Part shown: piece after piece, positions 1 to 64,000 of the stretch | How the letters are laid out: the number at the start of each line of letters is the position of its first letter | Numbering within the stretch: the first letter of the stretch is position 1 | Assembly (NCBI GenBank): GCA_015067995.1 | Contig: SVLJ01000008.1 | Coordinates: forward strand, 40,193-104,192 | DNA length: 64,000 nucleotides | Direction of reading: 5' to 3' | From: Oscillospiraceae bacterium | Lineage (GTDB): Bacteria > Bacillota > Clostridia > Oscillospirales > Oscillospiraceae | Translations under genes and position numbers: made by a program | Notes under the pieces: generated by a model | What the model was told of the DNA's origin: nothing | What the model saw: the letters and a program-made list of their open reading frames with translations, nothing else | Database searches by the model: none

Positions 1-1
1 T

Positions 2-1933
2 AATATAAACACACTGAACAACCGCTACTATGTTGCGGATACCACGGCGGACAACTCCTATGAAGCTGACCAGACCATCCGTGCTCTCCATGGCGAACAG
101 GAGGGCATCTGGCTCCAGAGCTTCCCCGCGGACGACTATATTTTCGGCCTGCTGAAAAACTACGCCAACAATCTCCGTGTGGACGGACAGCCTGTTGCAG
201 CCGCAGATCTCAATGACGATGCCTATACCATCCGCTGGTATGTTATGAAGGCGCAGGATGATGCGTGGCATATTGACGGACGATTGGTGAAGAAGCAGGG
301 TGTTGTGCATGTGAGCAAGACCTTCGCCGGCAATCAGGATGGTATTGCTGCGGCAAAGAACATGGACTTCCAGATCGTGGCGGTCAACAGCACCGGAACC
401 AAGCGGCATACGCTGACCCTGAGCAACGCCAAGTCCTATGATGCCGCAACCGAGACCTATGTCTGGGAACTGAACGGCATAGAATACGGCGAAGACTGGA
501 CACTCACGGAGAATACGCCGGCGGCGTTTACCTCGAACAACATTACTTACAATGTTTATTCCGCCTATCGGGTGATCGATCCGGTGAATAAGCAGAACAA
601 CAATCAAAACGGTGAAGGCACGACGATCACGCTCAAGGGACAGACCTACGCCATGGATGCGGATAACGCGGAAGTGATGAACGTGTCCTTCAGCAACATT
701 TACCATACAAACGACTCCATCATCATCAAGAAGGAGGATGCCAAGACCGGCAATCCCATCGGCGGTGCAACCTTCCAGCTACTGCAGAACGGCGATGTGC
801 TGCACTTCCGCTATGACGCGGAAACGAATCGGTACATCTATGATACAGCAGGCTCCATTACAGAGCTGTCCGGCTCTGTGAGCGGCTACTATGAGATCGT
901 GACCACAGGCTTCACTTACGATGACGGTTATGTTACCGTGCAGGAGCTGGTGGCGCCTACAGGCTACACTCTGGTGGGCAACATCGTCATCGGACGTACA
1001 GGCGGCAATGAAATCGGCATCATTGGCGATGCGCCCATGGCATCCTACCACAACGGCCTGCTGATCGTGCAGAACTCCACGGAAAACACCAGCGTCACAG
1101 CGGTGAAGCAGTGGAACTGCCCGGAAGCAGAGTGGAGGCCGGTAACGGTGCAGTTGCTGGCCAACGGCACCCTGGCATCCATGGTGGTGCCGGAGATCAC
1201 AGCCGAGGCACAGCTGACGGAGGAAAACGGCTGGACCTACACCTGGGGCAATCTGCCCACCCATGTGGACGGCGTGGAAATCCAGTGGTCCCTGCGTGAG
1301 ATTCAGGTGGGCACGGAAACGTGCAGGCCGGACTACTCCTTCGCAAACTGGATCGTGACCTACGGCGCGCCCGCCTATACCACGGACAGCCAGGGGCGCG
1401 TCACCAATGCCCGGCTGACGGTGCTGAACACCACACAGCGTACCATGCTGGTGCTGATCAAGAGCGACAGCAGAAATGCGTCCATCCGTATCGGCGGCGT
1501 CCAGTTCCGACTGGAGCACCTGATCCAGAACAGCTGGGGTGAGTATGTTCCCAATCCGGACTTCGTGGTGCGTACTCTGACTACCGATGCCAACGGCATC
1601 GCGCAGTTTGACAACCTCCTCTTTGGCCGGTACCGGCTGACGGAGCTAAATACGCCCTCCGGTTATGAGGAGATGACACAGCCTGTTTATCTGAACCTGC
1701 AGACGGGCGGCTTGGTAACGGTAGACGCACATCCCTATGCTGCGGCGGGCTCCACGGCATACAGTATTCAGGTATACAACCAACCGGGTAAGGTCCTGCC
1801 GGAAACCGGCGGCAGCGGACCCGGATGGTTTACCGCCCTGGGCGTCCTTGTGATGCTGACGGCTCTGGGCGGCGGATATCTTCCCCGGCGATACAAGCCG
1901 AGACGTGCGAAGGGGAGGGATCCGACTGGATAG
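2..1933 (+). CDS. SpaA/Cna-B-type pilus tip or adhesin protein, C-terminal part (5' end outside window)
   Basis: Frame is open from base 2; E-box motifs VTVQELVAPTGY and YRLTELNTPSGY; C-terminal LPETGG, hydrophobic segment and basic tail. Confidence 0.88.
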   Translation, partial: NINTLNNRYYVADTTADNSYEADQTIRALHGEQEGIWLQSFPADDYIFGLLKNYANNLRVDGQPVAAADLNDDAYTIRWYVMKAQDDAWHIDGRLVKKQGVVHVSKTFAGNQDGIAAAKNMDFQIVAVNSTGTKRHTLTLSNAKSYDAATETYVWELNGIEYGEDWTLTENTPAAFTSNNITYNVYSAYRVIDPVNKQNNNQNGEGTTITLKGQTYAMDADNAEVMNVSFSNIYHTNDSIIIKKEDAKTGNPIGGATFQLLQNGDVLHFRYDAETNRYIYDTAGSITELSGSVSGYYEIVTTGFTYDDGYVTVQELVAPTGYTLVGNIVIGRTGGNEIGIIGDAPMASYHNGLLIVQNSTENTSVTAVKQWNCPEAEWRPVTVQLLANGTLASMVVPEITAEAQLTEENGWTYTWGNLPTHVDGVEIQWSLREIQVGTETCRPDYSFANWIVTYGAPAYTTDSQGRVTNARLTVLNTTQRTMLVLIKSDSRNASIRIGGVQFRLEHLIQNSWGEYVPNPDFVVRTLTTDANGIAQFDNLLFGRYRLTELNTPSGYEEMTQPVYLNLQTGGLVTVDAHPYAAAGSTAYSIQVYNQPGKVLPETGGSGPGWFTALGVLVMLTALGGGYLPRRYKPRRAKGRDPTG

Positions 1934-1999
1934 AGCACATGTGCCGAGAGTACAAAAAGAATGATCTTCAATGATAAAAACAGAAAAGGAGAACGTGAA

Positions 2000-3604
2000 A
2001 TGAAAACCATGAAACGAACCCTGAGTATTCTTGTGGCAGTGATGCTGCTGGCCTGTATGCTGGCAGTGCCGGTGGGCGCGGCAGATGAGTATACCATCAC
2101 CATTCAGAATCCTGACGGAAAAGAATACGAGGCATATCAGATCTTTTCTGGTACGCTGTCCAAAGAAGGCGAAGTGAGCATTCTGAGCAGTATCGTGTGG
2201 GGCAGCGGCGTGAATTCTTCCAATCTGCTGATTGCTTTGGATGGAGACGCACAGCTGGGAGTCTATTTTGACAAGGATACCGATACTGCCAAGACAGTGG
2301 CGGAGACCATCGGTAAGGCTCCATTCACCAATCCCGACCATGTCATGCTCAACCGTTTTGCAACGGTCGTGGCACAGAACCTTGTAGATGCCAAAAAGGT
2401 TGCGGGTACCGCATCTGGCAGCGACGTTGTTGTCAATGGTCTGCCGGCAGGTTACTATCTGGTGAAGGCGGTGGATACTGCCAATCTGGGCGTTGATGAC
2501 GTTTACACCAGATACATGCTGCAGGTGGTGGATAATGTTACCGTCAGTCCCAAGACGGCTGCTGCTCCCACGATTGCCAAGATGGTCAGCAAGAGTCAGC
2601 TTACCGGATATGCTGCGTCGGTCAGCGCGACCATTGACCGTGATGTATTTTTCCGTCTGGAGGGTCAGTTGCCCTCCAATATCGGGGAATACAACGGGTA
2701 TGAGTACATCTTCCACGATACACTGTCTGATGGTTTGGATTTTGCACAGCTTACTGATGACGCAAATGTAGATATCCAGGACTTTGATTTCTATGTGCTG
2801 AACAAGTTTGAGGCATCTTCTATTCATGCGGTTGTGGGCACCATGCCCGTCGGCGTGAAGCCTGAGGTCAATGTCAGCGGGAAAGAAATCACGATTACTT
2901 TCCCGGACGCCAAGGCATTTATCGAGGCTGTGACCGCAGAGGCCGTGGCTGCCAACGATTATATTCAGGTGATTTATAAGGCCACGCTGAATGCGAATGC
3001 GGTAATCGAAGGCGTGGGAAATAAGAATGCGTTCTGGGCAGAGTATTCCGCACAGCCCAACAAGGGTAATAGCGGTCCGACTGCCAAAACAGAGACGGTT
3101 TCCGCTACGGTCTTTACTTATCAGGTGGAGATCCACAAGGTAGACCCTGCCAAGAAGGGCTTGAGTGGCGCAAAGTTTATCCTTTATCATAATCCTGCTA
3201 TTGCCGGCGGCGAGCGTCTGAATATCCAGCTTCGCGAGGATGCTTCCGGTGTCTATACCGTTGAGAAAGTTGGACCTGCCACTGGAACCGATGCCGTCGC
3301 ATGCAATGAAATGTCAACGGATCCCAACGGTAAACTGATCATCAAGGGTCTGGGCGTAGCCACTTTCCAGCTGGAAGAAACGGTGGAACCTGTCACCTAC
3401 AACAAGCTGGATGCTCCGGCACCCATCACTATTGAGGACAAGCTTGGTACCGGAAGTCAGACTGTGGTGGAAGTCGTTAACTACAAGGGTACCACTCTGC
3501 CTGAGACCGGCGGTATCGGTACTACTGTGTTCTACATCGCCGGCGGTCTGATGGTGGCTGCTGCCGCCGCAGTTCTGCTGCTGCGCAAGCGCGAGAACGG
3601 CTGA
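2000..3604 (+). CDS. SpaA-type isopeptide-forming major pilin
   Basis: Start at 2000 behind AGGAG; signal peptide MKTMKRTLSILVAVMLLACMLAVPVGAA; NVTVSPK pilin-motif-like segment; E-box-like FQLEETVEPVTY; LPETGG, TM and KRENG tail. Confidence 0.92.
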   Translation: MKTMKRTLSILVAVMLLACMLAVPVGAADEYTITIQNPDGKEYEAYQIFSGTLSKEGEVSILSSIVWGSGVNSSNLLIALDGDAQLGVYFDKDTDTAKTVAETIGKAPFTNPDHVMLNRFATVVAQNLVDAKKVAGTASGSDVVVNGLPAGYYLVKAVDTANLGVDDVYTRYMLQVVDNVTVSPKTAAAPTIAKMVSKSQLTGYAASVSATIDRDVFFRLEGQLPSNIGEYNGYEYIFHDTLSDGLDFAQLTDDANVDIQDFDFYVLNKFEASSIHAVVGTMPVGVKPEVNVSGKEITITFPDAKAFIEAVTAEAVAANDYIQVIYKATLNANAVIEGVGNKNAFWAEYSAQPNKGNSGPTAKTETVSATVFTYQVEIHKVDPAKKGLSGAKFILYHNPAIAGGERLNIQLREDASGVYTVEKVGPATGTDAVACNEMSTDPNGKLIIKGLGVATFQLEETVEPVTYNKLDAPAPITIEDKLGTGSQTVVEVVNYKGTTLPETGGIGTTVFYIAGGLMVAAAAAVLLLRKRENG

Positions 3605-3685
3605 GCCGGTTTCGCAACAAACAAAACCAACTGAAGGCTGTCCCACGCCGGATTTTCCGGCGCGGGCAGCAGGGAGAGCACTGCA

Positions 3686-4585
3686 ATGCAAAGAAGAAAA
3701 CAGAAGAAGGGTAAGCCCTCGGACATTATCTTCATACTGATCTTTCTTGCAGGGCTGTCCCTGCTGCTGTATCCTACCATCAGCAATTTCTGGAACTCCA
3801 TGCACCAATCCTATGCCATCGGTGACTATACGCAGGCAGTGGATGACGGTGACAGGGAAAAGAAGGAGATGCTGCTGACAGATGCACGCGGCTACAATCA
3901 GGAACTGTACAAGCTGGGCAGCATCTATGATATGGATGAAGCGTGGCTTGCCCGCTACAATGAGACGCTGAATGTGGTGGGCAACGGCATCATGGGTTAT
4001 GTGGAGATCCCGGCCATCAACTGCACTCTGCCCATCTATCACGGAACCAGCGAGGCGGTGCTGCAGGTGGCCATCGGACACATCGAGTGGACCAGCCTGC
4101 CGGTGGGCGGAGAGAGCACCCATAGCGTCATCTCCGGACACCGGGGACTGCCCTCTGCGGAGCTGCTGACTCACATTGACCGGCTGGAGGTAGGCGACGC
4201 TTTCTACATCCATGTGCTGGACGAGGTGCTGAAATACCGGGTGGACGACATTGCTGTGGTGGAGCCGGAGGATACCTCCCGACTGCAGATCGCAGAGGGA
4301 AAAGATTATGTGACGCTGGTGACCTGTACGCCTTACGGTATCAATTCCCATCGCCTGCTGGTGCGGGGCGCCAGAGAGCTGGAGGGCGGCTGGACAGAGG
4401 GACAGGAAATCATTCTTGGCGATGAAGTGCAGCCTGTGGAGCTGACATACGTTGTGCCGGCAGTGCTGGTACTGCTGGTGGCGGTGATTGCCGGTACGGT
4501 CTGGGCTGCGGAGGTACATCACCAGCATGCCAAGCAGAAGCGGATCGAACGTCGGAGACTGAGAAAGGAAGGAGGCAAGCCATGA
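3686..4585 (+). CDS. Class C sortase
   Basis: SGHRGLPSAELLTHIDRL and TLVTCTPYGINSHRLLVRG motifs; N- and C-terminal TM segments; in pilus operon. Confidence 0.93.
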   Translation: MQRRKQKKGKPSDIIFILIFLAGLSLLLYPTISNFWNSMHQSYAIGDYTQAVDDGDREKKEMLLTDARGYNQELYKLGSIYDMDEAWLARYNETLNVVGNGIMGYVEIPAINCTLPIYHGTSEAVLQVAIGHIEWTSLPVGGESTHSVISGHRGLPSAELLTHIDRLEVGDAFYIHVLDEVLKYRVDDIAVVEPEDTSRLQIAEGKDYVTLVTCTPYGINSHRLLVRGARELEGGWTEGQEIILGDEVQPVELTYVVPAVLVLLVAVIAGTVWAAEVHHQHAKQKRIERRRLRKEGGKP

Positions 4586-6222
4586 AGCAAATAAAAGCAT
4601 GCCGCTTGCCGATGCTGCTGGCAGGCTGCTTCCTGCTGCTGTGTACAGCGGCGCTGGCGGCGCAGACGGCTTCTCTGCGGGTAACAGTGAAAAATGAATC
4701 CGGTCGACCGGTGCAGGATATCCGGGTGGAACTGCTGCAGGTGGCTGCTGCGTCCGGCAGCAACATCAGGCTGATGCCGACATTTGCACAGCTGGGAATT
4801 TCTGCGGAGGCACTTCTGGCAGACAGCGGCGCTGATCATGCGGAAGCAGTGTATCAATACGTCAATGGCCAGTCAATGAGCGGACAAGTGATGCTGACGG
4901 ACAGCACCGGCATCGTTGATGTTACCGGACTGCAGGCAGGCATTTATCTGGTGTTTGAGCGCGGCGGACAGGATGTGGCATTTCCACCGTGCCTGATTGT
5001 GCTGCGCCCCGGTGAGAGCGTGACCTCCACACCCAAGACATCGGAAACCGATACAGGAAGTATTCTGGTGATGAAGTGGTGGGAAGATGCCATGGACGCC
5101 GCGGGAAAACGGCCTGCCAGTGTTCGTGTGGCGCTTTTGCGGAATGGAGTGCCTTTCCGCCGAGTGACGCTGAGCGCTGCCAACAACTGGCAGCATCGAT
5201 TCCACTCTCTGCCTGCCAACGACGTGTATACTGTGCAGGAAGAGCCTGTGGCGGGGTATCGTGCGGAATATGTCTCTGAGAAAGAGGTATGGAAAATCAT
5301 CAATACCTATCAGCCTCCCACGCCGCCTCCCGGCCCTGGTGGGCCTGATGAACCGGAGGAGCCGGATGAACCCGACAATCCTCCGGATACGCCAAAACCG
5401 CCAGAGTATGTGCATGTGGTTGTCCAGAAAAAGTGGGATGACAACAACGATGCCGCAGGTAAGCGACCGGCCAGCATTTCCGTGCAGCTGATCCGGGATG
5501 GCGAAGTGCTGAAGACGGCCGTGCTCAGCGCTGCTAATGACTGGCGATACCGCTTTGTCAATCTGGAAAAGTCAGGAAGCTATACGGTGCGGGAACTGCC
5601 GGTGACAGATTACACGGCTGTCTATCAGGGCAATGCTTCGACAGGAATTGTTGTCATCAACCACTATACGGGAACTACCGATCCCGGCACTTCGCCAGAT
5701 CCCACTGTGCCGGAAAAGAAAACTGTGGATATACCGATGAGAGTCGTGTGGGTGGATAATAACAATGCGGCGGGCAAGCGCCCGGAAACTGTGACGGTGC
5801 GGCTGCTTGCAGACGGAAATGTCGTGGGAACGCTGGAACTGGGCTTTCCGCAGGAGTGGGAGGGTGTGTTCCATGATGTGTTTGCGGATATGTATTACTC
5901 CGTATGGCAGAATGCCGTGCCAGAGTACAGCACTGTCTATTCCGGCAGTGCGGAAGCAGGCTTTGTGATCACCAATACGTATACCAGCGGAACTGCCGAT
6001 CCCGGCACGCCGCCGGATCCTTCGCAGCCGGATGTGCCGGATGATCCGGTGACCCCGCCCAAGGAGCCGGACGATCCGGTGACCCCGCCTGAGGAGCCCG
6101 ATACACCCAAAATCCCGCAGACCGGTGCGGAAATGGGAAGTGTATATCTGCTGCTGGCTTTGGGCGGCTTGCTGACCCTGCTGGGACTGGTTGACCTGTA
6201 CCGGGGACGGAGGGAATCGTGA
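4582..6222 (+). CDS. Cna-B-repeat cell wall-anchored pilus stalk/base protein
   Basis: Signal peptide; three Cna-B-like repeats (W..D.N.AAGKRP); Pro/Asp-rich spacers; C-terminal IPQTGAE, TM and RRES; overlaps upstream stop (ATGA). Confidence 0.88.
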   Translation: MKQIKACRLPMLLAGCFLLLCTAALAAQTASLRVTVKNESGRPVQDIRVELLQVAAASGSNIRLMPTFAQLGISAEALLADSGADHAEAVYQYVNGQSMSGQVMLTDSTGIVDVTGLQAGIYLVFERGGQDVAFPPCLIVLRPGESVTSTPKTSETDTGSILVMKWWEDAMDAAGKRPASVRVALLRNGVPFRRVTLSAANNWQHRFHSLPANDVYTVQEEPVAGYRAEYVSEKEVWKIINTYQPPTPPPGPGGPDEPEEPDEPDNPPDTPKPPEYVHVVVQKKWDDNNDAAGKRPASISVQLIRDGEVLKTAVLSAANDWRYRFVNLEKSGSYTVRELPVTDYTAVYQGNASTGIVVINHYTGTTDPGTSPDPTVPEKKTVDIPMRVVWVDNNNAAGKRPETVTVRLLADGNVVGTLELGFPQEWEGVFHDVFADMYYSVWQNAVPEYSTVYSGSAEAGFVITNTYTSGTADPGTPPDPSQPDVPDDPVTPPKEPDDPVTPPEEPDTPKIPQTGAEMGSVYLLLALGGLLTLLGLVDLYRGRRES

Positions 6223-6845
6223 GAAGACAACTGAGAGGAATGCTGCTGCTGATTGCCGGAATGGCGATGCTTCTAACAGCGGCGGGAATGCTGGCGCTGC
6301 AGGAACGGCAGGCAACCGTGGCGGGACAGAATGCTGAGGTGCTGCTGGAAAAGATCACGGAGCAGATTGCTGTGAAGAAGGAAGAAGTCATTTACGACAC
6401 GGCTGTGGAAGAGGCACCGCCTGCGGGAGAAGTGCCAAAGGCCACCTGGCAGGGCTACGATATGATCGGGATCCTGCGGATGCCGTCGCTGTCGATGGAG
6501 CTGCCGATCCTGCAGGAGTGGAGCTATGATCTGCTGGAGCTTTCGCCGTGCCGATATTCCGGCAGCGCGGAAGGCGGCGATCTGATCATCCTTGGGCACA
6601 ACTACAAAAAGCATTTCACACCAATGAAAAAGCTGAAGGTGGGGGATGAAGTGGAGTTTTGTGACGCACAGGGAACGGTGTACCGCTATCAGGTGACAAA
6701 GACCGAGATCCTGAAGCCCGCGGAACTGGATCGGCTGACCGGTTCCGAACATGACCTGACCCTGTTCACCTGCACCGGCGGCGGTTATAAGCGTCATGTG
6801 GTGCGCTGTGACCGGATTCCGGAAGAGGAGAGCGTTCTGCGCTGA
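6219..6845 (+). CDS. Sortase (second, non-class-C type)
   Basis: GTG start overlapping previous stop; LIILGHNY His motif and TLFTCTGGGYKRHVVRC Cys/Arg motif; N-terminal TM. Confidence 0.87.
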   Translation: MRRQLRGMLLLIAGMAMLLTAAGMLALQERQATVAGQNAEVLLEKITEQIAVKKEEVIYDTAVEEAPPAGEVPKATWQGYDMIGILRMPSLSMELPILQEWSYDLLELSPCRYSGSAEGGDLIILGHNYKKHFTPMKKLKVGDEVEFCDAQGTVYRYQVTKTEILKPAELDRLTGSEHDLTLFTCTGGGYKRHVVRCDRIPEEESVLR

Positions 6846-6884
6846 GGATAACGGCGGCGGTTTTTTCTGTGACATCTGGATATG

Positions 6885-6928
6885 AAAATAGCGTTCCCTG
6901 CATCAAATGATGCGGGGAACGCTATTTT
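6885..6928. terminator. Bidirectional intrinsic terminator hairpin
   Basis: aaaatagcgttccctgcatcaaatgatgcggggaacgctatttt, between convergent genes. Confidence 0.85.
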
Positions 6929-6959
6929 GTGTATATGACTGTGACGCGGCGGTGAATAC

Positions 6960-7133
6960 TCACTGACGCCGGGCGGTGGCGTAATCATCGCCCCGGCGGT
7001 AAAAGGGACATTGCGCAGTGGCACCCCGCAGAAATCGTTCCATTTCATCTTCATCCAGGTCTACTGTGCAGAAATTGGTGTCGGTTTCCGGGTCATAATC
7101 ATAAAAGACGCATTCTTCGCAATTGGCTGCCAT
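6960..7133 (-). CDS. Small Cys-rich protein, DUF6472-like
   Basis: MAANCEECVFYDYDPETDTNFCTVDLDEDEMERFLRG; AAAGGAG upstream of start at 7133. Confidence 0.7.
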   Translation of the reverse strand: MAANCEECVFYDYDPETDTNFCTVDLDEDEMERFLRGATAQCPFYRRGDDYATARRQ

Positions 7134-7155
7134 ACTGACTCCTTTCGAGGAACAC

Positions 7156-9378
7156 TTACAGTCCCATTTGCTCCCGGGCAACGGTGACGTTTCCTGCCTC
7201 CATGGCTTTCAGACGCTCAACGGCGGCCGACTGTTCATCGGGGCGGGCGGCGCGCTCCATGCAGCGGTCAATCATGCCGCACAGATTTTCCTCTGTCAGT
7301 GTGTCCAGATCTTCAAAGATTTCCTGACCAATGTAACGAAGGAAGGAGGATACCTTGGGATCGTAGACAACGCCGGCCAGTGGGACGCCCTGTCCTGCTG
7401 CAAAGACCAGCGCATGAAGCCGCATGGAAACAACGGCCTGCATACGGGACATGATGCCGATGAGGGTGTCTGTGCGGCCGTTGCTCTCCAGAAAATGGTG
7501 GGGCACGGTGAGGGTTCTGGCTGCAAGGGCGGCTGCGGAAGGGTCCTGATGACGCTCTACGGAGAGGAAGACTGGAGTGAGACCATAGGTGTGCCAGGCG
7601 TATTCAGCAGCCCGGGAAAACAGATGCGCTTTCTGATCAAAACCTCTCCACTGACGAAGCGTAAAGCAGATATACTTGCCGGATGGAGGGATGCCGGCAG
7701 CCAGCATGGCGCTGTCAACCACATCGGCGGAGGCAGGAGAAAGGATCAAAGCAGGGTCGGCAGTCAGCAGAACCGGAGGGGCAGTGACACCCATGGACTC
7801 CAGCTCCTTCCGGGAATCGGGTTCCCGGAGAGTGATGATATCGACATAGCGGTTCAGGATCCTTGCGGAGAGCCTGCGCAGGCTCTTTCGATTGACGGGA
7901 CCAATGCCGCAGCCGTACATCTGTACCCGACAGCCCAGCTTCTTGGCAGTACGAATGTTGTAGAGATAATACCACAGGGAGCGGCGGGAGGTGACATCCT
8001 GGATCAGAGAGCCACCGCCGTTGATATAAAGCCGTGCGTGCTTCATGGCACGACGCCATGCAAAGATGGCCGTGCGGCTCACGGAGGGGACGCGGTAGGC
8101 GAGACGGGTCTCCCGGGGGGTCTTGCTGATGACTGTGATAGGCAGGTGGGGATCAATGGAGCGCATCTGCTGCAGAATGGCCTGCAGGATGGCGTCATCG
8201 CCGGCGTTGCTGCGTCCATAAGCGCCGCAGATCACCACACCGTCCCGTTCCTGCTTAGGCCGTGCGTGACGGCGGACGATGTCCTCATAAATGCGCAGCT
8301 GCGTGTCCACGGTGTTTTGAAGGGAGAATTCCGTGCTGGCTTTTTTGTGAAGACGATGGCCGAGGGATATTCGCAGCTCGTCCTCCTGAGCCAGTCGGGT
8401 CAGGATCTTGCCCAGCGCGTGATGGTCGCCCGGCGTGAAGAGAAATCCGTTGACTTCGTGGTCAATGAGGTAAGGAATACCGCCAACGGAAGTTGCCACC
8501 GTGGCCAGATGCCAGCGGGCACCCTCCGTCAGGGCGTAGGGGAAGGTTTCCGACAAGCTGGTCAGCGCATTGATATCCAGCGCAGAATAGAAATCATCCA
8601 TGCTGCCGCTGATCCAGCCGGCAAAGCATACCGCATGTTCTACGCCCAGTTCCCGGGCAAGGGCGATCAGCTTTTCGCGCTCCTCGCCGTCTCCGGCGAT
8701 GACGAGCCGCAGCCGTGAACAGTTGGCATAGGCGGCGGCAAAGCCGCGGACCAGCGTGCTCATGTCCTTCACCGGATTCATGCGGGCTGCGATGCCTACC
8801 ACGACGCTGTTGTCATCCACATCCAGACCAAGACCGCGCAGATAATCCGATCGGTTGGCAACGTGGGCGCCGGGGGTGAAGTCAATGCCGTTATACAGCG
8901 GATAGAAGCGGTTCGGCGGGAAGTTCCGCGAGATCAGAAGATCCACCATGGCATCGGACACGCCGATATAGTAGTCCAGGCACCGCAGTGCCACCGCATT
9001 GATGGTGCCGAAGGTCAGATGACTGAAAGGACGGCCCATGTAGTCCAGCCGATAATCACTGTGGACGGTGGTGACTACAGGGATATCCAGAGACATCCGA
9101 AGCAATGCGCCCATCATGTTGGCGCGGGCACCGTGACAGTGGATGACCTGATAACCTTCCTCGCGGATCAGCGCAAGCAGCTGCTTGCGGACAGCGGGGA
9201 CCTTTCCGCTCATGATATCTGTTGGGATTCCCAGCGAGCGTGCTTCGTCGGCAAAGGGACCGTCGCGGAAACAGACCATGCGGGCAGTGATGGTTTTGTT
9301 GAGATTCTGCAGCAGGCTCAGCACATGGGTTTTTGCGCCGCCGGAGTCGCCGCCGCTGATCAGATGGATGACTTTCAT
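7156..9378 (-). CDS. Fused GT4 glycosyltransferase and CsaB-type polysaccharide pyruvyl transferase
   Basis: N-terminal HLISGGDSGGAKTHV...VVGIAARMNPVKDMSTLVRGF (GT4); C-terminal VVICGAYGRSNAGDDAILQAI...RMQAVVSMRLHALVFA (CsaB-like). Confidence 0.87.
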   Translation of the reverse strand: MKVIHLISGGDSGGAKTHVLSLLQNLNKTITARMVCFRDGPFADEARSLGIPTDIMSGKVPAVRKQLLALIREEGYQVIHCHGARANMMGALLRMSLDIPVVTTVHSDYRLDYMGRPFSHLTFGTINAVALRCLDYYIGVSDAMVDLLISRNFPPNRFYPLYNGIDFTPGAHVANRSDYLRGLGLDVDDNSVVVGIAARMNPVKDMSTLVRGFAAAYANCSRLRLVIAGDGEEREKLIALARELGVEHAVCFAGWISGSMDDFYSALDINALTSLSETFPYALTEGARWHLATVATSVGGIPYLIDHEVNGFLFTPGDHHALGKILTRLAQEDELRISLGHRLHKKASTEFSLQNTVDTQLRIYEDIVRRHARPKQERDGVVICGAYGRSNAGDDAILQAILQQMRSIDPHLPITVISKTPRETRLAYRVPSVSRTAIFAWRRAMKHARLYINGGGSLIQDVTSRRSLWYYLYNIRTAKKLGCRVQMYGCGIGPVNRKSLRRLSARILNRYVDIITLREPDSRKELESMGVTAPPVLLTADPALILSPASADVVDSAMLAAGIPPSGKYICFTLRQWRGFDQKAHLFSRAAEYAWHTYGLTPVFLSVERHQDPSAAALAARTLTVPHHFLESNGRTDTLIGIMSRMQAVVSMRLHALVFAAGQGVPLAGVVYDPKVSSFLRYIGQEIFEDLDTLTEENLCGMIDRCMERAARPDEQSAAVERLKAMEAGNVTVAREQMGL

Positions 9379-9517
9379 GGCCGATTCCTTTCTCTCGCAT
9401 GTTGGGAGACTGAAATTCCTCTTGTAGAATGATGAAAAATATTATACAATAAATCAGGTATATGCGCAAGCACTGACTGATGATAACAGTATGCCCTTTT
9501 ACAAAAGGAGATCCGAT

Positions 9518-10507
9518 ATGGAAAAGAAAACGCTGAAGGAAAAGCTGAAGAAAATCAATATCATCGACCTGATAGCGGTGGTGCTCATCGTGCTGGTGGC
9601 CCTGGTGGTTCTGTGGAAGGTGGCAGACAAGATTTTGCCCTTTGACAAAGATCCTGGTACCGCGTCCAGCAGTACGGTCGGCGCAACATCCCAGACGCCT
9701 GCGGGCAGTGGCGCGGCATCTTCCAGCGGCGAGAAGGAAGATCCCATGGTCTATGTGACCTTCACCGTGCGTGCGGAAAACAAGCCGGCGGCAATGTATG
9801 AAAAGGTGCAGGAGCATATCCCCAGTCAGCTGATGATGAGCGGTGTTCTGTATGACGGCTGGGTGGTCGGTGTGGAGAAGGAGCCGGTTCTCGTGCTGGC
9901 ATCTGACGGAACATGGGTGGAAGACCCCAAGCATGTGAATCTGCTGTTTACCGTAGAGGCTACCGTGCCCCGTACCGCGATCATGACCACGCTGGTGGGT
10001 ACGCAGGAGGTACGGATCGGCGATCCCGGCTATGACCTGAATACCGAGTATCTGGAGTTCCGGGATACCACTGTGGTGGATGTGAAGTGGGAGGACTGGG
10101 ACTTCGGTGCGGATCGCAAGGAAACCAATAAGGAAAAACTGGAAAAGAAGGGACTTCAGCCCATTACCTATGTTGTCCGTGCGGAGAACAGACCGGCGGC
10201 ACTGTATGAAAACGTGAAGGAGTATATCCCCAGCCAGCTGATGGCTTCCGGTGCGCTGCAATACGGTTGGGTGGTCGGCGTAGAGAAGGAGCCTGTTATG
10301 GTGCTGACGGCCGGCGGCGAATGGGTGGAAGACCCCGCGCACGTGACACTTCTGTTCACCGTGGAGGCCTATGTGCCCCGCACCGATGTGAAGACCACGC
10401 TGGTGGGTACGCAGGAGGTCCGCATTGGCCGTCCGCAGTATACCCTGAAAACAGAGTATCTGGAGATCCGGAATACCACCGTAGTGGATATTGATTGGGG
10501 ACGCTGA
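9518..10507 (+). CDS. DUF4330-like membrane-anchored protein with two tandem repeats
   Basis: N-terminal INIIDLIAVVLIVLVALVVLWKV TM; two near-identical ~115-aa repeats; AAAGGAG before start. Confidence 0.75.
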   Translation: MEKKTLKEKLKKINIIDLIAVVLIVLVALVVLWKVADKILPFDKDPGTASSSTVGATSQTPAGSGAASSSGEKEDPMVYVTFTVRAENKPAAMYEKVQEHIPSQLMMSGVLYDGWVVGVEKEPVLVLASDGTWVEDPKHVNLLFTVEATVPRTAIMTTLVGTQEVRIGDPGYDLNTEYLEFRDTTVVDVKWEDWDFGADRKETNKEKLEKKGLQPITYVVRAENRPAALYENVKEYIPSQLMASGALQYGWVVGVEKEPVMVLTAGGEWVEDPAHVTLLFTVEAYVPRTDVKTTLVGTQEVRIGRPQYTLKTEYLEIRNTTVVDIDWGR

Positions 10508-10536
10508 GTCTTTCTGCTGACGACGGAAACTGAATC

Positions 10537-10569
10537 ACAGGGCGGGCGCTGCGGCGCCTGCCCTGTTTG
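10537..10569 (+). terminator. Intrinsic terminator-like hairpin
   Basis: acagggcgggcgctgcggcgcctgccctgttt. Confidence 0.7.
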
Positions 10570-10610
10570 ACAAAACGGCTGGAAATTCACGAAACACAGA
10601 CCGGTTTCCC

Positions 10611-10639
10611 TTGCGCTTTGCGGGAGGGTGCTTTATAAT
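10611..10639 (+). promoter_or_regulatory. SigA-type promoter for transketolase genes
   Basis: TTGCGC - 17 bp - TATAAT. Confidence 0.65.
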
Positions 10640-10706
10640 GATTATGTGAAACGCTTCGGCGGCATCTGACGCCGCCGGTCAAATACCAAACGAAAGGGAG
10701 AACCTC

Positions 10707-11552
10707 ATGACAGCCAACGATAAAAAGCAGTTGATGACCATGGCCTGTAAGGTTCGTATGGGCGTTGTTACCGGCACCCACGCAGCCAAGGCAGGTCACC
10801 CCGGCGGCAGCCTGTCTGCTGCAGATGTGTTTACCTATCTCTATGCCAAGGAACTGAATGTAGATCCTGCCAATCCCAAGTGGGAGGATCGTGACCGCTT
10901 CGTTCTTTCCAAAGGCCACACCGCTCCCGGCCTGTATGCCGCTCTGGCACAGCGCGGATTCTTCCCCGAAAGCGACCTGCTGACCCTGCGTCATATCGGA
11001 AGCCATCTGCAGGGCCATCCCAACATGAACCTGACTCCCGGTGTGGATATGTCCACCGGTTCTCTGGGCCAGGGCATTTCTGCCGCAGCCGGTATGGCTC
11101 TGGCAGCCAAGCACACCGGCAAGACCGCCCGCGTCTATGCTCTGCTGGGCGACGGCGAGATTCAGGAAGGTCAGGTGTGGGAGGCCTGCATGTTTGCGGC
11201 CCACTATAAGCTGGATAACTTCTGCATCATCGTGGACAACAACGGTCTGCAGATCGATGGCCGCGTGGCAGACGTCATGAGTCCCTATCCCATCCCTGAA
11301 AAGCTGGAGGCATTCGGCTTCGCTGTGAAGCAGATCGACGGCCATGACTTTGATCAGATCGAGGCAGCCTTCGCACAGGCTAAAGAGACCAAGGGCAAGC
11401 CTTTTGCTATCGTCATGAAGACCACCAAGGGCAAGGGCGTCAGCTTCATGGAGGACAACGCCGGTTGGCACGGCAAGGCTCCCAACGATGAAGAGTACGC
11501 AAAGGCAATGGCCGAGCTGACCGCTCAGCTGGCAGAAGTGGAGGCGATGTAA
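10707..11552 (+). CDS. Transketolase, N-terminal subunit
   Basis: TPP-binding segment LLGDGEIQEGQVWEACMFAAHYKLDNFCIIVDNNGLQIDG. Confidence 0.95.
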   Translation: MTANDKKQLMTMACKVRMGVVTGTHAAKAGHPGGSLSAADVFTYLYAKELNVDPANPKWEDRDRFVLSKGHTAPGLYAALAQRGFFPESDLLTLRHIGSHLQGHPNMNLTPGVDMSTGSLGQGISAAAGMALAAKHTGKTARVYALLGDGEIQEGQVWEACMFAAHYKLDNFCIIVDNNGLQIDGRVADVMSPYPIPEKLEAFGFAVKQIDGHDFDQIEAAFAQAKETKGKPFAIVMKTTKGKGVSFMEDNAGWHGKAPNDEEYAKAMAELTAQLAEVEAM

Positions 11553-12497
11553 ATGGCAGATGTGAAGAAGATCGCGACCCGCGACAGCTATGGCGCTGCT
11601 CTCAAGGAGCTGGCCGCACAGCATGACGATCTGATCGTCTTTGACGCAGACCTGGCCGGTGCTACCAAGACCGGCGTGTTCAAGAGCGCATATCCTGAGC
11701 GTCACTTCAACTGCGGCATTGCCGAGGGCAATATGATCGCAGTGGCCGCAGGCGCTTCCACCATGGGACTTGTTCCCTTCGCATCCACCTTCGCCATGTT
11801 CGCCGCAGGCCGCGGCTTTGAGCAGATTCGCAACTCCATCGGCTATCCCCACCTGAACGTGAAGATCGGCGCTACCCACGGCGGCATCTCCGTTGGTGAG
11901 GACGGCGCTTCCCACCAGTGCTGCGAGGACTTCGCCCTGATGCGTTCCATCCCCGGCATGGTGGTCATGTCTCCCTCTGATGATGTGGAGGCCCGCGCCG
12001 CTGTGAAGGCTGCTTACGAGCATGACGGCCCTGTGTATCTGCGCTTTGGCCGTCTGGCTGTGCCTGTGATCCACGAGGAAGAGGGGTTCGAGTTCCAGAT
12101 CGGCAAGGGCGAAGTCTTGCAGGACGGCACCGATGTTGCCATCATTGCCAACGGCCTGCTGGTGGCCGAGGCCGTGGAGGCCGGAAAGGCTCTGGCTGAG
12201 GCTGGCATCTCCGCCCGCATCATCAACATGGCTACCATCAAGCCTCTGGACGAGGAACTGGTGCTGAGGGCTGCCAAGGAATGCGGCAAGATCATCACCT
12301 GTGAGGAGCACAGCATCATCGGCGGTCTGGGCGAGGCTGTGTGCGCCTGCGTCAGCGAGAAGTGCCCCGTGCCCGTGCGCCGCATTGGCGTTAACGACGA
12401 GTTCGGTCATTCCGGACCCGCCGTGGCTCTGCTGAAGCAGTTTGGCCTGTGCGCCGAGCACATCGTGGAAGTGGCCAAGGAATTCTGCGGCAAGTAA
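11553..12497 (+). CDS. Transketolase, C-terminal subunit
   Basis: FNCGIAEGNMIAVAAGASTMGLVPFASTFAMF, transketolase Pyr domain. Confidence 0.95.
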   Translation: MADVKKIATRDSYGAALKELAAQHDDLIVFDADLAGATKTGVFKSAYPERHFNCGIAEGNMIAVAAGASTMGLVPFASTFAMFAAGRGFEQIRNSIGYPHLNVKIGATHGGISVGEDGASHQCCEDFALMRSIPGMVVMSPSDDVEARAAVKAAYEHDGPVYLRFGRLAVPVIHEEEGFEFQIGKGEVLQDGTDVAIIANGLLVAEAVEAGKALAEAGISARIINMATIKPLDEELVLRAAKECGKIITCEEHSIIGGLGEAVCACVSEKCPVPVRRIGVNDEFGHSGPAVALLKQFGLCAEHIVEVAKEFCGK

Positions 12498-12514
12498 GAT
12501 ATCTCCAAAAACGA

Positions 12515-12550
12515 AACGGTACCGGCGAAAAAAGCCGGTACCGTTTTTTG
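12515..12550. terminator. Intrinsic terminator
   Basis: acggtaccggcgaaaaaagccggtaccgtttttt. Confidence 0.88.
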
Positions 12551-12554
12551 TGTG

Positions 12555-13478
12555 CTATCGGACAGCCTGACAGATCAGCTCAATAAACTCAGCCGCAGCA
12601 GGAGAGAGCGATTGGCCGCTTGGATGTATGAACCCAAACTCAAAGGAAAACGGGGCGTCCTGTATGAGGAGGTGACGGATCACAGAGTCGTATGGTTTTT
12701 TCTGATAGGCGCTTTTGTTCATGGTGGCAATATAATAGGCATTTGTTTCCCGAAGTATTTCCGGAATCTGCTTCTGGCTGTCGGCGTATATGCACTCGCG
12801 GCAGTGGAAGATCCTCGAGATCTCATTATCTATCTGTTGAAACAAAGGGTGCTCTTTCCGGGATGAAACTCTGGTAAGCGGCTGCAGATCCCCAACAGAA
12901 ATACTATCCTGCGGATGATCGCACAGTGGGGAGGAGGGACCGAACAAAACATGCGCCTGCTCATGCGACAGAACGGAATACTCCAGACCGTGGCTGGTGA
13001 TCAGCGCCAGCCACTCTGTTTTCAGAATGGATGGCATGGCCAGAACGCCAAGCTCAGAAATGCCTTGGGAAACATCTTCGATGATCCGGCACTGAGAATC
13101 GTTGCGGTAACAGAACTCGGCGTTTTTGTCGCGGTATTTGCCGTATAGCTGATGAAAAATGCGGTTGATAAACAAGATATGGGAAACGGAAACGTTTAGC
13201 TTCTCGCCGGGGAAAAACATGCCGGAGGCCTGAGCTGCGGTGAGGATCTTCTGGTGCGCGTTGAGAATATCTGCTCCGTGCCGGACAAAGCTGTGTCCGA
13301 AATCCGTAAGCGCGATCCCACCGGGACTGCGTACAAAGATTGTTTGCTGCAGTTCCTGCTCCACAGCGTGGATGGAACTGCTGAGGGTGCTCTGTGCCAA
13401 ATACAGCTCCTGCGCTGCTTTGTTGATAGAACCGGCGCGGTATACCGCGATCACCTGCTGTATCTGTTCGATCTTCAT
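12555..13478 (-). CDS. LysR-family transcriptional regulator
   Basis: N-terminal wHTH MKIEQIQQVIAVYRAGSINKAAQELYLAQSTLSSSIHAVEQELQQTIFVR. Confidence 0.92.
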   Translation of the reverse strand: MKIEQIQQVIAVYRAGSINKAAQELYLAQSTLSSSIHAVEQELQQTIFVRSPGGIALTDFGHSFVRHGADILNAHQKILTAAQASGMFFPGEKLNVSVSHILFINRIFHQLYGKYRDKNAEFCYRNDSQCRIIEDVSQGISELGVLAMPSILKTEWLALITSHGLEYSVLSHEQAHVLFGPSSPLCDHPQDSISVGDLQPLTRVSSRKEHPLFQQIDNEISRIFHCRECIYADSQKQIPEILRETNAYYIATMNKSAYQKKPYDSVIRHLLIQDAPFSFEFGFIHPSGQSLSPAAAEFIELICQAVR

Positions 13479-13578
13479 GCGATCTTCTCCTTCCGGTGAA
13501 TGTGGTCTGCACTCATTTTACTCCATCAGGCGTGTTGTTGGCTACCGGAATTTTCGGTAACAGGATGCGAAATATTGA

Positions 13579-13597
13579 ATACGCTGCCGCAGCGTAT
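13579..13597. promoter_or_regulatory. Perfect 9-1-9 palindrome, T-N11-A LysR-type box
   Basis: ATACGCTGC-C-GCAGCGTAT, just upstream of -10 TATAGT (13604-13609). Confidence 0.6.
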
Positions 13598-13700
13598 CCG
13601 TGCTATAGTGAACATGTGGAACACAGATGTATATTTTGACTGTGGTGACCGGATTGCTGCGAGAGAAATGGACGTAAGCTGTGAAAGGAAGTAGATAATT

Positions 13701-15290
13701 ATGATGGACCTTGTTATTCGAAAAGCTATGATTTATGACGGCAGCGGTGAAGCTGCCTTTTCCGCGGATGTTGCCGTGAAGGACGGTGTTATCGCCGCTG
13801 TCGGCGAAGTACCCGGGCGGGGAAAGGTGGAGATTGACGCTGTCGGACTGTCACTGGCTCCGGGGTTTATTGATGCCCATACCCATTCCGAATGCCATGT
13901 GTTTCAGGATCCTGCCCGCCTGTGCAAGCTGCGGCAGGGCGTCACCACGGAGGTCGCCGGACAGTGTGGCTGGTCCTTTGGCCCGGCGGATGAAAACGCC
14001 CCGCAGGAATTCCGCGATTATCTGGCTGCCGTCAAAAACAGCGGTCGACCCATGCCGCTGTATACCACCGCATCCGCACTGTTTGACGCAACAGCCGCCA
14101 TGAAGCCCGGTGCTCATCAAATTTCCTTCGTGGGTCACCATGTGCTCCGTGGCTCTGTGGTAGGTATGGAGGACCGGCCTGCCACAGCGGAGGAACTGGA
14201 ACGGATGAAGGAACTGCTGGAAGGCGCCATGCGGGACGGCGCGCTGGGCATGTCTTCCGGACTGGTATACGCCCCCGGAATCTACAGCACCACGGAGGAA
14301 CTCATTGAGCTGGCCAAGGTGGTTGCCAGATACGACGGTATCTACACCACCCACATGCGCAACGAGGCCGACGGATTGCTGGCCGCGGTGGAGGAGACCA
14401 TCCGCATCGCCAGAGAGGCGAAGGTGCGGACAAACATTTCCCACATGAAGGTGATGTACCAGAAAAACCGCCCCTTACTGGATGAGGCGCTGCGCCGCAT
14501 CGAAGAGGCCAATGCGGAAGGTGCGGACATTTTCTTTGATGTCTATCCCTACGCGGCCGCGTCGGCCACACTGCTGTCCACTCTGCCGCCCAGCTATCTG
14601 ACCCGGGGCGTGGACTGGCTGGCAGAGGAACTGAGTACCCCGGAAGGCGTGGCAAAGCTGGAAAAGGCCATTATGGAACCCACGGAAGCATGGGAAAACC
14701 CGCTGCTGAACGCCGGCTTTGATCACGACATGATCGTAGATGCACCCATGACCCCGGAGGCGGAGGGCAAGCTCATTTCCGATTATGCCCGGGAGCGGGG
14801 GATGCGGGACATCGAGGGCTATGCGGAGCTCATCGTGAAAAACCGCGGCGCCGTGCGTGACATCCGCTTCCTCATGGACGAGGAAGATCTGGTGCGGCTG
14901 TACCGGCATCCCCTGTGCGTTCTGGGAACGGACGGCCTCTATACTGGCGGCACGACTCTCTCGCATCCCAGAGGATTTGCATCGTTCCCGCGCTTTCTGG
15001 GGCGGTTTATCCGGGAGAAGCAGATCCTCTCTCGGGAGGAAGGTGTTCGCCGGATCACTGGACTGCCTGCAGATCGTTACGGCTTGAGGACCAAGGGATA
15101 TATTCGCACGGGATACGACGCCGATCTGGTTCTGTTTGACTTTGAGAAGATTCTGGATCGTGCTACCTATGCCGACCCCTTCCTGCCCAACGAGGGTGTG
15201 GAAATGGTGTTTGTCAGCGGACAGGCGGCAGTGGTGCGCAATCACCCCACCGGCGTTTGCAACGGCAAGGTCTATCGGCGGGGAGACTGA
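13701..15290 (+). CDS. N-acyl-D-amino-acid deacylase family amidohydrolase
   Basis: LAPGFIDAHTHSECHVFQDP; GVTTEVAGQCGWSFGP; GTDGLYTGGTTLSHPRGFASFPRFLGRFIRE. Confidence 0.9.
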   Translation: MMDLVIRKAMIYDGSGEAAFSADVAVKDGVIAAVGEVPGRGKVEIDAVGLSLAPGFIDAHTHSECHVFQDPARLCKLRQGVTTEVAGQCGWSFGPADENAPQEFRDYLAAVKNSGRPMPLYTTASALFDATAAMKPGAHQISFVGHHVLRGSVVGMEDRPATAEELERMKELLEGAMRDGALGMSSGLVYAPGIYSTTEELIELAKVVARYDGIYTTHMRNEADGLLAAVEETIRIAREAKVRTNISHMKVMYQKNRPLLDEALRRIEEANAEGADIFFDVYPYAAASATLLSTLPPSYLTRGVDWLAEELSTPEGVAKLEKAIMEPTEAWENPLLNAGFDHDMIVDAPMTPEAEGKLISDYARERGMRDIEGYAELIVKNRGAVRDIRFLMDEEDLVRLYRHPLCVLGTDGLYTGGTTLSHPRGFASFPRFLGRFIREKQILSREEGVRRITGLPADRYGLRTKGYIRTGYDADLVLFDFEKILDRATYADPFLPNEGVEMVFVSGQAAVVRNHPTGVCNGKVYRRGD

Positions 15291-15330
15291 GGCATCTCCT
15301 GTTTCCTGTGAAATGCACATATAAACAAGG

Positions 15331-15372
15331 AGGCAGACAGCATGGCGTTTTTCCGTGCTGTCTGCCTTTTTT
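15331..15372 (+). terminator. Intrinsic terminator
   Basis: aggcagacagcatggcgtttttccgtgctgtctgcctttttt. Confidence 0.85.
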
Positions 15373-15432
15373 CTGAATGATATCGGACGAGGAAATGCTG
15401 TCGTGCGCATTCGCGGTCTTGCAGCCAGAACG

Positions 15433-16248
15433 TCAGTTCTCGCCGATGTGGTAGAGGTCGGTGCGTCTCGCTGCGAGGATGGGCAGCTGCTGACGGACGG
15501 CGGTCAACCGGTGGAAGTCCAGTTCTGCGTAAAGGATATCTGCTTCACTGCCTGCACGGCACAGCACCGTGCCCCAGGGGTCCACAGCGATGGAGTTGCC
15601 GTAGGCAACATAGGGGCCGTTTTCGTCGCGGGCAGGGGAGACACCGATGGTGAACACCTGATTATCCACTGCCCGCTGGCGGAACAGCAGCTCCCAGTGA
15701 GCGGGGCCGGTGGTCATGTTGAAGGCGGCGGGGACGATGATGGCTTTGGCTCCCCTAAAGGTCATGCAGCGGGCCAGTTCTTCAAAGCGCAGGTCGAAGC
15801 AGATGCACAGGCCGAAGGTGCCGAATACTGTTTCAAAGGTGGTGATGGCGTTTCCGGGGGAGAGGGTGTCCGATTCTTTGAATCGCTGGCCGCCAGGCAC
15901 ATCAATGTCGAAGAGATGTGCTTTCCGGTGTCGGGCGATCTGCGCGCCGGTGGGATCAAAGACGAAGCTGGTGTTGTATACCCGGTCTTCCTCCAACTCC
16001 GGAATGGAGCCGCCCACCACATAGATGCCGGCTTCGGCAGCAGAGTCGGAAAGAATCTGCCATGCCGGGCCGCCGGCTTCCTCGCCATAGGGACGGAAAC
16101 AGCTGTTTTCATAGGGGCAGCAGAACATCTCCGGCAGCACGGCCATGTCCGCGCCGTTCCGTGCAGCCTGACGAATGGACTTCGCCGCACGGGTCAGGTT
16201 GTCTTGCTTGTCTGCCGTCACGGGAAACTGGATCATTGCAACTTTCAT
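15433..16248 (-). CDS. Carbon-nitrogen hydrolase (nitrilase/omega-amidase-like)
   Basis: E-K-C triad contexts VLPEMFCCPYEN, ARHRKAHLFDIDVPGG and GLCICFDLRFEELAR. Confidence 0.92.
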   Translation of the reverse strand: MKVAMIQFPVTADKQDNLTRAAKSIRQAARNGADMAVLPEMFCCPYENSCFRPYGEEAGGPAWQILSDSAAEAGIYVVGGSIPELEEDRVYNTSFVFDPTGAQIARHRKAHLFDIDVPGGQRFKESDTLSPGNAITTFETVFGTFGLCICFDLRFEELARCMTFRGAKAIIVPAAFNMTTGPAHWELLFRQRAVDNQVFTIGVSPARDENGPYVAYGNSIAVDPWGTVLCRAGSEADILYAELDFHRLTAVRQQLPILAARRTDLYHIGEN

Positions 16249-16281
16249 AAAGCCTGTCAGCTCCTTTGTCAGACGAGGTTA

Positions 16282-16935
16282 TTATTGGATCTCGCTGCCG
16301 CCCCATTCCACCACAGTGAAGCCGCTGCGGATGGGGGCTGTGAGAGTCTGGATGGGGATATCCACGGGGGCGTCCAGCTCTTGCCAGGCCATAAAGACAC
16401 GGATGAGGGTGTCCGGGGCGGGGGAGACGGTGAGCTGCGCGGCATCGGTGTAGGCGTCGGTCTGGAAGGCAATGAGATTATAGGCATTGCTTTCCATCCG
16501 GGGCAGCCAGTAGATGATGAACTCATTGGCCTCACGCTCGGTCAGACCAAGCTGCGCCAGAGCGTTCTCCAGAAAGACGGCGGTGTCTGTGCCGGGGACG
16601 CAGAAGCCCTGTGAGAAGTCATAGTTCGCATTGGACTCCGCTTCCCAGTAGAGACAGTAGTATTCCCGTCCGTTGGTGTCGGTAAGGGTGCCGTCCGGCT
16701 GTGCGGTGACGCGCCAGCCGTTGTCATAGGCAGGATAAACGGTGGTGAGTTTGCCGGTGACATCCAGCTTCACAGTGACGTCGGTGGCCTCTTCCGGGTA
16801 GAGGTAGATCACCGGCTTGGCCAGTTCTACACAGCCGGGGTCGCCGGGGATCACCTGCAGAAGTACAAAAATGATGAAGGTAGCAATCAACAGTGTCAGT
16901 AAGTGCTTGAGAACGATCTTGATAATGCTGTTCAT
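16282..16935 (-). CDS. Uncharacterised membrane-anchored protein with KPVIYLYPEE motif
   Basis: N-terminal TM; AKPVIYLYPEEATDVTVKLDVTGKLTTVYPAYDNGWRVTAQPDGTLTD. Confidence 0.7.
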   Translation of the reverse strand: MNSIIKIVLKHLLTLLIATFIIFVLLQVIPGDPGCVELAKPVIYLYPEEATDVTVKLDVTGKLTTVYPAYDNGWRVTAQPDGTLTDTNGREYYCLYWEAESNANYDFSQGFCVPGTDTAVFLENALAQLGLTEREANEFIIYWLPRMESNAYNLIAFQTDAYTDAAQLTVSPAPDTLIRVFMAWQELDAPVDIPIQTLTAPIRSGFTVVEWGGSEIQ

Positions 16936-16958
16936 AAAGGCATCCTTTCAGCAGATGG

Positions 16959-17255
16959 TCATGGTTCCTTTTTCTGATTCGTTTCAGTTTCCTTCTTGTT
17001 CTTCTTTTTCAGGGCACCGATGGCGATGCTGACCACATAGTACACGCCAATGGCTGCCGCACCGCCAATGATGGCAGGGGTGGGATTGGTTGGCTCTTTT
17101 TCGGCAGGCGCTTCCACCGATACATCCGGTGTACTGCCCACTGCGGGCTGTGATAAACCGTCGTCCGTCAGGTAGACGTAGACCACCATCACCAGCGCCA
17201 GCAGAACGCACACCAGGAGTGTGCGCTTGTGGTTGCTTTTTTTCATAATACTCAT
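16959..17255 (-). CDS. Small membrane protein with two predicted TM segments
   Basis: GGAGGAAAGATTCC before ATG; hydrophobic segments LLVCVLLALVMVVYVYL and AIIGGAAAIGVYYVVSIAIGAL. Confidence 0.6.
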   Translation of the reverse strand: MSIMKKSNHKRTLLVCVLLALVMVVYVYLTDDGLSQPAVGSTPDVSVEAPAEKEPTNPTPAIIGGAAAIGVYYVVSIAIGALKKKNKKETETNQKKEP

Positions 17256-17337
17256 GGAATCTTTCCTCCGCAAGCGTGTTTATAGTATTCAGTATATCAG
17301 ATGCTTCACGGCCTGTAAAGGAAGAGGGGAGAGACCG

Positions 17338-17366
17338 TTGCAAATCGCAGCGAAAAACGGTATACT
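17338..17366 (+). promoter_or_regulatory. SigA-type promoter for ygiQ-like gene
   Basis: TTGCAA - 17 bp - TATACT. Confidence 0.65.
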
Positions 17367-17433
17367 ATAAAATTATCGACAGTTCGATATCCCTCCGCCC
17401 CGCAGCGGAGAGACTACGATACAGGAGGCCGAT

Positions 17434-19506
17434 ATGAACGGATTTCTCCCGATTTCAAAAGCAGATATGACGGAGTGCGGCTGGGAGCAGTGCGACTTTG
17501 TCTATGTCATCGGTGACGCCTATGTGGATCACCCGTCCTTTGGTCATGCCATCATCAGCCGAGTGCTGGAGGCGGCAGGCTATAAGGTGGGCATCATTTC
17601 CCAGCCGGACTGGAAGAATCCCAATTCCATCCGCGCACTGGGTGAGCCGAGACTGGGATTCCTGGTGATGGGCGGCAATATGGACTCCATGGTGAACCAT
17701 TATTCCGTATCCAAGCACCGCCGCAAGGTGGATGCCTTTACACCCGGTGGTGTTATGGGAAAGCGTCCGGACTACGCCACGGTGGTCTACTGCAATCTGA
17801 TTCGCCGCAGTTTTCCCAAGAAGCCCATTATCGTGGGCGGTGTGGAAGCCAGCCTCCGGCGTCTTGCCCATTACGATTACTGGTCGGAAAAAATGCGCCG
17901 ATCCCTGCTGCTGGATGCGCAGGCGGACCTGCTGCTCTACGGCATGGGCGAGCGCAGCATCGTGGAGGTGGCGGAGGCACTGAATTCCGGACTGGACATC
18001 CACGACGTCACATGGATCGATGGCTCCGTCTATGCCGCTAAGGAATTGCCGGAGGACGGCGCTGCCACCATCGTGCTGCCGGAATATGAGCGGCTGGTGG
18101 AGGAGCGGAAGGAATACGCCAAGAGCTTCTATCTGCAGTATACCAATACCGATCCCTTTGTGGCCCGCCGTCTGGCAGAACCTTACGGCGGTGATACGTA
18201 TGTGATCCAGAATCCGCCGCAGAAGCCGCTGACCATGGAGGAGATGGATCATGTCTATGGTCTGCCCTATCAGCGCACCTATCATCCCAGTTACGAGGCA
18301 GCCGGCGGCGTGCCTGCTATCGCAGAGGTGAAGTTCAGCCTGATCTCTAACCGTGGCTGCTTCGGCGCCTGCAGCTTCTGCGCCCTGACCTTCCATCAGG
18401 GACGCATCATCCAGACCCGCAGCCATGAGTCCATCATTGACGAGGCAAAGCGGGTCATAGAAGAGCCGGATTTCAAGGGCTATATCCACGATGTGGGCGG
18501 CCCCACCGCCAATTTCCGGCAGCCTGCCTGTCAGAAGCAGCTGACCAAGGGCGCCTGCCAGAACCGGCAGTGCCTGTTCCCCACGCCCTGCCGCAACATG
18601 GTGGCAGATCACAGCGATTATCTGAAGCTGCTGCGGAAGCTTCGGGCGCTGCCCAAGGTGAAAAAGGTCTTTGTCCGCAGCGGTATCCGCTTTGACTATC
18701 TGTTGGCGGACAAGGACGATACCTTCTTCCGTGAACTGGTGGAGCACCACATTTCCGGTCAGCTGAAGGTGGCGCCGGAGCATATCTCCGATCCGGTGCT
18801 GGATCTCATGGGAAAACCCCGGAACAGCGTGTATCAGCGGTTTGTCACCAAGTACAAGCGCCTCAATGAGAAGCTGGGTATGAATCAGTTTCTGGTGCCC
18901 TATCTCATGTCCTCTCATCCCGGCTCCACGCTGCATCAGGCCATTGAGCTGGCGGAATATCTGCGGGATCTGGGGTATATGCCGGAGCAGGTGCAGGACT
19001 TCTATCCCACGCCGTCCACCATATCTACCGTGATGTATTATACCGGTCTGGATCCCCGCACCATGAAGCCGGTGTATGTGCCTACCGATCCCCATGAAAA
19101 GGCCATGCAGCGGGCGCTGATCCAGTATCGCAATCCTAAAAACTATCATCTGGTGCGGGAGGCGCTGGAAAAGGCGGGACGCTCCGATCTCATTGGCTTC
19201 GGCCCGGAATGCCTGATCCGTCCCCGGCGGGGCGAGAGCGCCCCTAATCCGCGGTTCCGGGACGCCGGGAAGCCTGCAGTCGGCAGCCGGAAAGACGGGA
19301 AGCCAGCGGGGAAGACCGGCGGAAAAAGCCGCAGCCGGGATGACCGGCCTCCCAAGCACGGCGGGAAACCGGAAGGGAATGGCCGGACTGCCGGCAAGCC
19401 CGGCGGCAGAGCGGCGAAGAGTACGGCTCCGGGCAAGGGAAGAACTGCCGGAGGCGGACGATCTTCCGGAACCGGCGGAAAGACCGGCGGGAAAAAGAAA
19501 CGGTAA
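17434..19506 (+). CDS. YgiQ family radical SAM protein
   Basis: MNGFLPISKADM; radical SAM cluster NRGCFGACSFCALTFHQGR; YgiQ-type C-terminal domain. Confidence 0.94.
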   Translation: MNGFLPISKADMTECGWEQCDFVYVIGDAYVDHPSFGHAIISRVLEAAGYKVGIISQPDWKNPNSIRALGEPRLGFLVMGGNMDSMVNHYSVSKHRRKVDAFTPGGVMGKRPDYATVVYCNLIRRSFPKKPIIVGGVEASLRRLAHYDYWSEKMRRSLLLDAQADLLLYGMGERSIVEVAEALNSGLDIHDVTWIDGSVYAAKELPEDGAATIVLPEYERLVEERKEYAKSFYLQYTNTDPFVARRLAEPYGGDTYVIQNPPQKPLTMEEMDHVYGLPYQRTYHPSYEAAGGVPAIAEVKFSLISNRGCFGACSFCALTFHQGRIIQTRSHESIIDEAKRVIEEPDFKGYIHDVGGPTANFRQPACQKQLTKGACQNRQCLFPTPCRNMVADHSDYLKLLRKLRALPKVKKVFVRSGIRFDYLLADKDDTFFRELVEHHISGQLKVAPEHISDPVLDLMGKPRNSVYQRFVTKYKRLNEKLGMNQFLVPYLMSSHPGSTLHQAIELAEYLRDLGYMPEQVQDFYPTPSTISTVMYYTGLDPRTMKPVYVPTDPHEKAMQRALIQYRNPKNYHLVREALEKAGRSDLIGFGPECLIRPRRGESAPNPRFRDAGKPAVGSRKDGKPAGKTGGKSRSRDDRPPKHGGKPEGNGRTAGKPGGRAAKSTAPGKGRTAGGGRSSGTGGKTGGKKKR

Positions 19507-19511
19507 AACGC

Positions 19512-19545
19512 AGGCAGCGGCCCGTATGGGCCGCTGCTTTGCTGT
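19512..19545 (+). terminator. Intrinsic terminator
   Basis: gcagcggcccgtatgggccgctgctttgct. Confidence 0.75.
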
Positions 19546-19576
19546 GACGTATCGTTCCTTCAGAAAGCACCGTACA

Positions 19577-19834
19577 TCAGTATTCCCGGAGGATCAGCTC
19601 TGTGGTGCCGCCGTCGGGGCTGACTGTGATGCGCAAAACCCTGGGGTGGTGGGAATAGGTATCCCGGAGAAAGTCGCGGATGGCGGTTCCACCATGGTAT
19701 CCGTGGATCAGGCGCAGACGGTAAGTGCCGTTTCCGGCACGGCGCAGCAGAGCGTCCACCGTGACGCCGGCCTGATAGGTGTTTTTGCCGTGGAGATCGG
19801 CGGTGATAACACCGCCCTGAGAAATGGTTTTCAA
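19577..19834 (-). CDS. Smr-domain-like small protein
   Basis: ADLHGKNTYQAGVTVDALLRRAGNGTYRLRLIHGYHGGTAIRDFLRD. Confidence 0.75.
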   Translation of the reverse strand: MKTISQGGVITADLHGKNTYQAGVTVDALLRRAGNGTYRLRLIHGYHGGTAIRDFLRDTYSHHPRVLRITVSPDGGTTELILREY

Positions 19835-20029
19835 ATGTATGCCTCCTCGTGGAAACAGGATATTGTCGGGATATTGTTATCATACTCAACAGGGAAGGCT
19901 TTGGCAAGAATCTGATGATTATGCAGTGCGGAACCGTGAAAAAACGGCCGGAGGCAGCGTTTTTCGGCAATATGGCAGAAGGACAAATGCTTTCGCTTTA
20001 AACTGATGAAATATCAGTGTGAAAGAGTG

Positions 20030-20058
20030 TTGATTTTTTCGAAAGCTTCTGTTAAAAT
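20030..20058 (+). promoter_or_regulatory. SigA-type promoter for permease
   Basis: TTGATT - 17 bp - TAAAAT. Confidence 0.6.
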
Positions 20059-20121
20059 GCATACAATCACATGCCGGACAGAGAGAAAGCAGTCCGGGAA
20101 AGAAAAAGGGAGGGTTTTCCT

Positions 20122-21519
20122 ATGGAAAACAAAATGGAACGGCGATACGGTTTGTTTACCGCCATCTGCATGGTGGTAGGCATCGTCATCGGCAGCGGCG
20201 TCTTCTTCAAGGCGCAGACTATCCTGCAGAAAACGCAGGGCGATATGATGCTGGGCATCATCGCGTGGATCATCGGCGGATGCATCATGCTGGTATGTGT
20301 GCTGGCATTCTCCGTCATGGCTCAGAAGTATGAAAAAGTCAACGGCATCGTGGACTATGCGGAAGCAACCGTCGGCCCCCGTTATGCCTACTATATCGGC
20401 TGGTTCCTGAGCACTATCTATTATCCCACCCTGACCAGCGTTCTGGCATGGCTCTCTGCCCGCTACACTTTGGTGTTCATCACCTCTGTCAACCCCGACT
20501 TCCCCCTGCTGATCCCCGCTGATCAGGGCGGCTGTGTTGTGGGCCCCGAGTGTATCGCCCTGATGCTGTTCTTCCTGTGCGCATCCTACGTCCTGAACGC
20601 CCTGTCTCCCAAGATGGCAGGTAAGTTCCAGGTCAGCACCACCGTCATCAAGCTGATCCCCCTGGGTCTGATGGCTGTTGTGGGCGTTATCTACGGCATC
20701 ATGAACGGCGGTCTGGCCAACAACTTCTCCTACAGCTATCAGGCTGCCGCTGGCGGTGCATCTTCCGGCAGCGTCCTGTTCGCAGCTGTCTGCGCCACCT
20801 CCTTCGCCTATGAGGGCTGGATCATTGCTACTTCTATCAACTCCGAGCTGAAGGATGCACGCCGCAATCTGCCCAAGGCACTGATCGTTGGCGGCATCAT
20901 CATCATGATCGTCTATATCAGCTACTTCGTGGGTGTCGCCGGCGGCGCCACCACCCAGGAACTCATCGACCAGGGCGCTACCACCGCCTTCACCAACGTG
21001 TTCGGCAACGTTCTGGGCAACATCCTGAACCTGTTTATCGCCATCAGCTGCATGGGCACCATGAACGGTCTGATGCTGGGCTGCGTGCGCGGCACCTATG
21101 CTCTGGCAGTCCGCGGTCGCGGCCCCGCGCCCGAACTGTTCTCCCAGGTGGACAGCGCCAGCAATATGCCCGCCAACTCTTCCGTGCTGGGTCTGCTGTA
21201 CTGTGCTGCTTGGGGTCTGTACTTCTATCTGGCCAACCTGGCTGCCACCTGGAAAGGCCCCTTCGTGTTCGACTCCTCTGAGCTGCCCATCGTTACCATC
21301 TACGCTATGTACATTCCCATCTTCCTCGTTTGGATGAAGAAGGCTACTGACGAGAACACCGTCCGCCGCTATGTGCTGCCGGGCCTGGCCATCGTCGGCT
21401 CTCTGTTCATGATCCTGGCCTGCCTCATTGGTCACGGTGTTGCCAACCTGTGGTATCTCATCGTCTTTGCCATCGTGATGCTCATCGGCGGCCTGTTTGA
21501 TCGCCACAACAAGAAGTAA
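20122..21519 (+). CDS. APC family amino acid permease
   Basis: YGLFTAICMVVGIVIGSGVFFKAQ; about 12 TM segments; GGGAGG before ATG at 20122. Confidence 0.93.
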   Translation: MENKMERRYGLFTAICMVVGIVIGSGVFFKAQTILQKTQGDMMLGIIAWIIGGCIMLVCVLAFSVMAQKYEKVNGIVDYAEATVGPRYAYYIGWFLSTIYYPTLTSVLAWLSARYTLVFITSVNPDFPLLIPADQGGCVVGPECIALMLFFLCASYVLNALSPKMAGKFQVSTTVIKLIPLGLMAVVGVIYGIMNGGLANNFSYSYQAAAGGASSGSVLFAAVCATSFAYEGWIIATSINSELKDARRNLPKALIVGGIIIMIVYISYFVGVAGGATTQELIDQGATTAFTNVFGNVLGNILNLFIAISCMGTMNGLMLGCVRGTYALAVRGRGPAPELFSQVDSASNMPANSSVLGLLYCAAWGLYFYLANLAATWKGPFVFDSSELPIVTIYAMYIPIFLVWMKKATDENTVRRYVLPGLAIVGSLFMILACLIGHGVANLWYLIVFAIVMLIGGLFDRHNKK

Positions 21520-21619
21520 TAAATCATTTCCCGGGGACGCTGCTTTTGCGGCGTCCTCTTTTCTTTTTTGTGCGACCGTGGTATGCTGTTGGCAGAAAAT
21601 GAGAAAGGAAGCGCTGCGT

Positions 21620-22138
21620 ATGGCCAACGTACCGGGAAAGGGTTGGGGTATCCACACCACCCTGTGTTATCTGGAGCGGGGGGATTCTTACCTGATGCTC
21701 TATCGTGTCAAGAAGGAGAATGACGCCAATCAGGGGAAATATGTGGGCGTGGGCGGCAAGTTTGAGGACGGCGAAAGTCCGGAGGAATGCGTGATCCGGG
21801 AGTGCCGTGAAGAAACCGGTCTGACCCTGACAGACTACCGCTACCGGGGGATTGTGACCTTTGTCTCGGATCGCTGGGGAGCCGAATATATGCATTTGTT
21901 CACCGCCACCGGCTGGACAGGGGAGGAAACTGTCTGTGACGAAGGGGAGCTGCGCTGGATCCGGAAAGCCGATCTGCTGCAGCTGCCCATGTGGGAGGGT
22001 GACGCTATATTCCTGAAGCTGCTGGAAGAGAACGTGCCGTTTTTTTCCTTGAAGCTGCGCTATGAAGGGGAGCGTTTGGCAGAAGCAGCGCTGAACGGAC
22101 AACCCGTTCCTGTATCGGGGAAGGAGGAAGCCGGATGA
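21620..22138 (+). CDS. NUDIX hydrolase (8-oxo-dGTPase-like)
   Basis: Nudix box GGKFEDGESPEECVIRECREETGL; AAAGGAAG RBS. Confidence 0.93.
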   Translation: MANVPGKGWGIHTTLCYLERGDSYLMLYRVKKENDANQGKYVGVGGKFEDGESPEECVIRECREETGLTLTDYRYRGIVTFVSDRWGAEYMHLFTATGWTGEETVCDEGELRWIRKADLLQLPMWEGDAIFLKLLEENVPFFSLKLRYEGERLAEAALNGQPVPVSGKEEAG

Positions 22139-22560
22139 AGATTCTGATTTCTGCGTGTCTTCTTGGCTGCCGTTGCCGCTACGACGGCGGCAGCAAGCCT
22201 CATCCTGTGGTGGAAAAGCTGGCTGGATATCATGAGCTGATACCCGTCTGTCCGGAGCAGCTGGGCGGCCTGCCAACGCCCCGTCCGCCTGCGGAGCGGA
22301 GGGGAGCCCGGGTGGTCACCGCCGCCGGCGTCGATGTGACGGAGCAGTACCTTCGCGGTGCGGAGGAGGCTTTGATGTTATGTAAACTAATGGGCTGCCA
22401 GGCGGCGGTGCTGAAGGAGCGCAGTCCGTCCTGCGGCAGCGGGGCGGTCTATGACGGCACGTTTTCCGGCACACTGATTGCAGGAGACGGCGTGACGGCC
22501 GCCGCACTGAAGGTTGCCGGAATTCCCGTGTACGGCGAAAGCGCGGCGGAAGCGCTGTGA
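22135..22560 (+). CDS. DUF523 family protein
   Basis: MKILISACLLGCRCRYDGGSKP; CPEQLGGLPTPRPPAE; LKERSPSCGSGAVYDGTFSG. Confidence 0.93.
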   Translation: MKILISACLLGCRCRYDGGSKPHPVVEKLAGYHELIPVCPEQLGGLPTPRPPAERRGARVVTAAGVDVTEQYLRGAEEALMLCKLMGCQAAVLKERSPSCGSGAVYDGTFSGTLIAGDGVTAAALKVAGIPVYGESAAEAL

Positions 22561-22626
22561 GACAAGGCTTTGGAGGAAAATGGACAAAGTGTACGGATGC
22601 CTCCGCAAGAAACTTGTGTAATTTCG

Positions 22627-22655
22627 TTGACATTTGACAAGAAATGTCATATCAT
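22627..22655 (+). promoter_or_regulatory. SigA-type promoter with embedded palindromic operator
   Basis: TTGACA - 17 bp - TATCAT; TGACATTT-N6-AAATGTCA at 22628-22649. Confidence 0.7.
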
Positions 22656-22667
22656 AGAAACAATTAA

Positions 22668-22753
22668 AAGTTGTGATACCCACGCGGCCATAGAAGTATA
22701 TTTCATTGGAAACCTCTTTGCGCCGGGCGTGCGGCATCACAACTTCATTTTTA
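22668..22753 (+). promoter_or_regulatory. Candidate structured 5' UTR with long closing helix
   Basis: AAGTTGTGAT (22668-22677) pairs with ATCACAACTT (22736-22745), inner CC/CACGC with GCGTG/GG, followed by CATTTTTA. Confidence 0.5.
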
Positions 22754-22773
22754 TCATTAGGAGGGACTATTTT

Positions 22774-24393
22774 ATGAAGAAACGCTCCAACAGATGGCGC
22801 AGCCTATTGCTGCTCGTCCTGGCGACACTGGCGATGGCCATGCCTGTCCTTGCCGCCGGTGAAGGCGGCGACGGCCCCAGCATGTACGGCACTTTCTGGG
22901 CCATGCTCCCCCCCATCATCGCCATTGTTCTGGCACTGATCACCAAAGAAGCATATTCCTCTCTGTTCGTCGGCGTGGTTGTTGGCGGCTTGTTCCTGTG
23001 TGACTTCTCTCCCATTGCCACGCTGGATACTGTCATCAACGACGGTTTGGTGTCCTCTATTGAGGGCAACGCCGGTATCTTCCTGTTCCTGGTACTGCTG
23101 GGTATCATCGTGGCGCTGGTCAACGCCAGCGGCGGCAGCGCAGCCTTCGGTCGCTGGGCAGAGAAGAACATCAAGACCCGCACCGGCGCTATGCTGGCCA
23201 CCTTCGCGCTGGGCGTGCTGATCTTCATCGACGACTATTTCAACTGCCTCACCGTGGGCTCCGTCATGATGCCCGTCACCGACGGCCACAAGATCTCCCG
23301 CGCCAAGCTCTCCTACATCATCGACGCCACTGCAGCTCCCATCTGCATGATCGCTCCCGTTTCCTCCTGGGCTGCTGCTGTTGCTGTGGCCACCGATGGT
23401 CTGGATGTGGGTTACACCGGTATCGAGTTGTTTGTCCGCACCATCCCCTATAACTTCTATTCTCTGCTGACCTTCATCTTCATCATCGGTCTGGCCACGA
23501 TGAAGTTCGATTACGGCCCCATGAAGATCCATGAGATGAACGCACAGCTCAATGGTGATCTGGGCGCCCTGGAAGGCACCGATAACATTCAGGGTCATCC
23601 CAACGGCAAGGTCATTGATCTGGTTCTGCCCGTCGTGATCCTCATCATCACCTGCATCATCGGCATGGTGTACGTGGGCGGCTTCTTTGGCGTAGACGCC
23701 TGGGGCGGCACTGACTATGCCGGCGACTTCATCGGCGCTTTCGGCAACACCGACGCATTCATCGGTCTGCCTTGGGGCGGCCTGATCGCTCTGGTGGTCA
23801 TTCTGGCCTATTATATCTGCCGTAAGGTCATCACCTTCAAGCAGGCCATGGAATGCGTGCCCAAGGGCTTCGTGGCCATGGTGCCTCCCATCACCATCCT
23901 GACTCTGGCTGTTGCTTTGAAGAACATGATCAACGGTCTGGGCGCTGACGCCTTCTTCGAGAGCATCATGACCGGCGCCGCCGCCAGCCTGTACAGCATG
24001 CTGCCTGCCGTGATTTTCGTGGCAGCCTGCATTCTGGCTTTCGCATCCGGTACCAGCTGGGGTACCTTCAGCATCCTGATCCCCATCGTGGCTGCAATCT
24101 TCCCCGCTGGCAATGAGCTGCTGATCATCGGCATGTCTGCCTGCCTGGCCGGCGCTGTCTGCGGCGACCACTGCTCTCCCATCTCCGATACCACCATCAT
24201 GGCTTCTGCCGGTGCACGGGTGAACCACATCAACCATGTGTCCACCCAGCTGCCCTATGCCCTTTCTGTGGCCGGTATCAGCTTCGTGACCTATGTGGTG
24301 GCAGGCTTCGTCCAGAACGCCATCATCTCTCTGGTGATTGGTGCTGCCCTGACGATTGGCTTCCTCTTCGCCATGAAGAAGACCCAGAAGTAA
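22774..24393 (+). CDS. Na+/H+ antiporter NhaC family protein
   Basis: Multi-TM; ASGTSWGTFSILIPIVAAI and GDHCSPISDTTIMASAGA, NhaC-family signatures; AGGAGG before ATG at 22774. Confidence 0.92.
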   Translation: MKKRSNRWRSLLLLVLATLAMAMPVLAAGEGGDGPSMYGTFWAMLPPIIAIVLALITKEAYSSLFVGVVVGGLFLCDFSPIATLDTVINDGLVSSIEGNAGIFLFLVLLGIIVALVNASGGSAAFGRWAEKNIKTRTGAMLATFALGVLIFIDDYFNCLTVGSVMMPVTDGHKISRAKLSYIIDATAAPICMIAPVSSWAAAVAVATDGLDVGYTGIELFVRTIPYNFYSLLTFIFIIGLATMKFDYGPMKIHEMNAQLNGDLGALEGTDNIQGHPNGKVIDLVLPVVILIITCIIGMVYVGGFFGVDAWGGTDYAGDFIGAFGNTDAFIGLPWGGLIALVVILAYYICRKVITFKQAMECVPKGFVAMVPPITILTLAVALKNMINGLGADAFFESIMTGAAASLYSMLPAVIFVAACILAFASGTSWGTFSILIPIVAAIFPAGNELLIIGMSACLAGAVCGDHCSPISDTTIMASAGARVNHINHVSTQLPYALSVAGISFVTYVVAGFVQNAIISLVIGAALTIGFLFAMKKTQK

Positions 24394-24425
24394 GCGGAAG
24401 ACCTGAACAACTGCAAAGTGATCCG

Positions 24426-24459
24426 GTTCCCCCGTCCCATCCGGGACGGGGGAACTTTT
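24426..24459 (+). terminator. Intrinsic terminator
   Basis: gttcccccgtcccatccgggacgggggaactttt. Confidence 0.88.
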
Positions 24460-24493
24460 GTGCCCCGTCCGTCAACTGGGGCGGCTTTCAGGG

Positions 24494-24522
24494 TTTACAA
24501 AGCAACGGTGGAGTGCTACACT
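24494..24522 (+). promoter_or_regulatory. Putative promoter upstream of birA
   Basis: TTTACA - 17 bp - TACACT. Confidence 0.5.
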
Positions 24523-24554
24523 GTGTGCTGTGAGATCGACAGGGAGGTGACGCC

Positions 24555-25547
24555 ATGAGTCAGAAGACGATGCTGGCGCTGCTGCGGGCGAATCCGGAGG
24601 GGTACGTTTCCGGCGAACAGGTCAGCGAGCAGCTGGGACTGTCCCGTGCGGCGGTGTGGAAAGCGGTGGATGCTCTGCGGCGCAAGGGCTATGAGATCGA
24701 GGCACGCGCGGGCGTGGGCTATCGGCTGGTGTCCGCACCGGATCTGGTGACGGAGGAGGAGATTCGTGCGTTCCTCCATGATGACCGGGAGCTGCACTGC
24801 TTCGCGGCGATAGACTCCACCAATACCTATCTGAAAAAACTGGCTATGACCGGTGCGCCTCACGGCACCGCGGCGGTGGCAGACTGCCAGACGGCAGGCC
24901 GCGGCCGCATGGACCGCGTGTTCCAGTCGCCCAGGGGGAAGGGGATCTATCTCTCCGTTCTCCTGCGGCCGGAGCTACCGCCCCAGAAGCTGCTGCCGGT
25001 GACGGCGCTGTGCGGCGTGGGCGTGTGCCGTGCTGTGGAACGGGTCTGCGGCATTCATCCGCAGCTGAAATGGCCCAATGATCCCGTGGTGAACGGGAAG
25101 AAGCTCTGCGGCATCCTGACGGAGATGGCGCTGGAGGGCGAAACGGGACGGCTGCAGTATCTGGTGCTGGGCGTAGGTCTCAATGTAGCGCAGACGGCGG
25201 AAGACTTTACGCCTGATGTGGCGGCTATGGCCACCTCCGTCAACGAAGCGGCAGGTCGGCAGGTTTCCCGTGCCGCGCTGACGGCGGCCATGCTGGAGGA
25301 GATCGATGCCATGTACGACGCGCTGTGCCGCGACGATACCGCAGATTATCTGGCGGAATACCGGGCGCGGTGTGTGAATCTGGGTAAAACCGTGCAGCTG
25401 ATCCGCCCCGATGGCAGCCGTGACACGGTGACTGCCGAAGCGGTGGACGAGGAATTCTCCTTAGTGGTGGGCTATCCCGACGGACGGCAGGAGACCGTCC
25501 GCACCGGCGAGGTGTCTGTCCGGGGTATGTACGGTTATGTGGAATGA
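24555..25547 (+). CDS. birA: Bifunctional biotin ligase / biotin operon repressor
   Basis: N-terminal wHTH; ADCQTAGRGRMDRVFQSPRGKGIYLSVLLRP; KWPNDPVVNGKKLCGILTEM. Confidence 0.94.
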   Translation: MSQKTMLALLRANPEGYVSGEQVSEQLGLSRAAVWKAVDALRRKGYEIEARAGVGYRLVSAPDLVTEEEIRAFLHDDRELHCFAAIDSTNTYLKKLAMTGAPHGTAAVADCQTAGRGRMDRVFQSPRGKGIYLSVLLRPELPPQKLLPVTALCGVGVCRAVERVCGIHPQLKWPNDPVVNGKKLCGILTEMALEGETGRLQYLVLGVGLNVAQTAEDFTPDVAAMATSVNEAAGRQVSRAALTAAMLEEIDAMYDALCRDDTADYLAEYRARCVNLGKTVQLIRPDGSRDTVTAEAVDEEFSLVVGYPDGRQETVRTGEVSVRGMYGYVE

Positions 25548-25565
25548 AATGAAAGGAGAGAAAAT

Positions 25566-26108
25566 ATGAAGGAACTCTGGCAACTGTTTTTCGCCTTCGC
25601 CAAGATCGGTGTGATGACCTTCGGCGGCGGCGCGGCCATGCTGCCCATGCTGCAGCGCGAGCTGGTGGATAAGCGCAGCTGGGTGGAGGAAGAAGAGCTG
25701 ATGGACTACTATGCCATCGGACAGTGCACCCCCGGCATCATTGCTGTCAATACGGCCACCTTTGTGGGTCAGAAGCGCAGGGGAGACATCGGCGGTATTT
25801 TCGCAACGGCGGGCATGGTGTTCCCGTCTTTGGTGATCATTCTGGCGCTGGCCTCTATCATCACCACGGTGTCTGATCTGGCATGGGTGCAGAACGCCTT
25901 CGCCGGCATCCGCGCCTGTGTGTGCGTGCAGATATTCAATGCTGTGTGGAAGCTGGCGAAAAAAGCCATCGTGGACAAGAAGACGGCCGTCATCTTTGCG
26001 GCTGTGCTGCTGGCAGCTACGCTAACAGAGCTTTCTCCCGTGGTATTTGTGGTGCTGGCGGCTGCCGCCGGTATCATCCTGAAGCAGCTGGAGGTGAAGA
26101 AAGCATGA
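25566..26108 (+). CDS. Chromate transporter (ChrA half)
   Basis: FAFAKIGVMTFGGGAAMLPMLQRELV; YYAIGQCTPGIIAVNTATFVG. Confidence 0.92.
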   Translation: MKELWQLFFAFAKIGVMTFGGGAAMLPMLQRELVDKRSWVEEEELMDYYAIGQCTPGIIAVNTATFVGQKRRGDIGGIFATAGMVFPSLVIILALASIITTVSDLAWVQNAFAGIRACVCVQIFNAVWKLAKKAIVDKKTAVIFAAVLLAATLTELSPVVFVVLAAAAGIILKQLEVKKA

Positions 26109-26680
26109 TCCTGCTGAAACTGTTTTATGAATTCTTCAAGGCGGGTCTGTTTGCCGTGGGCGGCGGCATGGCTACCATTCCTTTCCTGATGGACATGGCG
26201 GACAATACAGACTGGTTTACCCGCGCGCAGCTGGCGGATATGGTGGCGGTGTCCGAGTCTACCCCCGGCCCAATCGGCGTTAACATGGCTACCTACGTAG
26301 GCTTCACTGCGGCCGGCATCCCCGGTGCTCTGATGACAACGCTGGGACTGGTAACGCCCTCTGTGATCATCATTCTGCTGGTGGCCCGGGTACTGAAGCA
26401 GTTCCGCCACAACCGCTTTGTGGAGGCCGGTTTCTACGGCCTGCGTCCCGCCTCCGCCGGACTCATCGGTGCGGCAGGTGTCGGCGTGGCATCCATGGCG
26501 CTGCTGAAAGCCGGAGCTTCCATTACCGAGAGTTTCGCAATCAACTGGAAGGCTGTGGCGCTGGCGGCAGTGGTGCTGGTGCTGAGCAACTGGGTGAAGC
26601 CTACGAAGAAATGGCATCCCATCGCATTCATTGGTATCTCCGCCGTGGTGGGCGTGGTGTTCCGGTTTGCCGGTGTATAA
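26105..26680 (+). CDS. Chromate transporter (ChrA half)
   Basis: FYEFFKAGLFAVGGGMATIPFLMDMA; VAVSESTPGPIGVNMATYVGF; ATGA overlap with upstream gene. Confidence 0.92.
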   Translation: MILLKLFYEFFKAGLFAVGGGMATIPFLMDMADNTDWFTRAQLADMVAVSESTPGPIGVNMATYVGFTAAGIPGALMTTLGLVTPSVIIILLVARVLKQFRHNRFVEAGFYGLRPASAGLIGAAGVGVASMALLKAGASITESFAINWKAVALAAVVLVLSNWVKPTKKWHPIAFIGISAVVGVVFRFAGV

Positions 26681-26686
26681 ATGATG

Positions 26687-26731
26687 AAAAGAGCGTTTTC
26701 TGCCCAAAGTCGGGGGAGAAAACGCTCTTTT
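26687..26731. terminator. Bidirectional intrinsic terminator
   Basis: aaaagagcgttttctgcccaaagtcgggggagaaaacgctctttt. Confidence 0.85.
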
Positions 26732-26751
26732 GAATGTGCAGGCAACCGGCC

Positions 26752-27369
26752 TTACGGCTGGTTGAGATGGTTCTCAATTCGCTGAACGATCATATCCAGT
26801 GCCACGCGGTTGTGGCCGCCCTCCAGCACCACCAGATCGGCATGCTTGCGTGTAGGCTCCACAAACTGCTCGTGCATGGGTTTTACCGTAGTGAGATACT
26901 GCTGCACCACTGATTCCAGTGTGCGGCCACGCTCCTCTACGTCCCGCAATGCGCGGCGCAGAATGCGCACATCCGCATCTGTTTCCACGAAAATGCGGAT
27001 GTCCAGCATGTCCCGCAGCGCAGGGTCCTGGAAGATCAGCACGCCCTCCACAATGATCACTGCGGAGGGAGAGACGGTGACCGTCTCATCGGTGCGGTCG
27101 TAATCGGAGAAGGAGTAGACGGGACATTCCACCGGACGGCCTGCTTTCAGCTCCTGCAGATGCTGCACAAGGAGATCGGTCTCAAAAGCATCGGGATGAT
27201 CGTAATTCTGGGCGACCCGGTATTCATACGTGGTGCCGGGCTGGGCACGATAATAGCTATCGTGACCGATGACGGTGACGCGGGGGCCGAAGTGCTCCTT
27301 CAGCTGACGGGTCAGGGTTGTTTTTCCGCTGCCGGTGCCGCCTGCGATACCGATGAGGATGGTATTCAT
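26752..27369 (-). CDS. udk: Uridine kinase
   Basis: MNTILIGIAGGTGSGKTTLTRQL; HDSYYRAQP; YDHPDAFETDLLVQHLQEL. Confidence 0.93.
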   Translation of the reverse strand: MNTILIGIAGGTGSGKTTLTRQLKEHFGPRVTVIGHDSYYRAQPGTTYEYRVAQNYDHPDAFETDLLVQHLQELKAGRPVECPVYSFSDYDRTDETVTVSPSAVIIVEGVLIFQDPALRDMLDIRIFVETDADVRILRRALRDVEERGRTLESVVQQYLTTVKPMHEQFVEPTRKHADLVVLEGGHNRVALDMIVQRIENHLNQP

Positions 27370-27472
27370 GGGTAATTCCTCCCAAACACTGCATTTACAG
27401 CCATTATAGGCACAGTGACAGAAAAAATACAAGATATTGTGTCGAAAAAATAGGAAAAATCCCGGTATACTC

Positions 27473-27501
27473 TTGACGATGCTTGTCAGAACTTGTATTA
27501 T
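27473..27501 (+). promoter_or_regulatory. SigA-type promoter
   Basis: TTGACG - 17 bp - TATTAT. Confidence 0.65.
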
Positions 27502-27537
27502 GTAAAATGAATAATACCATCAAAGGAGGCCCCTCCT

Positions 27538-28479
27538 ATGTCAATGAAAAAGTGCCCCGACTGCGGTGAAAAGTATTCCGACACTTATAAGAAGTGTCCT
27601 TTCTGCGATGAGGAGCAGAAACTGAAAAAGGGTAAGCGCGTCCAGAAGCGTCCCACCAAAAACGGTGGTCGCCGCGCAGGCACCACCGATAAGGAAAACA
27701 TCCTGACGCTGATCCTGCTGGTGATCATGCTGGTGTTGGCCGGTATTCTGTTGTGGCTGCTCTTTGGCGGCGGCAGCAGTGATGACACACCAGACAATCC
27801 CTCTTCCGGCATTACCAGCAGCACGGAGAAGCCCGGTCCCGATCCCGGCACCAGCACCCCGGAGAATCCCGGTACCAGCACGCCGCAGATGCCCACCGAT
27901 CCTGTGGAGGATCCCAAGCCTCTGGTTCCCACGGCAGATGAGATCAAGCTGCTGCCTCAGACTCTGAAGCTCAATAAGGAAGACTACACCACCAACGTGG
28001 GTGATGCGGCCGTTCAGCTGCGGGTGGGTGACGGCACCGGTGTCTACACCTGGGTCAGCGCCGATCCCGCCATTGCCACGGTCAGTGAGACCGGTAAGGT
28101 GACGGCCATTGCCAACGGCACCATCAAGGTCTATGCCACCGACGGTGTGGGCATGGGTGTCTGTATCGTCCGCGTCAAGGGCGGCAGCGCCCCTGTGAAG
28201 CCGGATCCCAGTAATCCCTCGACGCCCACAACGCCCTCTGATCCTTCTGCGGCCAACGCCAAGCTCAACTACACGGATGTTACCATCTCTGTGGGCGAAC
28301 TGCTTGCTATGAAGGTGAAGAACTATGACGGCGAGGTTACCTGGTCTGTCAAGGACAGCAGCATTGCCAGCATCCTCAATGACGGTACCGTCAAGGGACT
28401 GAAGTCCGGAAGAACCGATGTCGTCGCCAAGGTGGGAGACCGCACCCTGACCTGCATTATCCGCGTCAAAAACGGCTGA
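27538..28479 (+). CDS. Zinc-ribbon, TM and Ig-like (BIG2) domain protein
   Basis: MSMKKCPDCGEKYSDTYKKCPFCDEEQ; TM; P/T/S-rich linker; two Ig-like repeats (VSADPAIATVSETGKVTAIANGT and VKDSSIASILNDGTVKGLKSG). Confidence 0.85.
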   Translation: MSMKKCPDCGEKYSDTYKKCPFCDEEQKLKKGKRVQKRPTKNGGRRAGTTDKENILTLILLVIMLVLAGILLWLLFGGGSSDDTPDNPSSGITSSTEKPGPDPGTSTPENPGTSTPQMPTDPVEDPKPLVPTADEIKLLPQTLKLNKEDYTTNVGDAAVQLRVGDGTGVYTWVSADPAIATVSETGKVTAIANGTIKVYATDGVGMGVCIVRVKGGSAPVKPDPSNPSTPTTPSDPSAANAKLNYTDVTISVGELLAMKVKNYDGEVTWSVKDSSIASILNDGTVKGLKSGRTDVVAKVGDRTLTCIIRVKNG

Positions 28480-28495
28480 TTCCACTGTAATTTAC

Positions 28496-28526
28496 CCCCG
28501 GATGCAACGCATCCGGGGGTTTTTCT
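28496..28526 (+). terminator. Intrinsic terminator
   Basis: cccccggatgcaacgcatccgggggttttt. Confidence 0.88.
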
Positions 28527-28596
28527 TGCCTATCGAAGAGATGCGTGATATACTAACCTATTAATAAAAAACTTTTCACGTTGACGGGAGGGGCCT

Positions 28597-30345
28597 ATGA
28601 CCACGAAAGAATATCAGGAGAAATCCCCGCTGCGGATATTCCTGTCTTACTTCAAGCCGCATAAAAAACTCTTTATTCTGGACATGCTGTGCGCACTGAC
28701 CATTTCGGTGATCGATCTGGCTTTTCCGTACATTTCCCGCTGGTGCATGAATGAACTGCTGCCCTACGGAGTGTTCCGCACCTTCTGGACCGTGATGGCG
28801 GTGATGCTGGTAGCCTATGCTCTGCGCTCGGTGCTGATGTACATCATTGCGTATTATGGTCACACCTTCGGCATTCTGGTGGAGGCGGACATCCGGCGAG
28901 ACCTTTTTCGCCATATGCAGGAGCTTTCTTGCGGATTCTATGACAAGAACCGTACCGGCGCGCTGATGAGCCGCCTCACCAGCGACCTTTTTGATCTGAC
29001 GGAGCTGGCGCATCACGGGCCGGAGGATATTTTCATCTCCACCGTTACCATTCTCGGCTCCTTCATCGTGCTCTTTTCCATCCAGTGGCGTCTGGCACTG
29101 GTGCTGGCGCTGATCCTGCCGGTGTTTCTGTTTTGCGTCATCCGCTGCCGCGGCACCATGCGGGAAGCCTCTGCGGAGGTGCGGCGCAGCTCCGCCGTCA
29201 TCAACTCCGACATTGAATCCAGCCTGTCCGGCATCCGCACCGCCAAGGCTTTTGCAAATGAAAACGAGGAAATGCGGAAGTTCGACGCATCCAATGATAT
29301 TTACCGCCGCTCCAAGCGTGGTTTCCACAAGTCTATGGGACAGTTCAACGCCACCATGGAGTTCTTCCTGCCGGTGATGGGCCTGTCTGTCATCGCCGTG
29401 GGCGGCGCCCTCATTATGGACGGTAAGATGGATATTGTGGATCTGGTGACCTTCAACCTGTATCTGACCACCTTTACCAGTCCTGTGCGGAAGTTGGCCA
29501 ACTTTGCAGAGTTGTTTGCCAAGGGCTCTGCCGGCCTGAATCGCTTTGTGGAGCTGATGCGCACCGAGTCTACCCTGCAGGATGCGGCTGACGCCAGGGA
29601 ACTGGAGAACGTGAAGGGCGGCGTGACGCTGCAGGATGTGGACTTTGCCTACCAGGAGGGCGTGGGTGTTCTCCACAATGTGTCGCTGGACATCCGGCCT
29701 GGTGAGTCTGTGGCGCTGGTGGGTCCCTCCGGCGGCGGTAAAACTACCCTGTGTCAGCTAATCCCACGGTTCTATGACGTGACTGCCGGCTCTGTGCTGG
29801 TGGACGGGCAGGATGTCCGGGCACTGACACAGGAATCCCTGCGCCGGAGCATCGGCGTGGTGCAGCAGGATGTGTTCCTGTTTGCTGACACGATTCTGGA
29901 GAACATCCGCTACGGCCGTCCCGGTGCTACCCGCGAGGAGGTCATCGCGGCGGCAAAGCTGGCGGAGATCTATGACGATATCTGTGCCATGCCTGAGGGA
30001 CTGGACACATTCGTGGGTGAGCGCGGTATCCGTCTGTCCGGCGGTCAGAAGCAGCGTATCTCCATTGCCCGTATTTTCCTGAAGGATCCGCCCATCCTGA
30101 TTCTGGACGAGGCTACCTCCGCACTGGACAGCGTCACCGAGGCGCGGCTGCAGGAGGCTTTTGACCGGCTTTCCAGTGGGCGCACTACCATCATCATCGC
30201 ACACCGCCTGTCCACAGTGCGCAATGCTGACCGCATCGCCGTGGTGGAAAACGGACGGATCGTGGAGCTGGGCAGCCATGCGCAGCTGATGGAGCGCAAT
30301 GGCGCTTATGCCAAGCTGGTGCACTCTCAGGAGCTGAAGAGCTGA
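28597..30345 (+). CDS. ABC exporter, fused permease and ATP-binding protein
   Basis: TMD; Walker A VGPSGGGKTTL, signature RLSGGQKQRISIARIFLKDPPILILDEATSALD. Confidence 0.95.
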   Translation: MTTKEYQEKSPLRIFLSYFKPHKKLFILDMLCALTISVIDLAFPYISRWCMNELLPYGVFRTFWTVMAVMLVAYALRSVLMYIIAYYGHTFGILVEADIRRDLFRHMQELSCGFYDKNRTGALMSRLTSDLFDLTELAHHGPEDIFISTVTILGSFIVLFSIQWRLALVLALILPVFLFCVIRCRGTMREASAEVRRSSAVINSDIESSLSGIRTAKAFANENEEMRKFDASNDIYRRSKRGFHKSMGQFNATMEFFLPVMGLSVIAVGGALIMDGKMDIVDLVTFNLYLTTFTSPVRKLANFAELFAKGSAGLNRFVELMRTESTLQDAADARELENVKGGVTLQDVDFAYQEGVGVLHNVSLDIRPGESVALVGPSGGGKTTLCQLIPRFYDVTAGSVLVDGQDVRALTQESLRRSIGVVQQDVFLFADTILENIRYGRPGATREEVIAAAKLAEIYDDICAMPEGLDTFVGERGIRLSGGQKQRISIARIFLKDPPILILDEATSALDSVTEARLQEAFDRLSSGRTTIIIAHRLSTVRNADRIAVVENGRIVELGSHAQLMERNGAYAKLVHSQELKS

Positions 30346-30347
30346 GT

Positions 30348-31139
30348 ATGGACAAAAGCAAGCTGCTGGATCGTGCGGCGGCCACCGGAGAAGACCGGTT
30401 GCTGCTGGCGCGGATCCTGGACAAATGGGAGCAGGCAGATCGCCGGGGAACACCTGCCTGTACGGATTTTCTCTCGCCACGGGAGCGGATCGTGGCGGAA
30501 AACCTGCTGCGACTGGCGGGGGTACCGGCAGATCGATGGTGTATCTCCGGCGGCTATTCCGGAGCGGAACGCACCATGCTGGCCTTCCTGCCGGACTGGC
30601 AGGCACCGGAGGACGCTGTGTTTCCTTTGCGCTGCCTGCGGGCGGAGTTCCACGCGGACTATGAGCTGACACACCGGGATATTCTCGGCAGTCTCATGGG
30701 TGAGGGCATCATCCGGGAAAAGGTGGGCGATATTCTGGTCACCCGTGGCAGCTGTGACATTATTGCGGCGGAGTCGGTGGCAGATTATCTGCTGAACAGC
30801 TGGAGCAGCGCTGGTCGTGCAAAGCTGACGGTGCGGGAAGTGTCACCCCATGATCTCCACATCCCGGTACAGAAAAGGGAACAGGTGCGGGATACTGTGG
30901 CGGCGCTGCGTCTGGACGCGGTGGCCTCCAGCGGGTTTCGAATGTCCCGGGGCAAGGCTGCCGAGCTGGTGGCTGCCGGACGGGTACAGGTCAACTGGCT
31001 GGAATGCACCAAGCCGGATCGCCTGCTGGTGGAGGGGGACACCGTCTCTGCCAGAGGTGTTGGGAAATTCAGATTGACGCAGGTGGGCGGTACCACGAAG
31101 AAGGGGCGCATTTCCATTCTGCTGGAACGCTATGTGTAA
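30348..31139 (+). CDS. YlmH-family S4-domain RNA-binding protein
   Basis: YSGAERTMLAFLPD; LGSLMGEGIIREKVGDILV; C-terminal S4 domain. Confidence 0.9.
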   Translation: MDKSKLLDRAAATGEDRLLLARILDKWEQADRRGTPACTDFLSPRERIVAENLLRLAGVPADRWCISGGYSGAERTMLAFLPDWQAPEDAVFPLRCLRAEFHADYELTHRDILGSLMGEGIIREKVGDILVTRGSCDIIAAESVADYLLNSWSSAGRAKLTVREVSPHDLHIPVQKREQVRDTVAALRLDAVASSGFRMSRGKAAELVAAGRVQVNWLECTKPDRLLVEGDTVSARGVGKFRLTQVGGTTKKGRISILLERYV

Positions 31140-31154
31140 GGAGTAGGACAATTT

Positions 31155-31361
31155 ATGGAACAGAAGAAGATCGACCGTATCAATGAACTGGCACGGAAGG
31201 CCAAAGCAGAGGGGCTGACCCCGGAAGAGGAAGCGGAACGCACTGTGCTGCGCCGGGAATATATCGATTCCGTGGTCAGCGGACTGAAGGGGCATCTGGA
31301 CAATACCTATCTGGTGGATGAGAAGGGCGTTAAAACCAAGCTGAAGAAAAAGGGGGAGTAA
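31155..31361 (+). CDS. DUF896 domain protein (YnzC-like)
   Basis: INELARKAKAEGLTPEEEAERTVLRREYIDSV. Confidence 0.93.
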   Translation: MEQKKIDRINELARKAKAEGLTPEEEAERTVLRREYIDSVVSGLKGHLDNTYLVDEKGVKTKLKKKGE

Positions 31362-31363
31362 AC

Positions 31364-32524
31364 GTGGCTGCACCGAAAAAGACGGAGGAGAAAATGGATT
31401 CGCCCAGTTACTGGGCGCTGATCATCATATTTTTCTGCTTCGGACTCTGGCCGGTTGCTCTGATCCTGCTGTTTATCAAGCTGTTTGCTCCCGATGAGAA
31501 ACGGAAGCGGACAGCGCCGCCTCCTTTGCGTACCACCAGCGAACGCACCGGACAGGCTGCGGCACCGACTGTGCAAAAGAGTTCTGGCCGGGCCGCGCAG
31601 ACTGCCAGAAACGTTACCCGCAAGCCCAAAATGAAAAAGTCCAATGCCCGGCTGCTGCAGATTCTTGGCGGAATCCTGTTGTTCGGTGCGGTGATCGGCG
31701 GCATAGAGGAGTTGGGGCTGGTTCTGACCGAAGGCCTGCAATGGTTGTCGGAGCTGCTGCAGACGGTTGCCATTGGAACCGCCGGCGCGGGCATGTTTAT
31801 TGCCGGCAGAAATATGAGCGCTGCCATCAAGCGCTATGCCCGCTATTTTGCCGTGATGGGAGACAGAGCCGCTGTGCCGGTGGAGGAGCTTGCCCGAAAG
31901 CTGGGGTATTCCTACCAGCAGGTGCAGAAGGATCTGCAGAAGATGCTGGACAAGGATTACTTCGGCGCGGACGCCTATCTCAACGAGGAGTTGGGGTATC
32001 TCTTCCGCACAGCCACGGCTGATGAGGAGCTGACCCGCAAACGGGCGGAAAAGGCTGCCTCGGCACGGGAGACGGAGGAAGGCTTTTCCGGAATTCTCCG
32101 GAACATTCGTCGGGCCAATGACCGGATTGCCGATCCGGTGCTTTCCAGCCAGATCGACCGGCTGGAGGACATTACCGCACGGATTTTCCGGGCGGTGGAG
32201 GATGACCCCGCCAAGCGGAGCCGGATCGATACCTTCCTGAACTACTATCTGCCTACCACGCAGAAGCTGCTGGATTCCTATGCGGAGTTTGAAGCGGCCG
32301 GCGTGGAGGGTGAAAATCTGCGGCAGGCCAAGGAGAATATCCGCAAGACCATGGAAAACATCGTGGAGGGCTTTGCTTACCAGCTGGATGCTTTGTACAA
32401 GGCGGACGCCATGAATGTGGATAACGATATCCGTGTGATGGAGACCATGCTCCGCCGGGACACCGCCAGCGTGGAAAAGGATTTTGGACTGGGCGGCACG
32501 GCCATGCAGCAGAAGGAAGAATAA
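31364..32524 (+). CDS. XpaC-like (5-bromo-4-chloroindolyl phosphate hydrolysis) family protein
   Basis: GTG start; TM segments; C-terminal helical region RIDTFLNYYLPTTQKLLDSYAEFEAAGVEGENLRQAKENIRKTMENI. Confidence 0.75.
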   Translation: MAAPKKTEEKMDSPSYWALIIIFFCFGLWPVALILLFIKLFAPDEKRKRTAPPPLRTTSERTGQAAAPTVQKSSGRAAQTARNVTRKPKMKKSNARLLQILGGILLFGAVIGGIEELGLVLTEGLQWLSELLQTVAIGTAGAGMFIAGRNMSAAIKRYARYFAVMGDRAAVPVEELARKLGYSYQQVQKDLQKMLDKDYFGADAYLNEELGYLFRTATADEELTRKRAEKAASARETEEGFSGILRNIRRANDRIADPVLSSQIDRLEDITARIFRAVEDDPAKRSRIDTFLNYYLPTTQKLLDSYAEFEAAGVEGENLRQAKENIRKTMENIVEGFAYQLDALYKADAMNVDNDIRVMETMLRRDTASVEKDFGLGGTAMQQKEE

Positions 32525-32527
32525 CAC

Positions 32528-32556
32528 AGGAACAGGACGCGGAAGCGTCCTGTTTT
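32528..32556 (+). terminator. Intrinsic terminator
   Basis: aacaggacgcggaagcgtcctgttttt. Confidence 0.8.
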
Positions 32557-32588
32557 TGCGTTTGGCGCAGAAGAAAAGAGGGAATCCA

Positions 32589-32618
32589 TTGACGAAACCA
32601 TCCCTTTCGGGGTATAAT
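32589..32618 (+). promoter_or_regulatory. SigA-type promoter
   Basis: TTGACG - 18 bp - TATAAT. Confidence 0.65.
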
Positions 32619-32675
32619 ATCATGATTCATTATGACATAGTGGGGGATTAGTCCCCTTTGACGGAGGTATATACG

Positions 32676-33539
32676 ATGTGGATCGCAGATAAATGGCAGG
32701 ATTATGAACTCATCGACTGCGGCGGCGGTGAAAAGCTGGAGCGCTGGGATCGTCAGGTGCTGGTTCGTCCTGACCCTCAGGCCATCTGGGAGACGCCCCA
32801 TGCAAACCCCAACTGGCGGCGGGCTAATGCCCACTATCACCGTTCTCAGACCGGCGGCGGACACTGGGAGAAGAACACCCTGCCGGAGAGCTGGCAGATC
32901 CGTTACGGTGAGCTGACCTTTCAGGTGAAACCCATGAACTTCAAGCATACGGGCCTGTTCCCGGAGCAGGCAGTGAACTGGGATTTCGCCATGGAGAAGA
33001 TCCGCAGCGCAAATCGCCCCATTCAAGTGCTGAACCTGTTCGGCTATACCGGCGCTGCCACGGTGGCCTGTGCCAAGGCGGGGGCATCCGTGTGCCATGT
33101 GGACGCCGCCAAGGGTATGGTGGCATGGGGCAAAGACAATGCCCGCCTGTCTGGTCTGGCAGATGCGCCCATTCGCTGGATCGTGGATGATTGTGCCAAG
33201 TTCGTGGAGCGTGAGATCCGCCGCGGCCGTCGTTACGATGCCATCATCATGGACCCCCCCAGCTACGGACGGGGTCCCTCCGGCGAGGTGTGGAAGCTGG
33301 AGGAAAACCTGTTCCCCTTTGTGAAGCTGTGCGCTCAGGTGCTGTCGGACAAGCCCCTGTTTGTCATCATTAATTCCTATACGACCGGGCTTGCGCCCTC
33401 GGTACTGGGCTATATCCTGAACCTGCTGGTGGCGGATAAGTTCGGCGGCAAGTGCACCTGGGATGAGCTGGGCCTGCCCGTCAGTGAGACGGGACTGGCG
33501 CTGCCCTGCGGCGCAACCGGCCGATGGTTCAGCGAATGA
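32676..33539 (+). CDS. Class I SAM-dependent methyltransferase (RlmK/RlmI-like)
   Basis: LNLFGYTGAATVACAKAGASVCHVDAAKGMVAWGKDN; AIIMDPPSYGRGPSGEVWKLE. Confidence 0.88.
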   Translation: MWIADKWQDYELIDCGGGEKLERWDRQVLVRPDPQAIWETPHANPNWRRANAHYHRSQTGGGHWEKNTLPESWQIRYGELTFQVKPMNFKHTGLFPEQAVNWDFAMEKIRSANRPIQVLNLFGYTGAATVACAKAGASVCHVDAAKGMVAWGKDNARLSGLADAPIRWIVDDCAKFVEREIRRGRRYDAIIMDPPSYGRGPSGEVWKLEENLFPFVKLCAQVLSDKPLFVIINSYTTGLAPSVLGYILNLLVADKFGGKCTWDELGLPVSETGLALPCGATGRWFSE

Positions 33540-33616
33540 GCCGTACGCTGGCAGATCATGTGCTGCCCCGGCGGATTGCGGCAGTTCAGATGTGTTGATA
33601 CGGAAAGTGAGAAACA

Positions 33617-34468
33617 ATGTCAAACATCATTGAAACCAAAGAATTGACCTACGCCTACGCCATGAGCGAGGAAGATGGTAGGGCGACGGTTGCGCTTAGG
33701 GGCGTGGATGTCGCCATCAGAAAGGGGGCCTTCGTGGTGGTGCTGGGGCACAACGGCTCCGGAAAATCCACGTTGGCCAAGACCTTCAACGCGGTGCTGC
33801 TGCCTCTGGGCGGAAACGTCTATGTGGAAGGCATGGACACACGGGATGAGGAACTCCTGCTGGAGATCCGCCGCCGAGTAGGCATGGTATTCCAGAACCC
33901 TGACAACCAGATCGTTGCCAACGTGGTGGAGGAGGATGTGGCCTTCGCACCGGAGAATCTGGGCGTACCCTCGGAGGAGATCCGCCGACGGGTGGATGCC
34001 GCGCTGGAAAGCGTGGGCATGAGCGAGTTTGTGCAGCATGCGCCGCACCTGCTCTCCGGCGGACAGAAGCAGCGCATTGCCATCGCCGGTGTTATTGCCA
34101 TGGAGCCGGACTGCATTGTGCTGGACGAGGCCACTGCTATGCTGGACCCTGTGGGACGGCGTGAGGTGCTGTCCACCATCCACCGGCTGAATCGGGAGAA
34201 GGGTATTACCGTGGTGCTGATCACCCATCACATGGATGAGGCAATGGAGGCTGACCGGGTCATTGTTATGGACGGCGGCCTGGTGGCTATGGACGGCAAG
34301 CCTGCAGAGGTGTTCGCCGAGGTGGATCGCCTGCGTTCCATGGGCCTGACCGTGCCGGACACGGTATCCCTCCTGTATGAGCTGCGCCACGACGGCTGGA
34401 CAGTGCCCCTCAGCGCCATGAGTGTGGAGGACTGCGCCGAAGTCATCGCGGCTGCATGGAAGAAGTAA
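33617..34468 (+). CDS. ecfA1: Energy-coupling factor transporter ATPase EcfA1
   Basis: GHNGSGKSTLAKTFN; VGMVFQNPDNQIVANVVEEDVAFAPENLGV. Confidence 0.95.
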   Translation: MSNIIETKELTYAYAMSEEDGRATVALRGVDVAIRKGAFVVVLGHNGSGKSTLAKTFNAVLLPLGGNVYVEGMDTRDEELLLEIRRRVGMVFQNPDNQIVANVVEEDVAFAPENLGVPSEEIRRRVDAALESVGMSEFVQHAPHLLSGGQKQRIAIAGVIAMEPDCIVLDEATAMLDPVGRREVLSTIHRLNREKGITVVLITHHMDEAMEADRVIVMDGGLVAMDGKPAEVFAEVDRLRSMGLTVPDTVSLLYELRHDGWTVPLSAMSVEDCAEVIAAAWKK

Positions 34469-34473
34469 ACCCA

Positions 34474-34495
34474 TCTGCGTCCTGCCGGACGCAGA
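34474..34495 (+). other. Intercistronic stem-loop, no U-tract
   Basis: TCTGCGTCC-tgcc-GGACGCAGA. Confidence 0.6.
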
Positions 34496-34516
34496 ACAGA
34501 ATAAGGAGACAGATCA

Positions 34517-35383
34517 TTGCAACCGATTCTGAAAATCGAGAATCTGACACATACCTATAGTGTTGGAACGCCTTTCGAAAGAAGTGCAGTAAAGGATATC
34601 TCCTTCACTGTAAACAAAGGAGAATTTCTGGGTATTATCGGGCATACCGGTTCGGGAAAGTCCACGCTGATTCAGCATTTCAACGGATTATTGCGCCCAA
34701 CCTCAGGCCGCGTGCTGCTGGATGGGAAGGATATCTGGGCAGCGCCGAAAAAGATCCGGGATGTGCGGTTCCGGGTGGGACTGGTGTTCCAGTATCCGGA
34801 GTATCAGCTGTTTGAGGAGACAGTTTACAAGGATATTGCCTTCGGTCCCAAAAACATGGGCCGAAGCGGCGATGATCTGGATCGCTGTGTCCGCTGGGCC
34901 GCCAAGCTGGTGGGATTGTCTACCTCTGTGCTGGAGAAGTCACCCTTTGAGCTGTCCGGCGGCCAGAAGCGCCGAGTGGCACTTGCTGGTGTCATCGCCA
35001 TGGAGCCGGAGATTCTGGTGCTGGACGAGCCCACTGCCGGACTGGATCCGGCAGGCCGTGAAAACCTGATGGCCAATATCCGGGATTACCATGTGAATCA
35101 CGGCGGGACGGTGATTCTGGTGAGTCACAGCATGGATGAAATCGCCCGGAATGCAGAACGGATCATCGTTCTGAAATCCGCCGGCATCCTGATGGACGGT
35201 ACGCCTGCTGAGGTCTTCGCCCGGGGCAACGAGCTGCTGGCTGCCGGTCTGGAGGTGCCGCAGATCACCCGAGTGGCGATGGCGCTGCACCGGCGGGGGG
35301 TGGAGATTGATCCAGCGGTGTATACGGTGGAGGCTCTTCATCGTCAGCTGCTGGCACTGGGAAAGGGTGGTGGCGTATGCTGA
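34517..35383 (+). CDS. ecfA2: Energy-coupling factor transporter ATPase EcfA2
   Basis: GHTGSGKSTLIQHFNGLLRPTSG; VGLVFQYPEYQLFEETVYKDIAFGPKN; TTG start. Confidence 0.95.
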   Translation: MQPILKIENLTHTYSVGTPFERSAVKDISFTVNKGEFLGIIGHTGSGKSTLIQHFNGLLRPTSGRVLLDGKDIWAAPKKIRDVRFRVGLVFQYPEYQLFEETVYKDIAFGPKNMGRSGDDLDRCVRWAAKLVGLSTSVLEKSPFELSGGQKRRVALAGVIAMEPEILVLDEPTAGLDPAGRENLMANIRDYHVNHGGTVILVSHSMDEIARNAERIIVLKSAGILMDGTPAEVFARGNELLAAGLEVPQITRVAMALHRRGVEIDPAVYTVEALHRQLLALGKGGGVC

Positions 35384-36180
35384 AGGATATCACTCTTGGC
35401 CAGTATTTTCCTGGCGATACACCGGCTCACCGTCTGGATCCCCGGACGAAGCTGCTGCTGGTGGTCATGTATATCGTGGCGCTGTTCTGCGCCAAGGGCG
35501 TGTTCAGCTATGGCCTGACAGCGCTGACGCTGATCCTTTGCGTACGCGTGTCCCGGGTGGGCTGGAAGCAGCTGCTGCGGGGCCTGAAGCCGGTGCTGTT
35601 CATCGTGGTGTTCACCGGCCTGCTGAATATGTTTGTGACGCCTGGTGATCCGCTGGTGCAGCTGGGATTTCTGCAGATCACCGGTCAGGGTCTTATCAAC
35701 GCAGTCCGGATGGTGCTGCGGATCATGCTGCTGGTTATGGGCACGTTTCTGCTGACCTATACCACCAGTCCTATCAGTCTTACCGACGGACTGGAGCGGC
35801 TGATGAATCCTCTGAAAAAAATCCGTGTGCCGGTGCATGAGCTGGCCATGGTCATGTCCATCGCACTGCGGTTTATCCCTACGCTCATTGAGGAAACGGA
35901 TAAGATCATGTCCGCACAGCGAGCCAGGGGTGCTGATTTTGAAAGCGGCAATTTGCTGGAACGCGCCAAAGCCATGCTGCCCATTCTGGTACCTCTGTTT
36001 GTCAGCGCTTTCCGCCGTGCCGATGAGCTGGCGGTAGCTATGGAATGCCGCTGCTACCACGGCGGCGAGGGGCGCACCAAGCTCCGGGCGCTGCAATACC
36101 GGCCATCTGACGCGACGGTATTGTTTGCCGGTGCGGCGGTGATGACAGCAGCCGTCGTACTGGGGCGGTTTGGACTGTAA
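35377..36180 (+). CDS. ecfT: Energy-coupling factor transporter transmembrane protein EcfT
   Basis: MLKDITLGQYFPGDTPAHRLDPRTKLLLVV; SAQRARGADFESGN. Confidence 0.95.
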   Translation: MLKDITLGQYFPGDTPAHRLDPRTKLLLVVMYIVALFCAKGVFSYGLTALTLILCVRVSRVGWKQLLRGLKPVLFIVVFTGLLNMFVTPGDPLVQLGFLQITGQGLINAVRMVLRIMLLVMGTFLLTYTTSPISLTDGLERLMNPLKKIRVPVHELAMVMSIALRFIPTLIEETDKIMSAQRARGADFESGNLLERAKAMLPILVPLFVSAFRRADELAVAMECRCYHGGEGRTKLRALQYRPSDATVLFAGAAVMTAAVVLGRFGL

Positions 36181-36194
36181 GGAAGGAGTCTCAG

Positions 36195-36950
36195 ATGCGT
36201 AATATTGCACTGAAGCTGATGTACAACGGCACCGCCTACCACGGCTGGCAGGTGCAAAAAAACGCGGTGACGGTCTGCGAGACGCTGCAGAAGGCCATCG
36301 AAAAAATTACGGGCGCACCGGTGCATCTCACCGGCTGCGGTCGTACCGATGCCGGCGTCCACGCTGAGCGGTATGTGGCCAATTTCCGCACGGAATCCCG
36401 CATTCCACTGGATCGGCTGCCCTTTGCCATCAACACCCATACGCCGGTGGACATTGCTGTGGAAAGTGCCTTTGAGGTGGCGGAGGATTTCAACGCCATT
36501 GGCTCCTGCATCAAGAAGGAATATACTTACCGGATCTATAACTCCAAGGTGAAAAATCCGTTTTATGTAAACCGGGCGTACTTCTATCCCAAGCATCTGG
36601 ATGAGGGGTACCTCAGCCGTGCGGCACAGCAGTTTGTGGGAACCCATGATTTTGCCGCGGTTCGCTCTGTGGGAACGGAGACGCGATCCACGGTGCGTAC
36701 CATCTATTACTGTGACGTGACCCGCAGCGGTGAGCTGTTGGAGCTGAAGGTCTGCGCCAACGGGTTTCTGTACAACATGGTGCGGGCTATCACCGGAACG
36801 GTGCTGTACGCGGCAGAGGGGAAATTCGCTCCGGAGGACATCCCTGCGATCCTGGAGAGCGGTAACCGTAGTGCCGCGGGGCCTACGGTTCCGCCGGGAG
36901 GATTGTACCTGACGCGACTTTGGTATGAGGATGAGAGACTTAATGGCTGA
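36195..36950 (+). CDS. truA: tRNA pseudouridine(38-40) synthase
   Basis: MYNGTAYHGWQVQKNAVTVCETL; TGCGRTDAGVHAERYVANF. Confidence 0.95.
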   Translation: MRNIALKLMYNGTAYHGWQVQKNAVTVCETLQKAIEKITGAPVHLTGCGRTDAGVHAERYVANFRTESRIPLDRLPFAINTHTPVDIAVESAFEVAEDFNAIGSCIKKEYTYRIYNSKVKNPFYVNRAYFYPKHLDEGYLSRAAQQFVGTHDFAAVRSVGTETRSTVRTIYYCDVTRSGELLELKVCANGFLYNMVRAITGTVLYAAEGKFAPEDIPAILESGNRSAAGPTVPPGGLYLTRLWYEDERLNG

Positions 36951-38145
36951 TAAGAGCAAGGACTACAACGTAAAAAAGGTTTCCGATGACAGCGCGGCAA
37001 AAAAGCCGGAGGAACCCTCGGAGGGCAGCGGTATCAAGCTGCTGCGGGCGGTGGCCAACGGCGTTGTGCTGCTTCTGGTGCTGGCAGTGGTGATACTGGC
37101 TGCCTATCAGGACGGAACCGGCTTTGATTTCCTGCGCCGCTGGTTTGCTTACGGTACCGCGGAGCAGGCGGACAGCTACGCCTATGACGCGGCGGTGAAT
37201 AACCGCTTCGCTTTGCTGGGTGACGGTATGGCGGTGCTGTCCGGCACGGAGCTGCGCATCCTGGCAGGTGACGGTACAACCGTGCTTTCCAAACCGCTGA
37301 ATATGCGCTCTCCCGCGCTGACTGCTGGGGGAGATATGGCGGTGGCCTACGATGTGGGCGGTACGGAGCTATGGCTGGTGAACGCTGCCGGTGAAGAGCT
37401 GCTGCATCTGCAGCAGCCTGCGGACCTGCCCCTGATCGCGGCATCTGTCAATCAGGCCGGATATCTGGCGGTGACGGCAGAGAAGAACGGCTGCAAGGGC
37501 TGTGTATCCGTATATGATCCCCATCAGACCCTGGTCTTTGCATTCAATTCCGTGGAGCGCTTTGTTACCGATGCCCGTGTGGCAGAGGACGGACGCACCC
37601 TCACGGCTGTGACGCTGGGACAGGAAGCAGGCTCCTTCGTCAGCAGAATGGTGATTTACGACCTTACGAAAACGGAGCCTCAGGCCGGTTGGAGCGTGAC
37701 AGATGGTGTGGTGCTGGCGCTGGAGGAGCTGGGAGGCCGTATGGCGGCGGTGTGTGATACGGCGCTGGTCTACGGAGATGCTCAGGGCGAGATATATGGC
37801 ACGTATGATTACGGCGGCGCCTATCTGCGGGACTGGGCTGTCGGAGAGAATTACACCGTGCTGCGGCTGAACCGGTATTACGCCGGCAGCATCGGCCGCG
37901 TGGTCACGGTGGATATGGACGGAAAAGAACGGGCGGCGATGGATGTCAATGAGGAAATCATTGCCGTCAGCGCGGCGGGACACTATATTGCCGTGCTTTA
38001 CGCCGGCCGCGTGGTGATCTACACGCCGGATCTGGTGGAGTATGCCCGCATGGAGGGCGCAGAACGAGCAAAGGATGTTCTCGTATGCGAGGATGGTTCG
38101 GCACTGGTGCTGGAGTCCGAGCATGGAACCAGATTTTTGCCATAA
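36943..38145 (+). CDS. DUF5711-like membrane-anchored beta-propeller-like protein
   Basis: N-terminal TM then repetitive beta-rich domain; overlaps truA 3' end. Confidence 0.65.
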   Translation: MADKSKDYNVKKVSDDSAAKKPEEPSEGSGIKLLRAVANGVVLLLVLAVVILAAYQDGTGFDFLRRWFAYGTAEQADSYAYDAAVNNRFALLGDGMAVLSGTELRILAGDGTTVLSKPLNMRSPALTAGGDMAVAYDVGGTELWLVNAAGEELLHLQQPADLPLIAASVNQAGYLAVTAEKNGCKGCVSVYDPHQTLVFAFNSVERFVTDARVAEDGRTLTAVTLGQEAGSFVSRMVIYDLTKTEPQAGWSVTDGVVLALEELGGRMAAVCDTALVYGDAQGEIYGTYDYGGAYLRDWAVGENYTVLRLNRYYAGSIGRVVTVDMDGKERAAMDVNEEIIAVSAAGHYIAVLYAGRVVIYTPDLVEYARMEGAERAKDVLVCEDGSALVLESEHGTRFLP

Positions 38146-38233
38146 CGCGCCCAGCGCTGGAATATCATAGAATGCATTTGCGGGTGAGCGCGTGATCGTT
38201 CACAAAAGGTTTACTGTCTGGAGGTAGGAAGAA

Positions 38234-39094
38234 TTGGCGCAAGCTGTTATAATAGACATCGCCATCGCGGCGATATGGATCCTATTTACCATTTTGGGTG
38301 CACAGAAGGGATTTCTGAGAAGCGTTGCGGGACTGGTGATCCTGCTGGTGTCCCTGCTGGGTGCCGTGCTGGTATCCAATCTGCTGACACCCTTTATCAG
38401 CGCAGCGGTACAGCCCATGGTCGTGGAGACTGTGGAGAGCAAGCTGGCTGAGCTGGCGGAAGAGATCGCTGAGGAAAACGCTGAGAAAAATGCCGACAAG
38501 GACGGCATCGATCTCAGCAAGATCGATCTCAGCGGTATCCGGATCGGTGGTATCGATCTGGGCAGTATCGATCTCAGTAAGATCGATCTCAGCGGTATCG
38601 ATTTGGGCAGCTTCGATCTGAGCAAGATTTCCCTGCCGGCGCTGAGCAGCTCCGGTGAGCAGACAGAACCCACAGAGCAGATCAACGAGCTTCTCGGTGA
38701 GCTGGGGATTGACCCGGCACTGACCGCCGGACTGGCGGAGGCTGCCATGGAGAAGATCCGCGAGAGCGGAGCTTCTGTGGTGGAGGCACTGGTGCAGGTG
38801 GTGGTGGAAACCATCGTACACGCCGTGGTATTCCTGCTGGTATTCGTGGCGCTGAATATCCTGCTGCGGATCGTGCTGGCGGCGCTGGATCTGGTGCTGA
38901 TGCTGCCGGGCCTGCGGACGCTGAATGCTCTGGGCGGCGGTGCCGTGGCGTTTGTGGAGTGTGCGCTTCTGCTGTTCCTGCTGGTCTGGATCGCACGACA
39001 GTGCGCGGTGGATGTGACAGGACTGTCCAAGGGGACGGTGCTGCTGCAGTTCTTTGTCAATAACACACCCTTGAGTGTGCTGGCGCTCCTGTAA
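38234..39094 (+). CDS. CvpA family protein with pentapeptide-like insert
   Basis: TTG start; CvpA-like TM layout AIWILFTILGAQKGFLRSVAGLVILLVSLLGAVLVS; insert IDLSKIDLSGIRIGGIDLGSIDLSKIDLSGIDLGSFDLSKISL. Confidence 0.82.
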   Translation: MAQAVIIDIAIAAIWILFTILGAQKGFLRSVAGLVILLVSLLGAVLVSNLLTPFISAAVQPMVVETVESKLAELAEEIAEENAEKNADKDGIDLSKIDLSGIRIGGIDLGSIDLSKIDLSGIDLGSFDLSKISLPALSSSGEQTEPTEQINELLGELGIDPALTAGLAEAAMEKIRESGASVVEALVQVVVETIVHAVVFLLVFVALNILLRIVLAALDLVLMLPGLRTLNALGGGAVAFVECALLLFLLVWIARQCAVDVTGLSKGTVLLQFFVNNTPLSVLALL

Positions 39095-39181
39095 GGCAGC
39101 GAAATTTGAGTCCTGCTGCTTTAGGAGCAAACACGGGCGGCAATCGTATTCGCCTGTGTCGATCATTCTGGAGGTATATCA

Positions 39182-41494
<2,313 letters not shown>

Positions 41495-41539
41495 TCGGGT
41501 CTGAAAGCATACGTATACAAAAGAGGGGAGAAAGGGAAT

Positions 41540-41755
41540 ATGAACCTGTTTCGCAAGAAAATCGAGCCCCGGTGTGCTTACTGTGAGCGGGGCAAGGATC
41601 TGGGTAACGGAACCGTGGCCTGTGTTTACAAGGGCGTGGTGGAGGATATCTATCATTGCCGCAAGTTCCGTTATGATCCGCTGAAGCGTACGCCGCCCCG
41701 TCCCGCAACGCTGCAGGGTGATCGGCTCAACACGGAAGATTTTGCTCTGGATTGA
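41540..41755 (+). CDS. Small Cys-containing conserved-looking protein
   Basis: CAYCERGKDLGNGTVACVYKGVVEDIYHCRKFRYDPLKRTPP; GGGGAG upstream. Confidence 0.65.
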   Translation: MNLFRKKIEPRCAYCERGKDLGNGTVACVYKGVVEDIYHCRKFRYDPLKRTPPRPATLQGDRLNTEDFALD

Positions 41756-41781
41756 GTGTACCGAAGAGGGAGAAAAGCAGC

Positions 41782-42603
41782 ATGGATATCAAACGCATAT
41801 GGGCAGTCTGGTTCAGTCCGGTGGGCGGCACGGAGAATGCGGTGATGACCGCAGCCTCTGCGGCAGCTGATGAACTGGAACTGCCTGTGAAGAAACTGGA
41901 CTTTACACTGCCTGCCGCAAGAAAGGAAATCACCGTTTTTGAAAACACGGATCTGGTGTTTTTTGCGATGCCTACCTATGCGGGTAAGACACCCAACAAG
42001 ATCTTGCCCTGGCTGCAGAGCGGCTTTGCCGGAAACGGCGCACTGGCCGCCCCTGTGGTGACCTTCGGAAACCGCAGCTATGATAACTCTCTGGCAGAGC
42101 TGTGCGCGGTGCTGGAGGCAGACGGCTTCCATACCATTGCCGGTGCGGCCTTTGCGGTGCGCCACGTGTTTTCCGATACGCTGGGTGCAGGCCGACCTGA
42201 CGGCGGGGATGCCGCCTTAATGGCGGATTTCGGCCGCAGCTGCGGACGGAAGGCTGCCGAACTGACGGAGATCCCCGCCCCGGTGGAGGTGTCCGGCGAT
42301 GCTGCGGCGCCCTATTACGTGCCTAAGGGCGTGGACGGTCAGCCTGCCAAATTCCTGCCGGCCAAGCCCAGAACGGATACCGGCAAATGCGTAGGCTGTG
42401 GTACCTGTGCGGCAGTCTGTCCCGTGGCGTCCATCAACCCGGACAATGTGACTGAGGTGCCCGGCATCTGCATCAAGTGCCATGCCTGCGTGCGCCGCTG
42501 TCCTACCGGCGCCAAGTATTTTGACGATCCTGCCTTCCTGTCGCACAAGGCCATGCTGGAGGAGAATTTCCAGCGTCGTGCGGAATCGGCTGTATTTATC
42601 TGA
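41782..42603 (+). CDS. EFR1 family ferredoxin (flavodoxin-like plus 2x[4Fe-4S])
   Basis: WFSPVGGTENAV flavodoxin-like; CVGCGTCAAVCPVASI and CIKCHACVRRCPTGAK. Confidence 0.9.
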   Translation: MDIKRIWAVWFSPVGGTENAVMTAASAAADELELPVKKLDFTLPAARKEITVFENTDLVFFAMPTYAGKTPNKILPWLQSGFAGNGALAAPVVTFGNRSYDNSLAELCAVLEADGFHTIAGAAFAVRHVFSDTLGAGRPDGGDAALMADFGRSCGRKAAELTEIPAPVEVSGDAAAPYYVPKGVDGQPAKFLPAKPRTDTGKCVGCGTCAAVCPVASINPDNVTEVPGICIKCHACVRRCPTGAKYFDDPAFLSHKAMLEENFQRRAESAVFI

Positions 42604-42678
42604 CCTGCTGCCGTTGTGCCTGCCGGAGCTTACGGCGGGCACAGCGGTTCCGGTGATTTTAAGAAAGGAGACGGACCT

Positions 42679-43455
42679 ATGGAGATCCGTGTGCTGGCGG
42701 TGGGCGACGTGGTGGGCGAGAGCGGTCTTGCCTGTCTGGAGCGCCAGCTGCGGCGGCTGAAAAAGGAGAAGAACATTGCCCTTGCGGTGGTCAACGGCGA
42801 AAATGTGGCCGGTGTGGGCCTTACCTGTGACCATGCATGGCGGATCTATGATGCCGGTGCCGATGCCGTGACGCTGGGCAACCATACCTTTGGCAAGATG
42901 GAGATCACCCGTCTTCTGGATGATGTGAACTGGCTGCTGCGTCCCGCCAATTATACCGGACATATGCCGGGGAAAGGCAGCACCGTTTTCGACATGGGCG
43001 CTTACAGCGTACGGGTGGTGAACCTCATTGGACGCTGTGACCTGAATTTCCATGCGGACAATCCCTTCGTCACTATGGATCGGTTACTGGAACACGGAAA
43101 GCGGGTAACCTTTACACTGGTTGATTTCCATGCGGAAGCTACCAGTGAGAAGTTGGCTATGGCCTACCATTTGGATGGCCGTGTGTCCGCCCTGTGGGGC
43201 ACCCATACCCATGTCCCCACCGCCGATGAACAAATATTTTCCGGCGGCACCGGTTATATCACCGATCTGGGTATGACCGGTCCCATCCATTCCGTGCTGG
43301 GCATTCGGCCAGAGCAGTCGGTGGAGACATTTATGGGAGGTTTGCCGGGACGTTATCAGACGGCACCCGGCCCGTGCAAGCTGCAGGGGGCCATCTTTAC
43401 TCTGAACAGCAATACCGGCCTCTGTACCGCTGTGGAGCGGATCGATATCCGCTGA
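42679..43455 (+). CDS. TIGR00282 family metallophosphoesterase (YmdB-like)
   Basis: VLAVGDVVGESGL; VVNGENVAGVGLT; LGNHTFGKMEI; GTHTHVPTADEQI. Confidence 0.93.
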   Translation: MEIRVLAVGDVVGESGLACLERQLRRLKKEKNIALAVVNGENVAGVGLTCDHAWRIYDAGADAVTLGNHTFGKMEITRLLDDVNWLLRPANYTGHMPGKGSTVFDMGAYSVRVVNLIGRCDLNFHADNPFVTMDRLLEHGKRVTFTLVDFHAEATSEKLAMAYHLDGRVSALWGTHTHVPTADEQIFSGGTGYITDLGMTGPIHSVLGIRPEQSVETFMGGLPGRYQTAPGPCKLQGAIFTLNSNTGLCTAVERIDIR

Positions 43456-43484
43456 TATTAACAACAGAAAGAGAGACGATTTCC

Positions 43485-43967
43485 ATGTCTATTGAAAAGG
43501 TGAGAGAGTATTTCCGGCCCCTGGGTCTGGAGGGGCAGATCCGTGAATTCGAAGTGTCTTCCGCCACGGTGGAGCTGGCTGCGCTGGCAGTGGGTGTGGA
43601 AGGCGCCCGCATCGCTAAGAGCCTCAGCTTCAAGATCGGTGATGATCCCATCATCATCGTGGTGGCCGGCGACGCCAAAGTGGATAACAGCCGCTACAAA
43701 GGCTATTTCCACACCAAGGCAAAAATGCTCACCCACGAGGAGGCACACGAGCGCATCGGTCACGATGTGGGCGGTGTGTGTCCCTTTGCTCTGCCTGCTG
43801 ACGTGAAGGTCTATCTGGACGTTTCCATGCAGCGGTTTGAGACGGTATTTCCCGCTGCAGGCAGCAGCAACAGCGCCATTGAGTTTACCTGCGCGGAGCT
43901 GGAGAAGTATTCCTCCAACTTTACTGCGTGGGTGGATGTCTGCAAGGGATGGAGAGAAGGGGAGTAA
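43485..43967 (+). CDS. YbaK/EbsC family aminoacyl-tRNA deacylase-like protein
   Basis: GVEGARIAKSLSFKIGDDPIIIVVAGDAKVDNSRYK; IGHDVGGVCPFALP. Confidence 0.93.
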   Translation: MSIEKVREYFRPLGLEGQIREFEVSSATVELAALAVGVEGARIAKSLSFKIGDDPIIIVVAGDAKVDNSRYKGYFHTKAKMLTHEEAHERIGHDVGGVCPFALPADVKVYLDVSMQRFETVFPAAGSSNSAIEFTCAELEKYSSNFTAWVDVCKGWREGE

Positions 43968-43970
43968 TCC

Positions 43971-45068
43971 ATGTTCCGTTTTGTCCATGCGGCGGACTTT
44001 CATCTGGACAGCGCGTTACGTGCCCTGTCGCCCAGACAAGCGGCGGTACGCCGCCGGGAAAGTCGTGAGCTGCCGCAGCGGCTTGCGAATTATGTAAACC
44101 AAAATGATATCGATCTGGTGCTGCTGTCCGGTGATCTGCTGGACAGCAATGCCGGTTACCGTGAAACGGCGCAGGCGCTGCGGGATGCGCTGGCATCCAT
44201 GGATGCGCCGGTGTTCATTGCGCCGGGCAACCATGACTGGTACGGTTCCGACAGTCCCTACGCGACCATGGAATGGCCGGAGAATGTTCATATCTTTTCC
44301 GAGAGCGTGCTAACCTGCGTGGAGGTTCCGGCGCTGAATGCTGTGGTCTACGGTGCGGCCTTTACGGGAACAGAGCAGTATCGACCCATGCTGGAAGGGT
44401 TCCGGGCACCGGAGGACGGCAGAGTACATATGGGTGTGCTCCACGGGGAGCTGGGTGCGGCAGATACCCGCTATGGCGCCGTTTCCCGGCAGGAGGCGGC
44501 TGACAGCGGACTTCTCTATCTGGCGCTGGGACATATCCACAAGCGCGGTGAGCCTGTCTGCTGCGGAAAGACCACTGTAGCATGGCCCGGCTGTCCTGAA
44601 GGCCGCGGGTTTGATGAGCTGGGGGAGAAGGGCTTCTATGTGGGAACGGTGGCGGACAACGGTGCTGTTTCTTTGGAATTTGTGCCCTTTGCCCAACATC
44701 GCTACGAGATCCTGCAGGTGGATGTGACGGGGCGTGAGCCCCGGCAGGCGGTGGAAGCCGCGCTGCCGGAGAGCACAGGCCGCGATCTCTATCGCATCCT
44801 CCTCACCGGCGAGACCGGGGAGGAGGGCGTGGACACAGACGGACTGCAGACGGCGCTGGCAGACCGGTTTTACGCACTGGAGATCCGGGATGCCACCCGG
44901 CCTGCGGAGGATCTGTGGGCCAGAGCGGAGGAGGACTCCCTGCGGGGACTGTTCCTGCGGGAGCTGAGAATGAAATACAAGGCTGCGGAAACGGACGCGG
45001 AACGGGAAACTGTGGTTCGTGCGGTGCGGTTCGGACTGGCGGCACTGGAGCGGCGTGATATGGGCTGA
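43971..45068 (+). CDS. SbcD/YhaO-like DNA repair metallophosphoesterase
   Basis: FVHAADFHLDSAL; LLSGDLLDSN; APGNHDWYG; LALGHIHKR. Confidence 0.9.
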   Translation: MFRFVHAADFHLDSALRALSPRQAAVRRRESRELPQRLANYVNQNDIDLVLLSGDLLDSNAGYRETAQALRDALASMDAPVFIAPGNHDWYGSDSPYATMEWPENVHIFSESVLTCVEVPALNAVVYGAAFTGTEQYRPMLEGFRAPEDGRVHMGVLHGELGAADTRYGAVSRQEAADSGLLYLALGHIHKRGEPVCCGKTTVAWPGCPEGRGFDELGEKGFYVGTVADNGAVSLEFVPFAQHRYEILQVDVTGREPRQAVEAALPESTGRDLYRILLTGETGEEGVDTDGLQTALADRFYALEIRDATRPAEDLWARAEEDSLRGLFLRELRMKYKAAETDAERETVVRAVRFGLAALERRDMG

Positions 45069-45100
45069 TGCCCAATATGGAAAAACGGAGAGAGAAGAAC

Positions 45101-46114
45101 ATGAAAAAGATCCTGATGATCGGTACTGGCGGCACCATCGCCTCCGAGGCCACAGCCAACGGTCTGGCACCGGAGCTGACCAGCCGGCAGCTGCTGAGCC
45201 ATGTGCCGGGCATTTCCGCCATCTGCGATGTGGATTGTCTGCAGCTGCTGAGTCTGGACAGCACCAACATCACTCCCGTCCACTGGCTGAAGATCGCCCG
45301 GTGCATTGAGGACAACTACAACGATTACGACGGCTTCGTCATTACCCACGGCACCGACACCATGGCCTACACCGCTTCCGGCCTCAGCTATCTGGTGCAG
45401 GGGAGTCCCAAGCCCATCATTATGACCGGCGCACAGAAGCCCATCGGCTTCGATTCCACAGACTCCAAGGTGAATCTGCTGGACGCTTTCCGGGTGGCTT
45501 CCGAGGACATGCCCGGCGTCAATATCGTGTTCAACGGGCGGGTGATCCTGGGAACCCGGGCACAGAAGACGCACTCCAAGAGCTTTCAGGCGTTTTCCTC
45601 CATCAATTACCCCTATCTGGGCGTTCTGCGGGACGGCGTGCTGCTGCCCTATGTGAAGCAGGATGCATCAGAGAAGCCCGCCTTTTACCGCAACCTGAAT
45701 TCTCAGGTGGCACTGCTGAAGCTGGTGCCCGGCGCAGGCCATGAGGTGCTGGACTTCATTCTGGAGCGCAATCAGGCCATCATCATCGAGAGCTTCGGCG
45801 TGGGCGGCCTGCCGGAGGCCGGCGGCTTCTACGAGAGTGTCTGCAGGTGGATGGAGAAGGGACGCACCGTGGTGCTCACCACGCAGGTGCAGAACGAGGG
45901 CAGCGATCTCACTGTTTATCAGGTGGGGCAGCGGCTGAAGACCACGCTGGGCGTGCTGGAGGCCTACGACATGACCACCGAGTCCGCCTATGCCAAGCTG
46001 ACGTGGATCCTGGCTCAGACCAGCGATCCCATGGAGGTCAAGAAGATGTTCTATACCCCTGTGGGACGGGATATCCTCTGGCCCAAGGAGCGTGCAATGG
46101 CGGAAAACGCATGA
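45101..46114 (+). CDS. Type I asparaginase
   Basis: ILMIGTGGTIASEAT; FVITHGTDTMAYTASGLSYLV; MTGAQKPIGFDSTDSKVNLLDAF. Confidence 0.94.
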   Translation: MKKILMIGTGGTIASEATANGLAPELTSRQLLSHVPGISAICDVDCLQLLSLDSTNITPVHWLKIARCIEDNYNDYDGFVITHGTDTMAYTASGLSYLVQGSPKPIIMTGAQKPIGFDSTDSKVNLLDAFRVASEDMPGVNIVFNGRVILGTRAQKTHSKSFQAFSSINYPYLGVLRDGVLLPYVKQDASEKPAFYRNLNSQVALLKLVPGAGHEVLDFILERNQAIIIESFGVGGLPEAGGFYESVCRWMEKGRTVVLTTQVQNEGSDLTVYQVGQRLKTTLGVLEAYDMTTESAYAKLTWILAQTSDPMEVKKMFYTPVGRDILWPKERAMAENA

Positions 46115-46130
46115 CGGATGGTTTCGACAG

Positions 46131-46159
46131 TTGACAATCCGGACCGTTGCGGATAAAAT
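46131..46159 (+). promoter_or_regulatory. SigA-type promoter for proS
   Basis: TTGACA - 17 bp - TAAAAT. Confidence 0.75.
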
Positions 46160-46226
46160 AAATCGTTGGCAATTACTTGCAGGATGATCCTGCTGACACA
46201 TTATATATGTAAAGGAATGGAACATT

Positions 46227-47666
46227 ATGGCACAGGACAAGAGACAGGTTGACGCGATCACCGCACGTGACGTGGACTTTACCCAGTGGTATACCGACGT
46301 CTGCAAAAAGGCAGAGCTCATCGATTATTCCAGCATCAAGGGCATGTTCATCTATCGACCCTATGGCTACGCCATCTGGGAGAACATCCAGAGAGAGCTG
46401 GACGCACGCTTTAAGGAGACCGGACATGAAAACGTGATGATGCCCATGCTGATCCCCGAGTCCCTGCTCCAGAAGGAGAAGGATCACGTGGAGGGCTTCG
46501 CACCCGAGTGCGCATGGGTCACCTACGGCGGCAATGAGAAGCTGGAGGAGCGCTACTGCATCCGTCCCACTTCCGAGACCCTGTTCTGCGAGCATTTCGC
46601 CAATGTGATCCACTCTCACCGTGACCTGCCCAAGTTGTACAATCAGTGGTGCAGCGTTCTGCGCTGGGAGAAGACCTCCCGTCCCTTCCTGCGCCACCGT
46701 GAGTTCCTGTGGCAGGAAGGCCATACCATGCACGTGGACGAGGAGAACGCCCGTGAAGAGACCATGCGTATGCTGAACGTCTACGCCGACTTCATGGAAA
46801 ACGTGCTGGCCATGCCCGTCATCCGCGGCCGCAAGACCGATAAGGAGAAGTTCAACGGCGCGGAGGAGACCTACACCGTGGAGTGCATGATGCACGACCA
46901 CAAGGCGCTGCAGGCAGGTACCAGCCACTACTTCGGCGACGGCTTCGCCAAGGCCTTCGATATTACCTTCACCGGCAAGGACAACCAGCTGCATCATCCC
47001 CATCAGACCAGCTGGGGCGTGTCCACCCGTATGATCGGCGGCATCATCATGACCCACGGCGACGACAACGGTCTGGTGCTGCCTCCCCGCATCGCTCCCA
47101 CGCAGGTTGTGGTGATCCCCGTTGCGCAGCACAAGCCCGGCGTTCTGGACGCCGCCGCTGCTCTGCGTGACCGCCTGAACACCGTGGGCGTTCGCACCAA
47201 GATGGACGGCTCCGACAACTCTCCCGGCTGGAAGTTTGCCGAGTATGAAATGAAGGGTGTGCCCCTGCGCGTAGAGATCGGACCTAAGGATATCGAGAAG
47301 GAGCAGTGTGTCATCGCACGCCGCGACACCGGCGAGAAGACCTTTGTGCCTCTGGCTCAGCTGGAGGAGACCGTGGCGCAGCTGCTGGACGCCGTCCACG
47401 AGAACATGTACGCTATGGCTCTGAAGAACCGTGAGGACAACACCTTTGATATCCAGACTCCCGCCGAGGCCAAGGCCATCGTGGAGGGCAAGGGCGGTTT
47501 CCTGCGCTCCAAGTGGTGCGGCAAGCTGGAGTGTGAGCTGGCTATGAAGGAGCAGGCCGGCGTGTCCTCCCGCTGCATGCCTCTGCAGCAGACCCGCAGC
47601 ATCGGCAAGTGCCCCGTGTGCGGCGAGGAGTGCGGCACCGACATCATCTGGGGTGTGGCATACTAA
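46227..47666 (+). CDS. proS: Proline--tRNA ligase (archaeal/eukaryotic-type, ProS3)
   Basis: RPTSETLFCEHFANVIHSHRDLPKLYNQW; C-terminal Cys-rich Zn-like domain ending GVAY; no INS editing insertion evident. Confidence 0.95.
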   Translation: MAQDKRQVDAITARDVDFTQWYTDVCKKAELIDYSSIKGMFIYRPYGYAIWENIQRELDARFKETGHENVMMPMLIPESLLQKEKDHVEGFAPECAWVTYGGNEKLEERYCIRPTSETLFCEHFANVIHSHRDLPKLYNQWCSVLRWEKTSRPFLRHREFLWQEGHTMHVDEENAREETMRMLNVYADFMENVLAMPVIRGRKTDKEKFNGAEETYTVECMMHDHKALQAGTSHYFGDGFAKAFDITFTGKDNQLHHPHQTSWGVSTRMIGGIIMTHGDDNGLVLPPRIAPTQVVVIPVAQHKPGVLDAAAALRDRLNTVGVRTKMDGSDNSPGWKFAEYEMKGVPLRVEIGPKDIEKEQCVIARRDTGEKTFVPLAQLEETVAQLLDAVHENMYAMALKNREDNTFDIQTPAEAKAIVEGKGGFLRSKWCGKLECELAMKEQAGVSSRCMPLQQTRSIGKCPVCGEECGTDIIWGVAY

Positions 47667-47682
47667 AAGATTGCTTTGCATA

Positions 47683-47716
47683 ACGAAGAGGAGGGCGAAA
47701 GCCCTCCTCTTTTGTA
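47683..47716 (+). terminator. Intrinsic terminator
   Basis: aagaggagggcgaaagccctcctctttt. Confidence 0.88.
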
Positions 47717-47904
47717 TGCTGCACGGATGGATGCTGTTTCCGCGGCAATCATAAAACGAAAGAAACGTAAGGAAATAAGTGAAGCGTGGGGGAGGGGGTA
47801 TGGTTTCTACTGATAGGCATAGAAAGGTTTGTAAAAAGGGATGAGACCAAACAAGACCCTATGGGACCCAACGTAACTACAACAGAGCACAACTGCAGCG
47901 GCAG

Positions 47905-47930
47905 AAAAAATCCACCCCATGCGGGGTGGA
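47905..47930 (-). terminator. Intrinsic terminator for XRE gene (minus strand)
   Basis: On minus strand tCCACCCCGCATGGGGTGGATTTTTT. Confidence 0.8.
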
Positions 47931-47932
47931 GA

Positions 47933-48199
47933 TCAGTTGCTATATTTTTCATAGAAGTCAGAAAGGAGCTCTCTTTCAGTAACTTTGAAGATTTGACAGA
48001 TCACGGCAAACTCATAGTCTTTGACAAGCCGTTTGTTGCGTTCAATTCGGCTGATCATCTGCTGATCGATGGAGATGCCGTAGGTCTGCATCTGCGCAGC
48101 AAGTGTTTCCTGCGACATACCGGCGGCATCCCGCAGCTGCTTCAGCTTAGCAGAGATCATATTTGAGTTGTTGTCAAAGCAAGTTCTCTGCATAAGCAC
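47933..48199 (-). CDS. XRE-family helix-turn-helix regulator (start may be 48160)
   Basis: ISAKLKQLRDAAGMSQETLAAQMQTYGISIDQQMISRIERNKRLVKDYEFAVICQIFKVTERELL. Confidence 0.88.
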   Translation of the reverse strand: MLMQRTCFDNNSNMISAKLKQLRDAAGMSQETLAAQMQTYGISIDQQMISRIERNKRLVKDYEFAVICQIFKVTERELLSDFYEKYSN

Positions 48200-48222
48200 C
48201 TACATCAATCAAACGTATTTTC

Positions 48223-48252
48223 TTGACTCTATCATATTAATTATATTATAAT
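48223..48252 (+). promoter_or_regulatory. Promoter flanked by repeated operator-like sites
   Basis: TTGACT - 18 bp - TATAAT; ACGTT-AATCG-AACGT at 48254-48268 and ACATC-AATCA-AACGT at 48202-48216. Confidence 0.6.
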
Positions 48253-48287
48253 TACGTTAATCGAACGTGATACGAGGAGGAAATATT

Positions 48288-48485
48288 ATGCAGCCTGACT
48301 TTGAAAGGGAAGAGGAACTGACGGCTTCCGACTGGAAGCACATGTACTGCATCCTGCTGCGAGGCGCGGATATCGCGTTGGAACGACTGCTGCTGAATGC
48401 GCCCATTGCTGCCCGTCGTGCTCTGGAAGCGACGATGGATGAGGCGGAGGAATATTATATCTCCGAGGCAGACCTCGAAAATTGA
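48288..48485 (+). CDS. Small acidic hypothetical protein
   Basis: GAGGAGG before ATG; MQPDFEREEELTASDWKHMYCILLRGADIALERLL. Confidence 0.65.
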   Translation: MQPDFEREEELTASDWKHMYCILLRGADIALERLLLNAPIAARRALEATMDEAEEYYISEADLEN

Positions 48486-48565
48486 CAGACTTCGAAAATT
48501 GTGGTAAGGTGTGCGTTACATATGAAATTCTGCGTACCCGGCAAGGGTAGGAAAGAGGATGCCCC

Positions 48566-49018
48566 ATGACCATGCGTGATATCTGGAACAATATGGCCTA
48601 CCGTTTCTGTTTCTGGCTGATTGCGGCGCTGCTGGCGTACCGCACGGCACCGGATACGGGCTACGGACTGGCAGTGTCGGTGCTGACGGGCATCGTGTAT
48701 CTGGTGATGTGGGTGTTTCTGGTGCTGCTGGACGCCAGGGGCGGAAAGCGCTTTTCCGGACTGATGGGCTTCATGCTGGTGCTGATGGCGCTGATGACCA
48801 CCACCTTTGTGCTGGTACGCAATGGGCTGAATATCACGGTGATCGCCCTGTTCTGGCTGGTGCCGGTGGGTATGCCTCTGCAGGGTATCGTGCGGATGTT
48901 CAGCGATGCGGCCAGCAGGGCTGATGACTCCATGGCGCTGGTATCCGTCGTGCTGCTGGCGGCGCTCCTTGTACTGCGGACAATCCTCTGCCGCAAAAAG
49001 ACGAAATCCGGCGAATGA
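48566..49018 (+). CDS. Hypothetical membrane protein, about 4 TM
   Basis: Hydrophobic segments; GGAAAGAGGAT upstream of ATG. Confidence 0.65.
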   Translation: MTMRDIWNNMAYRFCFWLIAALLAYRTAPDTGYGLAVSVLTGIVYLVMWVFLVLLDARGGKRFSGLMGFMLVLMALMTTTFVLVRNGLNITVIALFWLVPVGMPLQGIVRMFSDAASRADDSMALVSVVLLAALLVLRTILCRKKTKSGE

Positions 49019-49075
49019 AAAAATTCTGCGGAATTACCAAACTTTTTTGAAAAAATTTATGAAAAATCGAGAAAT

Positions 49076-49102
49076 CCCTCTTGACAACAAGAGGGGTTTT
49101 TT
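49076..49102 (+). terminator. Intrinsic terminator overlapping the S10-operon promoter
   Basis: CCCTCTTG-ACAA-CAAGAGGG-G-TTTTTT. Confidence 0.85.
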
Positions 49103-49109
49103 ATACAAT
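49081..49109 (+). promoter_or_regulatory. Promoter of the S10 ribosomal protein operon
   Basis: TTGACA - 17 bp - TACAAT. Confidence 0.8.
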
Positions 49110-49115
49110 AGTCAA

Positions 49116-49398
49116 GCGCGTTAAGGGGTTACTATGCCCAGCGCACTGCGATGAACCGGGAGATTGCTCGGAGACGAGGTAACTTTCGGGGAGTATGTCC
49201 GATAATCGGGCGGCTGAGAAGGATCTGTACGTTGCGTAGATCGCTGCGCCATGATCAGTTACCGGCCGGAGCATGCATCCAGCCGGTATTTTTCGTGAGC
49301 CGGAATGATACGCACGGTTAAGCGTATAGAAAAAACTCTCGCCGTAGGTCGTCGAGACGAACTTGAAACAACCTACGAAATTCAGGAGGAAACAAACC
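49116..49398 (+). promoter_or_regulatory. Candidate structured leader of the S10 operon with internal attenuator-like hairpin
   Basis: TACCGGC...GCCGGTATTTTT (49260-49293); CGTAGGT (49343-49349) with ACCTACG (49371-49377) enclosing CGTC-GA-GACG. Confidence 0.5.
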
Positions 49399-49713
49399 AT
49401 GGCAGCACAGAAGCAAATGATCCGCATTCGTCTGAAGGCCTATGACCATCAGGTCATCGACCAGAGCGCAGAGAAGATCGTCGAGACCGCCAAGCGTACC
49501 GGCGCTGAGGTTTCCGGCCCCATCCCTCTGCCCACCAAGAAGGAAATCGTCACCATCCTGCGCGCCGTCCATAAGTATAAGGACAGCCGCGAGCAGTTTG
49601 AGCGCCGCACCCACAAGCGCCTGATCGACATCACCAAGTCCACTCCCAAGACCGTCGAGGCTCTGATGGCTCTGGAGCTGCCTGCTGGTGTGGAGATCGA
49701 GATCAAGCTGTAA
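49399..49713 (+). CDS. rpsJ: 30S ribosomal protein S10
   Basis: [42 protein letters not shown]. Confidence 0.98.
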
Positions 49714-49753
49714 TCCACCAGCAAATACCTTTTATTTTAGTAACCCAAATTTG

Positions 49754-49832
49754 TTGCTCTACCCAAACGTCCGTCGACTTGCGTGAGACGGACGGGGTCA
49801 TGTCGGCAGAGCAATGCCGCAAAGCGGTATCT
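49754..49832 (+). promoter_or_regulatory. Candidate nested-helix RNA element between rpsJ and rplC
   Basis: TTGCTCT (49754-49760)/AGAGCAA (49808-49814) enclosing CGTCCGTC (49768-49775)/GACGGACG (49787-49794); then ATGCCGC-aaa-GCGGTAT. Confidence 0.55.
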
Positions 49833-49865
49833 ACGCCGACCAATAACCTTTAAGGAGGAAAATAC

Positions 49866-50585
49866 ATGAAAGCAATCATCGGCAAGAAAGTTGGCATGTC
49901 TCAGATCTTCGATGAGAACGGCCGCGTGATCCCTGTCACCGTCATTGAGGCAGGCCCCTGCGCAGTCGTCCAGAAGAAGACCGCCGAGAAGGACGGCTAC
50001 GAAGCAGTCCAGCTGGGTTTTGAGGATGTCGCAGAGCGTAAGCTCACCAAGCCTGAGCTGGGTCACCTGAAGAAGGCTGACGTGGCTCCCAAGAAGTTCC
50101 TGCGCGAGTTCAACCTGGAGAACGCCGCCGAGCTGAACATCGGCGACATCGTCAAGGCTGATACCTTCAAGGTCGGCGACTTCGTCGACGTCACCGGCAC
50201 CAGCAAGGGCCATGGCTACGAGGGCGTTGTCAAGCGCCACGGCGCCGCCATCAAGAGAAACACCCACGGCGGCGGCCCTGTCCACCGTCATCAGGGTGCC
50301 CTGGCTGCCGGTACCTATCCCGGCCGTATCTTCAAGGGCCGTGACGGCGCCGGTCACATGGGCGTTGACCAGGTCACCGTCCAGAACCTGACCGTCGTCA
50401 AGGTCGATCCCGAGCTGAACATGCTGGTCGTCTGCGGTGCCATCCCCGGCCCCAAGGGCGGTCTGGTGACCATCAAGTCCACCGTTAAGGTCCACAAGGT
50501 CAAGCAGGCCGGCGCTGACATCAGCAAGAACCCGCAGAAGGCTTCCGGCCGCAACCCGCAGAAGGCTTCCGCCAGAAACAAGTAA
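49866..50585 (+). CDS. rplC: 50S ribosomal protein L3
   Basis: MKAIIGKKVGMSQIFDENGRVIPVTVIEAGPCAVVQKKT. Confidence 0.98.
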   Translation: MKAIIGKKVGMSQIFDENGRVIPVTVIEAGPCAVVQKKTAEKDGYEAVQLGFEDVAERKLTKPELGHLKKADVAPKKFLREFNLENAAELNIGDIVKADTFKVGDFVDVTGTSKGHGYEGVVKRHGAAIKRNTHGGGPVHRHQGALAAGTYPGRIFKGRDGAGHMGVDQVTVQNLTVVKVDPELNMLVVCGAIPGPKGGLVTIKSTVKVHKVKQAGADISKNPQKASGRNPQKASARNK

Positions 50586-50603
50586 GAAAGGGGTGCTTGA
50601 TAA

Positions 50604-51227
50604 ATGTCTACTATCAACGTTTTGAATATGGCCGGCGCAACCGTCGGTACTGTCGAGCTGAACGACGCTATCTTCGGCATCGAGCCCAACGCAGCTGTCG
50701 TCCACGAAGTTGTTAAGAATCACCTGGCAAACTGCAGACAGGGCACCCAGAGCGCTCTGACCCGCGCCGAAGTTTCCGGCGGCGGCAAGAAGCCCTGGCG
50801 TCAGAAGGGTACCGGCCACGCCCGTCAGGGCAGCACCCGTGCTCCCCAGTGGACTCACGGCGGCATCGTGTTCGCTCCCAAGCCCCGCGATTACAGCTAC
50901 GTGCTGAACAAGAAGGTCAAGCGTCTGGCTCTGAAGTCCGTCCTCTCCGCCAAGGCTGCCGAGGGCAAGCTGGTTGTCATCGACTCCATCAAGATGGACG
51001 CAATCAAGACCGCTGACTTCCGCAAGTTCCTGAACGCTGTCAACGTCGCCGGCAAGGCCGTTGTCGTGACTCCCGAGAAGGACGAGATCATCGTCAAGAG
51101 CGCCCGCAACCTGCCCGGCGTCGTGACCACCCCCGCTGCTATCCTGAGCGTCTATGACATCATCAACGCCACTTATCTGGTGCTGGATCAGGCCGCTCTC
51201 GCAAAAATCGAGGAGGTGTACGCATAA
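50604..51227 (+). CDS. rplD: 50S ribosomal protein L4
   Basis: TRAEVSGGGKKPWRQKGTGHARQGSTRAPQWTHGGIVFAP. Confidence 0.98.
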   Translation: MSTINVLNMAGATVGTVELNDAIFGIEPNAAVVHEVVKNHLANCRQGTQSALTRAEVSGGGKKPWRQKGTGHARQGSTRAPQWTHGGIVFAPKPRDYSYVLNKKVKRLALKSVLSAKAAEGKLVVIDSIKMDAIKTADFRKFLNAVNVAGKAVVVTPEKDEIIVKSARNLPGVVTTPAAILSVYDIINATYLVLDQAALAKIEEVYA

Positions 51228-51520
51228 TGACCAGTTATGACATCATCATCCGCCCGGTGATCACCGAGCGCTCCATGGCCGCCGTCGCCGACAAGAAGTA
51301 TGTCTTCGAAGTCGCCAAGACCGCTGGCAAGATCGAGATCAAGAAGGCTGTTGAGGAGATCTTCGGCGTGAAGGTCGCTGCCGTCAACACCGTCACCATG
51401 CATGGCAAGCCCAAGCGTATGGGCGCCGGCCGTCCCGGCATGACCAAGACCTGGAAGAAGGCCTACGTCACCCTGACTGCTGATTCCAAGACCATCGAGT
51501 TCTTCGAAGGTATGGTCTGA
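51227..51520 (+). CDS. rplW: 50S ribosomal protein L23
   Basis: IIIRPVITERSMAAVADKKYVFEVAKTAGKIEIKKAVEEIFGVKV. Confidence 0.97.
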   Translation: MTSYDIIIRPVITERSMAAVADKKYVFEVAKTAGKIEIKKAVEEIFGVKVAAVNTVTMHGKPKRMGAGRPGMTKTWKKAYVTLTADSKTIEFFEGMV

Positions 51521-51541
51521 TAACGGAAGGAGAGTAAAGCA

Positions 51542-52375
51542 ATGTCTATCAAAACTTTTAAGCCGACGACTCCCTCCCGCCGTCAGATGACGGTCTCCGG
51601 TTTCGACGGCATCGATAAGAAGGCCAAGCCCGAGGCTAGCCTCACTGAGACCCTGAAGAAGCACTCCGGCCGCAACAGCTACGGCCGCATCACCGTCCGT
51701 CATCGCGGCGGCGGCAACAAGCGCAAGTATCGTGTCATCGACTTCAAGCGTGACAAGCAGGGCACCGCTACCGTCGTGAACCTGCAGTACGATCCCAACC
51801 GCTCCGCCAACATCGCTCTGATCAAGTATGAGGACGGCGAGCTGCGTTATATCCTGGCTCCCGTTGGCCTGAAGGCCGGCCACATCATCATGACCGGTCC
51901 CGACGCCGACATCCTGCCCGGCAACGCTCTGCCTATCGCCAACATCCCCGTTGGTACTGTTATCCACAACATCGAGCTGCATCCCGGCAACGGTGCTCAG
52001 CTGGTTCGCGCTGCCGGTACCTCCGCTCAGCTGATGGCTAAGGAAGGCAACGACGCTCAGATCCGTATGCCCTCTGGCGAGGTCCGTATCGTTCGCACCA
52101 ACTGCATGGCTACCATCGGTCAGGTTGGCAACATCGAACACGAGAACATCAACATTGGTAAGGCTGGCCGTAAGCGTCACATGGGTTGGCGTCCCACCGT
52201 TCGTGGCTCTGTCATGAACCCCAACGACCATCCCCACGGCGGCGGCGAGGGCCGCAGCCCCATCGGCCGTACCGGCCCTGTGACTCCCTGGGGCAAGCCC
52301 GCTCTGGGCTACAAGACCCGCAAGGGCAAGAACCCCACCAACAAGTTCATCGTGAAGCGTCGTAACGAGAAGTAA
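51542..52375 (+). CDS. rplB: 50S ribosomal protein L2
   Basis: [55 protein letters not shown]. Confidence 0.99.
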
Positions 52376-52391
52376 GGGAGGCAAGCAGAGA

Positions 52392-52652
52392 ATGAGCAGA
52401 TCTATTAAGAAAGGCCCCTATGTTGCCCCTGAGCTGCTGAAGCGGGTCAATGAGATGAACGAGAAGAACGAGAAGAAGGTCCTGAAGACCTGGAGCCGCA
52501 GCTCCACCATCTTCCCCGCCTTCGTCGGTCACACCATCGCTGTCCACGACGGCCGCAAGCACGTGCCCGTCTATGTCCAGGAGGACATGGTCGGCCACAA
52601 GCTGGGTGAGTTCGTTCCCACCCGTACCTTCCGCGGTCACGTCAAGAAGTAA
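52392..52652 (+). CDS. rpsS: 30S ribosomal protein S19
   Basis: [46 protein letters not shown]. Confidence 0.98.
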
Positions 52653-52670
52653 TAAAGGAGGATGCTGAAC

Positions 52671-53015
52671 ATGGAAAACAAGACTGCTAAGGCTTATCTG
52701 CGCTATGTCCGCATCTCTCCCCGCAAGGTTCAGATCGTTTGCGATCTGATCCGCGGCAAGGATGCCGGCACTGCCATGGCCATCCTGATGCAGACCCCCA
52801 AGGCTGCCTCTGAGCCTCTGATGAAGCTCCTGAAGAGCGCCTGCGCCAACGCCGAGAACAACTTCGGCATGGATCCCGCCAAGCTGGTGGTTTCCGAAGT
52901 GTATGCGACTCCCGGCCCCATCCTGAAGCGTATCATGCCCCGCGCTCAGGGCCGTGCCTATCGCATCAACAAGAGAACTTCTCACGTCACCATCGCTGTG
53001 ACTGAAAAGGCATAA
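52671..53015 (+). CDS. rplV: 50S ribosomal protein L22
   Basis: [25 protein letters not shown]; start 52671 preferred for GGAGG spacing. Confidence 0.97.
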
Positions 53016-53034
53016 TTAAGGGAGGAGACAGTTT

Positions 53035-53931
53035 ATGGGACAGAAAGTAAATCCCCACGGCCTGCGCGTGGGCGTCATCAAAGACTGGGATTCCCGTTGG
53101 TATGCCAGTGAAGAGAAGGTCGGCGATCTGATCGTCGAGGATCAGAAGATCCGCAATTATCTGAAGAAGACCCTGTACGGTGCCGGCGTTCCCAAGATCG
53201 AGATCGAGCGCAGCAGCGAGACCGTTACCGTTTATCTGCACTGCGCACGTCCCGGTGTCGTTATCGGCAAGGGCGGCGAGCAGATCGAGCAGTATCGTCT
53301 GGCCGTTGAGAAGATTATCGGCAAGAAGGTGAAGCTGAACATCGTCGAGGTCCGCAACCCCGACATGGACGCTCAGCTGGTGGCCGAGAACATCGCCGCT
53401 CAGCTGGAGAAGCGCATCAGCCATCGCCGCGCTATGAAGAACTCCATGGCACGCGCCATGCGCGCCGGTGCCAAGGGCATCAAGGTTTGCTGCTCCGGCC
53501 GTCTGGGCGGCCGCGAGATCGCCGGTGTCGAGCATTATCATGAGGGCACCATCCCCCTGCAGACCATCCGCGCCGACATTGAGTACGGCTTCGCTGAGGC
53601 TGCTACCACCTTCGGCCGCATCGGCGTCAAGGTTTGGATCTACAAGGGCGAGGTCCTGAGCCAGACCCTGCGCACCACTCCCCGCACCATGGACACCTCC
53701 AAGCCCTATCAGGAGCGTCGTGAGCGTCGTCCCCGCCGTGACGGCGATCGTCGCCAGGGCGGCTTCAACCGCGGCGACCGTCCCGCCGGTAACTTCAACC
53801 GCGGCGATCGTCCCCAGGGCCAGGGCGGCTTCAACCGCGGTGGCCAGGGTCGTCCCCAGGGCGGCTTCAACCGCAACAACACCCGTCCGGCTGCTCCCGC
53901 AGCCCCCGCTAAGGAAGGAGGAGCCAACTAA
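53035..53931 (+). CDS. rpsC: 30S ribosomal protein S3 with FNRG-repeat C-terminal tail
   Basis: [26 protein letters not shown] domain [12 protein letters not shown]. Confidence 0.98.
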
Positions 53932-54356
53932 TGCTTCTGCCCAAGAGAGTCAAGTATCGCCGCGTGCATCGTGGCCGCATGACCGGTAAGGCAATGCGCG
54001 GCAACACCGTTGCTTACGGTGAGTTTGGCCTGGTGGCCACCGAGCCCGGCTGGATCACCAGCAACCAGATCGAGGCTGCCCGTATCGCCATGACCCGCTA
54101 CACCAAGCGTGGCGGTCAGGTCTGGATCAAGATTTTCCCCGATAAGCCCGTTACCAAGAAGCCTGCCGATACCCGCATGGGTTCCGGTAAGGGCTCTCCC
54201 GAGTACTGGGTTGCAGTTGTGAAGCCCGGCCGTGTCATGTTCGAGATCGCCGGCGTATCCGAAGAGGTTGCCCGCGAGGCACTGCGTCTGGCCAGCCACA
54301 AGCTGCCCATTAAGACCAAGGTGCTCGCCGCTGAGGCACAGGAAGCAGGTGAGTAA
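53931..54356 (+). CDS. rplP: 50S ribosomal protein L16
   Basis: [45 protein letters not shown]. Confidence 0.98.
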
Positions 54357-54357
54357 G

Positions 54358-54558
54358 ATGAAGGCAAATGAAATTCGTAAGATGAGCGTCGAGCAGCTCA
54401 ACGAGAAGCTGACCGGCCTGAAGAAGGATCTCTTCTATCTGCGCATGCAGCACGCTACCAACCAGCTGGATAACCCCCTGAAGATCCAGGAGACCAAGCG
54501 TGACATTGCCCGAGTCATGACCGTTCTGCGGGAGCTCCAGGCTTCCGATAAGCAGTAA
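54358..54558 (+). CDS. rpmC: 50S ribosomal protein L29
   Basis: [43 protein letters not shown]. Confidence 0.97.
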
Positions 54559-54575
54559 GAAGGAGGTAGGACAAC

Positions 54576-54839
54576 ATGAACGAGATCAGAACTTCCTCCC
54601 GGAAGACCCGCGTTGGCAAGGTCGTTTCCGATAAGATGGACAAGACCGTCGTGGTGGCCATTGCTGACCGCGTGGCTCACCCCCTGTATAAGAAGATCGT
54701 CGGCCGTACCTATAAGCTGAAGGCTCATGACGAGCTCAACGAGTGCGGCATCGGCGATACCGTTAAGGTGATGGAGACCCGCCCCCTGTCCAAGGACAAG
54801 CGTTGGCGCGTGGTCGAGATCATCGAGAAAGCTAAGTAA
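54576..54839 (+). CDS. rpsQ: 30S ribosomal protein S17
   Basis: [44 protein letters not shown]. Confidence 0.98.
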
Positions 54840-54853
54840 GGAGGTGCCGAAGT

Positions 54854-55222
54854 ATGATTCAGCAGGAAACCTATCTGAAGGTTGCCGATAATACCGGCGC
54901 CAAGGAAATCAAGTGCATCCGCGTTCTGGGCGGCTCCACCCGTAAGTTCGGCAACATCGGCGACGTGATCGTGGCTTCTGTCCGCAAGTCCGCTCCCGGT
55001 GGCACCGTGAAGAAGGGCGAGGTCGTGAAGGCTGTTATCGTCCGCAGCGCCAAGGGCGTCCGTCGTGCTGACGGCACCTATGTCCGCTTCGACGACAACG
55101 CCGCCGTCCTCATCAAGGACGATAAGAACCCCAGAGGTACCCGTATCTTCGGGCCGGTTGCAAGAGAGCTGCGCGACAAGGATTACATGAAGATCCTGTC
55201 CCTGGCTCCCGAAGTCATTTGA
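54854..55222 (+). CDS. rplN: 50S ribosomal protein L14
   Basis: [46 protein letters not shown]. Confidence 0.98.
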
Positions 55223-55235
55223 GGAGGGTGCCGAA

Positions 55236-55547
55236 ATGTCTATGAACATTAAGAAGGGCGACACCGTCGTCGTCCTGTCCGGCAAGGACAAGGGTAAGCA
55301 GGGCAAGGTCATGGGTACCGTTCCCGCTGACCGGAAGGTTGTTGTGGAAAACATCAACATGGTCACCTGCCATGTGAAGGCCCGCCGTCAGGGCGAGGAG
55401 AGCGCCATCATCAAGCGTGAGGCCGCCATCGCTTCCTGCAAGGTGCAGGTCGTTTGCCCCAAGTGCGGCAAGGGCACCCGTGTTGCCCATAAGATCGAAA
55501 ACGGCAAGAAGACCCGCGTGTGCAAGCACTGCGGCGCAGAACTGTAA
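55236..55547 (+). CDS. rplX: 50S ribosomal protein L24
   Basis: NIKKGDTVVVLSGKDKGKQGKVM. Confidence 0.98.
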   Translation: MSMNIKKGDTVVVLSGKDKGKQGKVMGTVPADRKVVVENINMVTCHVKARRQGEESAIIKREAAIASCKVQVVCPKCGKGTRVAHKIENGKKTRVCKHCGAEL

Positions 55548-55566
55548 GAAAGGGGAGTAGACGAAA

Positions 55567-56106
55567 ATGGCAAGACTGAAGGAAAAGTATAACGCCGAAG
55601 TTGCTCCCGCTCTGATGAAGCAGTTCGAGTACAAGAGCGTCATGCAGATCCCCAGAATCGAGAAGGTCGTTGTCAACGTTGGCTGCAGCGAGGCCCGTGA
55701 GAACGCCAAGATCCTGGAGCATGTTGTGGGCGATCTGGGCAAGATCACCGGCCAGAAGGCCGTCATCACCAAGGCCCGTAAGTCCATCGCTAACTTCAAG
55801 CTGCGTGAAGGCATGCCCATCGGCGCAAAGGTCACTCTGCGCGGTGAGAAGATGTGGGAGTTCCTGGACCGCCTGTTCAACGTGGCCCTGCCCCGCGTCC
55901 GTGACTTCAACGGCATCAATCCCAACGGCTTCGACGGCCGCGGCAACTATGCCCTGGGCGTTAAGGAGCAGCTGATCTTCCCCGAGATCGAGTACGATAA
56001 GATCGACAAGATCCGCGGTATGGACATCATCATTGTCACCACCGCCCAGACCGATGAAGAGGCCCGCGCCCTGCTGACCCAGGTTGGCGCTCCCTTCGCT
56101 CGCTAA
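55567..56106 (+). CDS. rplE: 50S ribosomal protein L5
   Basis: [58 protein letters not shown]-like core. Confidence 0.98.
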
Positions 56107-56120
56107 GGAGGAGAAGAAAA

Positions 56121-56306
56121 ATGGCTAAGAAGTCTATGATCCTGAAGCAGCAGGCCCCTGCTAAGTTCTCTACCCGTAAGTACAACCGCTGCAAGCTCTG
56201 CGGCCGTCCCCACGCTTACCTGCGTGACTATGGCGTCTGCCGTATCTGCTTCCGCGAGCTGGCTTACAAGGGCCAGATCCCCGGCGTCCGCAAGGCCTCT
56301 TTCTAA
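56121..56306 (+). CDS. rpsZ: 30S ribosomal protein S14 type Z
   Basis: [41 protein letters not shown]. Confidence 0.97.
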
Positions 56307-56336
56307 GAAAAATTTGAAAAATGGCGCAGAGAGTAC

Positions 56337-56365
56337 TTGACGAATGGAAGATTCTCTGGTACTCT
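56337..56365 (+). promoter_or_regulatory. Putative internal promoter in the ribosomal operon
   Basis: TTGACG - 17 bp - TACTCT in 318-bp intergenic region. Confidence 0.5.
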
Positions 56366-56460
56366 GTAATGTGGGGCATCTTGGAAAAGGTGCGCCACTT
56401 GCGCCATGTTCAGACCCTTTTTCCAGAGCCTGAAAATGACGCAAAATACTCATTTTTTCG

Positions 56461-56598
56461 TATCAAGGGCCTTTGATATGGGGCTTTTGAGATAAACGGA
56501 TGGCGAAAGGTCATGACCAATTGGGTATACATGCGCGAGCAGACTGCTCCATTGGCCATGATACCTCGCTGCCGCAGCGGTACCCCGTAAGGGACCGC
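56461..56598 (+). promoter_or_regulatory. Candidate structured leader of rpsH
   Basis: GGTCATGACCAATTGG (56509-56524) pairs with CCATTGGCCATGATACC (56549-56565); GCGGT-aCCCcgtaaGGG-ACCGC (56577-56598); TATCAA...TTGATA (56461-56478). Confidence 0.5.
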
Positions 56599-56624
56599 AA
56601 CTCTAAAATAGGAGGACATTCAAC

Positions 56625-57023
56625 ATGCATATCACCGATCCTGTTGCGGATATGCTGACCCGCATCCGCAACGCCAACAGCGCTAAGCACGACACCGTTG
56701 ATGTACCCGCTTCCAAGATGAAGAAGAGCATCGCTCAGATTCTGCTGGATGAGGGCTATATCAAGAACTTCACTGTGATCGATGACGGCCTGCAGGGCAT
56801 CATCCGCATCACCCTGAAGTACAATGGCGGCAAGGAAAAGGTCATCACCGGCCTGCGCCGCGTCTCTAAGCCCGGCCTGCGCGTTTACGTGGGCGCCGAT
56901 GAGCTGCCCCGCGTTCTGCGTGGCATGGGTATCGCAATCATTTCCACTTCCAAGGGCGTCATGACCGACAAGAAGGCTCGCGAGGCTCATGTCGGCGGCG
57001 AAGTCCTGGCATTCGTCTGGTAA
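56625..57023 (+). CDS. rpsH: 30S ribosomal protein S8
   Basis: [60 protein letters not shown]. Confidence 0.98.
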
Positions 57024-57038
57024 GGAGGGTATTTAACA

Positions 57039-57584
57039 ATGTCTAGAATTGGCAGAATGCCCATTACCGTTCCTGCCGGCGTCACCGTTACCATCGCTGA
57101 TGGCAATGTCGTTACCGTCAAGGGACCCAAGGGCGAACTGACTCGCGCTCTGCGCACCGAAATGATTATCAAGCAGGAAGGCGACACGATCACCGTGACC
57201 CGTCCCTCCGATGACAAGCTGCATCGCAGCCTGCACGGCCTGACCCGCACTCTGCTGAACAACATGATCGTTGGTGTTACCAATCAGTACACCAAGGAGC
57301 TGGACGTCAACGGCGTCGGCTATCGTGTTGCCAAGGAGGGCACTAACCTGGTTATGAACCTCGGTTTCTCTCACCAGGTGATCGTTCCTGAGATCGACGG
57401 CATCACCATCGAGGTGCCCGGTCCCAATAAAATCATCGTTCGCGGCTGCGACAAGCAGGCTGTCGGCCAGTTCGCCGCTGAGATCCGCGAGAAGCGTCCC
57501 CCCGAGCCTTATAAGGGCAAGGGCATCAAGTATGTGGACGAGGTCATCCGCCGCAAGGTCGGTAAGACCGGCGGCAAGAAGTAA
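57039..57584 (+). CDS. rplF: 50S ribosomal protein L6
   Basis: [46 protein letters not shown]. Confidence 0.98.
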
Positions 57585-57598
57585 GGAGGTGTGCCGTT

Positions 57599-57958
57599 AT
57601 GATTAAAAGACCCAATACCAACGCTCAGCGTCTGAAGCGTCATAAGAGAGTGCGTGGCAAGATCTCCGGCACCGCCGAAATGCCCCGTCTGAACGTGTTC
57701 CGCAGCGAAGCCAACATCTATGCTCAGGTGATCGACGATACCACCGGCATGACCCTGGTTTCCGCTTCCTCCCTGGATAAGGCCATCGAAGGTTACGGCG
57801 GCAACATTGCTGCTGCTGCCGCAGTTGGCAAGCTGGTGGCCGAGCGTGCCCTGGCCAAGGGCATCGAGAACGTGGTCTTCGACCGCGGTGGCTACCTGTA
57901 CCACGGCCGTGTTCAGGCACTGGCCGATGGCGCCCGTGAGGGTGGCCTGAAGTTTTAA
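57599..57958 (+). CDS. rplR: 50S ribosomal protein L18
   Basis: [37 protein letters not shown]. Confidence 0.98.
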
Positions 57959-57978
57959 TCGGAGGGAGGAACAACAAT

Positions 57979-58479
57979 ATGGCAAGATTTGAAAGAGAGC
58001 CCAGCGAGTACACCGAAAAGGTTGTTGCTCTCAACCGTGTTTCCAAGACCGTCAAGGGCGGTCGTGTTATGAAGTTCTCCGCACTGGTCGTCGTCGGCGA
58101 TCAGAAGGGCAAGGTCGGCTACGGCATGGGCAAGGCTGCAGAAGTTCCCGAGGCTATCCGCAAGGGTCTGGAAGCTGCCAAGAAGAACATGATCACCGTC
58201 AACCTGTCCGGTACCACCATCCCCCACGAGACCATCGGCGCTGCCGGCGCCGGCCGCGTGCTGATGAAGCCCGCTGCCCCCGGTACCGGTGTTATCGCTG
58301 GCGGTGCTGTGCGTGCCGTTGTGGAAGCTGCCGGCATCAAGGATATCCGTACCAAGTGCCTGCGTTCCAACAACCCCAACAACGTCGTCGCTGCTGCCTT
58401 CGAGGGCCTGAAGTCCATGCGCTGCCCCGAGGAAGTCGCCCGCATCCGCGGCAAGAGCGTCGAAGAGATCCTGGGTTAA
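57979..58479 (+). CDS. rpsE: 30S ribosomal protein S5
   Basis: [41 protein letters not shown]. Confidence 0.98.
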
Positions 58480-58492
58480 GGAGGAGCTTACA

Positions 58493-58684
58493 ATGGCAAA
58501 TATTACGATTAAGCTCGTCAAGAGCCTGAATGGCCGTCTGGAAAAGCAGATCGCCACCGCACATTCTCTGGGCCTGCGCAAGATCGGTGACATCACCGTG
58601 CAGCCTGACAACGACCAGACCCGCGGCAAGATCGCCAAGATCGGCTATCTGCTGCAGATCACCGAAGAGGGAGGTAACAACTAA
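58493..58684 (+). CDS. rpmD: 50S ribosomal protein L30
   Basis: [30 protein letters not shown]. Confidence 0.97.
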
Positions 58685-59124
58685 TGAAACTGAGCGAACT
58701 GTCTCCCGCTGAGGGTTCCGTCCGCAGCGCATACCGCAAGGGTCGCGGCGCTGGCAGCGGCAACGGCAAGACCGCAGGCCGTGGCCACAAGGGCCAGAAG
58801 GCTCGTTCCGGCGGCAAGGTCCGTGTTGGCTTTGAAGGCGGCCAGATGCCTCTCAGCCGCCGTATCCCCAAGCGCGGCTTCAACAACGTGTTTGCTGAGC
58901 CCCTGGAGATCATCAACCTGAACGCTCTGAACGCTTTCGAGGATGGCGAGACCGTCACCGTCGAGGCTCTGCTGGACAAGGGCATTCTGTCCAAGTGCGT
59001 TTACGGCTACAAAGTTCTGGGCAACGGCAAGGTGACCAAGAAGGTGACCGTCCGTGCTTCTGCCTTCTCCAAGTCTGCCAAGGAGGCAATCGAGGCAGCT
59101 GGCGGAAAGGCAGAGGTGATGTAA
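58684..59124 (+). CDS. rplO: 50S ribosomal protein L15
   Basis: [44 protein letters not shown]. Confidence 0.98.
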
Positions 59125-59125
59125 C

Positions 59126-60505
59126 GTGATCCAGACGATTCGCAAGGCATGGGGCATCCCCGAGCTGCGGAAGAAGATCATCTTTACACTCCTCATGCTG
59201 CTGATCTTCCGTATCGGCAACGCTATTACCGTTCCCTTTGTTAACGTGGATCTCCTGAAGGTATATCTGGAGAGCCAGAGCACGACCATCCTGGGCCTGT
59301 ACAATGTCATGTCCGGCGGTGCTTTCGCCCAGGCTACCCTGTTTGCTCTGGGCGTGCAGCCCTATATCAACAGCTCCATCATCATCCAGCTGCTGACCAT
59401 CGCCATCCCCGCTCTGGAGCGGCTGGCTAAGGAAGGCGGCGAGGAAGGCAAGAAGAAGATTCAGGCCATTACCCGCTATGCCACCGTGGCTATCGCTGTG
59501 CTGAGTGCTTTCGGCTACTACATGCTGATGAAGAACTCCGGCCTGCTGACTGCCAACGGCACCGGCATCTGGCCCGCACTGGTTATCATCGTCTCCTTCG
59601 TTGCAGGCTCCTCCTTCGTTATGTGGATGGGTGAGCAGATCAACGAGTTTGGTATTGGCAACGGCATATCCATGATCCTGTTCGCCGGTATCGTTTCCCG
59701 TGTTCCCACCGCTGTTTCCAACATGATTGCCAGCATGCAGACCTGGGCTGAGGTCCGTAAGGGCGCTGTTACTCTGGAGACGCTGACTGCTCAGGGCTAT
59801 ACCGCCCAGCAGGCACAGAATCTTCTGGACAGCGTTATGTCTCCCTGGGGTCTGGTTCTGATGCTCATCGGTGCACTGGCTCTGGTGGTGTTCATCGTCT
59901 TCATTCAGGACGCCGAGCGCCGCATCCCCGTGCAGTATGCCAAGCGTCAGGTTGGCCGCAGAATGTACGGCGGTCAGTCCAGCAACCTGCCCATGAAGGT
60001 CAACATGGCCGGCGTTCTGCCCGTGATCTTTGCTCAGAGCATCGTCTCTATCCCCGCAACGGTCATGGCTCTCACCGGTACCGGCACTCAGGAAGGTACT
60101 TTCAGCTATGCGCTGCGCAACTTCCTGGACAGTCGTTCTCTGGCCTACATGTTCCTGTATGCTCTGCTGATTATCGGCTTCAGCTATTTCTATTCCAGCA
60201 TCCAGTTTAACCCCGTCGAGATCGCCAACAACCTGAAGAAGCAGGGCGGCTTCATTCCGGGCTTCCGTCCCGGCAAGCCCACTGTGGACTTCATCAAGAA
60301 GGTGCTCAATAAGATCACCCTCTTCGGCGCCATCTATCTGGGTATCGTGGCTATCCTGCCCCTGCTGTTGGGCAAGATCGTCGGCAGCAACTCTATGTCC
60401 ATCGGCGGTACTTCCGTCATCATCGTGGTTGGTGTTGCTCTGGAGACCGTCAAGGCTCTGGATACGCAGATGCTGATGCGTCAGTACAAGGGTTTCCTGG
60501 AGTAA
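59126..60505 (+). CDS. secY: Preprotein translocase subunit SecY
   Basis: GTG start; GVQPYINSSIIIQLLTIAIPALE; YYSSIQFNPVEIANNLKKQGGFIPGFRPGKPT. Confidence 0.98.
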   Translation: MIQTIRKAWGIPELRKKIIFTLLMLLIFRIGNAITVPFVNVDLLKVYLESQSTTILGLYNVMSGGAFAQATLFALGVQPYINSSIIIQLLTIAIPALERLAKEGGEEGKKKIQAITRYATVAIAVLSAFGYYMLMKNSGLLTANGTGIWPALVIIVSFVAGSSFVMWMGEQINEFGIGNGISMILFAGIVSRVPTAVSNMIASMQTWAEVRKGAVTLETLTAQGYTAQQAQNLLDSVMSPWGLVLMLIGALALVVFIVFIQDAERRIPVQYAKRQVGRRMYGGQSSNLPMKVNMAGVLPVIFAQSIVSIPATVMALTGTGTQEGTFSYALRNFLDSRSLAYMFLYALLIIGFSYFYSSIQFNPVEIANNLKKQGGFIPGFRPGKPTVDFIKKVLNKITLFGAIYLGIVAILPLLLGKIVGSNSMSIGGTSVIIVVGVALETVKALDTQMLMRQYKGFLE

Positions 60506-60523
60506 TCGAAAGAAGGAATTCTT

Positions 60524-61156
60524 TTGAAACTGATTCTCGTAGGCCCGCCTGGTGCCGGTAAAGGCACTCAGGCGGAACGCCTCAGCAAAACATTGAACAT
60601 TCCGACGATTTCCACCGGCAATATCCTGCGGGCAGCAATGAGAGATAAAACTCCTCTGGGCCTGGCCATTACCGAAGCCATGGATGCCGGACACCTGGTG
60701 TCCGACGAACTGGTGATCCGGATCGTGGAAGAGCGCGTCACCAAAGAGGACTGCGCCAACGGATATATTCTGGACGGCATGCCCCGCACGCTGCCCCAGG
60801 CGGAAGAGTTGGAACGAGCCGGATTTCACTTTGACGCCGTGCTTTTGATGCAGCTCTCCGACGAGGAGATTATGCAGCGGATGAGCGGACGCCGCGTATG
60901 CGAAAACTGTGGAGACAGCTATCATGTGACAGCTGTTCCGCCAAAGGTAGAAGGCGTGTGCGACGATTGCGGCGGAAAGCTGGTTCGGAGACCGGATGAT
61001 GACCCCGAGACGGTTAAAGAACGCCTCGAGATCTATCATAAGGAGACGGAGCCTATCATCAGCTTTTATGCTGAACGGGGTCTCCTGAAGCCTGTGGATT
61101 GTAAATCCGATGTGGAAGGTACTCTGCAGGCTATCCTCCATGCACTGGGAGTATAA
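60524..61156 (+). CDS. adk: Adenylate kinase (zinc-finger lid type)
   Basis: TTG start; LVGPPGAGKGTQAERLS; CENCGDSYHV...CDDCGGKLVRRPDD. Confidence 0.97.
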   Translation: MKLILVGPPGAGKGTQAERLSKTLNIPTISTGNILRAAMRDKTPLGLAITEAMDAGHLVSDELVIRIVEERVTKEDCANGYILDGMPRTLPQAEELERAGFHFDAVLLMQLSDEEIMQRMSGRRVCENCGDSYHVTAVPPKVEGVCDDCGGKLVRRPDDDPETVKERLEIYHKETEPIISFYAERGLLKPVDCKSDVEGTLQAILHALGV

Positions 61157-61158
61157 CG

Positions 61159-61911
61159 ATGATTACATTGAAATCTCCGCACGAAATCGAATTGATGCGC
61201 CGAGCGGGAAAAATTACCGCGGCTGCCCGTGCCTTGGCAGGGGAAATGGTAAAGCCCGGCGTAACAACCCGCGAGATCGACAGGGCAGTGGAGCAGTTTA
61301 TCCGTAAAAATGGCGCAGTTCCGTCGTTCCTGAATTATCACGGATATCCCGGTTCCGCCTGTATCAGCGTCAATGATGAAGTGATCCACGGTATTCCGGG
61401 CAACCGGATGCTGAAGGAGGGCGACATCGTCAGCGTGGATGTGGGTGCCTGTATCGGTGGATTCCACGGTGACTGCGCAGCGACCTTTCCCTGCGGGGAA
61501 ATCTCCGACGAGGCTCAGAGACTGATCGATGTGACCAGAGAGAGCTTCTTCCGGGGCATCACCCGTGCAAAGGAAGGAAATCGAGTTTTTGACATCTCCG
61601 CCGCCGTCCAGGAGTATGTGGAGGCCAACGGCTTCACAGTGGTGCGTGAGTTTGTCGGTCACGGTATCGGCAGACAGCTCCACGAATCGCCGGAGGTTCC
61701 CAATTACGGGATGGCAGGCCGCGGTCCGCGGCTGCTGCGGGGAATGACCCTTGCAATTGAACCCATGGTGAATGCCGGTGCTGCCTCCATTCGGCAGCTG
61801 AGCGACGGCTGGACAGTGAAGACACTGGACGGTAAGCTTTCGGCTCACTATGAGAATACGGTTCTGATCACCGATGGTGAGCCTGAGATCCTGACGGCTC
61901 CTGCCATTTAA
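61159..61911 (+). CDS. map: Type I methionyl aminopeptidase
   Basis: ISVNDEVIHGIPGNR; FVGHGIGRQLHESPEVPNYG. Confidence 0.97.
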   Translation: MITLKSPHEIELMRRAGKITAAARALAGEMVKPGVTTREIDRAVEQFIRKNGAVPSFLNYHGYPGSACISVNDEVIHGIPGNRMLKEGDIVSVDVGACIGGFHGDCAATFPCGEISDEAQRLIDVTRESFFRGITRAKEGNRVFDISAAVQEYVEANGFTVVREFVGHGIGRQLHESPEVPNYGMAGRGPRLLRGMTLAIEPMVNAGAASIRQLSDGWTVKTLDGKLSAHYENTVLITDGEPEILTAPAI

Positions 61912-61921
61912 GAGGAAACGT

Positions 61922-62206
61922 ATGGATATTGCAAAAGCAGATATCGTTCAGTCGGATGCCGGCAGGGACAAAGGAAAGTTATTTTTTGTTCTGGATGTGG
62001 AGGATGAGTACCTCCTTCTGGCAGACGGCAAATCCAGAAAAGTGGAAGCTCCCAAGCGCAAGAAGTACAGACATGTGCGGTTTGTGTCCTCGGTTGAGAC
62101 GAGAGTTTCCGCAAAGATAACAGGCGAAGAAATAATCACCAACAGTGAACTTCGCAAAGCGCTCGCGGTATTCCGCGAGACAGATTATCCGATCCAGGAG
62201 GGATAA
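61922..62206 (+). CDS. KOW domain RNA-binding-like protein
   Basis: IVQSDAGRDKGKLFFVLDVEDEYLLLADGKSRKVEAPKRKKYRHVRF; between map and infA. Confidence 0.85.
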   Translation: MDIAKADIVQSDAGRDKGKLFFVLDVEDEYLLLADGKSRKVEAPKRKKYRHVRFVSSVETRVSAKITGEEIITNSELRKALAVFRETDYPIQEG

Positions 62207-62209
62207 CGT

Positions 62210-62555
<346 letters not shown>

Positions 62556-62580
62556 GATGAAAGTGGAGGTGCTTTAAAGT

Positions 62581-62946
62581 ATGGCACGTATTGCCGGTAT
62601 TGACCTGCCGAAGGATAAGAGAATCGAGATCGGACTCACTTATATCTACGGTATTGGCAGAAAGAGCGCCCAGGACATCCTGGCGCAGACTGGTGTCAAC
62701 CCCGACACCCGCGTAAAGGATCTGACCGACGCAGATGAGCAGAAGCTGCGTGACGCCATCGAGGCCTACACCGTCGAAGGCGACCTGCGCCGTCAGACCG
62801 CTCTGGACATCAAGCGTCTGAGCGAAATCGGCTGCTATCGCGGCCTGCGTCACCGCAAGGGCCTGCCCGTTCGCGGCCAGCGCAGCAAGACCAATGCAAG
62901 AACCCGCAAGGGTCCCAAGAAGACCATTGCTAACAAGAAGAAGTAA
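62581..62946 (+). CDS. rpsM: 30S ribosomal protein S13
   Basis: [31 protein letters not shown]. Confidence 0.98.
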
Positions 62947-62962
62947 GGAGGGAGATTGAAAA

Positions 62963-63364
62963 ATGGCTAAACAGGCATCCGGTAAGAAAGTTATCCGGCG
63001 TCGTCGTGAAAAGAAGCATATCGAGCGTGGCCAGGTCCACATTCGTTCTTCTTTCAACAACACCATGGTTACCGTGACCGATACTCAGGGTAACGCGATC
63101 TCCTGGGCTTCCTCCGGCGGACAGGGTTTCCGCGGCAGCAAGAAGTCCACTCCCTTCGCCGCTCAGACTGCCGCTGAAGTGGCAGCCCGTGCTGCTATGG
63201 AGCACGGCCTGAAGACCGTTGAGGTCTTCGTCAAGGGCCCCGGCCAGGGCCGTGAAGCTGCGATCCGCGCTCTGCAGGCTGTTGGTCTGGAAGTGACCAT
63301 GATCAAGGACGTCACTCCCATTCCTCACAACGGCTGCCGTCCCCCCAAGCGTCGTCGCGTCTAA
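62963..63364 (+). CDS. rpsK: 30S ribosomal protein S11
   Basis: [43 protein letters not shown]. Confidence 0.98.
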
Positions 63365-63387
63365 TCGAAAGAGGAGGTACAAGCAAT

Positions 63388-63990
63388 ATGGCAAAGAATA
63401 TGCAGCCGATTGCCAAGCGCTGCAAGGCTCTGGGTATCTCTCCCGCAGTGATGGGCTATGCGAACAAGGAAACTAATCGCAACCCCGGCGGCCAGATGAG
63501 AAAGAAGAAGAGCGAGTATGGCATTCAGCTGAACGAGAAGCAGAAGGTCAAGTTCATCTATGGCATTCTGGAAAAGCAGTTCCGTGAGTACTATGAGAAG
63601 GCAGCTGCTGCCCCCGGCAAGACCGGCGACAACCTGCTGATCACCGTTGAGCGTCGTCTGGACAACGTCGCTTATCGTATGGGCTTCGCCATGACCCGCC
63701 GTCAGGCTCGTCAGCTGGTGAACCACGCTCACTTCACCGTCAACGGTCAGAAGGTCAACATTCCTTCTTATCTGGTGAAGGCCGGCGATGTCATCGAAGT
63801 GGCTGAGAGCAGCCGCTCCTCTGAGATCTTCAAGCGCCTGCTGGGCCCGGATGCTCCCGTGTTCCTGCAGCCTGCTTGGCTGGAGCGTGACAAGAACGCT
63901 CTGAAGGGTACCGTAACTCGTCTTCCTGCCCGTGAGGATATCGATATCCCCATCGAGGAGCACCTCATCGTCGAGCTCTACTCTCGCTAA
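63388..63990 (+). CDS. rpsD: 30S ribosomal protein S4
   Basis: S4 domain [45 protein letters not shown]. Confidence 0.98.
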
Positions 63991-64000
63991 TCGGGAGGAT

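Follow-up and report, generated by a model that had tools for sequence, protein, structure and literature searches.

S8 control of the spc operon in Escherichia coli is a textbook case. Regulation of the spc operon in Bacillus subtilis and other species was called unknown by a 2024 review (PMC10931766). The S8 core of 16S rRNA helix 21 comprises a base triple A595-(A596-U644), which is G595-(C596-G644) in Thermus, a second triple (G597-C643)-U641, and the invariant A642, on which the STS tripeptide of S8 stacks in known complexes; the core of the E. coli spc operator contains A+80, A+81, and U+11 (PMC4176348). Of the 20 new ribosomal protein leaders (r-leaders) described by Eckert and Weinberg in 2020 (PMC7247131), none is for S8, and none lies before rpsH. 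Likewise, no S8 leader before rpsH was found in the main texts of RNA-discovery papers or in further searches of openly accessible papers. Here we describe a putative S8 autoregulatory leader, recognized by sequence comparison, that has the native 16S strand order and occupies a new place in a new lineage.

The candidate lies in the S10-spc-alpha cluster of the 64-kb window (the whole stretch of DNA analyzed). The gene order is rpsJ...rplE-rpsZ-rpsH-rplF..., and the protein identities of S14 type Z, S8, L5, and L6 in the cluster were confirmed. Judged by the S8 protein, the nearest named relatives are Oscillibacter and Dysosmobacter. A non-coding gap of 318 nt between rpsZ and rpsH, remarked on in the earlier note, is real: it occupies 56307–56624 of the plus strand, from the end of rpsZ at 56306 to the start of rpsH (56625–57023, plus strand), which encodes uS8, the putative ligand. 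Across the rpsH loci of 30 congeners, the gap measures 162–472 nt, with a 5′ half that is mostly unconserved and a final ~130 nt that is near-constant and terminates on rpsH. The whole gap has a folding z-score of −6.0, with 0 of 100 shuffles equally stable, and its 3′ part scores −3.4 versus shuffles. Phage and plasmid collections searched with the gap gave no match, and there is therefore no sign of a mobile element at this site. A search of Rfam 15, also proposed in the earlier note, returned no family that matches the gap at gathering or permissive thresholds; none came at or near its gathering score, and only chance snoRNA-like scores were seen. At the opening of the same cluster, upstream of the S10 gene, an S10-Clostridia ribosomal leader (RF03136, 36.1 bits) spans 49143–49213, and the cluster therefore contains at least two leaders.

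Comparative alignment and a covariance model revealed that a conserved structured RNA makes up the 3′ half of the gap. Covariance model R2 matches positions 56496–56627 of the plus strand with 84.7 bits, and the 3′ end of this leader element coincides with the rpsH start codon. Hairpin B (56497–56574, plus strand), the putative mimic of the S8 site, is supported by covariation and consists of a basal helix (56497–56506/56566–56574) and an upper helix (56511–56521/56551–56561). It is followed on the same strand by hairpin C (56577–56598), a covarying stem with arms GCGGU...ACCGC, and by the short hairpin D. Several of these parts had been noticed from the letters of this one genome. The ~14-bp imperfect helix GGTCATGACC.../...GGCCATGATACC is present and corresponds to the upper part of hairpin B, and the GCGGT...ACCGC repeat before the rpsH ribosome-binding site is hairpin C. 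The inner AGCAG-a-CTGCT motif is also present, but the apical region in which it lies varies in sequence and length.

A 36-sequence genus/family seed alignment, generated by free MAFFT with the structure assigned after inspection, has the three-hairpin structure paired in 97.4% of cells versus 33–53% with slid partners, and 15 of 31 pairs display compensatory changes. Such changes occur in 26 of 31 pairs over 73 more diverse sequences (alignment A3) and in 26 of 30 pairs over 92 sequences from mostly newly drawn genomes (alignment A4), both of these larger alignments being fitted to the model and so biased towards it. Covariation shuffles leave kinship uncorrected; the slid-partner controls correct for it, but A3 and A4 remain model-fitted. 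The comparison with related genomes advised in the earlier note thus revealed a conserved structure with up to 26 compensated pairs. The helices of the element are strongly diverged among named relatives that carry it before rpsH. Marks of an r-leader found here include a conserved secondary structure supported by covariation and a consistent position upstream of ribosomal protein genes, with rpsH directly downstream in every confirmed match locus that was fetched.

Hairpin B contains a single conserved internal loop, 5′ A-A-G-G-U-C and 3′ G-A-U-A-C-C, which maps to 16S helix 21 (E. coli numbering from PMC4176348) as A595, G596-C644, G597-C643, U598-A640, C599-G639, U641, and A642. Specifically, the 5′ strand of the core (A595, G596, G597, U598, C599) falls at 56508–56512 and the 3′ strand (G639, A640, U641, A642, C643, C644) at 56560–56565 of the plus strand, placing A642 at position 56563. 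The presence of this S8 core within the leader had not been pointed out in the earlier note. A642 is invariant (73/73 rows in A3 and 93/93 in A4), as is G597-C643 (72/72 and 92/92 cells), and A595 is found in 70 of 71 and 88 of 89 rows with a letter at this position. Among aligned family members, position 641 is almost always U or A, and pair 598-640 alternates between UA and CG. Every aligned A3 cell for pair 596-644 holds GC or AU. GC predominates across the aligned members, AU occurs in some lineages, and in a minority of the divergent members A faces C here. All core counts were taken from covariance-model alignments, an automated scan of all loci having counted hairpin C/D fits as well while overlooking mismatched stems. 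This substitution pattern, with 597, 642, and 643 fixed and limited changes at 641, 598-640, and 596-644, is that described for S8 sites. We infer that the base triple A595-(596-644) is present in the leader.

The S8 binding site is an asymmetric internal loop with an odd number of nucleotides, seven. On the 5′ side of the core, two nucleotides are unpaired in most members, versus one in 16S helix 21. Three divergent loci (L097, L132, and L215) have, by eye, an apparent 16S loop geometry, and divergent family members exist with the E. coli 16S form AAGUC/GAUACU. Helix 21 in the 16S of congeners reads AAGUC/GAAACU, with the same core; relatives' 16S was used for this comparison because that of the window genome is missing from its assembly. 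A descriptor of the S8 core, composed after the element was seen, identified one plus-strand site in the 64-kb window (56508–56565), against an expectation of ~0.001 per gap length, a result we consider supportive only, and also one antisense site in the gap (56358–56431). A stricter descriptor with six inner pairs missed the window element, where a mismatch follows the fifth pair, and the relaxed version was used. The S8 protein encoded in the window retains the STS tripeptide, and its best solved relative is 4PDB, which we take to be the S8–aptamer complex of the PMC4176348 study.

In hairpin D (56601–56614, plus strand), defined by alignments and local folding, CUCU pairs with GGAG of the rpsH Shine-Dalgarno sequence AGGAGG (56610–56615, plus strand). 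Three of its four pairs have compensatory changes, in few sequences, and much of the conservation of this short hairpin could reflect the Shine-Dalgarno sequence itself. Local folding gives the Shine-Dalgarno sequence a mean pairing probability of ~0.7 over the rpsH loci examined. Our analysis suggests, with high confidence, that a cis-acting leader that binds uS8 forms the 3′ part of the gap and that through it S8 would promote pairing of the Shine-Dalgarno sequence, blocking rpsH and the genes coupled to it. S8 in excess of free rRNA would bind hairpin B, an rRNA mimic of the helix 21 loop, and thereby favor a B-C-D stack in which the rpsH Shine-Dalgarno sequence is paired. Initiation of rpsH translation would be blocked, and the block would spread by coupling to rplF, rplR, rpsE, rpmD, rplO, secY, and possibly further, as in E. 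coli. We propose each of these steps, from the binding of S8 and repression to the part played by the Shine-Dalgarno hairpin and the reach of coupling, on comparative sequence evidence. The ‘relocated r-protein-sensing leader’ of the earlier note, with S8 as its candidate, gains support from the conserved covarying structure, the place before rpsH, and the S8 core of helix 21. As also put forward there, rpsH–rpsD may be uncoupled from the upstream half of the operon.

Bound S8 could alternatively repress through mRNA cleavage or decay, or through transcription attenuation, instead of hiding the Shine-Dalgarno sequence. We regard this variant as possible but rather unlikely, and it is compatible with the S8-binding part of our preferred explanation. 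S8 control in E. coli acts also via mRNA destabilization (PMC10931766), and the leader forms a long double-stranded stem; however, no intrinsic terminator was found in the gap region, and the pairing of hairpin D with the Shine-Dalgarno sequence is retained across the family. It is considerably less probable that the structured leader before rpsH senses another ligand, be it a different ribosomal protein or a non-ribosomal factor, and resembles the S8 site by convergence. Multi-gene r-leaders often respond to a ligand other than the first gene's product (PMC7247131), and nothing in the S8 site of rRNA corresponds to hairpin A or C, but the sole conserved internal loop is the S8 core, its substitutions follow the S8-site pattern, and the leader sits directly before the S8 gene.

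A putative extended −10 promoter (56337–56365, plus strand) occupies the upstream part of the gap, with TTGACG at 56337–56342, a 17-nt spacer, TACTCT at 56360–56365, and TGG as the extended −10 element. The match to consensus is weak, with 8 of 12 hexamer positions, and for this reason a simple scan did not list it. The internal promoter proposed in the earlier note is supported only in part; 9 of 30 congeners share TTGACG-N17-TA with TGG before the −10, and it was not detected in the remaining ones. Since the leader is kept without this promoter, read-through or another promoter must reach it in many genomes. The promoter lies inside a long hairpin (56321–56406), whose arms are TGGCGCA/TGCGCCA and which is similar to one in eight other congeners. 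The idea that an internal promoter and a stable 5′ UTR account for most of the gap, whose hairpins would do no more than protect the transcript from decay, is highly improbable despite the conservation of the promoter in those nine congeners, given that the leader persists in genomes without it and that a passive stabilizer has no need of a fixed internal loop within freely covarying stems.

Upstream of the S8-binding candidate, hairpin A (56464–56489, plus strand) exposes the loop UUUGAUAUG and is retained by 23 of 30 congeners, as well as by a few other genera. The loop segment UGAUAUG (56474–56480) is complementary to CAUAUCA in rpsH codons 2–4 (56628–56634). All 30 genomes with a true hairpin A use CAU-AUC codons; another two matches to the pattern, in which the codons differ, appear to be spurious. 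Outside the genus, and with other families included, 18 of the 181 rpsH loci that lack hairpin A use CAU-AUC. Pairing between the loop and codons 2–4 is only suggestive, because there is little variation in the loop and the association is confounded by kinship. Tentatively, the element may represent an undescribed two-lever class of S8 leader, an interpretation we hold to be rather unlikely, in which S8 would hold the 16S-like hairpin B beside the Shine-Dalgarno hairpin and, in Oscillibacter-like genera, the hairpin A loop would pair with codons 2–4 to close the start site. The TATCAA/TTGATA repeat flagged in this region does exist, but only in this genome, and the conserved hairpin there pairs differently, around UUUGAUAUG. 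We rejected the repeat as a conserved operator, as it was found in this genome alone among the congeners compared.

Of the 80 named relatives whose loci were retrieved, most carry the element ahead of rpsH. Model R2 matched 133 of 151 Oscillospiraceae genomes, representing 65 of 72 genera, with essentially one match per genome; in the 64-kb window, the only match is at rpsH. Genomes G341 and G425 have two matches each. The latter contains two rpsH loci with leaders, on short contigs (L277 and L285), probably due to mixed strains in the assembly. Among the 18 family genomes without an R2 match, five yielded no rpsH. In about five of the remaining 13, all with rpsH, an S8 core is visible by eye (e.g., AAGUCACCGG...CCGGUGAUACU before rpsH at L215); the large genome scans were run with strict filters, and weak members may be missed. 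Across 247 genomes of the order, model R1 matched 27, of which 26 are among the 30 family genomes and one, from outside the family, is a false positive, and R2 matched only the three family members of a class-wide sample of 293. No confirmed member was found outside Oscillospiraceae in the order and class samples. The false positive (locus L147 of genome G261) has no rpsH; positions 1480–1600 of this locus form an unrelated hairpin, and the sequence downstream was read as pnp-like. The gaps before rpsH are mostly short in neighboring families. Four loci from another family of the order (L152, L153, L155, and L165) have long gaps before rpsH, 383–519 nt where measured, that are unmatched by the model. 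These gaps apparently contain a different conserved structure (GGACGGCAACC...GAAGUACCGUC), with AACUUCUGAAAGGAG before the start.

If the proposed S8 leader of this large gut family is real, it would represent an independent solution to S8 feedback, one that repeats the 16S site with the native order of its strands but at a different gene, and it would allow rRNA mimicry to be tested readily. In these bacteria, it would also split the S10-spc-alpha cluster into separately tunable parts. Surplus S8 in gut Oscillospiraceae would probably switch off its own gene and the genes behind it.

Like the S10-Clostridia leader (RF03136) and the r-leaders of PMC7247131, the element is a structured leader before ribosomal genes. 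The E. coli spc operator likewise presents the S8 core on mRNA, using AAGUC and GAAACU, and mediates translational repression of the spc genes by S8, as would be expected for the leader. The two differ in strand order and location. In E. coli the strands are permuted, with GAAACU first and AAGUC ~70 nt later, and the operator lies at the start of rplE, upstream of rpsN-rpsH; in contrast, the leader has neither permuted strands nor a place in the rplE initiation region, but follows the order of 16S helix 21 and is non-coding, directly before rpsH, together with hairpins C and D. Compared to 16S helix 21 itself, the leader mostly has G596-C644 for A596-U644, one more unpaired 5′-side nucleotide, and unrelated helix sequences, whereas A595, the 596-644 pair, G597-C643, the 598-640 pair, position 641, and A642 are shared and follow one another 5′ to 3′ as in 16S.
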